64,000 bases of DNA from NCBI RefSeq assembly GCF_001294455.1, contig NZ_LIKT01000002.1:186001-250000 (forward strand), in the 5' to 3' direction. This DNA comes from Phaeobacter sp. 11ANDIMAR09. Its GTDB lineage: Bacteria; Pseudomonadota; Alphaproteobacteria; Rhodobacterales; Rhodobacteraceae. This document shows, in pieces, positions 1-64,000 of the stretch (position 1 is the first letter of the stretch; the number at the start of each line of letters is the position of its first letter). The translations under genes and the position numbers were made by a program. The notes under the pieces were generated by a model, which saw nothing but the letters and a program-made list of their open reading frames with translations, was not told where the DNA came from and searched no databases.

Positions 1-732
1 CCCCTGCATCAGCCGGCTGATCAGGGCTTCGGTAAAGCCCCAGATGGCGTCATCATGCACCAGGTGATGGGTGAGAATACCATAGGGCTCGGTATTGTCT
101 GCGGTGCCCTTGCGGCGGTCGCGCAGCTGACCGCAGACCTGCGCAATCAAGTGCTCTGGTGCCACCAGCGAGCGGCTGCCTTTCCAGTCGATGGGGTCGA
201 GATGTGTGTTGATCTGTGCCAGACCCGGCGCGGCAAAGGCGGCCTGGCGTGGTGTAAAGGTGGACAGGGCGGCAAAGCCGAGATCGGCAAGCGCGGGCAC
301 CAGGTCTGACGCAATGCGGTTCCAGGGGGGAACAAACATCGCCCCCAGTCGCGTTCCGAAGACTTGCTGAAGGCGGCTAAGCCCTCGCTGCATGTCCTCC
401 AAGGAGACCTGCCTGGGGCGCTGAGCGGGGAACTCGCATTTTTTCTCGCCCTTGGAGGCGTGATTGAGGTGTGCCCAGCCGTGCACCACTGGGATCAGCT
501 CAGCATGTTGTGCCACATAGCTCGCCAGCTCCGTCTGAACTGCGGCAGGGATCACGGCCAAATGCACCGGCACTCCCAAGTCGCGTGCCAGCGAGCAAAG
601 ACGTTCCAGCTGCGGCGTGGGTTCAACGGCATCGTCATCGCGCCACCACAGCGGCAGGCGCAGATCTGCTGACTGCCATTTTGCCAGTTCCGCCTCAAGC
701 GGTGCCCAATCGGGGGCCATGCCTGTGCTCAT
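1..732 (-). CDS. Polysaccharide deacetylase family protein (3' end outside window)
   Basis: Reading leftwards from ATG at 732 gives 244 open codons to the window edge, so the C-terminus is missing. The N-terminal third has the NodB-like layout: an Asp cluster RDDDA at residues 31-35, a His-rich HGWAHLNH at 84-91, and FVPPWN at 133-138. In this family the Asp and two His residues hold the metal that removes acetyl (or other acyl) groups from polysaccharide sugars. It begins 2 nt after the stop of the upstream glycosyltransferase and is the last gene seen in a six-gene operon, so the substrate is probably the glycan made by those transferases. No signal peptide is visible, so a cytoplasmic site is likely. 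Family call fairly firm; substrate unknown. Confidence 0.8.
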   Translation of the reverse strand, partial: MSTGMAPDWAPLEAELAKWQSADLRLPLWWRDDDAVEPTPQLERLCSLARDLGVPVHLAVIPAAVQTELASYVAQHAELIPVVHGWAHLNHASKGEKKCEFPAQRPRQVSLEDMQRGLSRLQQVFGTRLGAMFVPPWNRIASDLVPALADLGFAALSTFTPRQAAFAAPGLAQINTHLDPIDWKGSRSLVAPEHLIAQVCGQLRDRRKGTADNTEPYGILTHHLVHDDAIWGFTEALISRLMQG

Positions 733-734
733 CT

Positions 735-1865
735 CTATGCTCCTGCCAGATCATGGGCAATTTCAACCGCCCGCCGCGCGCCGTCAAACTGAAAGCGGTC
801 GGCGCTGCGGCGCGGAGCGGCGAGCACTTTTTCGACTGCGTCAATCATCCCTTCCGGGGTGAGCTCAGCGGTGCGGAGGGTTTCAAAGCCTGCCAGCGGC
901 GCCAGGCTTTTGGCGCGCAGGCCTTGCTCGACCTCTTTGCCGGCATCAAAGGGGATCAGCACCGCCGGGGTTTCCGCCTGCAGCAGGTCCAGCGCGGTGT
1001 TATAGCCGCACATGCTGACCGAGGCGGCAACATGGGTGAGCATCTGGCGAAAATCGGGACGTGTGGCTTCGAGCCGGGCAGGAGAGTCGACTTGGGACAG
1101 CTGCGCAATTCGAGCCCTGGCATCGCTGCCGCCCACCAACAGGCGCCAGTTGCGACCAGGCATCTGCCGGGCGGCGGCCAGCGCACAGAGGTAGATTTCA
1201 TCCCCGACACTGCCGCCCCCGGCGCTGACAAGGATCTCACCGTGCCCTTCGGAAAGGGGGTGTGGTCCGGCCGCCGCGGGGGCAACAAAGCCGGTGTAAT
1301 GCAGCTTTGCCGCGAGCATCTCAGAGACGGGCCAACTGAGCTCAAGCCGGGTGGCCTGTGGGTCGGAATGAACCAGCACGCCGTCATAGAATTCCGCGAT
1401 CACCCGATCCGCTTTTTCCACCTTTTCCGGCTTGGAGGGCGGCGCCAGAATGTCGCGGATAGAGGCCAATATCTTGGGCGGTTTGGGCTGCGCCTTGGCC
1501 GCGCGCAAAAGGGCGAGAAACTCATGGCGCAGCATGCGGCGGCCAAAGGGGTAGAGCTCGGTGATCAGCACATCGGGGACCAGCTGCTCTAGGGCCTGGC
1601 ACAGCATGGCCTGGCGTTGCTGGAGATAGCTGTCAGTGGTCAATGCGCCCTTTTCATCCAAAAGCTGGGTGAAATTCACCCCATCCGAGCGCAGCGGCGG
1701 CAGCTGCAGCAGGTCAAGTCCGGTGGTGTCGAGCTGTGGGGCCGGGAAGCCGCCGGACAGAATCTGCACCTGGTCACCAGCCTGTTGAAAAGCGCGCCCT
1801 AGGGTCAGTGCCCGCGACAGATGCCCGGTGCCCAGCAGATGCGTGACGACAATCATGACCTTCAT
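735..1865 (-). CDS. MurG/GT28-like glycosyltransferase
   Basis: 376 aa. The N-terminus carries a glycine-rich GTGHLSRAL loop (about residues 12-20) and the C-terminal half has SAGGGSVGDE and CGYNTALDLL followed by PAVLIPF, the layout of GT-B transferases of the MurG/UGT type, where the C-terminal domain binds the nucleotide sugar. It resembles the first gene of the same operon (4769-5995), which has the matching GLGHLRRSRAL and GGYNTFCEVL motifs, so the two are probably paralogues acting on different acceptors. Its ATG overlaps the phosphatase stop by 4 nt (ATGA), which suggests translational coupling. Donor and acceptor cannot be read from the sequence. Confidence 0.8.
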   Translation of the reverse strand: MKVMIVVTHLLGTGHLSRALTLGRAFQQAGDQVQILSGGFPAPQLDTTGLDLLQLPPLRSDGVNFTQLLDEKGALTTDSYLQQRQAMLCQALEQLVPDVLITELYPFGRRMLRHEFLALLRAAKAQPKPPKILASIRDILAPPSKPEKVEKADRVIAEFYDGVLVHSDPQATRLELSWPVSEMLAAKLHYTGFVAPAAAGPHPLSEGHGEILVSAGGGSVGDEIYLCALAAARQMPGRNWRLLVGGSDARARIAQLSQVDSPARLEATRPDFRQMLTHVAASVSMCGYNTALDLLQAETPAVLIPFDAGKEVEQGLRAKSLAPLAGFETLRTAELTPEGMIDAVEKVLAAPRRSADRFQFDGARRAVEIAHDLAGA

Positions 1866-2449
1866 GGCATGTCTCTTTTCAACAGGCGCAGGGGCTCGGT
1901 CCAGGGAGTAAGGCTATCGCCGTCGATTTCGACGACAAACAGACGGTTGCGTTTGATGCGGAACGGCGCGGGTCCGTCAAAATTCCAGTGATAGGCCCGA
2001 GCCAGGATCATTCGCATGATGCCGATATGGCAGACCGCAATGGTGTCATGCTCCAGACTGGCGATCCAGGGTTTGATCCGCGCCCAGACCTCTGCCGGGG
2101 TTTCACCCCCAGGCGGGCGGTAGTCCCAGCCCCACTGTTCGATATCGCGAAAGCCGCTGTTGGGGGTGCCTTTCAGCTCCAGGCCCTTTTTGCCCTCCCA
2201 ATCGCCCCAGAACATCTCTGTGAGGTTTGGCGCGGTTTTAGGAGGCTGGCCTGCAACCAGTTCAGCGGTCTCTACAGCGCGTGACAGCGGGCTGGACCAG
2301 AGCGCGGCCTGATCCCAGGGCCTGGGCAGGGCAAACTGTGCCAGCTCTGCACGGGCGGCGTCATCGAGTGGGATATCGCTGCGGCCCTGGATCTGACCGG
2401 CGCGGTTCCAGGCGGTATGGCCGTGGCGCAAAAGAGCAAGGCGGATCAT
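1862..2449 (-). CDS. Histidine phosphatase family protein (phosphoglycerate mutase-like)
   Basis: 195 aa. The N-terminal LLRHGHTAWN carries the RHG catalytic histidine of the histidine phosphatase superfamily; later CHIGIMRM supplies the second active-site histidine. Members act on small phosphoesters such as sugar phosphates or phosphoglycerate. I take ATG 2449 as the start, because it overlaps the upstream glycosyltransferase stop by ATGA and puts the RHG motif near residue 8; a longer reading frame to 2485 would run 36 nt further into that gene. Its position inside a glycosyltransferase operon suggests it dephosphorylates a sugar intermediate of that pathway, as glucosyl-3-phosphoglycerate phosphatases do elsewhere. 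That link is inference. Confidence 0.82.
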   Translation of the reverse strand: MIRLALLRHGHTAWNRAGQIQGRSDIPLDDAARAELAQFALPRPWDQAALWSSPLSRAVETAELVAGQPPKTAPNLTEMFWGDWEGKKGLELKGTPNSGFRDIEQWGWDYRPPGGETPAEVWARIKPWIASLEHDTIAVCHIGIMRMILARAYHWNFDGPAPFRIKRNRLFVVEIDGDSLTPWTEPLRLLKRDMP

Positions 2450-3534
2450 CGGCTGTCCTCGAGCAAGGGGGTGACAGCGGACCAAAAACGCGCGCTGGCG
2501 GCTGGGGCGAGGTGACGACTGGCAACCCGGTCACGGGCTTCGGTGCCTAGTTTTTGTCGCAGATCAGGGGCTGAAAGCAGCCGGTTCAGCCGCTCTGAGA
2601 GAGCCTCTGCGCCCTGGGTCACTGCGGGGTATTGCCCTGGTGCCAGAACATCTCGCATGCCGGGGCGGTCCTGGGCCACCACGGGCAGCCCGTGGCTTTG
2701 GGCTTCCAGATAGACCATGCCAAAAGCTTCGTTGACGCCGGGCCAGAAGAACAGACTAGCGCTTTCATAGGCTTTGGTTAGTTCCGCGCGCGACAATTGC
2801 CCCAGAAAGGTGACGTGCTGGCCATAGGGGATCATCAAGGCCTCGACCTCCGCTCGGGCCGGGCCGTCCCCGGCGATCTGCAAGTGCCAGTCGCCTTGCA
2901 GCCCTTGCAGGCTATCGGCGATGATCTGATAGGAGGCCAGTTTATCCCCTTGGCGCATCATACCGACGCTTAACATGGGGCCATCCAGAGTGCTGGCCCG
3001 CGGCATGGTGTCCAGCGGCAGAAAGGGAGGCAGGCTGACCAGGGTTTGGTCTGTGTGCTTGTCGCGTTCCAGCGTGATGAGATCATTGGCCGTAAGATAG
3101 AAAATCACCGAGGCCGTATCAGCTGCGTCATGGGCGGATTGAGCAAAGCCAGCCCAGGGGCCAATCAGACGACGCGAAGCCCGAGTGCTTTCGATCTGCA
3201 CATAAGGGATACCACGGGCGCGTGCCACCTGGGGGCCGATCAGATCCGGTGCTTTGTAGTAATTGTGATAGGTCACCCAGAGATCCACGGGCGGCATGTC
3301 TGCGGTCAGTCGACGCACTTCCTGGTCGGCCTTGTCCCGCAGCCGTGACTGGAGCGCGGCATCGCCTGTCTTGTCGAATATCTTCAGCTCGGTCACCAGA
3401 TCGACCTCGGCGCCACCTGTTGCAAGCAGCGCGATCAGGTTGCGGGCCATTTCCCGATCGCCCGAGGGCACCGGATGGCGCGGCGATTTCATCGGCGCAT
3501 AAAAGGCGATCCTTTTGGGGGCCTTGCTGCTCAT
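2446..3534 (-). CDS. Glycosyltransferase family 4 protein
   Basis: 362 aa GT-B fold protein. The C-terminal half has the GT4 pattern: LSVGMMRQGDK near the domain linker, then GVNEAFGMVYLEAQSHGLPVVA with the two glutamates of the E-x7-E donor-binding motif. The N-terminus has PSGDREMARNLIALLATGG, typical of the acceptor-side domain. GT4 enzymes retain anomeric configuration and transfer from nucleotide sugars (some from phospho-sugars). The start ATG overlaps the preceding transferase stop by 4 nt and its own stop overlaps the phosphatase start by 4 nt. No membrane segment is evident, so it is cytoplasmic or peripheral. Confidence 0.85.
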   Translation of the reverse strand: MSSKAPKRIAFYAPMKSPRHPVPSGDREMARNLIALLATGGAEVDLVTELKIFDKTGDAALQSRLRDKADQEVRRLTADMPPVDLWVTYHNYYKAPDLIGPQVARARGIPYVQIESTRASRRLIGPWAGFAQSAHDAADTASVIFYLTANDLITLERDKHTDQTLVSLPPFLPLDTMPRASTLDGPMLSVGMMRQGDKLASYQIIADSLQGLQGDWHLQIAGDGPARAEVEALMIPYGQHVTFLGQLSRAELTKAYESASLFFWPGVNEAFGMVYLEAQSHGLPVVAQDRPGMRDVLAPGQYPAVTQGAEALSERLNRLLSAPDLRQKLGTEARDRVASRHLAPAASARFWSAVTPLLEDSR

Positions 3535-4772
3535 GAGCCCTGCAGCATGGCATCCAGTCGGATCACCAGCTGCGCAATGCCGGGATCCATGCCGAAATCG
3601 CGCCGCAGACGCTCCAGAGCGGCCTCGGCCATCTCCTGCGCCATGTTGGGGTTGCGCGCCAGGGACAGGATCGCATTCGCCAGCGCCTGCGGGTCATCTT
3701 TACTGAGCAACCCATGGGTGCCACTGTCGATGAACTCAGGGATGGCAGAGACCGGCGTCGACAGGATCGGCAGCAATTGCGAAGCCGCCTCCATCAGCAC
3801 ATTGGGCAGGCCGTCACGATCGCCATCCTTTGCGATCCGGCTGGGCAGGACAAAGAGATCAGAGGCGCGCATGGCTTCAATGACCTCAGGCTGATCACAG
3901 GCACCGCGCCAAGTGATGCGTTGGGCGACGCCTGCGTCCTCAGCCATGTCCTGCAGTAGATCATTTAATCCGCCGCCGCCAATATGGGTCCAGTGCCAGT
4001 CAAGATCCTGCGGCAACAGGGCCAAGGCGGCGATCAGCCGGTCAAAACCTTTTTTCTCAACCAAGCGGCCAACGGACATCAGTTTGAGAGGATCCTTTGC
4101 CTGCCGCCAGCTTCGAGAGGGTGGTTCGGGGAAACGGGCCAGATCCAAGCCGTGATAGATCAGGTCAACCGGGGTGCCTTTGGCAAGATCCTGCAGGTGT
4201 TTGGCACCAAAACCTGTGCAGGTTGCGCCAAAATTTGCGCCAAAATGCGCCGCCGAGAGTTTTTCGCGCAGCTCCCATTCTGGGGACGTCCAGATGTCCT
4301 TGGCATGAGCGGAAAAGCTCCAGGGCAGCCCGCGCATGATTGCCGCATAGCGGGCCACGGACGAGGGTGTGTGCAGGAAATGCGCATAAAACCCCAGCAC
4401 TTCGGCGGGGGCTTCGGCGGCCAGCACGCAGGCCTGGCCAAAGCGGCGAATGCGGTTGCGGCTGGGATCACGCGCCAGATCGGCGCGCCAGATACGATAG
4501 GCCTCAGCGTAGCCAGGCAGGGCCTGCGCCGCAGCGCGCGCTGCCCAGACACGGTCAGGTTCCTGATACAGATATTCCGGCAGGTAGCGCACCTTGGCCT
4601 GCAACCTGTCATGCAGCGGATGGCGTTTCACATCGGTGGGATGGCGCAGCGACCAGATCTCGAAACTCTGACCGGCCTCTTCTAGGGCGACCAGCTCCTG
4701 CGCGATAAAGGTCTCGGAGAGCCGGGGCCAGCCTTTGACCAATACCGCAAGGTTAGGATGGTCTTGGCTCAT
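3531..4772 (-). CDS. Glycosyltransferase family 4 protein (colanic-acid/EPS type)
   Basis: 413 aa. Motifs include SFSAHAKDIW and GFGAKHLQDL in the acceptor domain, then MSVGRLVEKKGFDRLI, the usual opening of the GT4 donor domain, and DGLPNVLMEA with conserved acidic residues. The layout resembles WcaL/AmsK-type exopolysaccharide transferases. The open frame runs upstream to 4991, but ATG 4772 is the likely start: it overlaps the stop of the first operon gene as ATGA, and the upstream residues are arginine-rich shadow sequence. With its neighbours this makes four transferases in one operon. Substrates unknown. Confidence 0.85.
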   Translation of the reverse strand: MSQDHPNLAVLVKGWPRLSETFIAQELVALEEAGQSFEIWSLRHPTDVKRHPLHDRLQAKVRYLPEYLYQEPDRVWAARAAAQALPGYAEAYRIWRADLARDPSRNRIRRFGQACVLAAEAPAEVLGFYAHFLHTPSSVARYAAIMRGLPWSFSAHAKDIWTSPEWELREKLSAAHFGANFGATCTGFGAKHLQDLAKGTPVDLIYHGLDLARFPEPPSRSWRQAKDPLKLMSVGRLVEKKGFDRLIAALALLPQDLDWHWTHIGGGGLNDLLQDMAEDAGVAQRITWRGACDQPEVIEAMRASDLFVLPSRIAKDGDRDGLPNVLMEAASQLLPILSTPVSAIPEFIDSGTHGLLSKDDPQALANAILSLARNPNMAQEMAEAALERLRRDFGMDPGIAQLVIRLDAMLQGS

Positions 4773-5995
4773 TCGGCGGCCTTTCTTGGCAGGTCCTGCA
4801 ACAGGGAGGCAACGCGGCGCGTGACGCAGTCGAGCCCGTCGAGCAGGCCTTCGGAGAAGGCCGCTGAGGGGGGCTTTTGTTCGGCCAGAGCGCGGATCGC
4901 TTTGGTCATGGCCTGGGGGGTCCAACCATCGCGTTGCTCGTCCAGCATGGAAACCAGACCCAGCTCTTCGGCGCGGCTGGCGCGGATCCATTGTTCCAGG
5001 CGCGGCGTGGTGCGGGGCACGATGACGGCGGGTTTGTCAAAGGAGAGCACCTCGCAGAAGGTATTGTAGCCGCCCATGCAGACAACGCCCTGTGCCCCTG
5101 AAAACAGGGTCTCGATACGGGATTCAAAGCCGACGGCGGTGACACGCCCATTCAACGCCGCGACGCGGGTTTCAAAAGCTTCACGGGTTTCGCCCGATAG
5201 GAAAGGGCCATAGACCAGAACGGCGCGGGGCGACAGGTTTGGATCCTGCTCATAGGCCGAGAGCACCAGATCCACCATCATGGCGCCATCGCCGCCTCCG
5301 CCGGGGGTGATCAGCACATAGGGCTGCTCGGGCGGATCATCCCAGGCGCCAAGATCGCGCCGCAGATAGCCAGTCCAATACATGCGGTTCTGGGTGGCCT
5401 TGCTGAGGTTGAGCCCCTGGGTCGGATCATAGATTGATGCCAGCCCATAGACCCAGATCTCGTCATAGTAATTCTCGGTGGCCTGGATCGCTTCTTTGCG
5501 GTTCCATTCCGCCGCAAGCACCTCGGGCTCGTCCAGCACATCGCGTAGCCCCAGAACCAGTTTGGTGCGCCCTTCTTCTGTCAGCAGTTTCAGCGTTGGT
5601 AGCAGCTCCCCGCGAAACCCGGTTGGCTCTTTGTCGACGATCAGTACATCGGGGTCATATTGCTCGGCCATTGAGCGGATCAGGCCACTGCGCAATTCGG
5701 TGGTTTCCTCAATGCTCATGCCCATGGTGCGCGAGGCATAGCTGCCGTCGGAACGCTTGATCACGCCGGGCAGGCGCATATGGTCAACCCGGGTGGGAAA
5801 GGCAAAACGCCCCGCCACAGGCGAGCCGGTCAGAATCAAGGCTGAAGCCGAAGGGTCCGCGGCGGTGATCGCACCTGCCAGAGCACGAGAGCGACGCAGG
5901 TGACCCAGCCCGAATGTGTCATGACTGTACAGCATTACCCTGGGGCCGCGTTGATTTTGGTTCCGCTCGCGAGAGAGATCTGTGGTCGATGTCAT
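4769..5995 (-). CDS. MurG-like glycosyltransferase, first gene of glycan operon
   Basis: 408 aa. After a polar N-terminal tail it has YSHDTFGLGHLRRSRAL (about residues 23-39), VLITPGGGGDGAMM at mid-protein and CMGGYNTFCEVLSFDKPAVIVPR near the C-terminus: a GT-B transferase of the MurG/UGT-like kind often annotated only as predicted glycosyl transferase. It begins the leftward operon; the next four genes each overlap the previous one by 4 nt, and the deacetylase follows by 2 nt, so all six are probably made from one message. The divergent neighbour is an MscS channel, so the promoter must lie within 5996-6360. Its partner paralogue is at 735-1865. Confidence 0.8.
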   Translation of the reverse strand: MTSTTDLSRERNQNQRGPRVMLYSHDTFGLGHLRRSRALAGAITAADPSASALILTGSPVAGRFAFPTRVDHMRLPGVIKRSDGSYASRTMGMSIEETTELRSGLIRSMAEQYDPDVLIVDKEPTGFRGELLPTLKLLTEEGRTKLVLGLRDVLDEPEVLAAEWNRKEAIQATENYYDEIWVYGLASIYDPTQGLNLSKATQNRMYWTGYLRRDLGAWDDPPEQPYVLITPGGGGDGAMMVDLVLSAYEQDPNLSPRAVLVYGPFLSGETREAFETRVAALNGRVTAVGFESRIETLFSGAQGVVCMGGYNTFCEVLSFDKPAVIVPRTTPRLEQWIRASRAEELGLVSMLDEQRDGWTPQAMTKAIRALAEQKPPSAAFSEGLLDGLDCVTRRVASLLQDLPRKAAE

Positions 5996-6360
5996 GGGCT
6001 AGCCTGCAGCTGTACTACAGATTGGGTGGTGCAATAGGAAAGTGCTGAAATCAAGAGGGTTAACCTTTCAAACACCCGAATTTGAGGGAAATGGCAGGTC
6101 TGAGGCGGATCTGCCCCTATGGATGGCGCTTTCTCGCCGCTCTGGCCTGACTTGAAACTCGAGCACACTGAAGCCGCCTTTTGGCAAGGATGGGCACAGC
6201 ATTGATGACAAAACGGGCGCCTGATGTGGCGTTCGGGGGCCCCAGTTTCTGGCAACAAACCCCCGCTGGGTTTCACCTTATCTGTTTAATTATCTGTTTA
6301 ATTGCGAATACGGGGGCTTATCGTTACCGTGAAGCAATCTTTGTTCGGAGCCTTTCAGTT
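5996..6360. other. Divergent intergenic region between glycan operon and mscS-like gene
   Basis: 365 nt without a convincing gene. The downstream frame is open from 6181, but those 60 residues lack family character and precede a clear signal peptide at 6361. The region should hold both divergent promoters; I could not pick a confident -35/-10 pair. A short tandem repeat lies at 6279-6302. Confidence 0.5.
6279..6302. repeat. Perfect tandem duplication of a 12-mer
   Basis: TATCTGTTTAAT occurs twice in direct succession, 59 nt before the mscS-like start. It is AT-rich in a GC-rich genome, and could be a doubled regulator site or a slippage product. Confidence 0.6.
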
Positions 6361-8715
6361 ATGATTCATCGTTTTCTTCAGACACTCTGTTTGGGTCTTG
6401 TATTGCTTTTCACCAGCATGGTGATCCCAGAGACCGGGAGTGCCCAGGAGACTGAGGAAGCTGCGAGTGACCCGGTAGCCCGCGCAGTGGAATTGGCAGC
6501 CGAAAGCGGGTTGGGGGTGATCATTGTCGATGGCAGCGGCTCTGTCACGGGGGCAGCCGCCACGCCGCCGCGCGCTGACTCATCGCCGATGGATGGGCAT
6601 TCCTCGCTGATGAAGGCGCAGTCGGAGTTCCAGTCCTTTCGCCAGGAGTTGAGAAGCCGTCTGGAAGCATTGCCTTATTCGATTTTCGAAATGAATTATG
6701 TCCTGCGGCAAACCAGCCCGGACGGGCGGATCATGACCTATGTCGAAGTCCTGGGTTGGAGTCTGTTGTTCCTATTGATCGGGCGTTGGCTCTCGGTTGA
6801 GATCTATGGCAAACGGATCGCCAAACGCTATGTGGTGGCCCGGATCAAGGCGGACCCGGAAGGTTACTATGAGAAGATGCCTTTCCTGGTTTACCGCTTC
6901 TTTATGGGGGTCTTGGGAACCATCTTTGCGATGGTCTTTGCGCTGCTGATTTCCTATCTAATTTTTGGTGCATCAAACGATAGCTCCATCGAGTTTACCG
7001 TGACTGCGATCTACACGGCCTTCTTTGTGGCAAGCGTGGTCTCAGACCTGTGGCGGATGGTTTTGTCTCCCTATCTCAGCCAGTATCGTATGCCGGTATT
7101 TTCGGACCGTGACGCCAAGCGGCTTTACTACTCGGCCTCTTTGTTGGCGACCTATGATATCTTCTCTCTGATCTTCGCCACCTGGGTGGGTGATTTTGGG
7201 CTGAACTACAATGTCTATGCGCTGGTCTATGGGCTGCTGGCCTTGGTTGGGGCGTTGGGTAGCCTGGTTTTGCTGGCGCTCAATGCGCGGGCCATCACCC
7301 ATGCCATTCGGGCGGGACGCCCCAAGGAAGACTGCTCCTGGCTGCTCAAAGTCCTCTCCATGGTCTGGGCGCCGACGGTGGCGGTCTATATCGTCTTTGG
7401 CTGGCTGGAGCTGGCCTTTGATCTGGTTTTAGAACGCGACATGTCGGTGCCGCTGATGGCGGGAACCTATATGGTGCTGACCTCGATCCTGGTGGTCTAC
7501 GGAGTTATTAACTACGGCATTGAGGCCTTTAGCTATCGTCGCCGCCGACCAGAAATCCTGGATCCGGTTCCGAGCGTAGGCGCGGGGGAGCCCGGCGAGG
7601 ATGGGGCCATGGCAGAGATCTCGGAGGATGAGATCAAGACCATGTCCCAGAACCAGGGATACAGGATCGCCACTTTTGAGGATCTGGCGCGTCGGGTTGC
7701 CGGGATTCTCGCCTTTCTGGTTGGCGCCTACGCTCTGGTCATTGTCTGGACGCCCGAGGCCAACTGGATGGAGACCACAGCTGCCGAGCGCGGCATTGAT
7801 GTGGTTGTCATCCTGTTCCTGGGCTACATCGTCTATCACACTTCGCGAATTTGGATCGACAGCAAGATAGACGAGGAAGTCGGGGATCTGCCGGAGGCCG
7901 AACTGGGGGATGAAGGGGGCCATGGCGGGGCGAGCCGACTTGCCACCCTGTTGCCACTGTTTCGCGGTGTCATTCTGGCCGTGGTGTTGGTGTCGATTGT
8001 GCTCATTGTGCTGCTGGAACTGGGGGTGAATGTCAGCCCGCTGTTTGCCGGTGCTGGTGTTGTTGGCCTGGCGGTAGGATTTGGATCGCAAACCCTGGTG
8101 CGCGATATCTTTTCTGGTGCGTTTTTTCTGTTGGATGATGCCTTTCGCAAAGGGGAATACATCGACATTGGCGACGTCAAAGGCACAGTTGAAAAGATCT
8201 CGGTGCGTTCCTTTCAGCTGCGCCATCATCTGGGCGCGCTGCACACCATTCCCTTTGGTGAAATCAAGGTGCTGACCAATTATTCGCGTGATTGGGTGAT
8301 GATGAAACTGCCACTGCGGGTGACCTATGATACCGATGTCGAAAAGGTCCGCAAGCTGATCAAGAAACTGGGCCAGAGCCTGCTGAGCGATCCAGTGATA
8401 GGCGAGAGCTTTATGCAGCCTTTGAAGTCGCAGGGTGTGATCGAGATGCAGGATTCTGCGATGATCATCCGGGTCAAATTCATGACCAAGCCTGGCGATC
8501 AATGGCTGGTGCGCAAGAAGGTCTACCATGAAATCCGCGAACTCTTTGCCCGCGAAGGGATCAAGTTCGCCCATCGCGAAGTTACTGTGCGTCTTGCTGA
8601 AGATCAGGCGGATGATTTGCCGCCTAAACAGAGAGAAGCTCTTACGGGTGCGGTGCAGGCTGCGATCGACGAGGATATGCTGGACGTCAATGAGGGGGGC
8701 GGTGACGACCGGTAA
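6361..8715 (+). CDS. Large mechanosensitive ion channel of the MscS family
   Basis: 784 aa, much longer than E. coli MscS (about 286 aa) and closer to YbiO/MscK-type proteins. Residues 1 to about 29 look like a signal peptide (MIHRFL... ending near GSAQE). A periplasmic stretch follows, then about ten to eleven hydrophobic segments from residue 125 on. The pore helix and start of the beta domain are clear: FAGAGVVGLAVGFG, then LVRDIFSGAFFLLDD, then GEYIDIGDVKGTVEKI. It should sit in the inner membrane and release solutes on hypo-osmotic shock. ATG 6361 is preferred over 6181 because of the signal peptide and a GGAG about 11 nt upstream. The C-terminal tail is acidic. Confidence 0.88.
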   Translation: MIHRFLQTLCLGLVLLFTSMVIPETGSAQETEEAASDPVARAVELAAESGLGVIIVDGSGSVTGAAATPPRADSSPMDGHSSLMKAQSEFQSFRQELRSRLEALPYSIFEMNYVLRQTSPDGRIMTYVEVLGWSLLFLLIGRWLSVEIYGKRIAKRYVVARIKADPEGYYEKMPFLVYRFFMGVLGTIFAMVFALLISYLIFGASNDSSIEFTVTAIYTAFFVASVVSDLWRMVLSPYLSQYRMPVFSDRDAKRLYYSASLLATYDIFSLIFATWVGDFGLNYNVYALVYGLLALVGALGSLVLLALNARAITHAIRAGRPKEDCSWLLKVLSMVWAPTVAVYIVFGWLELAFDLVLERDMSVPLMAGTYMVLTSILVVYGVINYGIEAFSYRRRRPEILDPVPSVGAGEPGEDGAMAEISEDEIKTMSQNQGYRIATFEDLARRVAGILAFLVGAYALVIVWTPEANWMETTAAERGIDVVVILFLGYIVYHTSRIWIDSKIDEEVGDLPEAELGDEGGHGGASRLATLLPLFRGVILAVVLVSIVLIVLLELGVNVSPLFAGAGVVGLAVGFGSQTLVRDIFSGAFFLLDDAFRKGEYIDIGDVKGTVEKISVRSFQLRHHLGALHTIPFGEIKVLTNYSRDWVMMKLPLRVTYDTDVEKVRKLIKKLGQSLLSDPVIGESFMQPLKSQGVIEMQDSAMIIRVKFMTKPGDQWLVRKKVYHEIRELFAREGIKFAHREVTVRLAEDQADDLPPKQREALTGAVQAAIDEDMLDVNEGGGDDR

Positions 8716-8761
8716 CTCAAAGGGGCTTTATGCTGTCGTGTAGCTGGTGTGTTCAGGCAAA

Positions 8762-8840
8762 GGGAGAGCTCCCGCCCCCAAGGCGATCCGCTAACGCGCA
8801 TCGATTGGCGTTGGGCCGGGCGCCGGGCCTGCGGCCCGGC
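8762..8840. repeat. REP-like element with three consecutive hairpins
   Basis: Between the convergent mscS-like and CoA-transferase genes lie three inverted repeats in a row: GGGAG-AG-CTCCC (8762-8773), AACGC/GCGTT around 8793-8812, and a perfect GCCGGGCC-TGC-GGCCCGGC (8822-8840). No reading frame fits. The arrangement resembles interspersed palindromic repeats; from memory, similar sequence recurs in other Roseobacter genomes, but I cannot verify copy number here. It could also work as a bidirectional terminator. Confidence 0.55.
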
Positions 8841-8899
8841 GAGCGCGGGGAGAGAAGTGTAGGCTTCGTTGAAGAGCGGTGAGCTTTGCGCAACTGTCC

Positions 8900-10249
8900 C
8901 TAGGCGTCTGACCAGCGGGCGGGCGCGCTGCCGCAGGCCTGCGCGGGGCTATCCCAGTGCATCTGGGTGGTGCCGACTTCCAGAGCAGGGCGCAGCCGCA
9001 AAGCGGGGCCCCAACTGCTGGTCTCGATATGAGATCCAAAGTCTTCTGGCCTGCTGCCCTCAATCTTTGGGCCGGTGAACCGCTGTGGCATCTGAGCCAG
9101 TTGCTCTGCCATGCGCGCGAGGGACAGCCGGGCGCTGGCGGCGCGTTGACTTGTAGCTGCGGCGGTCAGAGCGTTTAGGACAGCGGCAGCCATCATGTAG
9201 CCCGTCGCATGATCCAGCGCCTGAACGGGGAGCGGAGTTGGTGTATCAGCCCCGGCCCATTTGGCGCCTGTATCTGCGATCCCGGCGCTCATCTGTACCA
9301 GACTGTCAAAGCCGCGTCGCTTGGCCCATGGGCCAGTCCAGCCATAGGCATTGAGGCAGACCTCGATACGGTTGGGGGCAATCAGATCCCGCGTGGCCAA
9401 ACCCAACCCAAGCCCCTCCAGAGCACCGGGGCGGTAGCCATGCACCAGAACATCGGCCTCGGCCAGAAGGTCCTTGAAACGCGCCAGCCCAGCATCGTCG
9501 CGCAGATCGAGACAGGCCATGGATTTGCCCAAGGAAATGTCCTGGATGACGCCGGGCTCATCCCAGCCGGGCGGATCAATCCGTAGCACCTCGGCCCCAA
9601 AACCGGCGAGGGTCCGCGTCGCGATAGGGCCTGCCAACACGCGGGTCAGATCCAGTACCCGCAACCCTGCGAGGGGGCGGGTGCCTGTGGCCTGGGGGCG
9701 ATCCCGAAGCGACACGGGGCGCAGGCTGCCCCAGTGCACCAGAGGCTCTGCGGCCACTGCCTGCCCCTGTGGGTGGGCCAGCCATTGCGCGCGGCTGCGC
9801 ATAAAGGCGGCAACTCCACCCTCGGCTACTACATCCGTTTCTAGCGCTTCGCCTTCCCAGGATGCGACCGCCAAAGTCACCGCATCACGATCTTCGGCGC
9901 AGCCCAGAACTGACAGCGCGGCTGCGCGATGGTGGGGCAGGTTGGTGTGCAGCCGTATCCAGCCGTCTTTGCATCGGTAGTTCCCGGCAATCGGATCCCA
10001 AAGGCTGGGCAGTTTCCAGCCCTGCGCTGCAAAGCTGTAGCCAAACCAAAGCGAAGCAAGGCGCTGGTCTACGCTAACAGGGGGCCGCTCGTCACTCAGT
10101 CTCATCGCCTGCATAAACCGCGCCAGCTGCTGGCCTACGGCCGCGAAACTGTCATTGGCCAGCTCACTTACCGCAAAAGCACTGTCATAGCGCCCTTGGC
10201 CCGTGACCTCATAGCTCTCAGGGCTGGGGAATTCTTGCAAAAGGGTCAT
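8900..10249 (-). CDS. CoA-transferase family III (CaiB/BaiF) protein with unusual domain order
   Basis: 449 aa. The signature that normally opens family III proteins, LAGLRVLDLTRVLAGP, begins only at about residue 193, followed by the GAEVLRIDPPGWDEPG segment, GYRPGALEGLGLG and ALDHATG, whose Asp346 matches the catalytic aspartate position. Residues about 60-185 (GNYRCKDGWIRLHTN and onward) instead resemble the part that normally follows the catalytic region. The order of the two halves therefore looks swapped. Family III enzymes move CoA between carboxylic acids. The start overlaps the yejE-like stop by 4 nt, so it belongs to the peptide-transporter operon. Substrate unknown. Confidence 0.75.
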   Translation of the reverse strand: MTLLQEFPSPESYEVTGQGRYDSAFAVSELANDSFAAVGQQLARFMQAMRLSDERPPVSVDQRLASLWFGYSFAAQGWKLPSLWDPIAGNYRCKDGWIRLHTNLPHHRAAALSVLGCAEDRDAVTLAVASWEGEALETDVVAEGGVAAFMRSRAQWLAHPQGQAVAAEPLVHWGSLRPVSLRDRPQATGTRPLAGLRVLDLTRVLAGPIATRTLAGFGAEVLRIDPPGWDEPGVIQDISLGKSMACLDLRDDAGLARFKDLLAEADVLVHGYRPGALEGLGLGLATRDLIAPNRIEVCLNAYGWTGPWAKRRGFDSLVQMSAGIADTGAKWAGADTPTPLPVQALDHATGYMMAAAVLNALTAAATSQRAASARLSLARMAEQLAQMPQRFTGPKIEGSRPEDFGSHIETSSWGPALRLRPALEVGTTQMHWDSPAQACGSAPARWSDA

Positions 10250-11400
10250 TGCTGATAGGGGTCCAGACTGTCCCGGAGCCCATCGCCAAAGAAGTTGAAG
10301 GCCAAGACGATCACCACAATCGGCAACATGGGGATCGCGGTCCAGGGGTAGATCTCGATCGAGGCGAGGTTCTGCGCATCATTGAGCATCACCCCCCAAC
10401 TCACCGCCGGCGCACGCAGGCCTAGCCCGAGGAAGGACAGTGCCGTTTCCCCCAGGATCATTGCCGGGATCGACAGGGTAGCCGAGGCAATCAGATGCGA
10501 CATGAAATTGGGGATCAGGTGTTTGCGTATGACCCGGCCAGAGGAGGCTCCCATCATTTCAGCTGCGCGCACGTATTCTTCTTCACGCAGGGACAGGAAC
10601 TTGGCCCGTACCGATCGCGCCAGTCCGGGCCAGTCTAGGATGCCAAGGATCACCGAGATGATGAAGAACACCGCCACCGGCGACCAGTTGGAGGGCACCG
10701 CCGCCGACAGCGCCAGCCAGAGCGGCAGCTCCGGCAGGGAGCGCAGGACTTCGATCACCCGGTTGATGACCCAGTCGATCTTGCCGCCGAAATACCCCGC
10801 AACCGAACCAAAGAAGATGCCAAGCACAAAGGAAACCGAAATGCCAATCAGGCCAACCGTGAGTGACAGCTGAGCCCCAAAAAGAATGCGGCTGAAGATA
10901 TCGCGGCCCAATCTGTCAGATCCCCATAGAAATACGGTTGCACCTTCTGGGGCGCAGAACAGATGGGTGTCAGAGGGGATCAGCCCGGCGATATTGTAGC
11001 CCTTGCCCTCGCAGAAGAAATCGAGCTTCATCGGGTTGTTATAGTCGGGTTCAAAAACCCACTGAAAGGTCTCGAGATCCGCCTCGGAGGTCATCGGATA
11101 GATGAAGGGGCCGAGGAACTCCCCCTCGTGGAACAGGTTGATGGATTGTGGTGGCGAATAGAGATGTTCGCTCATCCGCTGGTTGGGGCCATAAGGCGCG
11201 ATGAAGCCTACCACTGGCAGCAGAAGGTAGCAGATCAGCAGGAAAGCTCCGGAGACCAACCCCAGCTTATGGGTTTTGAACTTGCGCCAGATCAGCACCC
11301 AGTTGGGGGCATCCAGATCCTTGCGCTCCAGCTCCAGCACCGAGGCCTGCGGATCATAGGGCGCATCATCGACAAAGCGACCGTCGGGTAGTTGGGTCAT
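10246..11400 (-). CDS. yejE: ABC transporter permease, YejE type
   Basis: 384 aa inner-membrane permease of a peptide (microcin C-type) importer. One membrane helix near residues 50-70 precedes a long periplasmic loop, then five helices form the BPD_transp_1 domain. EEYVRAAEMMGASSGRVIRKHLIPN is interrupted family text but clearly contains the EAA loop (AAEMMGAS) that docks on the ATPase. The N-terminal cytoplasmic tail and long loop are usual for YejE. It overlaps the start of the other permease gene by 4 nt on its 5' side and the CoA-transferase gene by 4 nt on its 3' side. Confidence 0.9.
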   Translation of the reverse strand: MTQLPDGRFVDDAPYDPQASVLELERKDLDAPNWVLIWRKFKTHKLGLVSGAFLLICYLLLPVVGFIAPYGPNQRMSEHLYSPPQSINLFHEGEFLGPFIYPMTSEADLETFQWVFEPDYNNPMKLDFFCEGKGYNIAGLIPSDTHLFCAPEGATVFLWGSDRLGRDIFSRILFGAQLSLTVGLIGISVSFVLGIFFGSVAGYFGGKIDWVINRVIEVLRSLPELPLWLALSAAVPSNWSPVAVFFIISVILGILDWPGLARSVRAKFLSLREEEYVRAAEMMGASSGRVIRKHLIPNFMSHLIASATLSIPAMILGETALSFLGLGLRAPAVSWGVMLNDAQNLASIEIYPWTAIPMLPIVVIVLAFNFFGDGLRDSLDPYQQ

Positions 11401-12425
11401 GCGTCACGCCCCTCATAGCGAATGCGGGGATCCAGCAGGACCAGCAGCACATCGGAAATCATCGTTCCAATCAGCGTCAGCAGTGCGACAAACATCAGCA
11501 CAAAGCCGGAGAGAAACATGTCTTGGGTCTTGAGCGCGGTGAGCAGAGTGGGGCCGATGGTCTGCAGCCCCAGCACGACCGAAACCAGAACTGAGCCGGA
11601 AATCATCGCCGGCAGTAGGTTGCCAATATCGGCGACAAAGGGGTTAAAGGCCACCCGGAGTGGGTATTTTGCTAGCATCCGCGAGGGCGACATGCCCTTG
11701 GCCACCGCAGTTTCCACATAGGGTTTGCCCAGCTCATCCAGCATATTGGCGCGCAATCTTTGCATCATGGCCGAAGCCCCGGAGGTGCCAATGACAAAGG
11801 TCGGCACGATGAGGTGGATGAGAATAGATTTGACCTTTTCCCAGCCCATAGGCTCGCCCTCAAAGGCGGGGTCCATTAGGCCGCCAATGGGCAGGTTGAA
11901 CCAACGATGCCCATAGTAGAACAGGATCAGCGCGAGCAAGAAGTTTGGCGTGGCGAGGCCAAGATAACCCACAAATGCAGAGGTATAATCCACCCAGCTG
12001 CGTGCCCGTGCGGCCGCCAGAACCCCCAGCGGCAAGGCCACCACATAGACAAACAGAACGGCTGCCAGATTGACAAGAACGGTCAGCCACAGGCTGTCGC
12101 CGACGATTTCCGCGACGGGGCGGTCAAACTCAAACGACCAGCCAAAGTTGCCCTGCACCAGACCGGAAAAACCATGTGGGCCGGGCATGAAACCAACCCA
12201 GATAAAATACTGCTGCCACAGGGGTTTATCTAGGGCATACTCACTGCGCAGGAATTCGGCCTTGGCCACCCCGGCGGACTGGCCACTGGCGCGCAGTTCT
12301 GCAATCTGGTTCGACAGGTAGTCGCCGGGTGGTAGGTTGATGATCACAAAGACCAGGATAGAGACCACCCAGAGGGTCAGTAGCATGGTGCCAAAGCGGT
12401 AGAGGGCGTAGCGTAGAATCTCCAT
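11397..12425 (-). CDS. yejB: ABC transporter permease, YejB type
   Basis: 342 aa. The start MEILRYALYRFGTMLLTLWVV is a typical first helix of DppB/YejB permeases; GDYLSNQIAELRASGQ matches the periplasmic loop of this family. The remaining helices carry the EAA loop (VETAVAKGMSPSRML). It forms the translocation pore with the YejE-type partner. The ATG shares one base with the stop of the binding-protein gene (TAATG), showing coupling. The C-terminus DPRIRYEGRDA is a common ending in this family. Confidence 0.9.
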   Translation of the reverse strand: MEILRYALYRFGTMLLTLWVVSILVFVIINLPPGDYLSNQIAELRASGQSAGVAKAEFLRSEYALDKPLWQQYFIWVGFMPGPHGFSGLVQGNFGWSFEFDRPVAEIVGDSLWLTVLVNLAAVLFVYVVALPLGVLAAARARSWVDYTSAFVGYLGLATPNFLLALILFYYGHRWFNLPIGGLMDPAFEGEPMGWEKVKSILIHLIVPTFVIGTSGASAMMQRLRANMLDELGKPYVETAVAKGMSPSRMLAKYPLRVAFNPFVADIGNLLPAMISGSVLVSVVLGLQTIGPTLLTALKTQDMFLSGFVLMFVALLTLIGTMISDVLLVLLDPRIRYEGRDA

Positions 12426-14359
12426 TAGCCATCCCCATCCTGAAAGAAGAATTCATCCGGGCGATAGATGCCAAAATGGGCGCCAGGATCCCAAGCCCAG
12501 ATGGCCTGCTCTGGCACATTGCGCAACCGGTTTGACACCACCACGGGCTGCGGCGCGCCAGCTACAATGCCGATGCCATAGACCTGCTCGGCATGGATCG
12601 ACAGCATCTCGTGCCAGATCGCGGCGCGCGTCTCATCCTCTGAGGCGGTCTCCCAGGCGTGAAACAGCTCCATCAGGCGCTGGGCGGGCTCCAGATCCGG
12701 CGCTTCGCCTGCAGCGCCTCCGGTCTGGTAATACTGCCCCCATTTGGGCCAGGCCAGAAACACCTGGTCCGTTGGCGCCAGATAGGCGGGAGAGGTGTGT
12801 TCTTGCGGCAGTCCATTGTCCCAGCCAAACCAGACCGAGGCCATGGTGGTGCCGGAAAACACCCGGTTGCGCAGAATATCACGGTCCAGCGGGCGCATGA
12901 TCAGTTTGACGCCGACGTCATTCCAGTCATCGGTAATGATTTGCAGGGCATTTTCCACCTCTTGGCGTTCACCAGCGGTTTCCACCACCAGCTCCATCCG
13001 GCGGCCATCAGGCAGATAGCGAATGCCATAGCCATCCTTTTCGGTGAGCCCGGCCTGATCCAGCAAGCGATTGGCCAGCTCTGGATCAAAAGAGGCCCAG
13101 GCGGCGCGGAATTCAGGCTCAAAGAAGGGGCTTTGCTCCAGCACCGACATGGCACCGGCCTTTGCCAGCTTGAAGTAGAGTGCCCGGTTGATGGCGGCCC
13201 GGTTGATGGCCAGGGACAGGGCCCGGCGCACCCGGACATCGCGCAGCACTTTCCGCCAGACCGGGTCCGAGACATTCAGGTTGGGGTAAATCGCGATCTG
13301 CGAGGCCGCGCCGGTGCCCCAAAGGTAGGTCTGGTAATTGCCGCCATCGTTTTCGCCTTTGCGCAGGATCGGGATGTCGCGAAAGCCAAGACCACGGGCC
13401 TGAAGATCCGCCTGCCCGGCATTGGATTTGGCGGCGACCAGTCCACCGGCCACGATCTCCATCTCGACCGTGTCGATATAGGGCAGCTGCACGCCGCGGC
13501 TGTCGACGCGATGGTAATAGGGGTTGCGTACAAATTGATGCCGGATCCGCTTGCCTGCGGTGGCATTGATCCAGGGCTGCAGCGTGGGCAGCTCGTGATT
13601 GTCGAATTTGTACATATTGTCGTATTTATTGTGCAGCGCCGCCCAGCTTTTGACGCGGGCGTAATCCACCTCTTCGGCCAGGGTTTCGGCCTCGGCATAA
13701 TCCGCATGAAACTGTTTGAGATAGGCCGAGGGTCGGTAGATGAAAGGGGGGCGGGCCTGGGCCAGGTTCTGCAGGAACTGCGGATGCGGGGTTTGCCATT
13801 CAAAGACAACGGTGGTCGCATCCGGAAAGCTGACTTTCGGTAACTCCCCTTCGGAATAGAGGAAATCCGGCGGCCCGGCGGGGCTCAGCATTGGATTGTT
13901 GGCGATGTCCTTCCACCAGTATTCAAAATCGGCGGAGGTGAAGGGATCACCATTGGACCAGTGATGGCCGGTGCGCAGGTTCAGAGTGTAGCGCCGGTTG
14001 TCTTCGTTTTCATAGCCCAGCAGGATATCGGGCTGTAGTTGGTAGTCTTCGTCATAGCCCACAAGTCGGGCATATCCATAGACCACCATCTGCCGGATGT
14101 CCTTGGAGCGGGTGACCATGGTGTTGAGCGTGCCGCCCTGCAGGCCAAAGTCACGCCCCTTGGCCGCCAGATCCACCACCAGCGGCAACTCTGGCAGACG
14201 CTCAGATATCGCAGGGAGATTGCCGGCGTCGACTTCTGATTGCCAAAAGCTGCTTTCGACAAAACTGGGCCCCGCCCCTGCGGGTAGGGGCAGTATCAGG
14301 GCCGAGGCCAGCAGCAGGGGAGAGAAGCGGGCCAGGGCGGTTTTGGTGGCTTTAAACAT
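12425..14359 (-). CDS. yejA: Extracellular solute-binding protein, family 5 (YejA type)
   Basis: 644 aa from ATG 14359. A signal peptide is evident (Lys/Arg start, hydrophobic core LLLASALILPLPAGA). The mature protein has the family-5 peptide-binding pattern: GGTLNTMV near the start, GYENEDNRRYTLNLRTGHHWSNGDPFT, and DVRVRRALSLAINRAAIN. Length matches YejA-type binders, longer than DppA/OppA. It binds oligopeptides or modified peptides in the periplasm and delivers them to YejBE. The frame is open to 14410, but the chosen start overlaps the ATPase stop by 8 nt and gives an ordinary signal peptide. Confidence 0.88.
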   Translation of the reverse strand: MFKATKTALARFSPLLLASALILPLPAGAGPSFVESSFWQSEVDAGNLPAISERLPELPLVVDLAAKGRDFGLQGGTLNTMVTRSKDIRQMVVYGYARLVGYDEDYQLQPDILLGYENEDNRRYTLNLRTGHHWSNGDPFTSADFEYWWKDIANNPMLSPAGPPDFLYSEGELPKVSFPDATTVVFEWQTPHPQFLQNLAQARPPFIYRPSAYLKQFHADYAEAETLAEEVDYARVKSWAALHNKYDNMYKFDNHELPTLQPWINATAGKRIRHQFVRNPYYHRVDSRGVQLPYIDTVEMEIVAGGLVAAKSNAGQADLQARGLGFRDIPILRKGENDGGNYQTYLWGTGAASQIAIYPNLNVSDPVWRKVLRDVRVRRALSLAINRAAINRALYFKLAKAGAMSVLEQSPFFEPEFRAAWASFDPELANRLLDQAGLTEKDGYGIRYLPDGRRMELVVETAGERQEVENALQIITDDWNDVGVKLIMRPLDRDILRNRVFSGTTMASVWFGWDNGLPQEHTSPAYLAPTDQVFLAWPKWGQYYQTGGAAGEAPDLEPAQRLMELFHAWETASEDETRAAIWHEMLSIHAEQVYGIGIVAGAPQPVVVSNRLRNVPEQAIWAWDPGAHFGIYRPDEFFFQDGDG

Positions 14360-16124
14360 GGCAGCGTACCTTGTGTCCGGGCGCAAGCGGCGTGAGAGGC
14401 GGCGCTTCATATCCGGAGAACCTGAATTGTTCAGGCCAATTTTCGGGACGACCGGCGCCCTGGGCCACCAGTTCCAGATTGATCGGGCGGTGGATGTCCG
14501 GCTCTGGCTGGGCCGCGATCAGGGCTTTGGTGTAGGGGTGCTGGGGATTGTGAAACAGGGTCTCGGGGCTGGCCTGTTCGACCACTAACCCGCGCCGCAT
14601 CACCGCGACCTCGTCGGCAATCCGGGCCACCACGGCCAGGTCGTGACTGATGAATAGATAAGAGAGTTGTCTTTGATCCCGGATCTCTTCCAAAAGGTTC
14701 AGGATCTGCTCCTGTACCGAAACATCCAACGCCGAGGTGGGCTCGTCGCAGACGATCAGAGATGGGTCGAGCATCAGGGCCCGGGCAATCGACAGCCTTT
14801 GGCGCTGGCCGCCGGAAAAGGCATGGGGGTAGCGCTGCAGCATATCGCGCCCCAATCCCACCATTTGCAACATTTCCGCTGCTTTGATCCGTTGTTCTGA
14901 GCGGTTGCCGATCCGGTGGATCTCCAGCGGCTCAACCATGGTATCGAGAATGCGCATCCGCGGGCTGAGCGAGGAATAGGGATCCTGGAACACCATTTGT
15001 GCCTCGCGCTGAAAGGCGGTGCGGGCGGCACGATCCATCCTGTGGACCTCGATAGGGGGCATGTCGGGTTGGGGGCGAAACAGTACCTCGCCGCCCTCAT
15101 CCGGGGGTTCTGCTCCTAGGGCGATGCGGGCGGCAGTGGTCTTGCCCGAACCGCTTTCGCCGACGATGGCCAGGGTTTTGCCCCGGGGCAGTTCCAGATC
15201 AATGCCGCGACAGGCGTAGATCAAGCTGGGGGCTTTCCAGCCCTTGCCTGCGCGCATGCTATAGGTCTTGGACACCGACTTGAGCTCGAGGATCAGATCC
15301 TTTTTTGCGGGCAACGCTTTGGGGGCCGCGGCAGCGGGAATTTTTGGGGCGGCCTGAATCAGGGCCTGGGTATAGGGATGCGCGGGGGCCGACAGCAGAG
15401 GCTCGGCAGCTCCGGCCTCCATCACGCGGCCCTTATGCATCACCACCACCTGTTCGGCCATATTGGCAACCACGCCCAGGTCATGAGTGACCAGGATCAT
15501 TGCCATGCCGGTATCGCGCTGCAGCTCCTTCATCAGCCCCAGCACCTGGGCCTGGGTGGTTACGTCCAGAGCCGTGGTTGGTTCATCTGCGATCAGCAGC
15601 TTGGGCTTGGCCACCATGGCCATGGCGATCATGGCGCGCTGGCGCATGCCACCTGACAGTTCAAACGGGTACGAGCTGTAGGTGCGCTCGGGGTCTGGAA
15701 ATCCAACGCGTTCAAAACAGGCCAGAACCTCTTTCTTGGCTTCCGCCTCGCTCTTGCGCCCATGCAACCAGAGCACTTCTGACACCTGATTGCCAATCCG
15801 GTGCAGAGGCGACAACGAGCGCATCGGCTCTTGGAAGATCATGGCAATTTGGTTGCCGCGCAGATCACGCATCTCACCCTCTGGGAGATGCACCAGTTCT
15901 TTGCAGCTTGCCCCATCCTGAAACTGGATCGAGCCGGTGCGAATCTGTGCCGCTTTGGGCAGAATACGCAGGACCGCGCGGCAGGAAATGGTTTTTCCGG
16001 ATCCACTTTCGCCAACCAAGGCCAATGTCTCTCCGGCGGCCACATCAAAACTGACATCGCGCACGACGGAGTCATCCTTGCCAAAGCCGATGCTGAGGTC
16101 TTTTACCGAGAGCAGAGGCGCCAT
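14352..16124 (-). CDS. yejF: ABC transporter ATP-binding protein with two nucleotide domains, YejF type
   Basis: 590 aa with two full ATPase domains in tandem. Domain 1: Walker A GESGSGKT near residue 37, signature LSGGMRQRAM, Walker B LLIADEP. Domain 2: GESGSGKT again at mid-protein, FSGGQRQRLSIARAL, LIVCDEPTSALDVS. Each half ends in the oligopeptide-type region (NPQHPYTKALIAA; APAHPYTQALIQA). It powers the peptide importer. It is first in the operon, whereas in E. coli yejF is last. The only sizeable upstream space for a promoter is 16125-16425. Confidence 0.92.
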   Translation of the reverse strand: MAPLLSVKDLSIGFGKDDSVVRDVSFDVAAGETLALVGESGSGKTISCRAVLRILPKAAQIRTGSIQFQDGASCKELVHLPEGEMRDLRGNQIAMIFQEPMRSLSPLHRIGNQVSEVLWLHGRKSEAEAKKEVLACFERVGFPDPERTYSSYPFELSGGMRQRAMIAMAMVAKPKLLIADEPTTALDVTTQAQVLGLMKELQRDTGMAMILVTHDLGVVANMAEQVVVMHKGRVMEAGAAEPLLSAPAHPYTQALIQAAPKIPAAAAPKALPAKKDLILELKSVSKTYSMRAGKGWKAPSLIYACRGIDLELPRGKTLAIVGESGSGKTTAARIALGAEPPDEGGEVLFRPQPDMPPIEVHRMDRAARTAFQREAQMVFQDPYSSLSPRMRILDTMVEPLEIHRIGNRSEQRIKAAEMLQMVGLGRDMLQRYPHAFSGGQRQRLSIARALMLDPSLIVCDEPTSALDVSVQEQILNLLEEIRDQRQLSYLFISHDLAVVARIADEVAVMRRGLVVEQASPETLFHNPQHPYTKALIAAQPEPDIHRPINLELVAQGAGRPENWPEQFRFSGYEAPPLTPLAPGHKVRCHV

Positions 16125-16425
16125 TCAGCGCTGCTCCGGTTGATGTCGTGATCCGGTCATAATGTCCCGTCTTTCCCTGATCTTTTTTGCCCACACCTTC
16201 GCGCGGGGCCTGTGCTCTAGTCAAACCCCATTTGTCCCGGTGGGGTCCAGCTGCAGGAAAAATGATAAAACGGCACTGCTGCGCCACAATTTACCCCCGC
16301 AATCCGCTGATAGACGGCAAAGACTACACATTTGTTGCAGGATCTGACAAAGCAGAGCAAGAGGCCGGCGCCTTGGCTTTGTAGCATCGCCAGCCATTTT
16401 GCAGGCATGCCAAAGGAGAGCTGAC
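16125..16425. other. Divergent intergenic region between yejF-like and methyltransferase genes
   Basis: About 300 nt with no credible coding frame. The stretch near 16258-16345 is AT-richer than its surroundings and may hold the divergent promoters, but I see no clear hexamer pair. The only firm site is the AAAGGAGAG ribosome site at about 16411-16419 in front of the methyltransferase. Confidence 0.45.
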
Positions 16426-16920
16426 ATGATCACGCGATTGGACCTATTTATCGACCGTATGGTGTCGCAGCGCGCTTGCCTGGATTTTGGCATCGCCCAG
16501 ACCGCAGGGATGTCGGGGCCAGTGTTCGAGCTGGGGCTGGGCAATGGCCGCACCTATCACCACATGAAACACAATGTCATCGGACGCGATCTCTATGTAT
16601 TTGAACGGGCCGTGGCCTCGCATCCAGACAGCACTCCGCCCGAGGAGTTGACCATTCTGGGTGATGTGCGCGAGACCTTGCCAGCCGCGCTGGGGCGCTT
16701 TGGTGCCACTGCGAGCCTGATCCATGCGGATCTTGGCGGCCACAACCGGGCCAAGAACGATGCCTTTGCCCGGCTGATTTCACCTCTGGTCGAGCCACTG
16801 CTGGCAGTTGGCGGGCTGATGGTTTCCTCTGACCGGATGTATTTTGAGGGGCTTACCGAAATGCCCTTGCCTCCAGAGGCCGTTGAGGGACGCTGCTTTA
16901 TCTATCGCCGCGAGGGTTAA
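16426..16920 (+). CDS. Class I SAM-dependent methyltransferase-like protein
   Basis: 164 aa. FELGLGNGRTYHHM (about residues 34-47) matches the glycine-rich SAM-binding loop, followed by RDLYVFERA with an acidic residue after strand 2 and IHADLGGHN as a motif-IV-like strand. The substrate-binding part is short, so the target may be a small molecule, or the protein may be a conserved family of unassigned function. ATG 16426 has AAAGGAGAG at ideal spacing; an earlier frame start at 16399 lacks this. It stands alone, in front of a GST gene. Confidence 0.65.
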   Translation: MITRLDLFIDRMVSQRACLDFGIAQTAGMSGPVFELGLGNGRTYHHMKHNVIGRDLYVFERAVASHPDSTPPEELTILGDVRETLPAALGRFGATASLIHADLGGHNRAKNDAFARLISPLVEPLLAVGGLMVSSDRMYFEGLTEMPLPPEAVEGRCFIYRREG

Positions 16921-17018
16921 GCCTGCAAACCGGGTGGGACGTCAGGTCACGCTGGCCGAGCCTGGCTGATGGCCCCTAGGCTGGATAGCGACCAAACGAT
17001 GAGCAGGGAGGCCAGCCG

Positions 17019-17648
17019 ATGATTTTTTATGATTGTTCCACCGCACCCAATCCACGCCGGGCGCGGATGTTTCTGGCAGAAAAGGGTCTGACCCCCGAAA
17101 GCCATGATGTTTCGATTGCCAAGGGCGAGCAGCTGAACCCGGCGTTTTTGGCGGTCAATCCGCGGGCGACCATTCCGGTATTGGTCACCGACGAAGGCAG
17201 CGTTCTGACCGAGAACCTCGGCATTGCAGCCTATCTGGAGGCCCATACGCCTGAACCGGCGCTGATGGGGCGCTCGGCGGATGAAAAGGGCCTGGTCCTG
17301 ATGTGGAATTCGATTGTTGAGCAACAGGGCGGCATGCCCATCGCCGAGGCGCTGCGCAACACTCACCCGGCCTTTGAAAACCGCGCCATTCCCGGCCCCG
17401 ATAACTATGCGCAGTTGCCGCAGTTGGCGGTACGGGGGCTGGCCCGCACCCAGCGTTTCTTTGAACTGCTCGAGGAACGCCTGAGCGAGAGCCCCTATCT
17501 GGCCGGAGAAGACTTCACCCTGGCGGATATCTCGGCCTTTGTGTTTGTTGAGTTCGCCCGAGTGATCAAGCAGCGCATCCCCGAAGACAATGTCGCGAGC
17601 CTGGCCTGGTATAAGGCGATCAAATCCCGCCCCAGCGCCCAACTCTAG
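17019..17648 (+). CDS. Glutathione S-transferase family protein
   Basis: 209 aa cytosolic GST. The thioredoxin-like N-terminal domain has YDCSTAPNPRRARMFLAEKG, NPRATIPVL (the conserved cis-Pro in TIPVL) and LTENLGIAAYLE, where Glu/Asn bind the glutathione gamma-glutamyl group. The helical C-terminal domain has FTLADISAFVFVEF, the usual N-capping Asp region. It conjugates or reduces electrophiles using glutathione. GGGAGG lies 8 nt before the ATG. Substrate cannot be read. Confidence 0.88.
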   Translation: MIFYDCSTAPNPRRARMFLAEKGLTPESHDVSIAKGEQLNPAFLAVNPRATIPVLVTDEGSVLTENLGIAAYLEAHTPEPALMGRSADEKGLVLMWNSIVEQQGGMPIAEALRNTHPAFENRAIPGPDNYAQLPQLAVRGLARTQRFFELLEERLSESPYLAGEDFTLADISAFVFVEFARVIKQRIPEDNVASLAWYKAIKSRPSAQL

Positions 17649-17740
17649 GAGACACATGCCGCCGATCGACCTGCAGGCTGGACAAGCCGCCTTATGGTAC
17701 GCAGGATGCAGCAACTCTGTCAGAACGCAAGAAACCCGCC

Positions 17741-18406
17741 ATGCCCCCTAAGCCGCTCTTACATCGTGACAACCCCAGCGCCGAACCACTGGTCGGCAAT
17801 GTCAAAGTCACGCGGGAAGACTGGCTCAATGTCGCGATGGACGTGCTGATCACGGATGGGGTTGAACAGGTCAAGGTACTGGCCCTGGCCGAGCGGATGA
17901 ATGTGTCCCGCTCGTCCTTCTATTGGTACTTTAAATCGCGACAGGACTTGCTGGACGCCCTGCTGAAGACCTGGGAACAGACCAATACCGCCGCCATGGT
18001 GGAACGGGCCGAAGCCCCGGCTGAGGCGATCACAGGCGCGGTTTTGAACATCTTCCACTGCATCGCCAATCCATCGCTGTTCAACACAGCTCTGGATTTC
18101 GCGGTGCGCGACTGGGCGCGCCGCTCGGGCAAGGTGCGTAGCCTTCTGGATCGGTCTGATGCCCGCCGGGTTGAGGCCCTGACCCAGATGTTCATCCGCT
18201 ATGACTACAGCGCGCCAGAAGCCATGACCCGCGCCAAGGTGCTGTATTATATGCAGCTGGGCTATGACATGGCGGAGCCAAACGAGAGCTATGCCCACCG
18301 GTTGGAGATGACGCCGCACTATCTGAAAGTGTTCACCGGGCAGGAACCCAGTGCTGCGGAACTGGACGAATTTGCCGTCTTTACCAAAAAGCATTGGGAT
18401 CTCTAG
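17741..18406 (+). CDS. TetR/AcrR family transcriptional regulator
   Basis: 221 aa. The N-terminal helix-turn-helix is clear: TREDWLNVAMDVLITDGVEQ, then VLALAERMNVSRSSFYWYFKSRQDLL, the classic TetR recognition helix with YWYFKSR. The C-terminal all-helical part would bind an unknown ligand. It starts 92 nt after the GST gene and ends at a strong terminator shared with the convergent oxidoreductase. Candidate targets are its own promoter and the neighbouring GST; no operator palindrome was evident upstream. Confidence 0.88.
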   Translation: MPPKPLLHRDNPSAEPLVGNVKVTREDWLNVAMDVLITDGVEQVKVLALAERMNVSRSSFYWYFKSRQDLLDALLKTWEQTNTAAMVERAEAPAEAITGAVLNIFHCIANPSLFNTALDFAVRDWARRSGKVRSLLDRSDARRVEALTQMFIRYDYSAPEAMTRAKVLYYMQLGYDMAEPNESYAHRLEMTPHYLKVFTGQEPSAAELDEFAVFTKKHWDL

Positions 18407-18424
18407 CCCGGTGCGGATCTCAGA

Positions 18425-18451
18425 AAATTGGCCCCGCAAAGGGGCCAATTT
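18425..18451. terminator. Bidirectional terminator between TetR gene and indolepyruvate oxidoreductase
   Basis: AAATTGGCCCC-GCAAA-GGGGCCAATTT, an 11 bp perfect stem with a 5 nt loop and AT flanks on both sides, between two convergent genes. Confidence 0.85.
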
Positions 18452-18458
18452 CAGGATC

Positions 18459-21400
18459 TTATAGAGTTTTCAGCAGTCGTTCAGCGCTGGCACGATGCTT
18501 GTGCGCTGCTTCCAGGCGTACTGGACCGTATCCCCGTATTTCCATCGGCGCCTCCAGAATGCTGAGGCAGTCGCGATGCTTTTCGCTGTTGTATTGCGAA
18601 GTGACAGAGCGCATCGCGGCCTCATACCAGGCCAGAAGACTGCGATGCAGGCGGGCTTCTTCGTGATAGCCAAAGGGGTTGAACCGGCTGCCACGCAGGG
18701 CTTTGGCGCGGGTCAGCAGCGACAGCGCAGGACGCATCCATGGACCAAAGCGCTTTTTGACCGGGCGGCCGCGCGCATCCTTCTTTCGGCTCAGCAGGGG
18801 CGGCGCCATGTGATAGTTGACGCTGTACTCGCCTTCAAATTCTTGCGCGATCTGCTCTTTGAACCCTGCGCCGGTCATCAGGCGGGCAACTTCGAATTCA
18901 TCCTTATAGGCCATCAGTTTGAACAGGGAGCGTGCCGCGGCCTCGGTGAGCTCATCCTTGGCATGATCGGGCAGCAGGCTGCGAAAGCCCTCCAGAATGT
19001 CCGTGTAACGCTGGGCATAGGCGGGGTCCTGGTAGTCTACAAGGAACTTCGCGCGACGGTCGATGATCTCTTGCAGGCCGTCTTCTTCCTGGGCCTGTTC
19101 TGAATAGAACTGCGACACCAATTCCGGGTTCACCGCCATGGCGCGACCAATGGTAAAGGCGAGGTGGTTCTTGTCGATGGCCACGCCATTCAGCTCGATC
19201 GCTTGTTCGAGCGCCGCCTGGCTGACCGGAACCAGCCCTCGCTGCCAAGCAAAGCCAAGCATCATCACATTGGCCAAAACCGCATCCCCCAAAAGGGCTT
19301 CGGCGGCCTCATTGGCGTTGAAACCATCAAGGTTTTCGGGACCAACAGCAGCTTCGATTTGCTTCTCGCGCACCCCGGCCATCAGATCCGCGTCACGGCG
19401 CAGCACCAGATCCCCGGTGGGCATCTCGGCGCGGTTCAGCACGATTCGGGTACCTGCGCGGTAATGCGCCGAGGCTTTAGGCGCTGAACTGACCACCAGA
19501 TCACAGCCAATCACCGCATCAGCGGCGGCCTGGTCAATGCGTACCTGGTTCAGGCTGTCGGGGCTGGCAGAGAGGCGGATATAGCTGAGCACGGTGCCAA
19601 ATTTCTGCGCAAAGCCGGTAAAGTCCAACACGCTGGAGCCTTTGCCCTCAAGATGTGCCGCCATGGTGATCAATGCGCCAACGGTGACAACGCCAGTGCC
19701 GCCTACGCCTGTGACCAACAGGTCAAAGGGTTTGTCCAGCGCGGGCAGTTCAGGCGCAGGTAGCTTTGCCGCCAGAGCGTCGCGGTCCAGACCCGCAGGC
19801 AGTTTCTTGCGCCGCTGACCGCCTTTAACGGTGACAAAGCTGGGGCAGAAGCCGTTCAGGCAAGAGAAGTCTTTGTTGCAGCTAGAGAGGTTGATCTTGC
19901 GTTTGCGGCCAAAGGCGGTCTCTTTGGGTTCGACGCTCAGGCAGTTGCTCTCGATCGAGCAATCCCCGCAGCCTTCGCAGACCAGATCGTTGATGAAGGC
20001 AAACTTCTTGGGGTCTTCCATGGTGCCACGCTTGCGGCGGCGGCGCTTTTCGGTTGCGCAGGTCTGCTCGTAGATCAGGCAAGACACACCTTTGACCTCG
20101 CGCAGCTCGCGCTGGACAAGGTCCATATCGGCCCGGTCATGGAATGTGGTCCCTGCCGGAAAGTCACCCCGGTTGAATTTGTCGATATTGTCCGAGACCA
20201 ACGCGATGCGCTGCACCCCTTCGGCGCGGCAGGTCTGGGCGATGCCCAAAACGCTGACTGGGCCGTCCACCGGCTGGCCTCCGGTCATCGCAACCGCATC
20301 GTTATACAGGATCTTATAGGTGATATTGGTGCGCGCCGCGACCGCCTGGCGGATGGCGAGCGAGCCCGAATGATACCAGGTGCCTTCGCCAAGGTTCTGG
20401 AAGATATGTTTGCCGCCATTGTACTGCGAGGCCGCAGTCCAAGTGACGCCTTCGCCGCCCATCTGCGCATAGCCCGAGGTGTCGCGGTCCATCCAGCTGG
20501 CCATGACGTGGCAGCCAATGCCGGATTTGGCCTCGCTGCCCTCGGGCAGTTTGGTTGAGGTGTTGTGCGGGCAGCCCGAGCAGAAATAGGGGGTGCGATT
20601 TGCGCCGGGCACATTGACCAGTTTGGGCGGCTCGGCCAACAGCGCGGCGGCCTTGGCGGGGAGGCCTTCGCCGGGGAAGAATGTGTCCAGACGTGCGGCC
20701 ACGATGGGAGCCAGCATCAGCGGACTCAGCTCACCGGTCCAGGGCACCAGTGGTTCGCCCTGGCTGTCGTATTTGCCCACCATCTTATTGGGCTTGTCAC
20801 CGGGCCAGTCGTAGAAATACTCCTTGAACTGGCTCTCGATAATACCGCGTTTTTCCTCGACAACCAGTACTTCTTCTTTGCCGCGCACAAAGCGCAGCGC
20901 TTCTGGGCGGGCCAGGGGCCAGACCATGCCAACCTTGTAGATGTCGATGCCAAGACGGCGGCAGGCTTCCTCGTCCAGGCCCAGAAGGCGCAGCGCCTCC
21001 ATCAGGTCCAGATGGCCTTTGCCGGTGGTGACAAAGCCAAAACTGGCCGCGTCAATATCGTAGATGCGGCGGTCGATTGGATTGGCCTCGGCAAAGGCGC
21101 GCACCGCCTTGATCTTGGCGCGGATACGGGTCTCGATCTCCGGCGAGGGCAGATCGGCGCGGCGGATATGCAGCCCGCCGGGGTAATCGGGTAGCTCAGG
21201 GTAGATGAAATCACGATCCGTCTGCAGTTCCACCGAACGCGCGCTTTCAACGGTCTCGGAAACCGCCTTGAAGCCAACCCAGGTGCCGGAGTAGCGCGAC
21301 AGGGCAAAGCCATACTCGCCGTAGGTCAGAAACTCCGAGACATCCGCGGGGTTCAGTACCGGCATGAACCAGGACATAAAGGCGACGTCAGACTGGTGTG

Positions 21401-21881
21401 GCATCGAAGAGCTGACACAGCCGTGGTCATCACCGGCAACCACCAGGACGCCGCCCTTAGCAGAGGAGCCATAGGCGTTGCCGTGTTTCAGTGCATCGCC
21501 AGACCGGTCCACGCCGGGGCCTTTGCCGTACCACATGGAAAAGACGCCTTCGACCTCGCAATGGGGGTCCAGAATGGCCTGCTGCGCCCCCAGCACTGCG
21601 GTGGCGCCGAGATCTTCGTTCACTGCAGGCATGAAGGTGACCCGGTTGTCTTCCATCCGTTGCCGCGAGCGCCAGAACTCCAGATCGACGGCCCCCAGCG
21701 GCGAGCCGCGATAGCCGGAAACAAAACCGGCCGTGTTCATCCCAGCCAACCGATCCCGCCGGGCCTGATCCAGCATCACCCGAGCCAGCGCCTGGGTGCC
21801 GGTGAGAAACACGCGGCCTTTGGTCTGCTCGTAGCGGTCGTCTAGTTTGTAGCTGCGAAAGTCATGGCTCAGCTCGGTCAT
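18459..21881 (-). CDS. Indolepyruvate ferredoxin oxidoreductase, fused alpha/beta form
   Basis: 1140 aa, a single chain joining IorA- and IorB-like parts. The N-terminal half has the pyrimidine/transketolase-like regions with KGPGVDRSGDALKHGN, and GIGCHVMASWMDRDTSGY with GGEGVTW for thiamine diphosphate. Cysteines in CSGCPHNTS, CEGCGDCSIESNCLSVEP and CNKDFSCLNGFCPSF should bind iron-sulfur clusters. The gamma-type domain VTGVGGTGVVTVG follows at mid-C-terminus. The enzyme oxidises aryl pyruvates from aromatic amino acids to arylacetyl-CoA, reducing ferredoxin. A divergent Lrp-type regulator at 22047 is the natural candidate controller. An Ior paralogue acting on another 2-oxoacid is possible. 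Confidence 0.9.
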   Translation of the reverse strand: MTELSHDFRSYKLDDRYEQTKGRVFLTGTQALARVMLDQARRDRLAGMNTAGFVSGYRGSPLGAVDLEFWRSRQRMEDNRVTFMPAVNEDLGATAVLGAQQAILDPHCEVEGVFSMWYGKGPGVDRSGDALKHGNAYGSSAKGGVLVVAGDDHGCVSSSMPHQSDVAFMSWFMPVLNPADVSEFLTYGEYGFALSRYSGTWVGFKAVSETVESARSVELQTDRDFIYPELPDYPGGLHIRRADLPSPEIETRIRAKIKAVRAFAEANPIDRRIYDIDAASFGFVTTGKGHLDLMEALRLLGLDEEACRRLGIDIYKVGMVWPLARPEALRFVRGKEEVLVVEEKRGIIESQFKEYFYDWPGDKPNKMVGKYDSQGEPLVPWTGELSPLMLAPIVAARLDTFFPGEGLPAKAAALLAEPPKLVNVPGANRTPYFCSGCPHNTSTKLPEGSEAKSGIGCHVMASWMDRDTSGYAQMGGEGVTWTAASQYNGGKHIFQNLGEGTWYHSGSLAIRQAVAARTNITYKILYNDAVAMTGGQPVDGPVSVLGIAQTCRAEGVQRIALVSDNIDKFNRGDFPAGTTFHDRADMDLVQRELREVKGVSCLIYEQTCATEKRRRRKRGTMEDPKKFAFINDLVCEGCGDCSIESNCLSVEPKETAFGRKRKINLSSCNKDFSCLNGFCPSFVTVKGGQRRKKLPAGLDRDALAAKLPAPELPALDKPFDLLVTGVGGTGVVTVGALITMAAHLEGKGSSVLDFTGFAQKFGTVLSYIRLSASPDSLNQVRIDQAAADAVIGCDLVVSSAPKASAHYRAGTRIVLNRAEMPTGDLVLRRDADLMAGVREKQIEAAVGPENLDGFNANEAAEALLGDAVLANVMMLGFAWQRGLVPVSQAALEQAIELNGVAIDKNHLAFTIGRAMAVNPELVSQFYSEQAQEEDGLQEIIDRRAKFLVDYQDPAYAQRYTDILEGFRSLLPDHAKDELTEAAARSLFKLMAYKDEFEVARLMTGAGFKEQIAQEFEGEYSVNYHMAPPLLSRKKDARGRPVKKRFGPWMRPALSLLTRAKALRGSRFNPFGYHEEARLHRSLLAWYEAAMRSVTSQYNSEKHRDCLSILEAPMEIRGYGPVRLEAAHKHRASAERLLKTL

Positions 21882-21963
21882 TCTGGTGGTCCTTGCGGGT
21901 GGGAATGCTGGGACGCGCGGGGAGGGCGCAGGGTTCAGGCATAATATTTCGCTTGAGGTGAAA

Positions 21964-22034
21964 AGATCTGTCTGAATTGCTGGTTTTGAGATCTGATTTG
22001 GATATATTGACCATCATCAATGCTGGTTTAGGAT
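21964..22034 (+). promoter_or_regulatory. Probable promoter and repeated AGATCTG sites for the Lrp-type gene
   Basis: TTGACC (22007-22012) and TAGGAT (22029-22034) are 16 nt apart, just before the regulator gene. AGATCTG occurs at 21964-21970 and again at 21989-21995, 25 nt apart, in an AT-rich stretch between the divergent genes; these may be part of an Lrp operator. Low certainty. Confidence 0.4.
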
Positions 22035-22046
22035 AAATTTACAGAA

Positions 22047-22514
22047 ATGCAGCCTCTGGACGACCGCGACCGCAATATTTTGCGACTATTGCAGGAAGAT
22101 TCTCGCATCTCGAATGCCGAGCTTTCCGACAGGGTGGGCATGTCGCCTTCGGCGCTGTGGCGCCGGGTGCGCGCATTGGAGGAGACCGGGGTGATCGAGC
22201 GCTATGGCGCAGTGGTCAATGCACCGGCCATGGGGCTGGGGTTTCAGGCCATCGTGCATGTGCAGCTCACCCGCCATGACCCGGAAAAACTGACCGAGTT
22301 CATCCGGGCAGTTGAACTGAGTCCGTTGGTGCAGGAGTGTTATGCCACGACCGGGCAGTCTGACTATCAATTGCGCGTGCTTGCCCCGGATCTGGAAGCC
22401 TATAACCGGTTTCTGGAAGAATTCCTGTTTCGCCTGCCTGCGGTTGCCAGCGCGCAAACCAATGTTGTTCTGCGCACGATCAAACGTGATCAACCCGTGG
22501 TACTGTCAGGCTGA
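22047..22514 (+). CDS. Lrp/AsnC family transcriptional regulator
   Basis: 155 aa. The N-terminus LDDRDRNILRLLQEDSRIS, with NAELSDRVGMSPSALWRRVRALEETGVI, is the typical Lrp winged helix; the C-terminal RAM domain includes HVQLTRHDPEKL and CYATTGQSDY, the effector-binding face (usually an amino acid). Being divergent from indolepyruvate oxidoreductase, it probably controls aromatic amino acid breakdown in response to an amino acid. That regulatory link is inferred from position only. Confidence 0.9.
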   Translation: MQPLDDRDRNILRLLQEDSRISNAELSDRVGMSPSALWRRVRALEETGVIERYGAVVNAPAMGLGFQAIVHVQLTRHDPEKLTEFIRAVELSPLVQECYATTGQSDYQLRVLAPDLEAYNRFLEEFLFRLPAVASAQTNVVLRTIKRDQPVVLSG

Positions 22515-22547
22515 CCTGACGGGCCGCATAGGCAGGCCCCTGTCAGG
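22515..22547. terminator. Hairpin between convergent Lrp and DUF3307 genes
   Basis: CCTGACGGGCC (22515-22525) pairs with GGCCCCTGTCAGG (22535-22547) leaving a 2 nt bulge. It starts right after the Lrp-type stop codon. There is no clear T-run, so it may work as an RNA-end stabiliser rather than an intrinsic terminator. Confidence 0.5.
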
Positions 22548-22566
22548 GGAGGTCTTGAGAGCGGGG

Positions 22567-22992
22567 TTAGCAGGCGAAGCACTTAACCCAGGCGGCAGTC
22601 ATGGCGATATAGCTGAGCTGATGCAGGCATTGATCGGTTCCCATGGCGCGCCAAAAGGAGGCTTGCTGCGGGTTGAGATCTTTCTTTTCGGAGTAATGCG
22701 CCTTGCCGTAATCAATATGGAAATGCACCACCCACTCCAGGAAGCAGATCAGCAGAATAAAGCCGACCGAGGCCCCCATCAGGACGAAGACCACAACGGA
22801 AAACAGCGCGTGAACACCGGCGTGTTGCGCGCGCCCGGCGTGCAGGTATTCGTCCCGGCCTGACAGCATTTTGGGGGTCTGCAAAAAGAAGTCGGCAAAA
22901 AGATGTTTGATCTGCAAAAGGCAGAGCAAAATCAACACGGATCCGACAAGTCCTGGCAAAGGCATTCCCCTGATATCAATACCCGAAACCAT
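22567..22992 (-). CDS. DUF3307-like small membrane protein
   Basis: About 141 aa, strongly hydrophobic. LVGSVLILLCLLQIKHLFADFFLQT carries the HLFADF pattern of DUF3307 proteins, followed by HAGVHALFSVVVFVLMG, a second membrane stretch with FLEWVVHFHIDYGK, and a C-terminal hydrophobic helix. Function of the family is not known. Start is uncertain: ATG 22992 and ATG 22965 (AGGGGA directly before) are both possible, and the frame is open to 23061. It is convergent with the Lrp-type gene. Confidence 0.65.
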   Translation of the reverse strand: MVSGIDIRGMPLPGLVGSVLILLCLLQIKHLFADFFLQTPKMLSGRDEYLHAGRAQHAGVHALFSVVVFVLMGASVGFILLICFLEWVVHFHIDYGKAHYSEKKDLNPQQASFWRAMGTDQCLHQLSYIAMTAAWVKCFAC

Positions 22993-23153
22993 ACGGGTTT
23001 TTCTCTGGCTGGCAAATACTGTGTAGCAGGGATGCCGTAACGGGACAGTGAACTTCATCACATGCGGGCAGGTGTTCAGCCATTGCCTGTCAGGTGCAAA
23101 CCGCGCTAGGCATAGGGCATCTGTTTTGCTGCAGCCAAAGTTGGAGCTCTCCC

Positions 23154-26100
23154 ATAGAACCTTCTCTGTTTCGTTTTATCTGGAAATATTCCAAACGCGA
23201 CCAAGTTGTTCTGCTGTTGGTCACTGCCTGTCTGTTCCCACTGCTGTATCTGACGTTGGAATTGCCCAAACGGATCATCAATGACGCCATTGGGGCGCAG
23301 AGTGATCGTATTGAACTATTTGGCTACTCAGTCGAAAAGCTTGATTACCTGTGGATTCTTTGTGCTGGTTTTCTGGTTGCAGTTCTGGCGCATGGCCTGC
23401 TGAAGATGCGTATCAATACCATGAAGGGGGTGCTGGCCGAGCGCATGTTGCGGCGCTTTCGCTATCAGATGATCGCGCGGGTTTTGCGCTTTCCGCAGCC
23501 CTATTTCGAGCGGGTCAGCCAGGGGGAGCTGGTCTCGATGATCACCTCTGAGAGCGAGCCGATGGGAGGCTTGATGGGGGATGCGGTCAGCCAGCCGGTG
23601 CTGCAAGCCGGACAGATGCTGACTATCCTGTTTTTCCTCTTTACCCAAAGCCCCTGGTTTGGGTTGGCTGCGGTGGCGTTGATCCCTTTGCAGGGCTGGT
23701 TGATCCCGATGTTGCAGCGCCAGATAAACCTGTTGAACAAGACCCGCATTCATCAAGTGCGGGCGCTTGCTTCAGAGATCGGTGAAAGCGCTGCGGGCGC
23801 TGCGACCCTGCGCATCAATGGCGGCTGGCGCTACCGGATGGCGGTGATCACGGACAGGCTGGGGCGGCTTTACGATATCCGGTTTCAGATCTACCAGAAA
23901 AAGTTCTTCATGAAGTTCCTCAACAACTTCATCACCAATCTAACGCCCTTTTTCTTTTATGCCGTTGGCGGCTATCTGGTGCTTCAGGGAGAAGTCTCGC
24001 TTGGGGCGCTGGTGGCGGCACTGGCCGCCTACAAAGATCTTGCCTCACCCTGGAAAGAACTGCTGGCCTACTACAATCAAACCCAGGATATGGCCCTGCG
24101 CTGGGATGTGATCCTCGAGCGCTTTGCCCCCACAGGCATGGTCCGTGAAGAGCTGATGTCTGGCGAACCAGAAGAGCTGGTGCATCTAAAGGGCGATGTG
24201 ACGCTCAAATCGGTCAATGTGCGGGATGCAGATGGTAATCTGGTGCTGGAAGATCTGAATGCAAACCTGCCTGCGGGGCAGGTCATTGGCATTGCTGCGC
24301 CCTCTGAAGAAGACAGGCGTGCGATGGCGGAGCTACTGACACGTGAGGTTCTGCCCTCGGCCGGGCAGGTAACGATCTCCGGTCAGGATCTGCGCGATCT
24401 GCATCAGGCGGTTCTGGCGCTGCGGATTGGCCATGTGACCTCGCGCCCGGTGCTGTTTCAGGGATCTTTTGGCGACAACGTGATGATGCCGATGCGTCAT
24501 CGCCCCAAGGGCAGCGCCCAAGACGCGGCGCGCTTTCTGGCGGCGCAGCAGGCCGGCAACAGCTCGGACCCCTATGATGCGCCCTGGCTGGACCCGGCGC
24601 TTGCGGGGTTTGCCAGCGAGCACGATCTGCGCGATTGGTGGGTGCAGTTGCTGGCCGGGATCGGCACCGACAGTGCCTTGTTCCGGCGGGGCATGGAGCA
24701 GAGCTTTGACAGCATGCAGCATCCGCGCCTGGCGCAAAGCCTGGTAGATCTACGTCCCAAAGTGCGCGCCGCTGTGATTGATGCGGATCTGGGCAGCCAG
24801 GTCCACGGCTTGGCTCGGGATGAATATAACCCGGCCCTGCCTGTGGCGGAAAACCTGCTCTATGCAACGCTTCGCGCCCCGGTCTCCGAGGATATGCTGC
24901 GCGAACATGTGGATTTTCTGGACCGCTTGCGCGAGCTGAAACTGGTTGACGATTTGGTGACCTTGACGCAGGACGTGGTGGATATCCTGCGGCAGATTTT
25001 TGGCATGGATGGCACGGATCATCCGCTTTTTCGCAAGCTGGGCCTTGACCCCAAAGCCTATGAGCGCGCCTCCGCGCTGGTCGACAAGACGCGGAGCAAG
25101 GGGGCTGAGGTTCTGGAGCACGATGAGCTGGCGCAATTGATGGTAGTGCCCTTCAGCATCTCGGCCGAACAGATTGGCCCGGCTTTCACGGATGAGATGA
25201 AAGCGCGTATTCTCGCCTTCCGCAAGAGCCATGCAGATGAGCTATTGGGCACCCTGTCGGATGTTTTTGTCAGGCTGGATGAAGCAGAATTCGCCCCCGG
25301 GTTGACCGTGTTGGAAAACGCGTTGTTCGGCAAGATTTCGGACAGCTCCGGCGCGCGTGGGGATGAACTGCGGCGCTTGGTGTCGCAGGTTTTGATCGAC
25401 AATGGCGCCCGGGACATGGTGGTCGAGCTGATCTTTGATCTGCCGATTGCTTTGGGGGGGCAGGGCTTGCCTGCCAGCTATGCCGAGCCACTGGCTTTTG
25501 CCCGTGCGACGATCAAGCGCCCCGATATCCTGCTCTTGGATTCGGCTTTCTCCAGCTATGATCTGGAGACACGGATCGCAGTGCACAAGAACCTGCGCCG
25601 CCTCTTGCCCGAGACCACGCTGGTCTATCTGGAGGCGACTTTCGAGCGGGCAGATGTTTTTGACGCCTTTTACGAGCTGCGCCAGGGCAGGCTGGTCAGT
25701 GATGATCCCCATGAAACAGTGGCCGAAGACAGCGCCGCAAGCCAGGATCTGGCCCGTAAGCTGCGGGCCTTGGAGCAGACCGAACTGTTTTCCGGCTTGA
25801 ACCGACGGCAGCTGCGGCTGCTGGCCTTTGGGGCGCGCTGGTATTCGGCCCAGGCCGGGGATGCGGTGTTTCTCAAGGATGATGTTGCCAGCGATGGTGT
25901 CTATATGATCCTCGAGGGCGAGGCCGGGCTGTTCTTGCCGCAAGACGGTCGGGAGGATCGCAGAATCACTTCGGTTGGACCGGGCAAGCTGGTGGGTGAG
26001 CTGGGGCTCATCCGCAAGGAGCCACGGGCGTTGAGCATGATCGCTGAGAGCGAATTGACCTGCCTGCGGATTGGTGAGGAGGAGTTCCTGGCCGTGGTCG

Positions 26101-26162
26101 AAAATGATGCAAATACGGCCTTTAAGCTGCTGCAGGTGGTGTCCGGCTACGTCGGGAACTGA
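23154..26162 (+). CDS. ABC exporter-like protein with degenerate, expanded ATPase and C-terminal cyclic nucleotide-binding domain
   Basis: About 1002 aa. Residues 1-320 form an ABC exporter membrane domain (six helices; the loop IGESAAGAATLRINGGWRYRM matches the family). The nucleotide domain is odd: the Walker A position reads GIAAPSEEDRRA with no G-K-S/T, the signature is LGGQGLPAS (about 767), and Walker B LLLLDSAFSS lacks the catalytic Glu. About 300 residues lie between the Q-loop region and the signature. The C-terminus (about 878-1001) is a CRP-like domain with GDAVFLKDDVASDGVYMILEGEAGLFL and GKLVGELGLI. ATP hydrolysis looks unlikely; gating by cyclic nucleotide is a guess. The start is taken as ATA 23154 with GGAG 7 nt before; GTG 23094 is the other option. 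Confidence 0.75.
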   Translation: MEPSLFRFIWKYSKRDQVVLLLVTACLFPLLYLTLELPKRIINDAIGAQSDRIELFGYSVEKLDYLWILCAGFLVAVLAHGLLKMRINTMKGVLAERMLRRFRYQMIARVLRFPQPYFERVSQGELVSMITSESEPMGGLMGDAVSQPVLQAGQMLTILFFLFTQSPWFGLAAVALIPLQGWLIPMLQRQINLLNKTRIHQVRALASEIGESAAGAATLRINGGWRYRMAVITDRLGRLYDIRFQIYQKKFFMKFLNNFITNLTPFFFYAVGGYLVLQGEVSLGALVAALAAYKDLASPWKELLAYYNQTQDMALRWDVILERFAPTGMVREELMSGEPEELVHLKGDVTLKSVNVRDADGNLVLEDLNANLPAGQVIGIAAPSEEDRRAMAELLTREVLPSAGQVTISGQDLRDLHQAVLALRIGHVTSRPVLFQGSFGDNVMMPMRHRPKGSAQDAARFLAAQQAGNSSDPYDAPWLDPALAGFASEHDLRDWWVQLLAGIGTDSALFRRGMEQSFDSMQHPRLAQSLVDLRPKVRAAVIDADLGSQVHGLARDEYNPALPVAENLLYATLRAPVSEDMLREHVDFLDRLRELKLVDDLVTLTQDVVDILRQIFGMDGTDHPLFRKLGLDPKAYERASALVDKTRSKGAEVLEHDELAQLMVVPFSISAEQIGPAFTDEMKARILAFRKSHADELLGTLSDVFVRLDEAEFAPGLTVLENALFGKISDSSGARGDELRRLVSQVLIDNGARDMVVELIFDLPIALGGQGLPASYAEPLAFARATIKRPDILLLDSAFSSYDLETRIAVHKNLRRLLPETTLVYLEATFERADVFDAFYELRQGRLVSDDPHETVAEDSAASQDLARKLRALEQTELFSGLNRRQLRLLAFGARWYSAQAGDAVFLKDDVASDGVYMILEGEAGLFLPQDGREDRRITSVGPGKLVGELGLIRKEPRALSMIAESELTCLRIGEEEFLAVVENDANTAFKLLQVVSGYVGN

Positions 26163-26298
26163 TCCGCGCCCGCGGCCACAGATCAAGGCATGCCTTGGCA
26201 GTGCCTGCCGCAGAGCCATAAGTTTAACGACGCGCATCATCGCCAGATGCGCTCGCGGGTCTGACGCCGGAGGAGCCTGACTGGAAGAGGTTGGTGGT

Positions 26299-26664
26299 CT
26301 AGCTTGGGTCGCAGAACTGACGATAAAGCAGAGCGATGAGCTCTTGCGTGTTGCGGTCCTTCAGCGAGTAATAAATGGTCTTCCCCTCGCGGCGCGTCTG
26401 CACCAGCCCCTCGTCCCGCAGTCGCGCCAGCATCTGACTGACAGCGGCCTGACGCATATCCAGCAGAGCTTCCAGCGCGCCCACCGATTTCTCCCCGGCC
26501 CCCAGATGGCACAGAATCATCAGCCGACCCTCATGGGCCAACGTTTTGAGAAAAGCGGCAGCTTCGGCGGCGCGTTCGGCCATGTCGAGAGGTGTTTCCG
26601 GGTGGAAGCCAGTCTCTGTTGCCTCTGTTGCCGTAGCAGTGGTCTCTGGGGTCTGAAGGGTCAC
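26299..26664 (-). CDS. ArsR family winged-helix transcriptional regulator
   Basis: About 121 aa. LKTLAHEGRLMILCHLG and VGALEALLDMRQAAVSQMLARLRDEGLVQTRREGKTIYYSL are classic ArsR/SmtB helices and wing. Metal-site cysteines of the ELCVCDL type are absent (MRQAAVSQ in that helix), so it may respond to another signal, as BigR/SoxR-type members do. GTG 26664 has AGGA about 10 nt upstream; ATG 26583 would give a shorter protein. The frame is open to 26784, into the end of the enolase-superfamily gene. Confidence 0.78.
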   Translation of the reverse strand: MTLQTPETTATATEATETGFHPETPLDMAERAAEAAAFLKTLAHEGRLMILCHLGAGEKSVGALEALLDMRQAAVSQMLARLRDEGLVQTRREGKTIYYSLKDRNTQELIALLYRQFCDPS

Positions 26665-26752
26665 GTATCCAACATCCTGCGGTGGGTCATCGGACCATAT
26701 TGCCTCATTTCCCGCAGGAAAGTCACCCCCCTGTGCGCGGTTCCTTACAGGG

Positions 26753-27985
26753 TCAGGCTTCAAGCGGTGGTGCACCACCGGCAAAATGGTTGCCTTGTTG
26801 GTAATCGCAGGCTTCCTCGCGCATGTTCAAGTGCAGATCGGCGCCAGTAAAGGGATGCGCGCGGGCAAGGGCTTCATCGACTTCAATACCTAGTCCCGCT
26901 GTGTCGGGCACGGTGATAAAGCCCTCTTCTACACGCAGGCTGCTCCGGATCAACGCGTCGTGAAAGGGGGTCTCGATACATTCTGCCATCAGGATATTGG
27001 GAATTGAGGCCGCCAGCTGGATGTTGGCCGCCCATTCCACTGGTCCCGCATAAAGATGCGGTGCCAGTTGCGCGTTAAACACCTCAGCCAGAGCGGCGAC
27101 CTTTTTCATCTCCCAGATGCCACCGGCACGGCCCAGGGCAGGTTGCAAAATTTCGGCCGCCCCGGCGCGCAGCACGGCGGCAAATTCCGACTTTGTGGTC
27201 ATGCGTTCCCCCATGGCGACAGGGATGCGCACGTTTCGGGCAACGCGAGCCATGTCTTCGATGTTGTCTGGCGGGGTCGGCTCTTCGAACCAGAGCGGTG
27301 CATAGGGTTCCAGCGCCTGGCCCAGACGGATTGCGCCTGCGGTGTTGAACTGCCCATGGGTGCCAAACAGCAGATCCGCCCTGTCCCCCACAGCCCCACG
27401 GATGGCCTTGCAAAACGCCACTGACAGGGTGATGTCACGCATGGCAGGCATATGGCCGCCGCGCATTGTATAGGGGCCTGCCGGGTCGAATTTGATGGCG
27501 GTATAGCCCTGGCGGACCATTTCAGCGGCAGATTCAGCGGCCAGCTCTGGCGAGATCCAGAATTCAACCATGTCGTGATGGGGCAGGGGGTAGAGGTAGG
27601 TATAGGCGCGAATGCGGTCATTCATGCGCCCGCCGATGAGCGCATGGACTGGTCGATCGCGGTCCTTGCCCAGAATATCCCAGCAGGCGATCTCGAGCCC
27701 TGAAAAGGCCCCCATGACTGTCAGATCGGGGCGCTGGGTAAAGCCAGAGGAATAGACCCGACGAAACATCAATTCGATGTTTTCGGGGTTTTCGCCTGCC
27801 ATGTGGCGCTGAAAAACATCCTCGATCACCACTTTCATGGCTTCGGGCCCAATGGAGGAAGCATAGCATTCGCCCCAGCCCGTAATGCCGCTGTCCGTGG
27901 TCACTTTGACCAGGATCCAGTAGCGCCCACCCCAGCCGGGCGCAGGCGGGGCAGTTACGATGATCTCGAGGTCCTGCAGTTTCAT
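26753..27985 (-). CDS. Enolase-superfamily sugar acid dehydratase/cycloisomerase (mandelate racemase-like)
   Basis: 410 aa. The capping N-terminus ITGWGECYA and barrel motifs AIKFDPAGPY (Lys of strand 2), GTHGQFN, WFEEPTPPDN, MGERMTTK and HLYAGPVEWA give the metal ligands and acid/base residues of the mandelate racemase subgroup. Such enzymes abstract the proton alpha to a carboxylate, usually dehydrating acid sugars. The KxD rather than KxK after strand 2 points away from the classical racemases. It closes a leftward run of catabolic genes, 16 nt from a small unknown gene. The exact acid sugar cannot be named. Confidence 0.82.
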   Translation of the reverse strand: MKLQDLEIIVTAPPAPGWGGRYWILVKVTTDSGITGWGECYASSIGPEAMKVVIEDVFQRHMAGENPENIELMFRRVYSSGFTQRPDLTVMGAFSGLEIACWDILGKDRDRPVHALIGGRMNDRIRAYTYLYPLPHHDMVEFWISPELAAESAAEMVRQGYTAIKFDPAGPYTMRGGHMPAMRDITLSVAFCKAIRGAVGDRADLLFGTHGQFNTAGAIRLGQALEPYAPLWFEEPTPPDNIEDMARVARNVRIPVAMGERMTTKSEFAAVLRAGAAEILQPALGRAGGIWEMKKVAALAEVFNAQLAPHLYAGPVEWAANIQLAASIPNILMAECIETPFHDALIRSSLRVEEGFITVPDTAGLGIEVDEALARAHPFTGADLHLNMREEACDYQQGNHFAGGAPPLEA

Positions 27986-28001
27986 GTGATCCGTCCTTGT
28001 C

Positions 28002-28358
28002 TCAACCGTCGAGTTGTCTCAGAGCCATGTCGATTTCAGCCACCACTTCGGCAGAGCTGAAGAAGCTGATGTCGGGGGCGTCAATGTCATCCATGAAGAT
28101 CTGGATCTCCAGCCGCATGGCTCCGCCATCAAAGTCGCCGTCAATGCGCCAACGCCGGGTTTCATCTATTGCCAGATCCGGTAGCGCCTGGGTGATGGCT
28201 GCAGCAAAACCCCGTGGCAGGGTAAAACGCGGATTCTCTGCCAGCCTGTTCAGAAAGGGCGCGACCTCGGCGCCGTCAAAATTCATCGAGGTTTCTGAGC
28301 TGATCGGCGGGGCCTCGGCGGGTTTGGGTTTGAACAGGCTGATCAGAAAGTGCAGCAC
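28002..28358 (-). CDS. Conserved hypothetical protein
   Basis: 118 aa. A hydrophobic N-terminus (MLHFLISLF) and Pro-rich linker KPKPAEAPP precede a mixed alpha/beta region with FDGAEVAPFLNRLAENPRF and RRWRIDGDFDGGAMRLEIQIFMDDIDAPDI, followed by an amphipathic helix. I do not recognise the family. It lies between the alcohol dehydrogenase and the enolase-superfamily gene with 16 nt gaps on both sides, so it is probably cotranscribed with them. Confidence 0.6.
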   Translation of the reverse strand: MLHFLISLFKPKPAEAPPISSETSMNFDGAEVAPFLNRLAENPRFTLPRGFAAAITQALPDLAIDETRRWRIDGDFDGGAMRLEIQIFMDDIDAPDISFFSSAEVVAEIDMALRQLDG

Positions 28359-28374
28359 CAGGAACGCTCCGTGA

Positions 28375-29475
28375 TTATTCGGTTCGGTTGAACAGAATCA
28401 CATTCCGCTTGGCACTACCAGTCTTTGTATCGGCAATCGCCTCGTTGATCTGCTCCAGACTCCAGCGCCCCGAGATCAGCTCATCCAGTTTCAGGCGGCC
28501 CTGCTCATAGAGATCCACCATCCAGGGGATGTCGCGTTGAATGACCACATCGCCCATCTTGGACCCGATCATGCCCTGGCCCACAGCCGCCATGATCACC
28601 GGCTCATAGCTGGCCTTTTGGCCGGAATGTGGCATGCCGATCATAACCGCCTTGCCGCCATAGCCCAGGTAGCGCAGCGCCTGTTCATAGGCGGGTATGG
28701 CGCCAACAGTGACCAGCACCACATCGGCGCCCTTTCCCCCCAGCGCTTTGAAGGCGGCTTTCCAGGGGGCTTTCAAATTCCCCAGCACCCCATCCGTGGC
28801 GCCAAATTCCTTGGCGATCTCCAGCTTTTCTTCGGTCATGTCGACGGCAACGATACGGCGGGCACCGGCAATGCGCGCGCCCTGGATGGCGTTCAGGCCA
28901 ACACCGCCTGCGCCAATCACCACAACGTCCTGGCCCGCACGCAGCCCGGCGGCATTCACCGCCGCGCCGACGCCGGTAATGACCCCACAAGAGATCAGCG
29001 CCGCCGCTTCCTTGCTGAGGCTGTCGGGAATTTTCACGATTTGGCGCTGGTCCACCACCACCTTTTCCGCAAAGGCCCCACAGGCCATGGCCTGCATCAA
29101 AGGGGCGCCTTCGGCGGTTTTGAGCGGCCCGGCTTTGACCGTGTCATAGGGGGTTTCGCAGATGGTGGGCTTGCCCCCGGCGCAGCTGGGACAGCTGCCA
29201 CAGGAGCGGATGAGGGTGACCACAACGCTGTCGCCAATCGCAAAGTCGCTGACCCCTGCGCCAAGCTTACTGATGACCCCGGCGGCCTCATGGCCATAGA
29301 CGGCAGGCAGATGGCCGCCCCAGGCGCCTTCAGCAAAGGAAATGTCGCTGTGGCAAATGGCAACGGCATCCAGCGAGACTTCGACTTCTCCCATGCGGGG
29401 ATCAGCCAATTGCACCTCTTCAATGACAAGGGGTTCGCCATAGGCATGGCAGACGGCGGCTTTGATGGTTTGCAT
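28375..29475 (-). CDS. Zinc-dependent alcohol dehydrogenase family protein
   Basis: 366 aa medium-chain dehydrogenase. Catalytic zinc ligands: Cys in AICHSD and His-Glu in YGHEAAG. Structural zinc: four Cys in CGSCPSCAGGKPTIC. Cofactor site: VIGAGGVGLNAIQG, with an acidic residue in IVAVDMTEEKL that favours NAD over NADP. The pattern is that of class III-like alcohol dehydrogenases. ATG 29475 follows GGGAG; the open frame to 29529 is arginine-rich and unlikely. It sits between a transporter and the enolase-superfamily gene; the substrate may come from the same pathway. Confidence 0.85.
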   Translation of the reverse strand: MQTIKAAVCHAYGEPLVIEEVQLADPRMGEVEVSLDAVAICHSDISFAEGAWGGHLPAVYGHEAAGVISKLGAGVSDFAIGDSVVVTLIRSCGSCPSCAGGKPTICETPYDTVKAGPLKTAEGAPLMQAMACGAFAEKVVVDQRQIVKIPDSLSKEAAALISCGVITGVGAAVNAAGLRAGQDVVVIGAGGVGLNAIQGARIAGARRIVAVDMTEEKLEIAKEFGATDGVLGNLKAPWKAAFKALGGKGADVVLVTVGAIPAYEQALRYLGYGGKAVMIGMPHSGQKASYEPVIMAAVGQGMIGSKMGDVVIQRDIPWMVDLYEQGRLKLDELISGRWSLEQINEAIADTKTGSAKRNVILFNRTE

Positions 29476-29556
29476 GGTGTTCTCCCGGCTGTTTGACTTC
29501 ACGGTGGCCCGCGAGGCCCTCCGTCGCAAGGCGGAAACAGCTAGAGAGCAGTTGTT

Positions 29557-30756
29557 TTACGTCACGGAAGAGCGGCTGCGTAAGAACACCAAAGCCCCGA
29601 TTCCCATCAAAATCAGCGCCAGAACAAAGGGCGCGCCGGGCAGGAAATAGGCGGTCTCCGGATCGGAAAACAATGCAAAGGTGGTTGTCATCATCAGCGG
29701 TGAAATTACCATGGCCAGGGCATGTACGGCTGTCATCACCCCCTGCAGCTCCCCCTGTTGGTTATCCGCGACGGCGCGTGACATCAGCCCCTGCAAAGCA
29801 GGTTGCACGACCGCGCCCAAAGCCGAAATCGGGATCAGCAAAAGGGCCAATGAGCCGCTGCTGATCACTGCCAGGATTCCAAAGGCGCCAAAGTCGAAAA
29901 TCTGTCCCCAGAGCACCGTGCGACGCTCCCCAATCCAGCGGACCAAGTACCGCAGCAATCCGCCCTGAACCACAGCCATACAGATGCCATATACGGCGAG
30001 CGATATCCCGATCATCCGGGGTTGCCAGCCAAACTGCTCAGCGGTGAAATAGGCCCAGATCGCGGGATAGACATAGATCGCAACCGAATAGAGGAAATAG
30101 ACCCAAAGCAAACCGGTAATGCCTGGAATGCGGGCCATGGCGCGAAAGGCCCCCAACGGGTTGGCACGCCGCCAGTCAAAGGCACGGCGGGTTTCATCGG
30201 TGACAGTCTCGCGCATGACGAACCAGCCGAGGGTGAAGTTCAGCCCTGCCAAAATCGCTGCGGCATAGAACGGCGCGCGGGTGCCCAGCTCTCCAAGAAC
30301 GCCGCCCAGTAGTGGTCCGAGCACAAAGCCTGCGCCAAAGGCGGCGCCCAGCAGGCCAAAATTGGCGGCTTTCTCTGCCGGTTTGGAGATATCGGCAATA
30401 TAGGCACCAGCAGTGGCATGGGTGGCGGCGGTGATGCCGCCGACAATGCGCCCCACCAGCAACAGCCAAAGCGAGCCTGCCAGCGCCATGACCAGATAGT
30501 CCAGCGTCATCACCAGGAGCGAAATCAGCAAGACTGGCCGCCGACCCAGCGCATCCGAGAGCGAGCCAAGAACCGGGCTAAACAGGAACTGCATCACGGC
30601 AAAGGCGGTGCTGAGAATGCCCCCCCAGATCGCCGCATCCGCCAGGCTGCCCCCCTGCACTTCGAGCAGAAGGTTGGGCATGATCGGCATGATCAGACCG
30701 ATCCCCATGGCATCAATCATCACTGTGGCCAGAACAAAGAACAATGGCAGGCGCAT
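29557..30756 (-). CDS. MFS transporter, TetA-like drug/proton antiporter family
   Basis: 399 aa with about twelve membrane helices. [14 protein letters not shown] in helix 1, [17 protein letters not shown] (loop 2-3 motif of MFS), [22 protein letters not shown] and [16 protein letters not shown] are characteristic of the TetA/TCR branch. The branch exports tetracyclines in some members, but chromosomal copies in catabolic clusters need not do so. ATG 30756 begins a normal first helix; the frame upstream to 31053 lies antisense-like over the end of pcaB and is rejected. It lies 76 nt after pcaB. Confidence 0.85.
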
Positions 30757-30832
30757 GGGTGTCGTTTTCCTTGGGGCGGTATCCCCTGATGGCGCAGGCA
30801 TGGTGCTGCGCTGCGCCATCAGGAGGGCTTGG

Positions 30833-32170
30833 TTAACTGGCCGCCAGTTCCGCCACTTTCTTGCTGAAACGCAAGGCTTCCGCTGGGGCATTCCCCATCT
30901 GAGACAGCGGATCAAACAGGGCGGCGACATCGAGCTGCGGATAGTCCCGCGCCACCAATTGACCGAGGGGTGTATTGCTGTCCCCGGCTTCGCGGCACAG
31001 CAGCTTGACAGCGGCCTGAGCTTCGGGGCGGGGCATTTCGCCCGCCAGGGCAAAGCTCAACGCTTCGGCATGGATCATATCGAGCCCAGAGGCCAGTGCC
31101 GCCGCTATTGCCGGGGCATTGGGGCTGATCCCGGCACAAAGATCGCGGGCGGTGCGGGCGGCACTGGCAGCGCCCAGCACAATCTGCGGCAGGCAAAGCC
31201 ATTCGCTGAACCAGGCGGCGCCATCGCGCTGATGTTGATGCAGGGCGCTGCCATGCAGGATCGCCAGCAACCCGGAGCCCTGGCGCGCCAGCGCTACCAG
31301 GGCAGAGGGGGCCACAGGGTTTTGTTTCTGCGGCATGGTCGAAGAGGCCCCAGCTCCGCCCAGCGAGATCTCTCCAATGCCGGTTTGCACCAGAGCGATA
31401 CAGTCTTCGCCCAATTTGCCCAGTGCCAGGTTGACCCGTACCATCCAGTCCATCAGGCGCAGGACGGGGGAGCGGTCCGTATGCCAGCTGCGCTCAGGGT
31501 CGCTCAGCCCCAGTGCCTTGGCCATCTCGGCGCGCACTGTCCCGCCTTTGGGGCCCAAAGCACCCGAAGTGCCAGCCGCGCCGGAGAGAGACATCAAAAG
31601 GCAAGCGCTGCGCAGCTCTTCCAATTCACCGACCAGAGCCAAAAGCGGCATTCCCCAAGAGGCGGCAATAGCGCCAAAGCTGGTGGGGGTCGCGTGTTGG
31701 CCATAGGTGCGCGCGGGCATGGGCAGGCTGGCGTGGCTCTCCGCCAGTTTTGCCAGGGCGGCGAGCACCAGCTTCAGGTCGTCTTCGATCAGGGCCAGGG
31801 CCTGACGCAGACGCAGCATCAGGGCGCTGTCCATGATGTCCTGCGATGTGGCTCCCCAATGTACATATTGCGCATGTTCCGGCGCGTTCATCTCGGCGCG
31901 AAAAGCGGCGATCAGCCCTGGCACTGGCACGCCGTTTTGCCCTGTGGGCTTGCGCAGGCTGCCGGGGTCCAGAGCCACTTCCATCACCGCGCGGCCGATG
32001 GCGGCGGCGCTGTCTTGCGGGATCACACCGGCCGCCCCCTGGGCGCGGGCCAGGGCCCCTTCGACCAGCAACATGGCGCGGGCCTCTGCGGTATCCGTGA
32101 ACAGGCGACCGACGTCGCCCGAAGTGAAGAGGTCGCCATAGATCTGGCTGTCAAAGACGGATCCCGCCAT
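30833..32170 (-). CDS. pcaB: 3-carboxy-cis,cis-muconate cycloisomerase
   Basis: 445 aa of the fumarase/aspartase superfamily. The signature GGAGASSTMPQKQNP carries the catalytic serine loop; YVHWGATSQDIMDSAL and RTYGQHATPTSFG are the other two conserved blocks. It lactonises 3-carboxymuconate to 4-carboxymuconolactone in the protocatechuate branch of the 3-oxoadipate pathway. The stop of the alpha/beta hydrolase abuts its start with no gap, and pcaD lies just upstream, which supports the assignment. pcaG, pcaH, pcaC and the regulator pcaQ are not in the window. Confidence 0.92.
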   Translation of the reverse strand: MAGSVFDSQIYGDLFTSGDVGRLFTDTAEARAMLLVEGALARAQGAAGVIPQDSAAAIGRAVMEVALDPGSLRKPTGQNGVPVPGLIAAFRAEMNAPEHAQYVHWGATSQDIMDSALMLRLRQALALIEDDLKLVLAALAKLAESHASLPMPARTYGQHATPTSFGAIAASWGMPLLALVGELEELRSACLLMSLSGAAGTSGALGPKGGTVRAEMAKALGLSDPERSWHTDRSPVLRLMDWMVRVNLALGKLGEDCIALVQTGIGEISLGGAGASSTMPQKQNPVAPSALVALARQGSGLLAILHGSALHQHQRDGAAWFSEWLCLPQIVLGAASAARTARDLCAGISPNAPAIAAALASGLDMIHAEALSFALAGEMPRPEAQAAVKLLCREAGDSNTPLGQLVARDYPQLDVAALFDPLSQMGNAPAEALRFSKKVAELAAS

Positions 32171-32881
32171 TCAGAAGTCCTTTGCGATTTGCCCAATGAG
32201 ATCCGCCAGACCCTTTGGGTCGGCGAAAAAGGGCGAATGAGAGCAGTGCATCTCGTGTACAGTGTTGCGCGGCCAATCCGCCACCATCTGCGCCTGATAC
32301 TCGGGCGGGATGGTCTGGTCCTTGGTGCAGCGGATATAGGCTTTGGGAGTGTCCTGCCAAGTCTGGCCCAGCTGCAGGGGCGTGTCCTGCGGCAGGATGG
32401 GTTGGGCGCAGAGCCGCGGCAGGGCATATTCTACGGCTTCGGGAGGGCAGTCCTGATAGAACAGGCGTGGGGCCTCGGCCGGGTCAATTCTGTAGCTGTG
32501 GCCATCCTGAGCCTTGATGGCCGCCGTGCCGATGGTCTGCCGTGGACCCGCCTTGCGCATCTCGATCAGCGACTGACCAGAGAGGGGAACATAGGCACAG
32601 AGGTAGATCAGCCCCCGCATGGTGCCAGGAGCAATCTCTGCGGCGGCGGAAATGGGAAAACCCGCCCAGGAGTGCCCAAGCACGATGGTTTCAGGGGTGG
32701 AGGCTGCAGCAATGGCCTCCGCGGTTTGCTGCAAAGTGACGGTGGCGGGGGCGCGGTGATCGCCATGACCGGGCAGATCAATGGCGCGGGCGCTATGGCC
32801 TAGGGCTTCAAGGGCGGGGATCACGTCACGCCAGCACCAGGCCCCGTGGCAGGATCCGTGGATCAGGAGGAAATCAGCCAA
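32171..32881 (-). CDS. Alpha/beta hydrolase between pcaD and pcaB
   Basis: 236 aa. LLIHGSCHGAWCWRDVIP is the oxyanion region of the methylesterase/hydroxynitrile-lyase-like subgroup, GHSWAG holds the nucleophile serine, and the catalytic histidine is in MHCSHSPF. Members hydrolyse esters of aromatic or small acids. It overlaps pcaD by 8 nt and touches pcaB, so all three are made together. A role in releasing an aromatic acid (for example from a methyl or other ester) that feeds the pathway is plausible but inferred. Confidence 0.82.
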   Translation of the reverse strand: MADFLLIHGSCHGAWCWRDVIPALEALGHSARAIDLPGHGDHRAPATVTLQQTAEAIAAASTPETIVLGHSWAGFPISAAAEIAPGTMRGLIYLCAYVPLSGQSLIEMRKAGPRQTIGTAAIKAQDGHSYRIDPAEAPRLFYQDCPPEAVEYALPRLCAQPILPQDTPLQLGQTWQDTPKAYIRCTKDQTIPPEYQAQMVADWPRNTVHEMHCSHSPFFADPKGLADLIGQIAKDF

Positions 32882-33665
32882 TATGTCCGGTCTCTTGCAG
32901 GAATTGGGTCAGGCGCTCGGCATATTCGTCCGGTTTCTCAACACAGGGAATATGACCGGCGCGGCGGATCAGGTGGAACTGGTTGCCGGGGATCAGATCA
33001 ACAGTTTCGCGCACCAGATCCGGCGGCGAGGCGCCATCCTCGGAACCGGCGATGCCAAGGCAGGGCAGCCGCAGCCCGCTGGTCGGGGTGTAGAAATCCG
33101 TGCCTGCAATGGCTGCGCAGCACCCGGCGTAGCCGATGCGGGATTGTTGTACCAGCATATTGCGCCAGAGCTGCAGCTCGGGTGTAGCGCGGAAATCGCG
33201 GCCAAACCAGCGTTCCATCACACTATCCGCCAAAGGTTCAATACCCTCTTTAGTGACGGTCTTGACCCGTGCCTGCCACATCTCGGCGGTGCCCATCTTG
33301 GCGGCGGTGTTGGACAAGACCAGCGCCCGCACCATATCCAGCCGTTTGACGGCGAGCCCCTGTGCAATCATGCCGCCAATCGACAGTCCGACAAAGACGC
33401 AATCCCGCACCTCCAGATGATCCAGCAGGCGTTCGGCGTCTCGCACCAGTGCGCCCATAGAATAGGGCGCAGGCGGGCAAGAGGACAGCCCATGGCCGCG
33501 TTTGTCATAGCGGATTATTTTCAGTCCCGCAGGCAGACGCTCCACCACCGCGTCCCAGACACGCAAATCGGTGCCCAAAGAGTTGGCAAAGACAATAGGC
33601 GCGCCCTCGGGGTCACCGTCAATACGGTAGTGAAGCTGGGCATCGCCCAGATCTGCGATCTGCAT
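32874..33665 (-). CDS. pcaD: 3-oxoadipate enol-lactonase
   Basis: 263 aa alpha/beta hydrolase. ANSLGTDLRVWD is the oxyanion region typical of PcaD, GLSIGG carries the nucleophile, and the C-terminal AGHIPCVEKPDEY has the catalytic His in the usual PcaD setting. The enzyme opens 3-oxoadipate enol-lactone to 3-oxoadipate. Coupled by overlap to the downstream hydrolase and then pcaB. Length and motifs fit the stand-alone enzyme; no fused decarboxylase (PcaC) domain is present. Confidence 0.9.
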   Translation of the reverse strand: MQIADLGDAQLHYRIDGDPEGAPIVFANSLGTDLRVWDAVVERLPAGLKIIRYDKRGHGLSSCPPAPYSMGALVRDAERLLDHLEVRDCVFVGLSIGGMIAQGLAVKRLDMVRALVLSNTAAKMGTAEMWQARVKTVTKEGIEPLADSVMERWFGRDFRATPELQLWRNMLVQQSRIGYAGCCAAIAGTDFYTPTSGLRLPCLGIAGSEDGASPPDLVRETVDLIPGNQFHLIRRAGHIPCVEKPDEYAERLTQFLQETGHIG

Positions 33666-33744
33666 GTGGTCTCTCCGGTAGATCTTTGGCGCAATCTAAG
33701 GGGCTGCCTCGGCAGGGTAAAGCCCGCTCAGAGCCAGCCCTTGC

Positions 33745-34956
33745 TCACTCCGGAGATCGCTCGGTTGCAAGCTCCATATGGGCCATGATCTGGCCGTGAT
33801 CCGATGCAAGCTTGTTATAGGGCGCCTCGGGGTGGCTGCCATCGGTTAGATGATCGTTGAACACACTGAAGTAGTGCATTTTTCCGGTGGCCTCTTTCCA
33901 GGCGGGGTCAAAGTGGCGCGACATGTAGATCTGGTCGATGCTTTCATGCACGCCACCAAAGGCGGTTGTATAGACCACATCCCGCAGGGAGCGTTTGAGG
34001 AAGATCTTCTCCGCCGAACGCAGGCGGACTTTGTCGACGGCCTCTTGGATTGCTGCGTTTTCTTGGCGGCTATAGCGGTCGCTGCCATGTTTCGCGTCGT
34101 GGCGCAGCATCCAGGAGTAATTCCGAAAAGGCACCTCGCCCGAGATGATTTCGCTGCTGACTGCATGTTCGCCGTCGTTGAAATCTCCCAGCACCAGCAC
34201 GGGGCGGTCCTGTTCCAGTTCGTCCAAAATAGCGCGGCGCAGAACCCAGGCCTCACCCATGCGCCGCAGGGCCGCGCGCAGCGCCCCGAGCGCGCGCCCT
34301 GCCGGATCATAGGCGGTCAGCACGGTTTCGGGGGGCTGGGCTGCGCCAGGCGGTGTGATGAATTCGCCCAGTTTTGATTTCAGATGGCAGTTGAAGACGG
34401 TGACAATCTGACCGTTGATGGGAATGCGCGCCTTGAGGATCGGGCGCGACAGGCAGCGCAGGGTGTAGTGGCCTGCTTCGTCCTCGCCGCCCAGGTGGGA
34501 CATGGGGATGTCCAACGGCGGGTCCAGCTCCTGGATCACCTCGGGCGTGCCGACAAAGCCAAAGCGTGACAGGATGGCCAGGCCGGGGCGGCGCTGACCC
34601 GGTTTTCCGCTGTCATTTACATTCGGGGCAAAGGCGAGACCCGCATCGCCATAAGGACCATAGGCAAGTTTTCGAAAAATGGCCTTGCGGTGGTAACGTT
34701 TGGAGCGGTCCGGCACCGTGGCTGCGTTGGCCTGAATGCCACGGGCATCAGCCTCCGCGATCACTTCCCGCAAGGGCTCTTCCTCAAAAATCTCCTGAAA
34801 GCCGACAATGTCTGCGTCCAGGGTCAGGATCTGGTCGGCCATCCAGTCTGACTTCCAAGCATATTCCTCTGGGGTGTAGCTTTGGAAGCGGTAGTACTCC
34901 TGATCCGGCCCGATCAAGTTTTTGACGTTGAAGGAGGCGATAGTAAAGCGGCTCAT
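33745..34956 (-). CDS. Endonuclease/exonuclease/phosphatase family protein
   Basis: 403 aa of the EEP fold. ASFNVKNLIG (metal-binding Asn), DIVGFQEIFEE (Glu), VFNCHLKSK, LVLGDFNDGE (Asp-x-Asn) and a C-terminal SDHGQIMA (Asp-His) are the full active-site set. Such enzymes cut nucleic acid or phospho-lipid/inositol phosphodiester bonds. No signal peptide is seen, so it is probably cytoplasmic. It is 79 nt from pcaD and 36 nt from the dehydratase-like gene; its link to either is unclear. Confidence 0.85.
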   Translation of the reverse strand: MSRFTIASFNVKNLIGPDQEYYRFQSYTPEEYAWKSDWMADQILTLDADIVGFQEIFEEEPLREVIAEADARGIQANAATVPDRSKRYHRKAIFRKLAYGPYGDAGLAFAPNVNDSGKPGQRRPGLAILSRFGFVGTPEVIQELDPPLDIPMSHLGGEDEAGHYTLRCLSRPILKARIPINGQIVTVFNCHLKSKLGEFITPPGAAQPPETVLTAYDPAGRALGALRAALRRMGEAWVLRRAILDELEQDRPVLVLGDFNDGEHAVSSEIISGEVPFRNYSWMLRHDAKHGSDRYSRQENAAIQEAVDKVRLRSAEKIFLKRSLRDVVYTTAFGGVHESIDQIYMSRHFDPAWKEATGKMHYFSVFNDHLTDGSHPEAPYNKLASDHGQIMAHMELATERSPE

Positions 34957-34992
34957 GACGAACTCCGTCAGATGAATAGAGGCCTTCTGGGG

Positions 34993-35973
34993 TCAAGCAT
35001 AGCGGCTGAGAGCCTGTTGGAACAGAGCGGCATCAACATTTCCGCCGGTTGCCACGGCAATCACCGCATCGCCTTTGATGTTATCCGAGTGGAACAGAGC
35101 AGCGGCGAGAGCAACTGCACCGCCAGGTTCCAGCACGATCTTGAGCCGTAGAAAGGCCAAGGCCATGGCGCGTAGGGCATCTTCTTCGGTGACGACCACC
35201 CCGGGACCACAAAGGCGTTTGAGCACAGGAAAAGTGACTTCCCCAGGGGAGGGGGTGAGGATCGCGTCGCAGATTGATCCAGAGATTTCTGCATTGCTTT
35301 CGATCTGCCCACTGGCCAAGGAACGGGTGACATCATCAAATCGTTCTGGCTCAGCTGGGCGCACGCGCAATCCGGGGGCTGTGCCCTCCAGTGCCAGTGC
35401 CACACCACTGGTGAGGCCGCCGCCGCCACAACAGATCAGCACGTCGGCTTCGCAAACGCCTTCGGCTCTGGCTTGTTCGGCGATTTCCAGGCCAACGCTG
35501 CCCTGACCGGCGATCACCTGCGGCTCGTCATAGGGTTTGATCAGGGTGAGGCCACGTTTCTGTGCCAGGTCTCGACCGATGGCGCTGCGGTCCTCTCCTC
35601 CGACGCGATCATAGAGCACGACTTCGGCGCCTAGTGCGCGGGTGTTTTCGATCTTGAGGCTCGGCGCATCGGCGGGCATCAGGATCACTGCCGTGACCTC
35701 GTGGGCCTTGGCCGCAGCGGCAACGCCCTGGGCGTGGTTGCCACTGGAATAGGCCAGAACACCGCGTGATTTCTCGGCGTCGGAAAGGGCCGAGATTGCC
35801 GCCCAACCGCCGCGAAACTTAAAGGAACCTGTGTGTTGCAGGCACTCAGCCTTGACCAAAAGGCGACGTCCGGCGATCTCATCCAGAAAGGGAGAGGAAA
35901 GCATCGGTGTGAGGCGGGCATGGCCCTGCAACCGCTTAGCAGCGGCCTGGATCATTTCAAAGGATGACATCAA
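34993..35973 (-). CDS. Threonine/serine dehydratase-like PLP enzyme
   Basis: 326 aa fold-type II PLP enzyme. HTGSFKFRGG gives the Schiff-base lysine, SSGNHAQGVA the asparagine loop, CCGGGGLTSG the phosphate-binding glycines and ATGGNVD the C-terminal site. There is no ACT regulatory domain, so it is the short catabolic type (threonine/serine dehydratase or a serine racemase/hydroxyaspartate dehydratase relative). Its ATG overlaps the stop of the next upstream hydrolase by 4 nt. Confidence 0.85.
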   Translation of the reverse strand: MMSSFEMIQAAAKRLQGHARLTPMLSSPFLDEIAGRRLLVKAECLQHTGSFKFRGGWAAISALSDAEKSRGVLAYSSGNHAQGVAAAAKAHEVTAVILMPADAPSLKIENTRALGAEVVLYDRVGGEDRSAIGRDLAQKRGLTLIKPYDEPQVIAGQGSVGLEIAEQARAEGVCEADVLICCGGGGLTSGVALALEGTAPGLRVRPAEPERFDDVTRSLASGQIESNAEISGSICDAILTPSPGEVTFPVLKRLCGPGVVVTEEDALRAMALAFLRLKIVLEPGGAVALAAALFHSDNIKGDAVIAVATGGNVDAALFQQALSRYA

Positions 35974-36803
35974 AGAGACTCCAAAACGGAATGAATAAGG
36001 GAAAGGGATTGGGGTTCATCGAGGAAGGGAACATGGCCGCGATTGGCGAGCTCCATGGCCTGGATCGTTGGTAGGCGCTCTTGCATTTCCTGATAGGTCT
36101 CTTGGCTCAGCACATCCGAATTGACGCCCCGGATGACACCGCAGGGCAGACCCTCCAATGCCATGAACAAGGGCCAGAGATCCGGCACTGGTCCCGCATC
36201 TGCCTGCGCCAGCAATGCATCGCGAAGCTGGGGATCATAGCGCAGCTGCAGGCCGTCATCACTGGCGTCATAGAAGGTTTCGACCTCTTCACGCCAGCGT
36301 TGGGCGGGCACATCGCCAAAGGCAGGTCCCATCAGCGCCATCAAGGTTTCGGCGGCCTGTGCATGGGTTTTGGCGGCGGGGCGGCGGCCGACATATTGCA
36401 TAATGCGGTCGATGCCATCGGTTGGAATGACCGGGCCGACATCGTTGAGGATCACCGCCAAAAGGCGCGACTTGGCGCTGGCGGCCAGCATCATGGCCAC
36501 CATCCCCCCGCGCGAGGTGCCAAGGAACGCGGCCTTGGGAAGGGAGAGATGATCCATCAGCTCCAGCACGTCCTGGGCCTCGCGCGGCACGTTGTAGTTG
36601 CTGAACTCTGGGTCGCGGTCGGATTCTCCGCGCCCGCGTGCGTCCAGCGCAATCACGCGATACTGCCGGGCATGGGGGAGGAAATAGCGAAAATCCCGGC
36701 TTTCCCGCGTGAGGCCTGCCAGGCAAATCAGCGGCCTGCCTGTTGGGTTGCCGCTTTCGTGGTAAAACAGCGACAGCCCGTCCGAAGTGGTGAAATGGCT
36801 CAT
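35970..36803 (-). CDS. Alpha/beta hydrolase
   Basis: 277 aa. ICLAGLTRESRDF supplies the oxyanion region, LDARGRGESDRD the strand-4 turn, LGTSRGGM the nucleophile elbow (serine within T-S-R-G-G) and NRGHVPFLDEP the catalytic histidine. The family is broad, so no substrate is proposed. It overlaps the dehydratase-like gene by 4 nt and follows the haloacid dehalogenase gene by 12 nt, forming a three-gene unit. Confidence 0.83.
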   Translation of the reverse strand: MSHFTTSDGLSLFYHESGNPTGRPLICLAGLTRESRDFRYFLPHARQYRVIALDARGRGESDRDPEFSNYNVPREAQDVLELMDHLSLPKAAFLGTSRGGMVAMMLAASAKSRLLAVILNDVGPVIPTDGIDRIMQYVGRRPAAKTHAQAAETLMALMGPAFGDVPAQRWREEVETFYDASDDGLQLRYDPQLRDALLAQADAGPVPDLWPLFMALEGLPCGVIRGVNSDVLSQETYQEMQERLPTIQAMELANRGHVPFLDEPQSLSLIHSVLESL

Positions 36804-36815
36804 GTCTATGGTGTC

Positions 36816-37502
36816 TCAGGCTTTGGCAAGGTCAGGGATGGAGGTGAGGTCCGACAGAATATGGTCCGGAACCCAGGGCAGGCGATCAACGGGCTCGGCA
36901 GCGCGATTGACCCAGGCGGTGGTGAACCCATAGCCCGCCGCCCCTGCCGCATCCCAGCCGTTGGAGGAGACAAAGAGCACCTCGTCCTTTTGGCAGTTGA
37001 ACCGTTGACCCACCAGGTCATAGACCCTGTGGTCGGGCTTGAAGATGCCAACGCTTTCGACTGACAAAACATCGTTCAAAAGCGATCCAATCCCGGCGGA
37101 TTGTACCGCTCCATCCAGCATGTCGGGAGAGCCATTGGACAGGATCGCCAAGTTCATCCCGGCGTCTTTTAGAGCGCTCAGCATAGCGGGGACTTCTGGA
37201 TAGGCCTGAAGCTCCCAGTATAAATCCAACAGTCTTTGGCGCAGCTTGGGGTCTCCGGCAAGTCCCGTGGCCTCCAGCGCCCAGTCCAGCCCGTCCTGGG
37301 TGACCTGCCAGAAACCGCAGTGCGCATCGGTGATGGCGCGCAGCCATGTATATTGCAGCTGCTTTAAGCGCCAATGGTTGGCCAAGACCGCCCAATTGTC
37401 CTGCAGATGCGGAAACTCGGGCTCGGCAGCGGCCTGACGGGCGGCGGCGGCAACATCAAACAACGTGCCATAGGCGTCAAAAACACAGGTGGTGATCGGC
37501 AT
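36816..37502 (-). CDS. Haloacid dehalogenase, type II
   Basis: 228 aa HAD-superfamily enzyme. FDAYGTLFDV has the nucleophile aspartate, LSNGSPDML the serine/asparagine motif, KPDHRVYDL the lysine and VSSNGWDAAGAAGYGF the SSNxxD motif particular to L-2-haloacid dehalogenases. It hydrolyses 2-haloacids to 2-hydroxyacids with inversion. ATG 37502 has GGGAG at good spacing; the frame upstream to 37574 lacks support. First gene of the leftward unit. Confidence 0.87.
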   Translation of the reverse strand: MPITTCVFDAYGTLFDVAAAARQAAAEPEFPHLQDNWAVLANHWRLKQLQYTWLRAITDAHCGFWQVTQDGLDWALEATGLAGDPKLRQRLLDLYWELQAYPEVPAMLSALKDAGMNLAILSNGSPDMLDGAVQSAGIGSLLNDVLSVESVGIFKPDHRVYDLVGQRFNCQKDEVLFVSSNGWDAAGAAGYGFTTAWVNRAAEPVDRLPWVPDHILSDLTSIPDLAKA

Positions 37503-37638
37503 TGCAGTCTCCCTTTGGGGCATCCTGTCACGGGCTTGGGGCGGGCGCAAAGCGCGAACTTGTGATTGGTACAATTCTGGCTCAGATCTCAGAGACCCAC
37601 AGGGCGGGACCCTTATTTGCCGGGGTCAGGCGGGGCCA

Positions 37639-37656
37639 AAAGGCACCTGTGCCTTT
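37639..37656. promoter_or_regulatory. Palindrome in divergent HAD/FKBP promoter region
   Basis: AAAGGCAC-CT-GTGCCTTT, 8 bp arms and a 2 nt centre, in the 216 nt between the divergent haloacid dehalogenase and FKBP genes. The short centre suits a dimeric protein site better than an RNA hairpin. No regulator identified. Confidence 0.45.
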
Positions 37657-37718
37657 ACTTCGCGCCTTGGATCTGTAGGGTGCCGGCCACTGTAACCTAT
37701 ACATAGACTGGAGGTCAC

Positions 37719-38147
37719 ATGACCGAGGTAAAAAACGGCGATACCGTCCGCATTCACTACACGGGTACTCTGACAGATGGGTCTGTCTTTGACAGCTCCG
37801 AAGGGCGGGATCCGCTGGAGTTCACCGTGGGCTCTGGTCAGGTCATTGCAGGCATGGACGCTGGTCTGCCGGGCATGGTTGTTGGAGACAAGAAACGGCT
37901 CGAAATCCCATCAGCGGATGCCTATGGACCGCTGAACCCTGAGGCTCGTCAGGCGATCCCGCGGGAGGGCATCCCTGATGATATCCCACTGGAGCTGGGC
38001 ACACAGCTGCAAATGCAAAGCCCCGAAGGCCATGTGTTGCCGGTGACCGTGGTCGAAGTGACCGACGCCACTGTGACCCTGGACGCCAACCATCCACTGG
38101 CGGGCAAGGATCTGAATTTTGATATTGAGCTGGTCTTGATCAACTGA
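37719..38147 (+). CDS. FKBP-type peptidyl-prolyl cis-trans isomerase (SlyD-like)
   Basis: 142 aa. VRIHYTGTLTDGSVFDSS and GSGQVIAGMDAGLPGM are the FKBP fold halves, split by an inserted-in-flap region around EIPSADAYGPLNPE that is typical of the SlyD group; the flap domain gives chaperone activity. The His-rich metal tail of E. coli SlyD is missing. Cytoplasmic, no signal peptide. GGAGG is 6 nt before the ATG. A terminator follows directly. Confidence 0.9.
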   Translation: MTEVKNGDTVRIHYTGTLTDGSVFDSSEGRDPLEFTVGSGQVIAGMDAGLPGMVVGDKKRLEIPSADAYGPLNPEARQAIPREGIPDDIPLELGTQLQMQSPEGHVLPVTVVEVTDATVTLDANHPLAGKDLNFDIELVLIN

Positions 38148-38168
38148 TCAGAGACCTGGTGAATTGGG

Positions 38169-38200
38169 AAAGGGTCAGTAGAAACACTGGCCCTTTTTCT
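38169..38200 (+). terminator. Intrinsic terminator after FKBP gene
   Basis: AAAGGGTCAGT-AGAAAC-ACTGGCCCTTT with one G-T pair, followed by T-rich sequence (TTCTTT). Confidence 0.85.
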
Positions 38201-38263
38201 TTGTCTTGCCTTTGAGGCTGGCTTGCGGATCTGTTGGGGGCAGTGACAGCAGGAGGGCAGATC

Positions 38264-39331
38264 ATGCAGGGGCAGGGTATCACAGGGCGCATTGGTCTGG
38301 ACTGGCCAATTTTTCAGGCCCCTATGGCTGGGGTTAGCACGCCTGCGATGGCTGCGGCTGTCAGCGAGGCCGGAGGTCTGGGGGCGCTGGGCCTCGGTGC
38401 CGCCGCGCCCGCGCAGGCCCGCGAGATGATCCGGGCGACCCGCGCGCTGACTGACAGACCTTTCAACGTAAATCTGTTTTGCCACCGGCCCGCACAGGCG
38501 GATCCGGCGGTAGAGCAGGCATGGCTTGCTCGGCTTGCGCCCCTATTTGCGCGCTTTGATACGGCACCGCCTCAGGCTCTGACGGAGATCTACACGAGTT
38601 TCTGTGTGGATCCTGCGGCCCAAGAGATGCTGCTGGAGGAAGCGCCGCCCGTGGTGAGTTTCCATTTTGGCCTGCCTGATCTGGATCTGATCCAGGCGTT
38701 ACAGGCCAAGGGGGTAGTTTTGATGGCTACCGCGACCTCTTTGGCCGAAGGTTTGGTGCTAGAGGCGGCAGGCGTTGACGCGGTGGTGGCTCAGGGCTGG
38801 GAGGCAGGTGGACATCGCGGCGTGTTCGACCCCGCGGCACCGGATGAGCAGCTCGGAACTTTTGAACTGCTCGCTGCCCTGGTTTGTGGTCTAAAAACCC
38901 CGGTGGTGGCCGCGGGTGGGCTGATGACGGGGGCGGATGTCGCGCGAGCGCTGCAATTGGGGGCCAGTGCCGCGCAATTGGGCACCGCTTTTGTTGGATG
39001 TGATGAAACCGCAGCGGACCAGGGGTATCGGCGGGCCTTGGCTGCAGCTGCAGAGGAGGGAACCCGCATGACCGCAGCGATTTCGGGGCGGGCGGCGCGG
39101 TGTCTGAAAAATGATTTTACCTCCTGGGCCGAGCAGCAGGGCGTGGCACAGATTCCGGACTATCCTATTGCTTATGATGCGGGCAAAGCCTTGAACGCGG
39201 CTGCCAAATCGGCGGGCGAAGCCGGGTTTGGTGCGCAATGGGCTGGCACGGGCGCGGCGCGCTCCCGACCGATGGCCAGCGGAGATATGCTGCGGCTCCT
39301 GGTGCAGGAGATGCAGGCGGCACAGGCGTAA
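38264..39331 (+). CDS. Nitronate monooxygenase family protein (2-nitropropane dioxygenase-like)
   Basis: 355 aa FMN TIM-barrel. WPIFQAPMAGVSTPAMAAAVS is the N-terminal FMN loop, GWEAGGHRG holds the catalytic-region histidine, VVAAGGLMTGADVARAL and GASAAQLGTAFVG bind the FMN phosphate. Members oxidise nitronates such as propionate-3-nitronate; related proteins include FabK-type reductases. ATG 38264 has GGAGG in place; the frame start at 38234 has not. Convergent with fabI across a shared terminator. Confidence 0.88.
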   Translation: MQGQGITGRIGLDWPIFQAPMAGVSTPAMAAAVSEAGGLGALGLGAAAPAQAREMIRATRALTDRPFNVNLFCHRPAQADPAVEQAWLARLAPLFARFDTAPPQALTEIYTSFCVDPAAQEMLLEEAPPVVSFHFGLPDLDLIQALQAKGVVLMATATSLAEGLVLEAAGVDAVVAQGWEAGGHRGVFDPAAPDEQLGTFELLAALVCGLKTPVVAAGGLMTGADVARALQLGASAAQLGTAFVGCDETAADQGYRRALAAAAEEGTRMTAAISGRAARCLKNDFTSWAEQQGVAQIPDYPIAYDAGKALNAAAKSAGEAGFGAQWAGTGAARSRPMASGDMLRLLVQEMQAAQA

Positions 39332-39353
39332 GGCTAAGCGAGCCCTGGAGAGC

Positions 39354-39384
39354 AAAAAAGGCGCCCCGAAGGAGCGCCTTTTTT
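39354..39384. terminator. Bidirectional terminator between nitronate monooxygenase and fabI
   Basis: AAAAAAGGCGC and GCGCCTTTTTT flank a 9 nt loop: a strong stem with A-run on one side and T-run on the other. Confidence 0.9.
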
Positions 39385-39405
39385 AGATATCTTGCGGCAG
39401 CGGTT

Positions 39406-40197
<792 letters not shown>

Positions 40198-40204
40198 TGT
40201 CGGG

Positions 40205-41434
40205 TTATCCTTTGTATTTGCTCAAAACCATCGATCCATTGGTGCCGCCAAAGCCAAAGCTGTTGGTCATGACACAGTCGAGGTCTGCGTTTTCCACGAG
40301 GTCTGTGGCAATCTCGCCGGGCAAAATACCCTCAGCCAGGGTGTCCACATTGATCGAAGGGGTGATGAAATCATTGTCCAGCATCAGCAGGCAAAAGATT
40401 GCCTCCAGCGCCCCGGCTGCGCCCTGGGCATGACCGGTCATGGATTTTGTCGAAGAGATCGGCGGGGTCTGGCCTTCGCCAAAGACCCGGCGCACAGCCT
40501 CTACCTCACCGACATCGCCAACCGGGGTCGAGGTGCCGTGGGCGTTGATATAGCTGACTTTCCGGCCCTCGGGCAGGGTCGACAGCGCCAGACGCATGGC
40601 GCGCTCACCACCTTCGCCGGATGGGGCAACCATATCGTGACCATCAGATGTGGCGGCATAGCCGACCACTTCGGCATAGATCTTGGCACCGCGCGCCAGC
40701 GCGTGATCTAGGTCTTCCAGCACCACAATACCGCCACCACCCGAGATGACAAAACCATCGCGGTCCTGATCAAAGGCACGGCTGGCCGCCGCTGGGTCGT
40801 CGTTTTTCTTGGAAGACATCGCACCCATGGCGTCAAACAGGCAGGACAGGGTCCAGTCCAGCTCTTCGCCACCACCGGCAAACATCACGTCCTGCTTGCC
40901 CATCATGATCTGCTCGGCGGCATTGCCGATACAATGCAGCGAGGTGGAGCAGGCCGAGGTGATGGAATAGTTGATGCCCTTGATCTTGAAGGCGGTTGCG
41001 AGGTTGGCCGAAATCGTCGAGGACATGCATTTTGGCACCGCAAAGGGGCCAATACGCTTGGTGGCGCCAGTTTTGGCAACGACCTGATGCGCGGTCAGCA
41101 TGGCGGAGGTGGAGGGGCCACCGGAACCTGCCACCAGACCCGTGCGCTCATTGACGAGTTGATCCTCAGAGAGGCCCGCATCAGCAATCGCCTGGCTCAT
41201 GGCGATATGGGCATAGGCGGCACCTGGCCCCATGAAGCGCAGTGCGCGTTTGTCGACATGTTCCTTGATGTCGATCTTCAGCGTGCCGGCGACCTGGCTG
41301 CGAAAGCCATGCTCGGTCATTTCCGGGCTGGCAACGATGCCGGATTTCCCCGCCTTCAACGCGGCGATGACTTCTTCGGTGTTGTTTCCGATGGAGGAGA
41401 CGATCCCCAGACCGGTGACGACGACACGACGCAT
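40205..41434 (-). CDS. fabB: 3-oxoacyl-[acyl-carrier-protein] synthase I
   Basis: 409 aa condensing enzyme. Cys in SITSACSTS, His in NAHGTSTP and His in SMTGHAQGAAG make the C-H-H triad; GFGGTNGSMV is the C-terminal glycine loop. FabB elongates unsaturated intermediates produced by FabA. AAGGGAG precedes the ATG. In this window fabB is cut off from fabA by a gene on the other strand, so it needs its own promoter, and a good one is visible. Confidence 0.95.
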   Translation of the reverse strand: MRRVVVTGLGIVSSIGNNTEEVIAALKAGKSGIVASPEMTEHGFRSQVAGTLKIDIKEHVDKRALRFMGPGAAYAHIAMSQAIADAGLSEDQLVNERTGLVAGSGGPSTSAMLTAHQVVAKTGATKRIGPFAVPKCMSSTISANLATAFKIKGINYSITSACSTSLHCIGNAAEQIMMGKQDVMFAGGGEELDWTLSCLFDAMGAMSSKKNDDPAAASRAFDQDRDGFVISGGGGIVVLEDLDHALARGAKIYAEVVGYAATSDGHDMVAPSGEGGERAMRLALSTLPEGRKVSYINAHGTSTPVGDVGEVEAVRRVFGEGQTPPISSTKSMTGHAQGAAGALEAIFCLLMLDNDFITPSINVDTLAEGILPGEIATDLVENADLDCVMTNSFGFGGTNGSMVLSKYKG

Positions 41435-41461
41435 ACGTGCACTCCCTTAATTGCTTATGTC

Positions 41462-41490
41462 TTAGTATGCATTGCGAAGCAGAGGTGCAA
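41462..41490 (-). promoter_or_regulatory. Promoter for fabB-fabI
   Basis: On the minus strand TTGCAC (41490-41485) and TACTAA (41467-41462) are 17 nt apart, and the -10 ends 27 nt before the fabB ATG. Good match to a sigma-70 promoter. Confidence 0.65.
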
Positions 41491-41668
41491 GATGGCATGG
41501 CGCCAAGGCCAGGGCGGGTCGATGGTTCTGCCACGCCCTGCAGTCCTGTGGACGGCACCGCGATAGTGCGGCTTGGGAGCATCGCAATTTGTCGCAGAGA
41601 TCTTTGAAAACCGACCTCGGCGTCGTTTCCGAAAGAGAAAATGCGCTGCAGCTGCTCAATCTCGGGCC

Positions 41669-42277
41669 ATGACAAAAGATGATATCTTCCAGAATTTGCT
41701 GCAGGCCACGCAAAATGCCTATCGTGCAAACCTCCAGATGCAAGCCTTTGCAGGCTTTCCGAGCGACGTCGCGCAGCAACGCGTAATGCCACATCACTGC
41801 AATTGCAGAGACGTGTTCCAAGGCGACAGCAAGCTGAATTCGAATAGATATGCCGATCTGCAAGATGCCATTCTTGCGGCGGGTGACGTAGCGCATTGGC
41901 GCGAAACCTATAAGGGCACCGAAATCAGTGACGACTTCATGGATCGATTCGGCTGCTATTGTATCATTGGTGAGGAGGCTCCCTTTTTCTCCCATTCGTT
42001 ACGGCTTTGGATGGTCTATATGCCAGCGGGCCTTTACTACCCTTGGCACCATCATCCGGCGGAAGAGATGTACATGGTGGTGTCCGGGAGTGCCGTTTTC
42101 AAACGCAAAGGCTGTCCAGATGAGATCCTGTCAGAAGGGCAGACGTCTTTTCATACAAGCAATCAATCTCATGCAATGGAGACGAGGGACGACCCGATTC
42201 TATGTCTCGTCGCCTGGCGTGACAGTTTCCACGCGCCGCCAGAGCTGACCCGCGAGCCCAGCCTTGCGAGTGCATAG
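41669..42277 (+). CDS. Cupin of the DMSP lyase-like (DddQ/DddL) family
   Basis: 202 aa, the usual DddQ length. The C-terminal half is a cupin: YYPWHHHPAEEMYMVVSG gives His127/129, Glu132/133 and Tyr135, and SFHTSNQSHAM the second histidine motif (His162 or 168). These resemble the metal ligands and catalytic Tyr of cupin DMSP lyases, which split dimethylsulfoniopropionate into DMS and acrylate. True activity cannot be judged by eye, since relatives act on other substrates. It sits opposite to and between fabB and fabA. Local bases are AT-richer than neighbours, which hints at insertion. The ribosome site before ATG 41669 is weak, and the frame is open to 41573. Confidence 0.7.
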   Translation: MTKDDIFQNLLQATQNAYRANLQMQAFAGFPSDVAQQRVMPHHCNCRDVFQGDSKLNSNRYADLQDAILAAGDVAHWRETYKGTEISDDFMDRFGCYCIIGEEAPFFSHSLRLWMVYMPAGLYYPWHHHPAEEMYMVVSGSAVFKRKGCPDEILSEGQTSFHTSNQSHAMETRDDPILCLVAWRDSFHAPPELTREPSLASA

Positions 42278-42311
42278 ATCTGGGCCTGGGCTGACATCGG
42301 CTTGTGGCAAT

Positions 42312-42335
42312 AAAAAAGAGGCCCCAAGGGCCTCT
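42312..42335. terminator. Terminator between the cupin gene and fabA
   Basis: AGAGGCCC-CAA-GGGCCTCT. On the minus strand it is followed by a run of six Ts, so it terminates fabA well; on the plus side the T-run is weaker. Confidence 0.85.
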
Positions 42336-42360
42336 GTTGCGTTTTCTTATCCAATAGCGA

Positions 42361-42870
42361 TCACGCCTCGGAGAGAACGACCTTCATGTCCTTGACGTCA
42401 TAAATCATCTCGCCATCGGCCTCGACGATGCCGTCTGCCACGCCCATGGTCAGGCGGCGAGTCTGGATCGCCTTTTTGAAGTCGATCTTATAGGTCAGCA
42501 TCTTGCGCTCAGGGCGGACCATGCCGGTGAGTTTGACCTCACCAACGCCAACGGCCATGCCGCGGCCTTTCCAGCCACGCCAACCGAGGTTGAACCCAGT
42601 CAGCTGCCACAGACCATCCAGGCCCAGGCAGCCGGGCATGATGGGGTTGCCGGGGAAATGACACTCAAAGAACCACAGCTCCGGGTTGATGTCGAACTCT
42701 GCCAGGATATGGCCCTTGCCGTGGGCACCACCATCGGCGCTGACCTCGGTGATGCGGTCCATCATCAACATGGGTGGCGCAGGGAGCTGGGCATTGCCGG
42801 GGCCAAACAGCTCTCCGCGGGCACATTTCAACAGATCGTCTTTGTCAAAGCTGCTGGGGTAATCGGCCAT
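42361..42870 (-). CDS. fabA: 3-hydroxydecanoyl-[acyl-carrier-protein] dehydratase/isomerase
   Basis: 169 aa hot-dog fold enzyme. [24 protein letters not shown] region supplies the catalytic His (ECHFPG) and Asp (LGLDG). FabA dehydrates the 10-carbon intermediate and isomerises trans-2 to cis-3, the branch point for anaerobic-type unsaturated fatty acids such as vaccenate. Its partner fabB is 927 nt downstream, beyond the inserted cupin. Divergent from irr, as in other Roseobacter-type genomes. Confidence 0.95.
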
Positions 42871-43020
42871 GCTGGCGCGTCTCCTGCCTATTGTGTGTCA
42901 TGTCTTTTCCTTCCTGTAGCACCCGGCTCAAGGGTCCTGCAAGAGCAGTGAGCCTTGTTGCACTGGGCGAGGGTGAAACGGGCAGGGGGGGATGCTGTTC
43001 ACCAAGGCTGGGGATTCTGT

Positions 43021-43050
43021 TTGTAAAATGCAATTCATTCGCAGTATAAA
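43021..43050 (+). promoter_or_regulatory. irr promoter with TGC-N9-GCA operator in the spacer
   Basis: TTGTAA (43021-43026) and TATAAA (43045-43050) are 18 nt apart. The spacer contains TGCAATTCATTCGCA (43029-43043), a near-palindrome with TGC/GCA ends similar to Fur/Mur-type boxes described in alphaproteobacteria. A protein bound there would block the promoter, so iron- or manganese-linked control is likely. Confidence 0.6.
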
Positions 43051-43081
43051 CATCGATAGCAACGCGATGCAGGATCCGCAC

Positions 43082-43498
43082 ATGACGCCAAACAGCGAAG
43101 ACGTGGCAACAAATTGGTTGGTTGATGCCGGGCTGCGCCCGACCCGTCAGCGGCTTGCCCTGGCGGAGCTTTTGGTGGGCGATGGTAACCATCGCCATGT
43201 CACTGCCGAGAGCTTGTTTGACGCGGCCAAAACCAAAGGCACTGCTGTATCGTTGGCGACAGTCTACAACACGCTGCGCGCCTTTTGCGAAGCAGGGGTG
43301 CTGCAGGAAATCACCGTGGATGGTTCCAAGAGCTATTTCGACACCAATACCCATGATCACCCGCATTACTATTGGGAAGATGGCAATCGGATCACCGATG
43401 CCCCCTCTGATCAATTGGTTATCCAGCGCCTGCCGGATGCCCCCGAAGGGATGGAAATTGCCTCGGTGGATGTGGTCATTCGTCTGCGTAAAACCTAA
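43082..43498 (+). CDS. irr: Irr, Fur-family iron response regulator
   Basis: 138 aa. LVDAGLRPTRQRLALAELL and VSLATVYNTLRAFCEAGVL are the Fur-type winged helix; HDHPHYYWEDGN is the His-rich stretch where Irr proteins bind haem, and there are no Cys-x-x-Cys zinc pairs as in Fur. Irr represses haem synthesis and activates or represses iron genes under low iron. ATG 43082 has AGGA 7 nt upstream; ATG 43067 is a close alternative, and the frame is open to 42992. Divergent from fabA. Confidence 0.88.
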   Translation: MTPNSEDVATNWLVDAGLRPTRQRLALAELLVGDGNHRHVTAESLFDAAKTKGTAVSLATVYNTLRAFCEAGVLQEITVDGSKSYFDTNTHDHPHYYWEDGNRITDAPSDQLVIQRLPDAPEGMEIASVDVVIRLRKT

Positions 43499-43503
43499 TC
43501 GCG

Positions 43504-44406
43504 CTATTGGGGTCTTTGGCTCAGGGCCTGTGATAGCCTGTGCTTGGCACGGGCCAAGGGGGAGCCGGGTTTGGGGTTGCCATGGCTGGCAACAATGACC
43601 GGTTCGCGCGCGCAGCGATCGCTGATCGGAATGTTCACAAGCCTCTTGCTATCATAGGTTTGGGTGATCAATGGCGCGCTATAGCTGATGCCAAGCCCCT
43701 CGCCATTGGCTGCCAGACTGCGCAATACCTCCAGTGAGGCGGCGCGATGGGCAATGCGGGGCGTCAGGCCAATGCTTTTGAATAGGGTCAACATATGCTG
43801 CACCGATAGCCCTTCCTGCGACAGGATCAACGGTTCGTTTGCCAGTTGGGTCAGCGTCAGGCTAGAGTGTCCGGTCAGCGGATGGCTGGGTGGCAAGAGT
43901 GCCCAAGGCGCGCGCTGGTGGATAACCTGCCGGTCAAATCCAGCGTCCAGCCCCAAGTCATAGGTCACGGCAAGGTCAATTTCCCCCTGGAGGAGGCCTG
44001 TGGTGAGCTGCTCGAAATTCAAGGCCCGTGCAGTTACGGTCACCTCAGGAAAAGTCTCGCGCAGGCAGCGCAGAGCCGGGGCGAGGACAAAGGGGGCAAG
44101 ATCCGCAAAGCAGCCGACGACCAGGCTCTGTAAGGCGGGGTTGTTATTGTCAGGCGCTTCCAGTTGGGCGGCCTGATCTACCAGGTTTTGCGCTGCCTTG
44201 GCAAAGTCGCGCCCCTGCGGGGTAAGCGATAGGGGGGCGCCTCGGCGGCGAACAAAGAGTGCATGTCCCAGGTGGTCCTCGATCCGAGCCAGGGCTGTCG
44301 AGAGGGCGGGCTGGCTGACATGCAGGGCTTCAGCTGCAGCGGAAAGGCTGCCGTGCTGCGCAACGGCGCAGATGTATTCGTAGTGGCGCAGCGTGAGGTA
44401 TAGCAT
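43504..44406 (-). CDS. LysR family transcriptional regulator
   Basis: 300 aa. The helix-turn-helix SLSAAAEALHVSQPALSTALARIEDHLG is at residues 20-47. The effector domain contains LVVGCFADLAPFVLAPALR and GEIDLAVTYDLG, resembling the CynR/OxyR-like core that binds a small ligand. It faces a dioxygenase gene divergently across 178 nt of AT-rich DNA (44407-44584), which is the obvious control region. Convergent with irr, with only 5 nt between the two genes. Confidence 0.9.
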   Translation of the reverse strand: MLYLTLRHYEYICAVAQHGSLSAAAEALHVSQPALSTALARIEDHLGHALFVRRRGAPLSLTPQGRDFAKAAQNLVDQAAQLEAPDNNNPALQSLVVGCFADLAPFVLAPALRCLRETFPEVTVTARALNFEQLTTGLLQGEIDLAVTYDLGLDAGFDRQVIHQRAPWALLPPSHPLTGHSSLTLTQLANEPLILSQEGLSVQHMLTLFKSIGLTPRIAHRAASLEVLRSLAANGEGLGISYSAPLITQTYDSKRLVNIPISDRCAREPVIVASHGNPKPGSPLARAKHRLSQALSQRPQ

Positions 44407-44584
44407 CGGGTTATGGGTATATTAGAAATATATTATTTGAAACTAATATGTGAGGACGGCAGTGTTGGTGACAAGAAGATTCATCTTTTCTGACTTAAAC
44501 CAAAGACCAACCCGACAGGCTTGGCGGTGCTGAATGGCCCGCTGCTGGGATGCCTGGGTTGGCAAGATATTGACGGAGACCCGC

Positions 44585-45382
44585 ATGGTGCACCCTCTCA
44601 TCACCCAGGACCACATTGACCAGTTCCAGCGCGATGGCGTTGTGTTGATCAAGGGGTTGTTCAAGGATCAGGTTGATCAACTGCGTCGCGGTGTTGAAAG
44701 AAACATGGCCGCGCCTGGCCCCTATGCTTCCAACAACGAAAAAACAGGCCAGACCGGGCGCTTTTTTGACGACTATTGCAACTGGCCGCGCATCCCTGAA
44801 TTCGAGGCGGCGATCAAAGCCTCGCCCGTGGCAGAGGTCGCCGCCGACTTGATGCAGTCGGATCTGGTGCAGATGTTCCACGATCATGTTCTGGTGAAAG
44901 AGCCGGGAACCTCGATGGCGACGCCCTGGCATCAGGATGGCCCCTACTACTTTGTCGAAGGCCGCCAAACCATCAGTTTTTGGTCGCCACTTGACCCGGT
45001 GAGCGAAGCGGCTCTGCGCTGCGTAGCAGGCTCTCACAAATGGGAAAAAGAAGTCCTGCCAACCCGCTGGGTGTCGGAAGAAGACTTCTTTGCCGATGAA
45101 GGCCAATATATGCCCGTGCCCGATCCCGAGGCCGAAGGCATGAAAATCCTCGAGTGGGAAATGGAGCCGGGGGATGCGGTGGCCTTTAACTACAAAACCC
45201 TGCATGGCGCTCGTGCCAATACCAGCGAAACCCGTCGCCGTGCCTTTTCGTTGCGGCTGGTGGGGGAAGACGCGCGATATGTGGAGCGTCCCGGCCCGAC
45301 ATCCCCTCCCTATCCCGGCCATGAGATGAAACCGGGCCAGCGTTTGCGGGAAGATTGGTTTCCTATTCTGTTCCAACGGTAG
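44585..45382 (+). CDS. Phytanoyl-CoA dioxygenase family protein
   Basis: 265 aa non-haem Fe(II)/2-oxoglutarate oxygenase. TPWHQDGPYY has the His-x-Asp pair; FNYKTLHGA carries the distal His and TRRRAFSLRL the arginine for 2-oxoglutarate. Family members hydroxylate acyl-CoAs, osmolytes (EctD) or halogenate substrates. ATG 44585 has GGAG upstream; the earlier frame start at 44534 overlaps the control region. The divergent LysR gene may regulate it. Terminated by the repeat pair downstream. Confidence 0.88.
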   Translation: MVHPLITQDHIDQFQRDGVVLIKGLFKDQVDQLRRGVERNMAAPGPYASNNEKTGQTGRFFDDYCNWPRIPEFEAAIKASPVAEVAADLMQSDLVQMFHDHVLVKEPGTSMATPWHQDGPYYFVEGRQTISFWSPLDPVSEAALRCVAGSHKWEKEVLPTRWVSEEDFFADEGQYMPVPDPEAEGMKILEWEMEPGDAVAFNYKTLHGARANTSETRRRAFSLRLVGEDARYVERPGPTSPPYPGHEMKPGQRLREDWFPILFQR

Positions 45383-45403
45383 GGGCAAAGAGGGATCAGG
45401 TGT

Positions 45404-45461
45404 GGGGGCGCTGCCCCCGTCGCCGATGGCGACTCCCCCGGGATATTTAAGGCCAAATGAA
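45404..45461 (+). repeat. REP-like element, copy 1
   Basis: Starts with hairpin GGGGGC-GCT-GCCCCC (45404-45418), then GTCGCC-GAT-GGCGAC (45419-45433), then the tail CTCCCCCGGGATATTTAAGG and CCAAATGAA. A second copy lies inverted at 45481-45541. From memory this pattern is common between genes in Rhodobacteraceae. Confidence 0.75.
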
Positions 45462-45480
45462 TGAGGGTCTTCGACTTAGG

Positions 45481-45541
45481 GTTTCAGTTGGCCACAAATA
45501 TCCTGGGGGTGAGCGCTTAGGCGCGAGGGGGCAAAGCCCCC
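45481..45541 (-). repeat. REP-like element, copy 2 (inverted)
   Basis: On the minus strand: GGGGGC-TTT-GCCCCC (45541-45527), a smaller GCGC-CTAA-GCGC hairpin, then CACCCCCAGGATATTTGTGG and CCAACTGAAAC. Same order of parts as copy 1, tail to tail with it, between two convergent genes, so it may end transcription both ways. Confidence 0.75.
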
Positions 45542-45599
45542 TTATCGAGGCAGATGCAAAGGTGTAAGGGAAGAATTGATTTCGCGGCTTTGGTCCGCT

Positions 45600-46469
45600 C
45601 TAAAACCACTGTCCCGGTTCCATAAGGCCAAGATCTAGGAGCTGGCGTGAATGCCACTCAAATGGTGTGGAATTGTGCCATTTAAAACTGTCGATGGCAA
45701 AATCTGACCCAGGATTTCTCTTTAACGCCTTGGCAGTACGGAAGGAGCAGACTGCAGCTGTCAGGTTGTGATGCCAGGGGCAGGCATAGGTATTGTACTC
45801 CTGGTCGGTGAAAGTGTGGTTTTCTCGCAGCTCAAGTCCCGCGTTGGCTTGAAAGAGGGAAATCCTGTCGATTTTGCGACTGGTCCAGGGGATGTGTTCC
45901 TCTTGACGCCAGCGCACGCCGCCGAAAAAGTCGAGTTGCCTTTCGCGCGGCGCATTGGCCGTCTCGTCCCAGCGCGCCTGGGCATAATAGCCTGACTTGT
46001 CTAGAAAGGCGGTTTCCAGCGAGACCGCGCTTGGGTGTTTTTGCAGATCCCCCGCATAGAGATCGATCACATAAGTCAGCATGGCTGAGCGCCGTTCTTC
46101 ACTATGGAAGGTGAGCATCTCCGCCACGGTTCTGGTTTCACAGAAAGGGAAGAACAGGAATTCGGCATTATAGCAGTAATAGAGCCAACAGCCGGGGTTT
46201 GCCGCCGCAATAACCCGATTTATGGCCCGAAAGACAGTCTCGGGGGCGCTGCAATCGAAGGGAATGCGGTGGATCTTGGATTTGATGTCCCGCGGCAGGT
46301 CAAAGGCATCCGGCATCAAAGCGACGATAGACTGGAAGCCCGATTGCAGGTGATGGCGCAGGGTCGTGGCCACTTCGACATCGTCTTCGACAAAGATCAG
46401 CGCAACGGGGCCCTTGACCAATAGAGCCTTCTTCTGATCGAGAAAATCTTCCAGTGAAGAATACATCAT
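45600..46469 (-). CDS. Conserved protein of unknown function
   Basis: About 289 aa. Notable segments: VALIFVEDDVEVATTLRHHL and NPGCWLYYCYNAEFLFFPFCE near the N-terminus, MLTYVIDLYAGDL at mid-protein, LDFFGGVRWRQEEHIPW and a Trp-rich C-terminus ending KWHNSTPFEWHSR. The EDD early in the chain and the alternating strand/helix pattern recall GT-A glycosyltransferases, but I cannot assign it. Start taken at ATG 46469 (MMYSSLEDF); the frame is open to 46544, overlapping the miaB leader. Divergent from miaB. Its bases look AT-richer than neighbours. Confidence 0.6.
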   Translation of the reverse strand: MMYSSLEDFLDQKKALLVKGPVALIFVEDDVEVATTLRHHLQSGFQSIVALMPDAFDLPRDIKSKIHRIPFDCSAPETVFRAINRVIAAANPGCWLYYCYNAEFLFFPFCETRTVAEMLTFHSEERRSAMLTYVIDLYAGDLQKHPSAVSLETAFLDKSGYYAQARWDETANAPRERQLDFFGGVRWRQEEHIPWTSRKIDRISLFQANAGLELRENHTFTDQEYNTYACPWHHNLTAAVCSFRTAKALKRNPGSDFAIDSFKWHNSTPFEWHSRQLLDLGLMEPGQWF

Positions 46470-46607
46470 GCTGTTGAATCTCTGCTCTCTGGGTGCCGTT
46501 CTGGCATTTGCCCCTAAAATCAGGTAATCCCGCCTGCATTGCAAGCCGCGAGATTTGCCGTTATGGCAGGCCGCTGTTCCCGACCTCTGCTGAAAGGCAC
46601 CACCGAC

Positions 46608-47930
46608 ATGACCGCGCCCAAGAAGCTGTTTATCAAGACCTATGGCTGTCAGATGAACGTCTATGACAGTGAACGCATGGCCGAAGCGCTGGGCGGGCAG
46701 GGCTATACCGAGGCTAAGTCAGCGGATGAGGCAGATATGATTCTGCTCAACACTTGCCATATTCGCGAAAAAGCGGCGGAAAAGGTCTATTCCGAGCTGG
46801 GACGGTTCAAAAAGCTGAAGGCGCAAAAGCCGGACCTGAAGATTGGGGTTGCAGGTTGTGTGGCGCAGGCTGAGGGCGAAGAGATCATGCGGCGCCAGCC
46901 TCTGGTGGATCTGGTGGTAGGTCCGCAGAGCTATCACCGCCTGCCGGAGATGGAAGAGAAAGCGCAGACCGGCGAAAAGGTGCTCGATACTGATTTCCCC
47001 GAAGAGGATAAGTTTGAGCAGCTTAAACGTCGCCCCAAGGCAAAACGTGGGCCCGCCGCCTTTTTGACCGTGCAGGAAGGTTGTGACAAATTCTGCGCCT
47101 TTTGTGTGGTGCCCTATACGCGGGGGGCCGAAGTCTCGCGTCCGGCGGATCGGATCCTGACCGAAGCGCGTGATCTGGTAGAGCGTGGCGTGCGGGAAAT
47201 CACCCTTTTGGGGCAGAATGTGAATGCCTACCACGGCGCCGGTCCCAATGGCGATCTGACTCTGGCGCAGCTGATCTGGGAGCTCGACAAGGTCGACGGG
47301 CTGGAGCGAATTCGTTTTACCACCAGTCACCCCAACGACATGATGGATGACCTTATCGAGGCGCATGGCACCTGCAAGAAGCTGATGCCCTATCTGCATC
47401 TGCCGGTGCAGGCGGGCTCTGACAAGATCCTCAAGCGGATGAACCGCAGCCATACCGCCGAAAGCTACCTGCGCCTGATCGAGCGGATCCGCGCGGCGCG
47501 CCCTGATATTCTGATCTCGGGTGATTTTATCGTCGGCTTCCCGGAAGAGACCGACGAGGATTTCCAGGCGACTTTGGATCTGGTTGAAGAGGTGAAATAC
47601 GGCACTGCCTATTCGTTCAAATATTCCACCCGCCCAGGAACCCCAGCTGCCGAGCGTCCACAGGTCGATCCAGTAGAAGCCGATGACCGCTTGCAGCGCT
47701 TGCAGGCGCTTTTGACCCGTCAGCAGCGGGAAATTCAGGACAGTATGGTTGGGCGTGAGGTTGGCGTGTTGTTTGAAAAGCCAGGCCGCCTGGAAGGCCA
47801 GATGCTGGGGAAATCGGACTATTTGCATGCCGTCCATGTTGCTGACTGCGATCGTCAGATCGGTGATTTGGCCCGGGTGCGTATCGTGTCTTCCCGTACC
47901 AACTCGCTGGCGGGCGAGCTGATTGAGTGA
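46608..47930 (+). CDS. miaB: tRNA-2-methylthio-N6-dimethylallyladenosine synthase
   Basis: 440 aa radical-SAM methylthiotransferase. The N-terminal UPF0004 domain has its three cluster cysteines in [15 protein letters not shown] and AGCVAQAEG; the radical-SAM cluster is in [17 protein letters not shown]; a TRAM domain follows at the C-terminus (GREVGVLFE onward). It adds the methylthio group at position 2 of i6A37 in tRNAs reading UNN codons. ATG 46608 gives the standard N-terminus; the frame extends to 46539 without family sequence. Confidence 0.95.
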
Positions 47931-48306
47931 TTGACGGAGCGACCGGGGGGGGGGCATCTGCTTTGGAGCTGAAGCCACTGACGGTTGTGCCTTGGGGCGA
48001 CTGGACGGCGGGCGAGCGATTCTCTGGCCCTATGGCTTTTGATTGCTTTTACTCAAAAAACTGGCATGCGCCTTGTCGGTGGATTTGAGAGTGAGTCATA
48101 ATTGCAGCGCTATCGAAGACAATTAAAATAAAACAGTATGAGTGTTGCCGTATTGCGCATAGTCTTGCGAAAAGCCTGCGGCTACGGGGGCTGTTTTTAT
48201 GAAAAAGCCGTGTAGATTGTAGCTGATAACCTGAGTGTTAGGAATTTTGGGCGGCAAGCTTCCCTGGGTGAAACCCTAGGGGGACTTAGGTGAAGGAAAT
48301 CTGGTT
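47931..48306. other. Intergenic region with poly-G tract and AT-rich leader
   Basis: 376 nt with no credible gene. A run of ten Gs lies at 47945-47954 just after miaB. Past 48050 the sequence turns AT-rich. A promoter candidate is at 48102-48129, leaving a leader of about 170 nt before the OmpA-like gene with a small GGGT-GAA-ACCC hairpin near 48266. Confidence 0.5.
48102..48129 (+). promoter_or_regulatory. Probable promoter of the OmpA-like / lipoprotein pair
   Basis: TTGCAG (48102-48107) and TAAAAT (48124-48129) with a 16 nt spacer, in the AT-rich part of the long gap after miaB. Confidence 0.5.
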
Positions 48307-48876
48307 GTGATGACATTTAATGCAAAAAACATGCTCGCTCTGGTGGCCGCTGCTGTGGCCGCAGTGAGCCTGTCGACAGGGTCGGTTGAAGCGCAACAGC
48401 GCACCATCATTGGCGAGCGTTACGTTCCCACCATTTGGGTGGACCCGGATGGGTGCGAGCACTGGGTGATGGACGACGGTGCCGAAGGCTATATGACACC
48501 GCATGTCACCCCAAATGGCAAACCCGTCTGCCGTCGTGGCAATCTCTGCGGTGTGATGGAAACCGACCAGTTCTTTGCGACCGACAAGCACTACATCAAT
48601 TCCGCCGGCAAGGCGCGTCTGCAAGAGTTTTTCAACTCCAACAAGGGCAATGTGCGCTCTTTTGTGATCGCGGGTCATACCGACAGCCGCGCCTCGGATG
48701 AATATAATATTCGCCTCTCACAGCGCCGCGCCAATGCGGTTGCGGGGGTTGCTAAATCGGTTGGCGCACGGATCTCTGATATTCGCGCCTATGGTGAACG
48801 TGATCCGCGTGTGCCCAATAGCAGCGCCGCCAATATGGCGCAGAACCGTCGCGTCGAAATCTATTGCCTGCGCTAA
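48307..48876 (+). CDS. OmpA family protein with N-terminal GCEHW domain
   Basis: 189 aa. A signal peptide (LALVAAAVAAVSLSTGSVEA) is followed by a small domain, WVDPDGCEHWVMDDGAEGY and PNGKPVC, then an OmpA-like peptidoglycan-binding domain: FATDKHYINSAGKARL, VIAGHTDSRASDEYN, LSQRRANAV and NRRVEIYC. It should sit in the periplasm or outer membrane and hold peptidoglycan. GTG 48307 has AGGA 9 nt upstream; ATG 48310 in the same frame is the alternative. Followed 14 nt later by a lipoprotein carrying the same small domain. Confidence 0.85.
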   Translation: MMTFNAKNMLALVAAAVAAVSLSTGSVEAQQRTIIGERYVPTIWVDPDGCEHWVMDDGAEGYMTPHVTPNGKPVCRRGNLCGVMETDQFFATDKHYINSAGKARLQEFFNSNKGNVRSFVIAGHTDSRASDEYNIRLSQRRANAVAGVAKSVGARISDIRAYGERDPRVPNSSAANMAQNRRVEIYCLR

Positions 48877-48890
48877 AGAAGGACAAAAAG

Positions 48891-49196
48891 ATGCACCTAG
48901 TTAAAGCAACCGCGCTGTCCCTTGCGCTGACCGCCGTGGCCGCCTGTGAAGTCACTCATGACAAAACCCGTGACCAGCACGCTGATGACGCTTCGAATAC
49001 CCACCTGTCAAATATGACAGCTGGGATTTGGGTTGATCCGCAGGGATGCGAGCACTGGATCATTGATGACGGCCTGGAAGGCTATGCCGATCTGCGGCGC
49101 ACCCCGGATGGCAAGCCCGTCTGTAACAGCCCGCTGCCGCGCAATGTTGCAACCGGTCCGTTCAAGGATGGATCCAGCTTCCCGGATTCTTTGTAG
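48891..49196 (+). CDS. Small lipoprotein with GCEHW domain
   Basis: 101 aa. LSLALTAVAACEVTH is a signal peptide with lipobox VAAC, so the mature protein starts at a lipidated Cys. The main part repeats the domain of the upstream OmpA-like protein: IWVDPQGCEHWIIDDGLEGY, then TPDGKPVC, keeping both cysteines. AAGAAGGAC lies before the ATG. The pair is probably one operon ending at the terminator downstream. Function of the domain unknown. Confidence 0.8.
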   Translation: MHLVKATALSLALTAVAACEVTHDKTRDQHADDASNTHLSNMTAGIWVDPQGCEHWIIDDGLEGYADLRRTPDGKPVCNSPLPRNVATGPFKDGSSFPDSL

Positions 49197-49235
49197 ACCG
49201 CGCCGGTTTGCAGCAATCTAATGGATCAAAGAACT

Positions 49236-49263
49236 GGCCGCTCCGATTGGAGCGGCCTTTTTG
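49236..49263 (+). terminator. Intrinsic terminator after lipoprotein gene
   Basis: GGCCGCTCC-GATT-GGAGCGGCC, a perfect 9 bp stem followed by a T-run. Confidence 0.92.
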
Positions 49264-49358
49264 TTTTATTTCTGTGAATAAATCTGTCCCCCGCTTGCGC
49301 CCGCTTGATGGCAGATGCAGACTGGGGGCAGATACACCAAACCCAGGAGCTCCCCCCA

Positions 49359-50366
49359 TTGGCCACAAGCGCCCGGATCCAGCCGCCGATCACCAGCAAT
49401 ACACATGAAGTGCTGCTTGAATTTCCCGACAATCGCCTGCTGATTGATCTTTGCGGTGAATATGATCGCAACCTGACCGAAATTGAGAAAAAGATCGGTG
49501 TGCAGATCGTGCGCCGGGGCAATCAGCTTTCGGTTCTTGGAGAGGAGGCTCTGCGGGATCAAGCTGCCGAGGTGCTGATCGCTTTGTACGACCGTCTGGA
49601 GACAGGGCGCAGCGTTGAACACAGTGATGTCGACCGGGAATTGCGCATGGGCCATTCCGAGGATGAGATCGCAGATGACCAGCTTGAAATGTTCAAAGGT
49701 GGTCCCGTCGAGATTAAGACCCGTAAAAAGCTGGTTGAACCGCGCACTGATGCACAAAAGGCCTATGTGCGCTCATTGTTCGAACATGAGCTGGCCTTTG
49801 GCATCGGACCTGCTGGTACGGGTAAGACCTATCTGGCAGTAGCCGTCGGTGTGAACCTGTTTATCACCGGTCAGGTCGATAAGATCATTCTGTCGCGCCC
49901 TGCCGTCGAGGCCGGAGAGAAACTCGGCTATCTGCCGGGAGACATGAAGGACAAGGTCGATCCCTATATGCAGCCGCTGTATGACGCGCTGAATGATTTC
50001 TTGCCCGGAAAACAGCTCGCAAAGCTGCTGGAGGAAAAGCAGATCGAGATCGCGCCGCTGGCCTTTATGCGCGGACGTACCCTGTCCAATGCCTTTGTGG
50101 TGCTGGATGAGGCGCAAAATGCCACCTCGATGCAGATGAAGATGTTCCTCACCCGTCTTGGTGAGGGCTCGCGCATGGTGGTGACCGGCGACCGGACCCA
50201 GATCGACCTCCCGCGCGGGGTGACCTCGGGGCTGGCGGATGCAGAACGCCTGCTGAGCCCGATTTCCAAGATCAGCTTCAATTACTTTACGGCGCGGGAC
50301 GTCGTGCGACATCCGCTTGTGGCCGCTATCATCGAAGCCTATGACGCCGAGACGCCACCAGCCTAG
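49359..50366 (+). CDS. PhoH family ATPase
   Basis: 335 aa from a TTG start. GPAGTGKTYLAVA is Walker A, FVVLDEAQNATSMQM Walker B, and VVTGDRTQIDLP a helicase-like motif of the PhoH (PhoL) family. An N-terminal KH-like region holds VLLEFPDNRLLIDLCGEYD. PhoH-like proteins pair with YbeY in ribosome and RNA quality control. GGAG sits 9 nt before TTG 49359; the in-frame ATG at 49308 has no ribosome site. Next genes are ybeY, corC, lnt. Confidence 0.88.
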   Translation: MATSARIQPPITSNTHEVLLEFPDNRLLIDLCGEYDRNLTEIEKKIGVQIVRRGNQLSVLGEEALRDQAAEVLIALYDRLETGRSVEHSDVDRELRMGHSEDEIADDQLEMFKGGPVEIKTRKKLVEPRTDAQKAYVRSLFEHELAFGIGPAGTGKTYLAVAVGVNLFITGQVDKIILSRPAVEAGEKLGYLPGDMKDKVDPYMQPLYDALNDFLPGKQLAKLLEEKQIEIAPLAFMRGRTLSNAFVVLDEAQNATSMQMKMFLTRLGEGSRMVVTGDRTQIDLPRGVTSGLADAERLLSPISKISFNYFTARDVVRHPLVAAIIEAYDAETPPA

Positions 50367-50441
50367 GCTGATGGAGCCCGGGCGCTGACCCGTTTCTGGC
50401 AGGTGGCACAGGTGTGCGTTGATTTGAAGGTGACGGCAGAG

Positions 50442-50954
50442 ATGGCTTTGGAGATCACAATTGAGGACAGTCGCTGGCAGGACGCCGGACTGGAAGAGCT
50501 CGCGCATCAGGCGGTTGGTGCTGCACTGGGGCGTTTTGACCTTGATCCTGAAGATTGCGAAATTGCCTTGCTGGCCTGTGGTGATGATCAGATTGCAGAC
50601 CTGAATGCAGAGTTTCGCGAAAAACCTGTGCCGACCAATGTGCTCAGCTGGCCCGCCGAGGATCTGGCCGCTCCAGAGCCGGGCGGGCAGCCCTCCCGGC
50701 CGGAGGCGGATTTCACCGGCGAGATACCGCTTGGAGATATCGCCATTGCCTATGAGACCTGCCAGCGCGAGGCATCTGCCGCAAAGAAGCCTTTAGAGGA
50801 CCATTTGCGCCATTTGGTTGTTCACGGAGTGTTGCATCTTTTGGGCTATGATCACATTCGCGACCCAGACGCCACAGTGATGGAAGGCTTGGAGGTCGAG
50901 ATACTTGGCAATATGGGTCTGGATGACCCATATACGTTGGATGACAGCCTCTAG
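50442..50954 (+). CDS. ybeY: Endoribonuclease / rRNA maturation factor YbeY
   Basis: 170 aa. HGVLHLLGYDH is the H-x3-H-x5-H zinc site of YbeY; NAEFREKPVPTNVLSWP and GDIAIAYETCQREA are also conserved. It processes rRNA ends and takes part in ribosome quality control. ATG 50442 follows GAAGGTGACGGCAGAG; a frame start at 50403 lacks family sequence. It lies 75 nt after phoH. Confidence 0.93.
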   Translation: MALEITIEDSRWQDAGLEELAHQAVGAALGRFDLDPEDCEIALLACGDDQIADLNAEFREKPVPTNVLSWPAEDLAAPEPGGQPSRPEADFTGEIPLGDIAIAYETCQREASAAKKPLEDHLRHLVVHGVLHLLGYDHIRDPDATVMEGLEVEILGNMGLDDPYTLDDSL

Positions 50955-50976
50955 CGGGGCATTTTGGACAGGACAG

Positions 50977-51879
50977 ATGGGCGATATAGAAGGCAGTTCT
51001 AACGCGGCGCATAGCGCGCTGCAGGACACAGGCAGCACAGTGGCAGAAGCCGCCGCTGCACAACGACCAGGGTTTTGGGAGCGTATTTTTGGCTCCTTGG
51101 CGCCGGATGCACCTGAGCATCCGCCAAAGGAGGAGCCGCAAGCGACCAGCTCTGAGGCCCAGTCTCACGGGATGATAAACCTGCGCCGTATGCGGGTTGA
51201 GGATGTGGCTATCCCTTCGGCTGAAATCCTTTCGGTTCCGGTTTCTATCGATCGAGATGATTTGGTGCAGGTGTTCCGCGACAGCGGTTATACCAGAATC
51301 CCCGTCTACGAGGGCACGCTGGATACGCCATTGGGCTTTGCCCATCTCAAGGATTTCGCGCTTACCCATGGGTTCAACGGTGGCAGCAAACCCTTTGAAC
51401 TGTCGCAGATGCTGCGGCCTTTGCTGTTTGTTCCGCCCTCGATGCCGATCGGCGTATTGCTGGCCAAGATGCAGGCAGAGCGCCGCCATATGGCCCTGGT
51501 GATTGACGAATACGGTGGTGTGGATGGTCTGGTGACCATTGAGGATCTGATCGAACAGGTGATCGGTGAGATCGAAGATGAGCACGACCCTGGTGAGGAT
51601 CAGACCTGGTATCAGGAAAAGGCGGGCTGCTACATCGCGCTGGCGCGTACCCCGTTGGCTGAATTCGAGACAGAGATCGGCCAGTCGCTGACCCATCATG
51701 AAGATGTCGACGCCGAAGAAATAGATACGCTTGGCGGGCTGGTCTTTATGTTGTCGGGCCGGATACCCGCGCGCGGCGAGGTCATCGTGCACCCAGATGG
51801 GCCGGAATTTGAAGTCATGGATGCAGACCCGCGCCGCATCAAGAGGCTGCGGGTCATGATGCCGGAGCCTACCGCGTGA
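50977..51879 (+). CDS. corC: CorC-type CBS-domain protein (hemolysin family)
   Basis: 300 aa soluble member of the CorC/HlyC family. Two CBS domains span about residues 70-190 (MRVEDVAIPSAEIL; GVLLAKMQAERRHMALVIDEYGG region) and a CorC_HlyC C-terminal domain has LGGLVFMLSGRIPARGE. The family aids magnesium/cobalt efflux or membrane integrity; the membrane DUF21 part is absent. Its stop overlaps the lnt GTG start (GTGA). ATG 50977 follows ACAGGACAG. Confidence 0.87.
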   Translation: MGDIEGSSNAAHSALQDTGSTVAEAAAAQRPGFWERIFGSLAPDAPEHPPKEEPQATSSEAQSHGMINLRRMRVEDVAIPSAEILSVPVSIDRDDLVQVFRDSGYTRIPVYEGTLDTPLGFAHLKDFALTHGFNGGSKPFELSQMLRPLLFVPPSMPIGVLLAKMQAERRHMALVIDEYGGVDGLVTIEDLIEQVIGEIEDEHDPGEDQTWYQEKAGCYIALARTPLAEFETEIGQSLTHHEDVDAEEIDTLGGLVFMLSGRIPARGEVIVHPDGPEFEVMDADPRRIKRLRVMMPEPTA

Positions 51880-53435
51880 GGCCTGGCCTCTGGAACAGGT
51901 GCCTGCGCGCAGCTGGCCAGAGGTCAAGCTGGGTGGCAGGGCTTTCGGCCTTTGGGCTTGGGGCGCTCCTGTCCATGGCGCTTGCGCCAGTGCATTTCCT
52001 GATGAGCCTGCCGCTGGCCTTTGGCGGCTTGGGGCTGCTTGCGCTTCTTGCACGCTCTGCGCTGCAGGCCTCGGTGATTGGTTGGCTGGCAGGGCTGGGG
52101 TATTTTGCCTTTGGACTTTCCTGGATCGTTGAGCCCTTTCAGGTCGATGCAGCGCGATACGCCTGGATGGCCCCATTTGCACTGATCTTTTTGGCCGCAG
52201 GGCTGGCGCTGTTTTGGGGTGCGGCCTTTGGTTTCGCCACACGATGGAGCCCCGCCAGGGGGGCAAGCGACAGGCAGGACGGCAGACGGCTGTTTCTCTT
52301 GTTGGCGCTATGGTCTTTGATGGAAATGGCGCGAGCCTATGTGTTTACCGGCTTCCCCTGGGCCGGGTTCGGGCAGTTCTGGATTGACACTCCGGCGGCG
52401 CAACTGCTGCCCTGGATTGGGGAGCAGGGCTTGGCGCTGCTTACTCTTGCGGTGACGCTGCCCTTGGCTTTGCTGCGCAGGCGGCCCCTGTTTGCGGTGG
52501 CGCCGCTCTTGGTAGTGGCGCTGGCTGGGTATGCTCTGCCGCAGCCGCCTGCGCCCAAAATGACACCCAAGTTGGTGCGTCTGGTACAACCCAATGCACC
52601 ACAGGCGGAAAAATGGCTGCCGGAGCGGCGCTGGGATTTTGTCCGCCGCGCAATAGAGCTGAGCGAAGCAGATGTCTCAGCTCAGTATTCAGACCATGCT
52701 TTCCCGGATCTGATCGTCTGGCCAGAGACCTCGGTGCCGCAATTGCTGAACCATGCTGGGGATACGCTGGCAGCGATTTCGGAACGGGTGGCGAGTGTGC
52801 CGGTGTTGTTGGGGATCCAGCGCCGGGTCGAGGGGCGCTACTATAATTCGGCCATCCTGGTGGAGGCTGAAGGGCTTGTGGATCAGATCTATGACAAATC
52901 GCATCTGGTGCCCTTTGGGGAATATGTTCCCTTTGGGGATCTGATGGCCCGCTTTGGCATCTATGGCTTTGCCTCGCAGGCGGGGGCGGGCTATTCCGCC
53001 GGGCCAGGCGCGGTTCTGATGGATCTTGGTATCGGTCGGGCACAGCCGCTGATTTGCTACGAGGCGGTTTTTGCCCGGGATGTAAATGCCGCGCCAGCGC
53101 GCCCGGATGTGCTGATCCAGATCACCAATGATGCCTGGTTTGGCACCCGCTCTGGCCCCTACCAGCATCTGGTCCAGGCGCGGATGCGGGCAGCCGAGCA
53201 GGGGCTGCCAATGCTGCGCGCAGCCAATACCGGCATAACTGCGATGATCGACCCCTATGGGCGCCTGCGTGAAAACATCCAGCTGGGGGAGGCGGGGGCC
53301 ATTGATGCTCTCTTGCCAAAACCCCTGGCGGCGACGCTCTACAGTCGCACCGGGGATTGGCCGGTATTCCTGCTGTGTATGGCTATGGTCTTGGCTGCGC
53401 AAAAAAGTGGGCGTTGGGCTGCAGTGCGGTCATAG
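51876..53435 (+). CDS. lnt: Apolipoprotein N-acyltransferase
   Basis: 519 aa. About seven to eight membrane helices in the first 210 residues, then a nitrilase-type domain with the triad Glu in VWPETSVPQ, Lys in YDKSHLVPFGEYVPFG and Cys in PLICYEAVFA. It adds the third acyl chain to the N-terminal Cys of lipoproteins at the periplasmic face of the inner membrane. Start is GTG 51876, coupled to corC by a 4 nt overlap. The lipoprotein at 48891 is a local possible substrate. Confidence 0.93.
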   Translation: MRPGLWNRCLRAAGQRSSWVAGLSAFGLGALLSMALAPVHFLMSLPLAFGGLGLLALLARSALQASVIGWLAGLGYFAFGLSWIVEPFQVDAARYAWMAPFALIFLAAGLALFWGAAFGFATRWSPARGASDRQDGRRLFLLLALWSLMEMARAYVFTGFPWAGFGQFWIDTPAAQLLPWIGEQGLALLTLAVTLPLALLRRRPLFAVAPLLVVALAGYALPQPPAPKMTPKLVRLVQPNAPQAEKWLPERRWDFVRRAIELSEADVSAQYSDHAFPDLIVWPETSVPQLLNHAGDTLAAISERVASVPVLLGIQRRVEGRYYNSAILVEAEGLVDQIYDKSHLVPFGEYVPFGDLMARFGIYGFASQAGAGYSAGPGAVLMDLGIGRAQPLICYEAVFARDVNAAPARPDVLIQITNDAWFGTRSGPYQHLVQARMRAAEQGLPMLRAANTGITAMIDPYGRLRENIQLGEAGAIDALLPKPLAATLYSRTGDWPVFLLCMAMVLAAQKSGRWAAVRS

Positions 53436-53460
53436 CGGCTTAACGTCTGTTGAATAGTAT

Positions 53461-53489
53461 TTGACCTCTCGATCCGCCAAGCGTAGTTG
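53461..53489 (+). promoter_or_regulatory. Candidate metK promoter
   Basis: TTGACC (53461-53466) and TAGTTG (53484-53489) are 17 nt apart; transcription would then begin near the first base of the riboswitch stem. The -10 is weak. Confidence 0.35.
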
Positions 53490-53498
53490 GTACGAAGT

Positions 53499-53545
53499 CC
53501 TCTCACAACGGCTTCCTGACGTGACGAGGTTAACCCAATGGAGCA
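53499..53545 (+). ncRNA. SAM/SAH riboswitch upstream of metK
   Basis: Stem CCTC-TCAC (53499-53506) pairs with GTGA-C-GAGG (53521-53529, one bulged C). The loop AACGGCTTCCTGAC and the downstream AATGGAGCA match the conserved sequence of the SAM/SAH riboswitch that is known from metK leaders in Rhodobacterales. GCTTCC in the loop can pair with GGAGC (53540-53544) as a pseudoknot, hiding the metK ribosome site when SAM or SAH is bound. Confidence 0.9.
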
Positions 53546-53549
53546 TTTC

Positions 53550-54731
53550 ATGTCTCGTAAGAATTTTACTTTCACTTCGGAATCCGTTTCCGAGGGTCAC
53601 CCCGACAAGGTCTGTGATCAGATCTCGGATGCCGTTCTGGACGCCTTTCTGGCAGAAGAGCCAGAAGCCCGCGTCGCTGCGGAAACCTTTGCAACCACCA
53701 ATCGCGTCGTCATCGGCGGTGAGGTGGGCCTGTCCGATCAGGATAAGCTGCATGATTACATGGGGCGGATCGACGGGATCATTCGCGCCTGTATCAAAGA
53801 CATCGGCTATGAGCAGGACAAATTCCACCACGAGACCGTGGAAGTGACCAATCTGCTGCACGAACAGTCTGCGCATATTGCTCAGGGCGTTGATGCCTCG
53901 GCGGACAAGGACGAAGGCGCCGGTGATCAGGGGATCATGTTTGGCTATGCCACCACCGAGACCCCGCAGCTGATGCCGGCCCCTATCCACTATAGCCACG
54001 CGGTTCTGCGCCGACTTGCCGAAGTACGCAAGAACGGCACCGAAGCCGTTTTGGGCCCAGATGCCAAATCGCAGCTCTCTGTGGTGTATGAAGATGGCAA
54101 GCCCGTGCGGGTCAGCTCGCTGGTGCTGTCGACCCAGCACCTGGACGAGAGCCTGACCTCGAATGATATTCGCGCCATTGTCGCCCCCTATTTCCACGAA
54201 GTCCTGCCCGAAGGCTGGCTGACAGATGAAACCATCTGGCACGTCAACCCAACGGGCAAATTCGTCATTGGTGGTCCCGACGGGGATGCCGGTCTGACTG
54301 GCCGCAAGATCATCGTCGACACCTATGGTGGTGCCGCGCCCCATGGGGGCGGTGCCTTCTCGGGCAAGGATCCGACCAAGGTGGACCGCTCGGCCGCCTA
54401 TGCCGCGCGCTATCTGGCCAAGAATGTGGTTGCTGCAGGTATGGCTGAGAAATGCACCATTCAGCTCTCCTATGCGATTGGTGTCTCTAAGCCGCTGTCG
54501 ATCTATGCAGACACCCATGGCACCGGAGAGGTTGCGCCGGCTCTGATCGAGCGGGCTATTGATCAGACCATGGATCTGACCCCCCGTGGCATTCGCCAGC
54601 ACCTGGGTCTGAACAAGCCGATCTACCAGCGCACCGCTGCCTATGGTCACTTTGGCCGGGACCCTGAAGCCGATGGCGGCTTTAGCTGGGAGCGTACCGA
54701 TTTGGTAGAGGCCTTGAAAAAGGCGGTTTGA
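53550..54731 (+). CDS. metK: S-adenosylmethionine synthetase
   Basis: 393 aa. [15 protein letters not shown] is the ATP/methionine site at the N-terminus, [12 protein letters not shown] the flexible-loop region, and [22 protein letters not shown] the phosphate/metal-binding signature (long family motif, positions about 262-283). It makes SAM from methionine and ATP. ATG 53550 has GGAG 6 nt upstream, within the riboswitch; ATG 53538 lies in the switch itself and lacks a site. Confidence 0.96.
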
Positions 54732-54755
54732 TCCAGCCTCAGTCATGACCTAAGG

Positions 54756-54782
54756 AAGGCGGGCCAGGTGCCCGCCTTTTTT
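54756..54782 (+). terminator. Intrinsic terminator after metK
   Basis: AAGGCGGGC-CAGGT-GCCCGCCTT followed by a T-run. Confidence 0.93.
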
Positions 54783-54840
54783 GTGCCCCCAGCTTTTGGT
54801 GCAAGGCCCGCCATAAGTGGGCCTTCAAAGGGGGTAGGGA

Positions 54841-55356
54841 ATGTCAAAACACATACAGAGAATTCTGATCCTTGGCGGTCCGGGATCTGGAAAATCCACG
54901 CTGGCTCGTGCCGTGGCCAACCGGCTGGGCCTAGCGTGCGTACACCTTGACCAGATTTATTGGTTGCCAGGTTGGGTCGAACAGACAGAAGGCCAGATTC
55001 AAGCGGCCACGCGTCAGGCAGCTGACGCCGATTGCTGGGTTATCGAGGGCAACTACTCCGACAGCTGGGAGTATCGGGCGGAACGCGCCAATCTAATTGT
55101 CTCTTTGGATATGCCGCGACGCTTAAGAATGTGGCGTATCTTTAAGCGCACCCTGCGCCACTACGGGCAGTCGCGGCCTGACATGACCCCTGGCTGTCCG
55201 GAACGAATGAGTTGGGAGTTTCTTCGCTTTGCCTGGGGCTACGACGCTGACGGGCGAAATAAGATGACCGCGCTTTTGGATCGCTGGCAAGAACGGCGTC
55301 AGGTCCTGTGCCTGGGCTCGCGGGCTGAGGTGCGCAAATTTCTGGGCGGGATTTGA
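54841..55356 (+). CDS. P-loop kinase-like protein (adenylate kinase / FlaR-like)
   Basis: 171 aa. ILGGPGSGKSTLARAVANRLG is Walker A; HLDQIYWLPGWVEQ and WVIEGNYSDSWEYR are typical of the small kinase-like ATPases annotated as adenylate kinase-related or topology modulation proteins. LIVSLDMPRRLRMWRIFKR replaces the usual lid. True substrate unknown. Stands between terminator and a ClpP-like gene, 69 nt from the latter. Confidence 0.8.
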   Translation: MSKHIQRILILGGPGSGKSTLARAVANRLGLACVHLDQIYWLPGWVEQTEGQIQAATRQAADADCWVIEGNYSDSWEYRAERANLIVSLDMPRRLRMWRIFKRTLRHYGQSRPDMTPGCPERMSWEFLRFAWGYDADGRNKMTALLDRWQERRQVLCLGSRAEVRKFLGGI

Positions 55357-55425
55357 TTCTGGAGCACCGTCCTTTTTTGGTCCATGATTGCGGGAGATTT
55401 CGACAAAACACTGGGCCAGCCTCCA

Positions 55426-56148
55426 ATGATCCGACTGATCACAGCCATGTTTCTTACGCTCACACCTGTGGTTTTGCAGGCTAAGGAGCGCGTTTTTGAT
55501 AAGTTTGAAGTCAAAGGGGAGGTGCTGGTCTATGACACCGAAAAGAATGGTGGCGAGATCCTCGTTGATGACATTCGTGCTCTAAAGCAGTCGCTCAGAA
55601 ACTACTCTGAAATCAAGGAACTGCATCTCAACAGCAGCGGTGGCAGCGTGCATGCTGGCACTGAAATGGCCAAGTTGGTGATGAAGTATAGGCTCGACAC
55701 CTATGTGGAGGGAGAATGCACAAGCGCCTGCGTCGATGTCTTTTTGGCCGGCAATCGGCGGCATGTGGCGCATGGGGCAAAAATTGGGTTTCATCAACGC
55801 AGCTGGGCCGCCGAAGCCGTGCAGCGCTATTACCGCAGCCACCGGAACCGCAACAATTGGGACACGCCTTTTGAATTTGGCTCCTGGATCTATGCCGATA
55901 CCCAGACCGAAATCCATGATCACCTCATCTATATGATCTCGCGCGGGGTCGAGCCGGGTTTTGTGATTGAAACCTTGAAAACGGCAGCCAGCAATGTCTG
56001 GTATCCCACCCATGCCGAGCTGCAGGCGGCGGGGGTGTTGCGCGATGCGGTGCCGGGGGTTGTTGCAGGGCTAAGCGATGCTGAGATGCGGGTTCAGCAG
56101 GCGTCAGAGGTGGAACTGCAAGAGAAGAAGCAGCGCAAACAGCCCTGA
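55426..56148 (+). CDS. Secreted ClpP-like protein (COG3904 type)
   Basis: 240 aa. Signal peptide MIRLITAMFLTLTPVVLQA, then a ClpP/crotonase-like fold: LHLNSSGGSVHAGTEMAKLV, VEGECTSACVDVFLAG with a likely nucleophile Ser, and GAKIGFHQRSW with a His, in the order Ser-His seen in ClpP and SppA. The C-terminus is Lys/Gln-rich. It may be a periplasmic peptidase, though proteolysis by this family is not established. ATG 55426 is chosen for the signal peptide; the frame opens at 55384. Confidence 0.7.
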   Translation: MIRLITAMFLTLTPVVLQAKERVFDKFEVKGEVLVYDTEKNGGEILVDDIRALKQSLRNYSEIKELHLNSSGGSVHAGTEMAKLVMKYRLDTYVEGECTSACVDVFLAGNRRHVAHGAKIGFHQRSWAAEAVQRYYRSHRNRNNWDTPFEFGSWIYADTQTEIHDHLIYMISRGVEPGFVIETLKTAASNVWYPTHAELQAAGVLRDAVPGVVAGLSDAEMRVQQASEVELQEKKQRKQP

Positions 56149-56280
56149 GGCGGTGCCTCTCTTGACCTACGCCTCTGCTTGCGGCAGATGAGCTGCCAAC
56201 TGCGCATGGGCCTTGTCTGCAAAGGCCGCTTTGATCGCGACGGGTCAAAGACGGCGCCTGAACAAAGGAAATGCCAGGCC

Positions 56281-57063
56281 ATGGCCGAGAATAAGACACC
56301 CAGTGAGAGCGGCAGGGACGCTGGCCAAGCTTCCAAAGCGGCCGGTTCAGAAACCGAGGCCCATGTGAGCGGCGCGCCCTGGCGTAATTTCTATGGCCGT
56401 TTTAGTGGGAAGACCCTGAAAGACAGCCAGCGCCGTTACATTGCCGAAGACCTGGAGGGGCTGAGCCCCGGTGCTGTCGGCTGGGAGGAAAACCCGGATC
56501 GTAAACCGCTGGATCTCGACGCCTTGTTTGGTGGGCGCGAGACCTGGCTTGAGGTGGGTTTTGGTGGTGGCGAGCACCTGGTGCATCAGGCCAGTAGCAA
56601 CCCGGATGTGGGCATCATCGGGGCTGAGCCCTTTATCAATGGTGTTGCTATGCTGCTTGGCAAGATCCGCAAAGCCGGCTGTGAAAATATTGCAGTACAC
56701 CCCGGCGATGCGCGCGATTTGATGGATGTGATCCCGCCGCAGTCGATCGCACGCGCCTTTTTGCTCTACCCCGATCCCTGGCCCAAAACGCGGCATCACC
56801 GCCGCCGCTTTGTCACCCCGGAACATCTGGAGCCGCTGGCGCGTTGTCTCAAACCCGGGGCCATTTTCCGGGTTGCCACGGATATTCCCGACTACGTTCG
56901 TCAAACCTTGGAAGAGGTACCAAAGGCCGGGTTTGAATGGCTGGCCTCTGAGGCTGCAGATTGGCGCGAGCCCTGGGAGGACTGGATTTCCACCCGCTAT
57001 GAGCAAAAGGCCCTGCGCGAAGGTCGCACACCGACCTATCTGACCTTCCGCCGCCTCGGTTAG
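56281..57063 (+). CDS. trmB: tRNA (guanine-N7-)-methyltransferase
   Basis: 260 aa. WLEVGFGGGEHL is the SAM-binding loop, GAEPFINGVA the second motif, YPDPWPKTRHHRRRFV the TrmB signature with catalytic residues, and TDIPDYV later. It methylates G46 in the tRNA variable loop. The N-terminal 35-40 residues (Gly/Ala/Glu-rich) are extra relative to the E. coli enzyme core. ATG 56281 follows GGAAATGCCAGG; the frame is open to 56179. Confidence 0.93.
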   Translation: MAENKTPSESGRDAGQASKAAGSETEAHVSGAPWRNFYGRFSGKTLKDSQRRYIAEDLEGLSPGAVGWEENPDRKPLDLDALFGGRETWLEVGFGGGEHLVHQASSNPDVGIIGAEPFINGVAMLLGKIRKAGCENIAVHPGDARDLMDVIPPQSIARAFLLYPDPWPKTRHHRRRFVTPEHLEPLARCLKPGAIFRVATDIPDYVRQTLEEVPKAGFEWLASEAADWREPWEDWISTRYEQKALREGRTPTYLTFRRLG

Positions 57064-57181
57064 GCGCTCCCTCGGGCTGGGGATCGGTGCTAGACGCTGG
57101 CGACGCAATTCGGTACCGATAGCGGAAACATAGACAGACTGACACGCGGCAGGCTGACAAGACAAAGATAAAGGAAACGCC

Positions 57182-58528
57182 ATGTCCGGACACGGTACCC
57201 CCATCCCCATGAGCTCGCACCGTGCAGATCCCCTGACAGGGGTTGCCGAGGTGCCGGGAGACAAGTCGATCTCGCATCGCTCGCTCATTCTGGGGGCCAT
57301 GGCCGTGGGTGAGACCAAGATCTCTGGCCTGCTGGAAGGCGACGATGTGCTGGACACGGCCAAGGCGATGCAGGCCTTTGGCGCCGAGGTTGTCAATCAC
57401 GGCGGCGGCAATTGGTCGGTTCATGGTGTTGGCGTCGGGGGCTTTGCCGAACCGGAGCAGGTGATTGATTGTGGCAACTCCGGCACCGGCGTGCGTCTGA
57501 TCATGGGCTGTATGGCGACCTCGCCAATCTCTGTGACCTTTACCGGCGATGCCAGTCTCAATGGGCGCCCGATGGCGCGAGTCACCGATCCATTGGCGCT
57601 GTTTGGCGCCAAGACCGTTGGCCGCAAGGGCGGGCGCCTGCCAATGACCATCGTTGGCGCACCGGAGCCTACTCCGGTGCGCTATGTGGTGCCGGTGCCC
57701 TCGGCGCAGGTGAAATCAGCGGTGCTGCTGGCCGGGCTGAATGTACCGGGCCAAACCGTGGTGATTGAAAAAGAAGCCACCCGCGATCATTCCGAGCGGA
57801 TGCTGGCGGGATTTGGGGCCGAGATCACCGTTGAGGATAGCGACGAGGGCCGGGTGATTACCCTGACTGGCCAGCCTGAGCTGAAACCGCAGGAGATCGC
57901 CGTGCCGCGCGATCCCTCTTCGGCGGCCTTCCCGGTCTGCGCGGCCCTGATCACCCCTGGTTCGGATGTGCTGGTACCGGGTATTGGCCTCAACCCAACG
58001 CGCGCGGGGCTGTTCTATACCCTGCAGGACATGGGCGCCGATCTGACCTTTGAAAACATGCGTGAAGAGGGCGGGGAACCGGTGGCGGATCTGCGCGCCA
58101 AATACTCGCCTGATATGAAGGGCATCGCGGTGCCACCGGAGCGTGCGGCTTCGATGATTGATGAATACCCGGTGCTCGCGGTTGTGGCTTCCTTTGCCAC
58201 TGGCAAGACCATGATGGCTGGCGTCAAGGAACTGCGGGTGAAGGAAAGCGACCGCATTGATGCGATGGCGCGCGGTCTGCGCGCCAATGGCCTCACCGTG
58301 GACGAGGGCGAAGATTGGTGGTCCGTCGAAGGTCTGGGCCCGGATGGCGTTCCCGGTGGCGGCACCTGCGAGAGCTTCCTGGATCACCGCATCGCCATGT
58401 CCTTTATGGTGATGGGTATGGGCGCGAAGAACCCGGTGACTGTGGATGACGGCAACCCGATCACCACCTCTTTCCCGATCTTTGAGCCGCTGATGACGGG
58501 TCTTGGCGCTAAGCTGAGCAAGGGCTGA
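57182..58528 (+). CDS. aroA: 3-phosphoshikimate 1-carboxyvinyltransferase (EPSP synthase)
   Basis: 448 aa. [11 protein letters not shown] binds phosphate of shikimate-3-phosphate, [10 protein letters not shown] the PEP-site glycine loop, [24 protein letters not shown] and [13 protein letters not shown] the remaining active-site blocks. GDKS, SAQVK, RDHSE and NPTR together match the published class II pattern, while the glycine in NSGTG is the ordinary residue rather than the alanine of the Agrobacterium CP4 enzyme. AAGGAAACGCC precedes ATG. Next gene is cmk, 21 nt away. Confidence 0.95.
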
Positions 58529-58549
58529 GAGATCAGGAGGACAGGGCAA

Positions 58550-59161
58550 ATGACCGCAAGTTTCACCATTGCCATTGACGGTCCCGCAGCAGCGGGTAAG
58601 GGCACCATTTCCAAGGCCGTGGCCGCCGAATTGGGGCTGGCGCATCTGGACACCGGGCTTTTGTACCGCGCCGTTGGGGTCAAGACGCTCGCAGGCACGC
58701 CAGCGATTGAAGCAGCACAGGGCCTTACACCAGAAGATCTGCAACGCGATGACCTGCGCGGCCCCGAGGCGGCGCAGGCCGCGTCCAAGGTCGCGGTGAT
58801 TGCTGAGGTGCGCGCGGCACTGGTCGATTTCCAGCGCGCCTTTGCCCGTCGTGCGGGCGGGGCTGTTCTGGATGGTCGTGACATCGGCACGGTGATCTGC
58901 CCCTATGCTGAGGTGAAGCTTTTTGTCACCGCCAGCGCTGAAGTGCGCGCACAGCGACGGTTTCTGGAACTCTCGGCTAAAGGTGAGGCGGAAACGCTGG
59001 AAGAGGTTCTGGCAGACGTGAAGGCCCGCGATGAACGCGACATGAACCGGTCTGAGGCGCCGTTGAAACCCGCCGAAGACGCCGTGGTGATTGATACCAG
59101 TGATTTGGCCATTGAAGAGGCGGTAGCTCGGGCCCTGCTAGAGGTCGCCGCACGTCGTTGA
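58550..59161 (+). CDS. cmk: Cytidylate kinase
   Basis: 203 aa. [17 protein letters not shown] is Walker [13 protein letters not shown] the CMP-binding region and [12 protein letters not shown] the DGRDIG motif of CMP kinases. [24 protein letters not shown] is the usual C-terminal block. It makes CDP/dCDP from CMP/dCMP. GGAGG is placed before ATG. In many bacteria rpsA follows directly; here an orphan ORF and a nitroreductase intervene. Confidence 0.95.
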
Positions 59162-59237
59162 AGTTTTTTGGAGACCTAGTGGGGCCCCGAGTGCCGAGCA
59201 CGCCTTGTCTGAAGTTTGGTAGGGCCGCAATGCGGAT

Positions 59238-59567
59238 TTAGCTGCTGCGCGCGGGCCTGCAAACGAACCCTTCAATAGTTTCCTCAATTGCATAGTCAGT
59301 TTCTAGCTTTCTAGCGATCAACGGGCCAGCTTTGACACCAATGACGGTAATGCTTTTCAGTTCAGGAAAGTGATCGTGGATAGTCCAGATTAATTCGATC
59401 AAAGCAGACGGCGACCTGTGGAAATTAGTGTTCGAAAATAAGGCGCTGTTTCGATCGAGATCACTAGATCCTTCGAAACGATTTCGATTTTCTGGCGTAT
59501 CCAAAAGCCAAACAGCTCCGCTGAGTGCTCCCTGATAGTCTTTGTCAAAAATTGCTGAGACCCGCAT
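59238..59567 (-). CDS. Hypothetical protein, AT-richer than neighbours
   Basis: 109 aa. Strand/helix pattern: VSAIFDKDYQGAL, GAVWLLDTPENRNRFEG, ALIELIWTIHDHFPELKSITVIGVKAGPLIARK. It recalls a small alpha/beta (STAS-like) domain but I do not recognise the family. It is on the strand opposite to all genes around, its bases are visibly AT-richer, and no ribosome site precedes the ATG. It is therefore a candidate for acquired DNA or a decaying gene. Confidence 0.45.
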   Translation of the reverse strand: MRVSAIFDKDYQGALSGAVWLLDTPENRNRFEGSSDLDRNSALFSNTNFHRSPSALIELIWTIHDHFPELKSITVIGVKAGPLIARKLETDYAIEETIEGFVCRPARSS

Positions 59568-59662
59568 GGGCCGAACAGAGCGTTTATGCCCCTGTTCGTC
59601 AAGGCAGCTGTGGGTGCATTTCGGTCCTTTCAGCGGACCGGAAAGATTTTCCCAATGGCGTA

Positions 59663-59692
59663 TTGAACTGAACAGTTCAGTTCCGATATAGA
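59663..59692 (+). promoter_or_regulatory. Nitroreductase promoter with perfect palindromic operator
   Basis: TTGAAC (59663-59668) and TATAGA (59687-59692) are 18 nt apart. GAACTGAACAGTTCAGTTC (59665-59683), 9 bp arms around one A, fills the spacer and overlaps the -35. A dimeric repressor there would shut the promoter. No matching regulator gene is adjacent. Confidence 0.75.
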
Positions 59693-59723
59693 GCGCACAA
59701 ACCTTCCAATGACAGGAAAGAAC

Positions 59724-60356
59724 ATGTTTCTAGACAAGCTGAACTGGCGCTATGCCACCAAGAAGATGGACCCCAACAAAGCGGTTCCCGAAGACAAAGT
59801 GGCCAAGATTGTCGAGGCCGTGCAGATGGCGCCCAGCTCCAGCGGCTTGCAGCCCTTTGAGCTCTTTGTGATCCGCAACAAGGACATCCGTGCGGCGATC
59901 CGCACCGTGTCCTGGGATCAGGCGCAGATCACCGATGGCTCGCACCTCTTGGTCTTTGCCGCTTGGGATAACTACAGCGAAGAACGCATCGACGCGGTGG
60001 TCGAGCAGATGGCGGCCGAGCGTGGCGGCATGAACGACATGCTCAAGGGCTATTATGACAATCTGAAAGCCATGTATCTGCCCCGCAGCGCCGAAGAAAA
60101 CTACGCTCACGCGGCGCGCCAGGCCTATATCGCTCTGGGCTTTGCCATGGCGGCGGCAGCGGAGCTGGAAGTGGACAGCACCCCAATGGAAGGCTTTGAT
60201 CCCGCCCAAGTGGATGAGATACTCGGCCTCAAGGAAAAGGGCCTGCGTTCAGTCCTGCTTTTGCCACTGGGCTACCGTGAAGAGGCTGGTGATTGGCTTT
60301 TGCCGATGAAAAAGGTTCGCAAGCCCCTGACCACCTTGGTCACCGAGCTCGACTAA
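59724..60356 (+). CDS. NAD(P)H-dependent nitroreductase family protein
   Basis: 210 aa FMN-dependent oxidoreductase (NfsB-like). LNWRYATKKMDPNKAVP, MAPSSSGLQPFELFVI (FMN loop) and ARQAYIALGFAMAAAAELEVDSTPMEGFDP are characteristic. The enzyme reduces nitro compounds, quinones or flavins with NAD(P)H. ATG 59724 has AGGA 6 nt upstream; the earlier ATG 59709 in frame lacks one. The palindromic operator upstream suggests induction by a stress compound. Confidence 0.9.
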   Translation: MFLDKLNWRYATKKMDPNKAVPEDKVAKIVEAVQMAPSSSGLQPFELFVIRNKDIRAAIRTVSWDQAQITDGSHLLVFAAWDNYSEERIDAVVEQMAAERGGMNDMLKGYYDNLKAMYLPRSAEENYAHAARQAYIALGFAMAAAAELEVDSTPMEGFDPAQVDEILGLKEKGLRSVLLLPLGYREEAGDWLLPMKKVRKPLTTLVTELD

Positions 60357-60481
60357 CAGCCTGCGATCCATCAGCCACGGCTGTTCGGTCCGACTTTTCT
60401 GGGAAGGGGGGGCGGTTTCCCCTCTCTTCCTGCGGAAGCCAGAAAAACAAGGGTAATTCTTGGCGCTTGCGTTGGTTTTCC

Positions 60482-60510
60482 TTGCACGCGGCGGGGAATC
60501 CGCTTATCAA
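60482..60510 (+). promoter_or_regulatory. rpsA promoter
   Basis: TTGCAC (60482-60487) and TATCAA (60505-60510) with 17 nt spacing. Transcription would start near 60517. Confidence 0.7.
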
Positions 60511-60558
60511 GCGCGCTGTCTGTATAGAGGCGGTTCACGCACGAAGGACAATCTGAGC

Positions 60559-60595
60559 AGGGTCGGGGGAAGTTCCGGCCCTTTGTGTTTGTTTG
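60559..60595 (+). promoter_or_regulatory. Leader hairpin upstream of rpsA
   Basis: AGGGTCGG (60559-60566) pairs with CCGGCCCT (60575-60582), one G-U pair, followed by TTGTGTTTGTTTG. It could be an attenuator or a structure used for S1 feedback control. Confidence 0.45.
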
Positions 60596-60694
60596 CTTCA
60601 GATGTCTTTGCGCCACGCCCCATGCGACCAAACCCCAAGACCGGCGGAGACAACCGCACGGCCAGAAAACTTTGTAAAGGAAACCTGAGACCTC

Positions 60695-62371
60695 ATGGCT
60701 CAAAACGTATCTATGGAGGATTTCGAAGCCCTCCTGAATGAAAGCTTCGAAATGGACACCCCGAACGAGGGTTCGGTTGTCAAAGGCAAGGTTATCGCGA
60801 TCGAAGCGGGCCAGGCCCTGATCGACGTCGGCTACAAGATGGAAGGCCGCGTTGACCTGAAAGAATTCGCAAACCCTGGCGAAGCTCCTGAAATCGCAGT
60901 CGGTGACGAGGTAGAAGTCTACCTGCGTTCCGCTGAGAACGCCCGTGGCGAAGCCGTTATCTCCCGCGAGATGGCACGCCGCGAAGAAGCCTGGGACCGT
61001 CTGGAAAAAGCCTATGCCGACGACGAGCGCGTCGAAGGTGCGATCTTTGGTCGTGTCAAAGGTGGCTTTACCGTCGATCTGGGTGGCGCAGTTGCCTTCC
61101 TGCCCGGTTCGCAAGTTGACGTCCGCCCCGTGCGTGACGCTGGCCCTCTGATGGGTCTGAAGCAGCCCTTCCAGATCCTGAAAATGGACCGTCGTCGTGG
61201 CAATATCGTTGTATCGCGTCGTGCGATCCTCGAAGAGTCCCGCGCCGAACAGCGCGCCGAAGTTATCGGCAAACTCTCTGAGGGTGATTCTGTTGACGGT
61301 GTGGTCAAGAACATCACCGAATACGGTGCATTCGTTGACCTGGGCGGCGTTGACGGCCTGCTGCACGTCACCGACATGGCATGGCGTCGTGTGAACCACC
61401 CCTCCGAGATCCTGGCGATCGGCGAGACCGTCAAGGTTCAGGTCATCAAGATCAACAAAGATACCCACCGTATCTCCCTGGGCATGAAGCAGCTGCAGGA
61501 AGATCCATGGGATCTGGTTGGCGCCAAGTACCCACTCTCCTCGGTCCACAAAGGCCGCGTGACCAACATCACCGATTACGGTGCATTTGTTGAGCTGGAG
61601 CCCGGTGTTGAAGGTCTGGTCCACGTTTCTGAAATGTCCTGGACCAAGAAGAACGTACATCCCGGCAAGATTGTCTCCACTTCGCAGGAAGTCGACGTCA
61701 TGGTTCTGGAAATCGACGGTTCCAAGCGTCGCGTTTCCCTGGGTCTCAAGCAGACTCAGCGTAACCCATGGGAAGTGTTCTCCGAGAGCAACCCTGAGGG
61801 CACCGAAGTCGAAGGCGAAGTCAAGAACATCACCGAATTCGGTCTGTTTATCGGCCTCGAAGGCGACATCGACGGCATGGTTCACCTGTCCGACCTGTCC
61901 TGGGACGAGCGCGGCGAAGATGCGATCCAGAACTACCGCAAAGGCGACATGGTTTCGGCCGTTGTCTCCGAAGTGGATGTTGAAAAAGAGCGTATCTCCC
62001 TGTCGATCAAAGCCCTGGGTGGCGACAAGTTCGCTGAAGCCGTTGGCGGCGTGAAGCGTGGCTCCATTGTCACCGTGAACGTCACAGCCATCGAAGAAGG
62101 CGGCATCGAGGTCGAATACGAAGGCATGAAGAGCTTCATCCGTCGCTCCGACCTGTCGCGTGATCGCGCCGAGCAGCGCCCCGAGCGTTTCAATGTTGGC
62201 GACAAGGTCGACGTTCGCGTCACCAACGTCGACAGCAAGACCCGTCGTCTGGGTCTGTCGATCAAAGCGCGCGAGATCGCAGAAGAAAAAGAAGCGGTTG
62301 AGCAGTATGGTTCCTCGGATTCCGGCGCAAGCTTGGGCGATATCCTGGGCGCAGCTCTGAACAACGACTAA
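60695..62371 (+). CDS. rpsA: 30S ribosomal protein S1
   Basis: 558 aa with six S1 RNA-binding repeats; clear copies begin near VVKGKVIAIEAGQALIDVG, VDGVVKNITEYGAFVDLGG, HKGRVTNITDYGAFVELEP, VEGEVKNITEFGLFIGLEG and SIVTVNVTAIEEGGIEVEY. S1 binds mRNA leaders on the small subunit and starts translation of most messages. GTAAAGGAAACC precedes the ATG. Codon choice is strongly uniform, as expected for a highly expressed gene. Confidence 0.96.
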   Translation: MAQNVSMEDFEALLNESFEMDTPNEGSVVKGKVIAIEAGQALIDVGYKMEGRVDLKEFANPGEAPEIAVGDEVEVYLRSAENARGEAVISREMARREEAWDRLEKAYADDERVEGAIFGRVKGGFTVDLGGAVAFLPGSQVDVRPVRDAGPLMGLKQPFQILKMDRRRGNIVVSRRAILEESRAEQRAEVIGKLSEGDSVDGVVKNITEYGAFVDLGGVDGLLHVTDMAWRRVNHPSEILAIGETVKVQVIKINKDTHRISLGMKQLQEDPWDLVGAKYPLSSVHKGRVTNITDYGAFVELEPGVEGLVHVSEMSWTKKNVHPGKIVSTSQEVDVMVLEIDGSKRRVSLGLKQTQRNPWEVFSESNPEGTEVEGEVKNITEFGLFIGLEGDIDGMVHLSDLSWDERGEDAIQNYRKGDMVSAVVSEVDVEKERISLSIKALGGDKFAEAVGGVKRGSIVTVNVTAIEEGGIEVEYEGMKSFIRRSDLSRDRAEQRPERFNVGDKVDVRVTNVDSKTRRLGLSIKAREIAEEKEAVEQYGSSDSGASLGDILGAALNND

Positions 62372-62407
62372 GTTTCGGCCTGCACTTTAGGTTTTAAACG
62401 AATAGAG

Positions 62408-62441
62408 CGGCCTTGCCTTTTTGGCGGGGCCGTTTCTTTTT
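62408..62441 (+). terminator. Intrinsic terminator after rpsA
   Basis: CGGCCTTGCC-TTTTT-GGCGGGGCCG with two G-U pairs, followed by TTTCTTTTT. Confidence 0.88.
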
Positions 62442-62661
62442 GAGCGGATTTCCACCAGCCCGCAAGACGCGGAGGGGCTGATGGCTGCGGGGGGGGATGC
62501 AGCTGTTTGCCGTTCGGTGACCTCAGCCAAAAGCGGTCCGACAGAGAGGGTAAGGCGTTGCGAATCAACCAATTCTTTTTGGGCCCCAGTGCGGCCAGCA
62601 AAGGGCTTTGCAGCGCCTTACAGAGCCATTGATGGAAGAAAATTCGAGAATTTATGGTCGT

Positions 62662-62689
62662 TTGACGAATTTTGCGGGGCAAATATCAT
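62662..62689 (+). promoter_or_regulatory. ihfB promoter
   Basis: TTGACG (62662-62667) and TATCAT (62684-62689), 16 nt spacer, in AT-rich DNA about 97 nt before ihfB. Confidence 0.65.
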
Positions 62690-62785
62690 CCATGGGCCCA
62701 GTGTTTTGGTTCCTAGATGAGGCTTTTGTACCTATAGTTGTCGTTAGCCGACAAAGGCTTGCGTACATCTGGGAGGGCAGTAAGT

Positions 62786-63070
62786 ATGATCCGCTCTGAA
62801 TTGATTCAGAAGATTGCAGACGAAAACCCGCACCTGTATCAGCGGGATGTCGAAAGGATCGTGAACACGGTGTTTGAGGAAGTGACTGATGCGATGTCCC
62901 GGGGTGACCGGGTGGAATTGCGCGGCTTTGGCGCTTTCTCGGTTAAACAAAGAGACTCACGGGTTGGTCGCAACCCGCGCACCGGTGAAACTGTCCAAGT
63001 TGAAGAAAAACATGTTCCGTTCTTCAAGACCGGTAAGCTCTTGAGGGATCGCCTGAACGGAAAGGCCTAA
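62786..63070 (+). CDS. ihfB: Integration host factor subunit beta
   Basis: 94 aa HU/IHF family protein. [21 protein letters not shown] is the beta-subunit start, [26 protein letters not shown] the arm region with the GRNPRTG motif that inserts in the minor groove. It forms a heterodimer with IhfA and bends DNA. GGGAGG lies at good spacing before ATG 62786; the frame opens at 62738 over leader sequence. Next gene starts directly after the stop. Confidence 0.95.
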
Positions 63071-63421
63071 ATGCGCTATATTCGCTATGCTGTCCTGGGA
63101 ATCCTGGGAATTCTGTTGGTTTCGGTCTGTATCGCAAACCGCTCTGTCATCTCGCTGAAACTGCTGCCTGATGCTGTTTCTGAATTTGTCGGGATTAATC
63201 CTTCGATCTCTTTGCCGATCTTTGTGGTGGTGCTGGGCGGTCTGGGTGCGGGTTTGGCGATTGGCTTTGTTTGGGAATGGCTGCGCGAGCATAAACACCG
63301 TCGTGCCGTCAGCACCCAGAGCCGCGAAGTAAAGAAGCTGTCGCGCGAAGTGAAAAAGCTGAAACAGCAAAAGAACGAGGGCAAAGACGAGGTCCTCGCG
63401 CTTTTGGAAGAAGCCAGCTGA
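63071..63421 (+). CDS. LapA domain-containing membrane protein
   Basis: 116 aa. Two hydrophobic segments (YAVLGILGILLVSVCIANRSV and SLPIFVVVLGGLGAGLAIGFVWEWL region) enclose a short loop, followed by a basic coiled-coil tail (REVKKLSREVKKLKQQ). In gammaproteobacteria LapA/LapB relatives work in LPS assembly control, but a LapB partner is not seen here. It follows ihfB with no gap. Confidence 0.82.
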   Translation: MRYIRYAVLGILGILLVSVCIANRSVISLKLLPDAVSEFVGINPSISLPIFVVVLGGLGAGLAIGFVWEWLREHKHRRAVSTQSREVKKLSREVKKLKQQKNEGKDEVLALLEEAS

Positions 63422-63430
63422 GCAAAGCGG

Positions 63431-64000
63431 ATGAATGCTGTTCGGGTAAAGATCTGCGGGCTTAGAACCCCGCAGGATGTGGCTGCGGCTGCCAGCGCTG
63501 GTGCGGGCTATGTGGGCTTTGTGTTTTTTCCAAAATCACCACGACATGTCTCTGTTGAACAGGCCGCCGGGCTGGCGTTAGAGGCGCCTGTTGGCCTGTG
63601 CAAGGTGGCGCTGACGGTGAATGCCGATGATGCCCTGCTGGATGCGCTGACCAAGGTGGTGCCGCTGGATATGTTGCAATTGCACGGCAGCGAAAGCCCC
63701 GAGCGGGTGGCAGAGGTTAAATCCCGTTATGGTTTGCCAGTGATGAAGGCCATCGGCATTGCCGATGCCCAGGATTTGCCGCAGATTGATCTCTACTCTC
63801 AGGTTGCGGATCAGCTGCTGATTGATGCCAAGCCACCCAGGGATGCCGATCTTCCCGGTGGTAACGGCCTGGCCTTTGACTGGCGCCTGCTGGCCGGGCG
63901 CAAATACTGGCAACGCCCCTGGATGCTGGCAGGGGGGCTGACACCCGACAATGTTGCCGAGGCTGTGCGCATGACCGGCGCGCGCCAGGTTGATGTCTCG
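63431..64000 (+). CDS. trpF: Phosphoribosylanthranilate isomerase (3' end outside window)
   Basis: 190 codons to the window edge, in frame. [17 protein letters not shown] is the TrpF N-terminus with the catalytic Cys in [38 protein letters not shown] with the catalytic Asp, GGNGLAFDW and [10 protein letters not shown] are all family blocks. It performs the Amadori rearrangement in tryptophan synthesis. It starts 9 nt after the LapA-domain gene, so ihfB, lapA-like and trpF form one operon. Confidence 0.93.

Follow-up and report, generated by a model that had tools for sequence, protein, structure and literature searches.

In ABC exporters with one degenerate ATP site, function is retained when the partner site is intact, and a Walker A lysine-to-arginine change has been reported in ABCG5/G8, as described in passages of PMC7756269. 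Fusion of an exporter to a cyclic nucleotide-binding (cNMP) domain is also on record. According to the available portion of PMC10986499, HetC of Nostoc combines an ABC exporter and a peptidase with a domain of this type at the N-terminus; the domain binds ppGpp in vitro and is needed in vivo. We analysed a 64,000-nucleotide stretch of Phaeobacter sp. 11ANDIMAR09 (the window), in which a gene, here called P0001, encodes an exporter-like protein with altered ATP motifs. By its sequence P0001 falls in an alphaproteobacterial family, within the branch found in Rhodobacterales, and no description of the protein or of its locus was found in the open-access literature at the level of titles and abstracts.

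Domain architecture and altered ATP motifs

Counted from the ATA codon at 23154, P0001 has 1002 amino acids and the following features.

23154-26162, + strand: P0001 (A-type), ABC-exporter-like protein with altered ATP motifs, a duplicated insert and a C-terminal cNMP domain (open frame, Pfam, motif alignment)
23154-23156, + strand: probable non-canonical start codon ATA (GGAG 7 bases upstream; orthologue alignment)
23271-24023, + strand: transmembrane domain, residues 40-290 (Pfam ABC_membrane, PF00664, E 2.6e-19)
24288-24347, + strand: former Walker A stretch, residues 379-398, R388 at the lysine position (motif alignment, conservation)
24405-24788, + strand: repeat unit 1, residues 418-545, from the former Q-loop onward, membership suggestive (hhalign)
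24789-25253, + strand: repeat unit 2, residues 546-700, inserted (hhalign)
25254-25523, + strand: repeat unit 3, residues 701-790, which extends into LPASY 772-776, the former signature (hhalign)
25539-25547, + strand: former Walker B end D796-S797-A798, without the catalytic Glu (motif alignment)
25851-26108, + strand: cyclic nucleotide-binding domain, residues 900-985 (Pfam cNMP_binding, E 6.9e-15; E949 and R958 kept)

The Pfam scan of P0001 returned ABC_membrane, cNMP_binding and a weak ABC_tran match (22.6 bits, below the cut-off of 25) as its whole list; neither an ion-channel pore domain nor a C39 peptidase was found in it, and the cNMP domain is not N-terminal. The original prediction had called the membrane domain intact, and it is indeed of the exporter type, both by Pfam and by a Foldseek search against PDB, in which the predicted structure (a monomer modelled with moderate confidence, pLDDT 76.9, pTM 0.63) matched PCAT1 best (8vox, E 6e-13) and also Atm1 and ABCB1. 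The best NCBIfam model was MsbA, at 132 bits far under the MsbA cut-off of 602. The C-terminal domain, earlier described as CRP-like, is recovered by Pfam as a cNMP domain. Its residues E949 and R958, which we take to be the phosphate-binding Glu and Arg, are kept in 79/79 sequences with a letter there among the best 80 of 458 relatives, and the genome holds six PF00211 cyclase matches. P0001 is thus probably responsive to a cyclic nucleotide, judging by these domain data.

Conservation was counted over the window and 79 orthologues, the best 80 of 458 relatives, so that the counts are biased toward close kin; L053, which ends at a contig edge, was left out of the start-codon, motif and Walker B counts, and three cut sequences (L099, L104, L109) and the window's own copy (L081) were left out of the motif counts and the hhalign repeat comparison. 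In P0001 the A-loop, Walker A, Q-loop, signature, Walker B Glu and H-loop are all changed. The Walker A site reads A382-PSEE-D387-R388-R389 instead of G....GK[S/T], the replacement originally proposed, with R388 aligned to the Walker A lysine. Among the best 80 of 458 relatives, D387-R388 occupies the former Gly-Lys place in 80/80 and D387, R388, R397 and E398 are each present in 80/80; the lost residues are conserved as lost, and decay of a single copy was rejected on these fixed residues. Walker B ends in D796-S797, without Glu as had been predicted, and the Asp-Glu pair was sought and found in 0/80 (best 80 of 458 relatives), 0/12 A-type and 0/11 B-type sequences and in 3/24 class relatives, with Glu itself present in 14/24 of the latter. 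Position 797 drifts freely, with ten residues and one gap in the 80 sequences (best 80 of 458). The signature had been placed at LGGQGLPAS; LSGGQ aligns instead with LPASY (residues 772-776), which departs from the consensus, and LGGQ lies just ahead of it. The most frequent forms among the best 80 of 458 relatives are LPAVF (28) and LAASF (12).

Homologues with normal Walker motifs, which according to the original prediction would make P0001 a decayed copy, were encountered in part. The complete GxxxxGK[S/T] motif stands in 0/12 A-type and 0/11 B-type sequences; class relatives come nearer to it (GK[D/E], with Lys or Arg at the lysine position in 24/24), but only 2/24 have it complete. The motif loss is best read as an ATPase-dead P0001, although R388 could still touch a phosphate and motif loss is no proof of lost ATP binding.

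In the conservation and dN/dS analysis (78 sequences, with L053, L062 and L071 left out), the former Walker A segment is conserved better than any other part of the nucleotide domain, its mean majority-residue fraction being 0.92, while residues 341-430 reach 0.76 and residues 447-700 reach 0.71. Invariant positions number 171/330 in the membrane domain and 54/136 in the cNMP domain. dN lies well under dS in the larger regions with usable dS, and near dS in 2/6 comparisons of the 13-codon Walker B/D-loop segment, these values being rough because many of the dS estimates are saturated or undefined. The frame is broken in the orthologue L062; all other full-length orthologues that were examined have it open.

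The extra material between Q-loop and signature, first estimated at about 300 residues, is real and smaller, about 255 residues (approximately 447-700). Three repeated segments had been noticed there. By hhalign, units 2 and 3 match each other with probability 98 and, for all three reference sequences used, an E of about 1e-13, and unit 1 matches unit 2 or 3 with probability 33-56 and E 1e-4 to 4.4e-4; the controls, twelve pairs per reference, gave probabilities of at most 2.5 and E of at least 0.018, the cNMP control segment being uninformative with two of the three references, where it was only 10-11 residues long. The case for duplication is thus firm for units 2 and 3 and suggestive for unit 1. 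No known fold was found for the insert, its model having a best PDB match of E 0.62.

The probable start codon of P0001

Few conserved genes are known to start at AUA. By alignment and reading frame, P0001 orthologues appear to begin at AUA or AUC: among the best 80 of 458 relatives the apparent start codon is ATA in 63/80, ATC in 15/80 and ATG in 2/80, and a G at -11 from it is present in 80/80. In 48/78 of the ATA or ATC sequences from this set, no in-frame ATG, GTG or TTG lies ahead of the upstream stop. The other 30/78 of the best 80 of 458, the window included, have such a codon, so that by frame a canonical upstream start is possible for them; in the window it is a GTG at 23094, found in the same place only in L002 and L049. 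In the same order, the start codon of infC is ATA in 28/30 loci, ATC in one and unresolved in one (L190), from 31 genomes searched, one of which gave no locus. In Staphylococcus aureus, the accessible text of PMC13009471 lists infC, ccpN and citZ as AUA-started genes, in which AUA goes with a Shine-Dalgarno motif, and gives for the ccpN and citZ reporters an AUA output of about 10% of that of AUG in poor medium. The consulted part of an N-terminal study of R. pomeroyi (PMC3305630) counts ATG, GTG and TTG starts, and 'ATA' was not found there.

Linkage and co-occurrence with glycan genes

New here is that the P0001 family is tied, on gene linkage and co-occurrence, to a glycosyltransferase system. 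The five-gene glycosyltransferase operon of class loci is present in the window at 735-5995, and P0001 is not in an operon with the glycan genes there.

735-1865, - strand: GT28-type glycosyltransferase b, glycan operon (domain search, class layout)
1862-2449, - strand: histidine phosphatase, glycan operon (domain search, class layout)
2446-3534, - strand: GT4-type glycosyltransferase b, glycan operon (domain search, class layout)
3531-4772, - strand: GT4-type glycosyltransferase a, glycan operon (ATG start chosen, 4-base overlap with the next gene)
4769-5995, - strand: GT28-type glycosyltransferase a (GT28a), glycan operon (its relatives are the co-occurrence marker)
16426-16920, + strand: Methyltransf_17 SAM methyltransferase (its relatives come after the ABC and cNMP genes in the class layout)

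In class loci the family gene usually adjoins a separate cyclic-nucleotide protein, and often Methyltransf_17 and the divergent five-gene operon. The separate cNMP gene lies downstream on the same strand in 17/20 loci, is fused in two and absent from one. As to the constant neighbours that the original prediction proposed to look for, a divergent DUF3307 gene flanks P0001 orthologues in 78/80 loci (best 80 of 458 relatives), and the glycan genes are partial companions, with all five in 12/20 class loci, the methyltransferase in 12/20 and none of the glycan genes found in 5/20 class stretches (L141, L146, L150, L151, L153). In the 32 genomes classed A-type, the gene lies 18-37 kb from GT28a in 15, distant on one contig in six and on a separate contig in 11.

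Co-occurrence was run for GT28a in the order and the class and for Methyltransf_17 in the order, with thresholds of E 1e-3 for the family and E 1e-20 for the GT28 marker. The family is present in 42/149 order genomes, and strong GT28a matches (at least 374 bits) occur in exactly these 42, the remaining 107 having no match above 206 bits. In the class (289 sampled genomes) the family is found in 94, GT28a in 94 and both in 87, with seven genomes having the family without GT28a and seven the reverse; the Fisher p-values of these comparisons take no account of shared ancestry. Methyltransf_17 exceeds its cut-off in 36/149 order genomes, all within the 42, and is below cut-off or absent in the other 6/42. 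When the family was looked for outside Alphaproteobacteria, 25/299 genomes of a phylum sample of unstated class mix matched, all of them marked as same family or same class. The genome of Phaeobacter sp. 11ANDIMAR09 has two family matches, P0001 and paralogue B, both without ATP motifs, which leaves a heterodimer with an intact family partner unsupported. An obligate A/B pair is likewise unlikely, given a single family match in 16/42 order genomes.

Proposed role and comparison with known systems

We favor, with a probability of roughly 0.55, the reading that a conserved, as yet undescribed glycan system of Alphaproteobacteria has P0001 as its membrane component, and that P0001 acts as a ligand-controlled gate or assembly platform made at low output from its AUA codon. 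The system would comprise a GT28, a histidine phosphatase, two GT4 enzymes, a further GT28, a SAM methyltransferase, a cyclic-nucleotide protein and an ABC-like protein, the last two of which are fused in the Rhodobacterales branch, where the nucleotide domain lacks the motifs for handling ATP. The conserved membrane domain probably still acts on a glycan or glycolipid, and the nucleotide domain, rebuilt with duplicated helical units, might serve for coupling and docking and relay cyclic-nucleotide binding to the membrane domain. P0001 would then be a gate or platform and no ATP-driven pump, and the AUA codon appears to keep its output low, as for infC. More tentatively, P0001 might be an exporter that has abandoned ATP and now serves as a conduit or flippase for an alphaproteobacterial glycan, gated by a cyclic nucleotide, with AUA initiation under infC-like IF3 control.

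If the favored reading is true, dozens of species have retained an exporter fold whose motor is lost, and the motor domain has been rebuilt through duplication and placed beside a second-messenger domain. P0001 would make it possible to test cleanly which functions an ABC membrane domain can carry out without ATP, would open an uncharacterised glycan system across many Alphaproteobacteria (family in 94/289 sampled class genomes) and would add a conserved gene to those started by AUA.

The strongest competitor, possible and clearly less probable than the favored reading, is that P0001 moves nothing and is a pure scaffold, which anchors soluble glycosyltransferases and the methyltransferase at the membrane and switches these enzymes in response to a cyclic nucleotide. 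Indeed, the four operon glycosyltransferases have only glycosyltransferase domains and weak stray Pfam matches, with no membrane domain; moreover, the insert, whose model has no significant PDB match, could be a docking surface, and the ATP motifs are lost. However, conservation of the membrane domain ranks among the highest in the protein, above what an anchor would be expected to need. It is unlikely that P0001 is still an ATP-driven exporter, pairing with an intact-site ABC protein or with a site rebuilt from other residues. The Lys or Arg that class relatives keep in Walker A, and their frequent Walker B Glu, are consistent with this, as are the exporters that function with one degenerate site (PMC7756269, in the part cited above), but all six motif positions are changed in P0001, paralogue B as the sole other family match in the genome also lacks the motifs, and the single match in 16/42 order genomes means that a family partner is sometimes absent. 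A gate or scaffold is more likely than a pump, as far as motifs and family distribution can tell. That P0001 stands alone as a ligand-gated channel or sensor with no relation to the glycan genes, the general idea of the original prediction, seems improbable: E949 and R958 in the fused cNMP domain, the position outside the glycan operon in the window and the flanking DUF3307 gene would suit it, but the family occurs in the same 42/149 order genomes as GT28a even with the genes far apart, and this tie to the glycosyltransferase system makes a glycan-linked membrane component likelier. A decaying pseudogene, to which the altered ATP motifs, the drift at position 797, the near-equal dN and dS in 2/6 comparisons of the Walker B/D-loop segment and the broken L062 frame might point, is barely credible against the open frames of the other orthologues, the purifying selection and the well-conserved old Walker A stretch.

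P0001 has its membrane domain and overall architecture in common with type I ABC exporters (MsbA, PCAT1, Atm1, ABCB1, TmrAB), and unlike them it has lost the ATP motifs and carries an insert of about 255 residues with a duplication and a C-terminal cNMP domain. TM287/288, TmrAB, TAP and CFTR have altered Walker A, signature and Walker B motifs as P0001 does, but in them the other site is active and drives transport (PMC7756269, in the passages considered), whereas both family members of the P0001 genome are without an intact site. HetC and P0001 are both ABC exporter-type proteins fused to a cNMP-type domain; from what the available portion of PMC10986499 describes, HetC has its cNMP domain at the N-terminus, includes a peptidase and depends on a catalytic ATPase residue; P0001 has none of these three features. 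Voltage-type cyclic-nucleotide-gated channels differ in having an ion-channel pore domain (Pfam). Finally, the S. aureus AUA genes share AUA and a Shine-Dalgarno motif with P0001, which in contrast is a large alphaproteobacterial membrane protein with a predicted start.

Predicted architecture and duplication within the insert

The frame at 23154-26162 (+) encodes a protein of 1002 residues (P0001), in which Pfam places an ABC exporter membrane domain at residues 40-290 and a cyclic nucleotide-binding (cNMP) domain at residues 900-985, with only a sub-threshold trace of an ATP-binding domain (22.6 bits vs a cut-off of 25). Its sequence matches among solved structures were ABC exporters (best 7qkr, E 9e-30), whose alignments flank the insert (about residues 447-700) on either side. 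An AlphaFold2 model (51 input sequences, mean pLDDT 76.9, pTM 0.63) likewise retrieved ABC exporters from the PDB with Foldseek, the best being PCAT1 (8vox, E 6e-13, query-based TM-score 0.32). The Pfam and structure matches establish the predicted architecture and bear out the original prediction of an exporter membrane domain, a degenerate ATP-binding domain and a cNMP domain in one protein. Residue 385, within the stretch expected for the phosphate loop, is the beginning of a helix in this model, which would be weak evidence against such a loop there.

Three segments were compared profile to profile under three references, from an alignment of A-type (P0001 orthologue), B-type (paralogue) and class-type proteins. 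Units 2 (residues 546-700) and 3 (701-790) matched each other with probability 98 and E about 1e-13 under each reference, and unit 1 (418-545) matched them more weakly (probability 33-56, E 1e-4 to 4.4e-4). The twelve control pairs per reference gave probabilities of at most 2.5 and E of at least 0.018, the cNMP control segment being nearly empty with two references. This profile comparison demonstrates a duplication inside the insert; the earlier suggestion of duplicated nucleotide-domain pieces was right for units 2 and 3 and is likely for unit 1. An insert-only model (33 sequences, pLDDT 75.4, pTM 0.73) had no significant match in the PDB (best E 0.62).

Conservation and spread of the altered ATP site

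A scan of GTDB genomes gave 458 stretches with a relative, and the best 80 (66-93% identity, mostly Rhodobacteraceae genera judging by their titles) were taken; orthologue counts refer to the window plus 79 of these, the cut locus L053 being left out. In these 80 sequences D387, R388, R397 and E398 are identical throughout, S430 and P432 of the former Q-loop are invariant, and A382 and R389 are kept as Ala in 79/80 and Arg in 74/80; D358, which we assign to the A-loop, does not vary across 78 sequences. Walker B ends in Asp-Glu in 0/80, and position 797 holds ten different residues (Ser 22, Asn 19, Gln 11, down to Glu 1) and one gap. The mean majority-residue fraction was 0.92 for the former Walker A segment (379-398), compared with 0.76 for 341-430 as a whole, 0.71 for 447-700 and 0.88 for the membrane domain. 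This alignment establishes the ATP-motif loss as fixed in the orthologues. The idea that the lost residues might be conserved as lost holds for the Walker A and Q-loop changes, whereas at Walker B position 797 drifts; since the former are held fast while the latter drifts, the pattern is that of a site which might be reused for a role other than hydrolysis.

Two loci of the scan stand apart: L062, from a metagenome assembly, has a broken reading frame, and L018, on a contig labelled Nocardioides marinus, carries the locus at 75% identity, its assembly being probably mislabelled or contaminated.

A profile of the insert matched 42 of 149 genomes of the order Rhodobacterales and 94 of 289 of the class Alphaproteobacteria; a wider profile gave 25 matches in 299 phylum genomes, each marked same family or class. 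In 24 complete relatives from other orders of the class, the Walker A lysine position is Lys or Arg in all 24 and the Ser/Thr position Asp or Glu in 21; Walker A is complete in 2, and Walker B has Asp-Glu in 3, with the Glu present in 14. Thus, the insert is common to proteins retaining more of the ATP site. FastTree recovered clades of 12 A-type (support 0.98) and 11 B-type proteins (1.0), joined to each other (0.98) and forming one group with the fused proteins L121 and L100 (1.0). The fused protein L116 was placed away from this group, and may therefore represent a second, separate cNMP fusion. The genome of the window (G000) has one A copy and one B copy, the latter also without ATP motifs:

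G000:C5:137500-147500, B-type paralogue (L120), overlapping a CPBP-type protease gene where the latter begins

The genes beyond it are, as we take them from their sequences, this protease followed by accD and folC.

Co-inheritance with a glycan locus and an apparently unusual start codon

The surroundings of the ABC-like gene include:

735-5995 (-), glycan operon with the same five genes as the class loci, successive genes overlapping by four bases, and with a GT28a gene whose relatives track the ABC-like family
G000:C2:185486-185959, second Methyltransf_17 copy, just left of the window and adjoining the glycan operon
16426-16920 (+), Methyltransf_17 gene
22567-23061 (-), DUF3307 gene, divergent, adjoining the ABC-like gene in 78 of the best 80 of 458 loci
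23154-23156 (+), apparent non-canonical start ATA at Shine-Dalgarno spacing, ATA/ATC being conserved in L001-L080

Twenty class stretches (10.8-14 kb) were taken from 20 of the 94 matching genomes, for the most part high-scoring ones. In 17 of these stretches a cNMP gene of its own follows downstream in the same orientation (fused in 2, absent in 1), a methyltransferase gene is found in 12, and five divergent glycan genes (GT28, GT4, GT4, histidine phosphatase, GT28) are complete in 12 and all missing in 5. The glycosyltransferase GT28a of L137, used as the query, gave strong matches (at least 374 bits) in exactly the 42 order genomes with the ABC-like family, five others having weak matches alone (<206 bits); Methyltransf_17 was above the cut-off in 36 order genomes, every one within the 42. 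In the 289 class genomes the ABC-like family and GT28a each occur in 94, and both in 87. These comparisons establish the linkage of the family with the glycan locus. In the 32 genomes classed as A-type, the gene lies 18-37 kb from GT28a in 15, more distantly on the same contig in 6 and on another contig in 11. Such co-inheritance without adjacency, in counts uncorrected for shared ancestry, argues for a shared function of the ABC-like and glycan genes.

The N-terminal codon of the 80 orthologues is ATA in 63, ATC in 15 and ATG in 2, and elsewhere in their frames ATA makes up 143 of 4121 Ile codons (3.5%). A G stands at -11 in 80/80 and at -10 in 77/80; an in-frame ATG, GTG or TTG after the upstream stop is absent in 48 of the 78 ATA/ATC sequences and present in 30, the window among them. 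The start-aligned residue is ATG in 11/11 B-type proteins and in 17 of the 19 other relatives with a visible N-terminus (L093-L119, L130), the exceptions being L097 (GTG) and L101 (CTC). Within the order, infC, which encodes IF3, has ATA at its apparent start in 28 of 30 loci (L134, L165-L193) and ATC in one, with one not read. In S. aureus, AUA reporters for the genes ccpN and citZ reached roughly 10% of the AUG level when cells grew in poor medium (PMC13009471). The simplest reading would be that the ABC-like gene and infC both start at AUA, the ABC-like protein being scarce and tuned by IF3.

Possible roles and comparison with known systems

Its motif suggests that the C-terminal domain may bind a nucleotide; E949 and R958 are kept in all 79 orthologues with a letter there, and G000 has six cyclase-domain matches. 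The membrane domain might handle a glycan or lipid-linked glycan in a ligand-gated manner or, alternatively, P0001 might be a platform for soluble glycosyltransferases. We give such a gate or platform a probability of about 55%. It overlaps with a pure scaffold, which we consider rather unlikely. A hidden ATP-driven exporter is more doubtful still.

No description of the ABC-like family or of the glycan locus was found in the titles and abstracts of the open-licence papers that the searches retrieved. Degenerate-site exporters differ in keeping one working site (PMC7756269), and HetC likewise joins a cNMP domain and an exporter, but with an ATPase residue that is essential (PMC10986499). P0001 has the chassis of ABC exporters and fails their defining ATP features, and should therefore not be classified among the functional ABC exporters.
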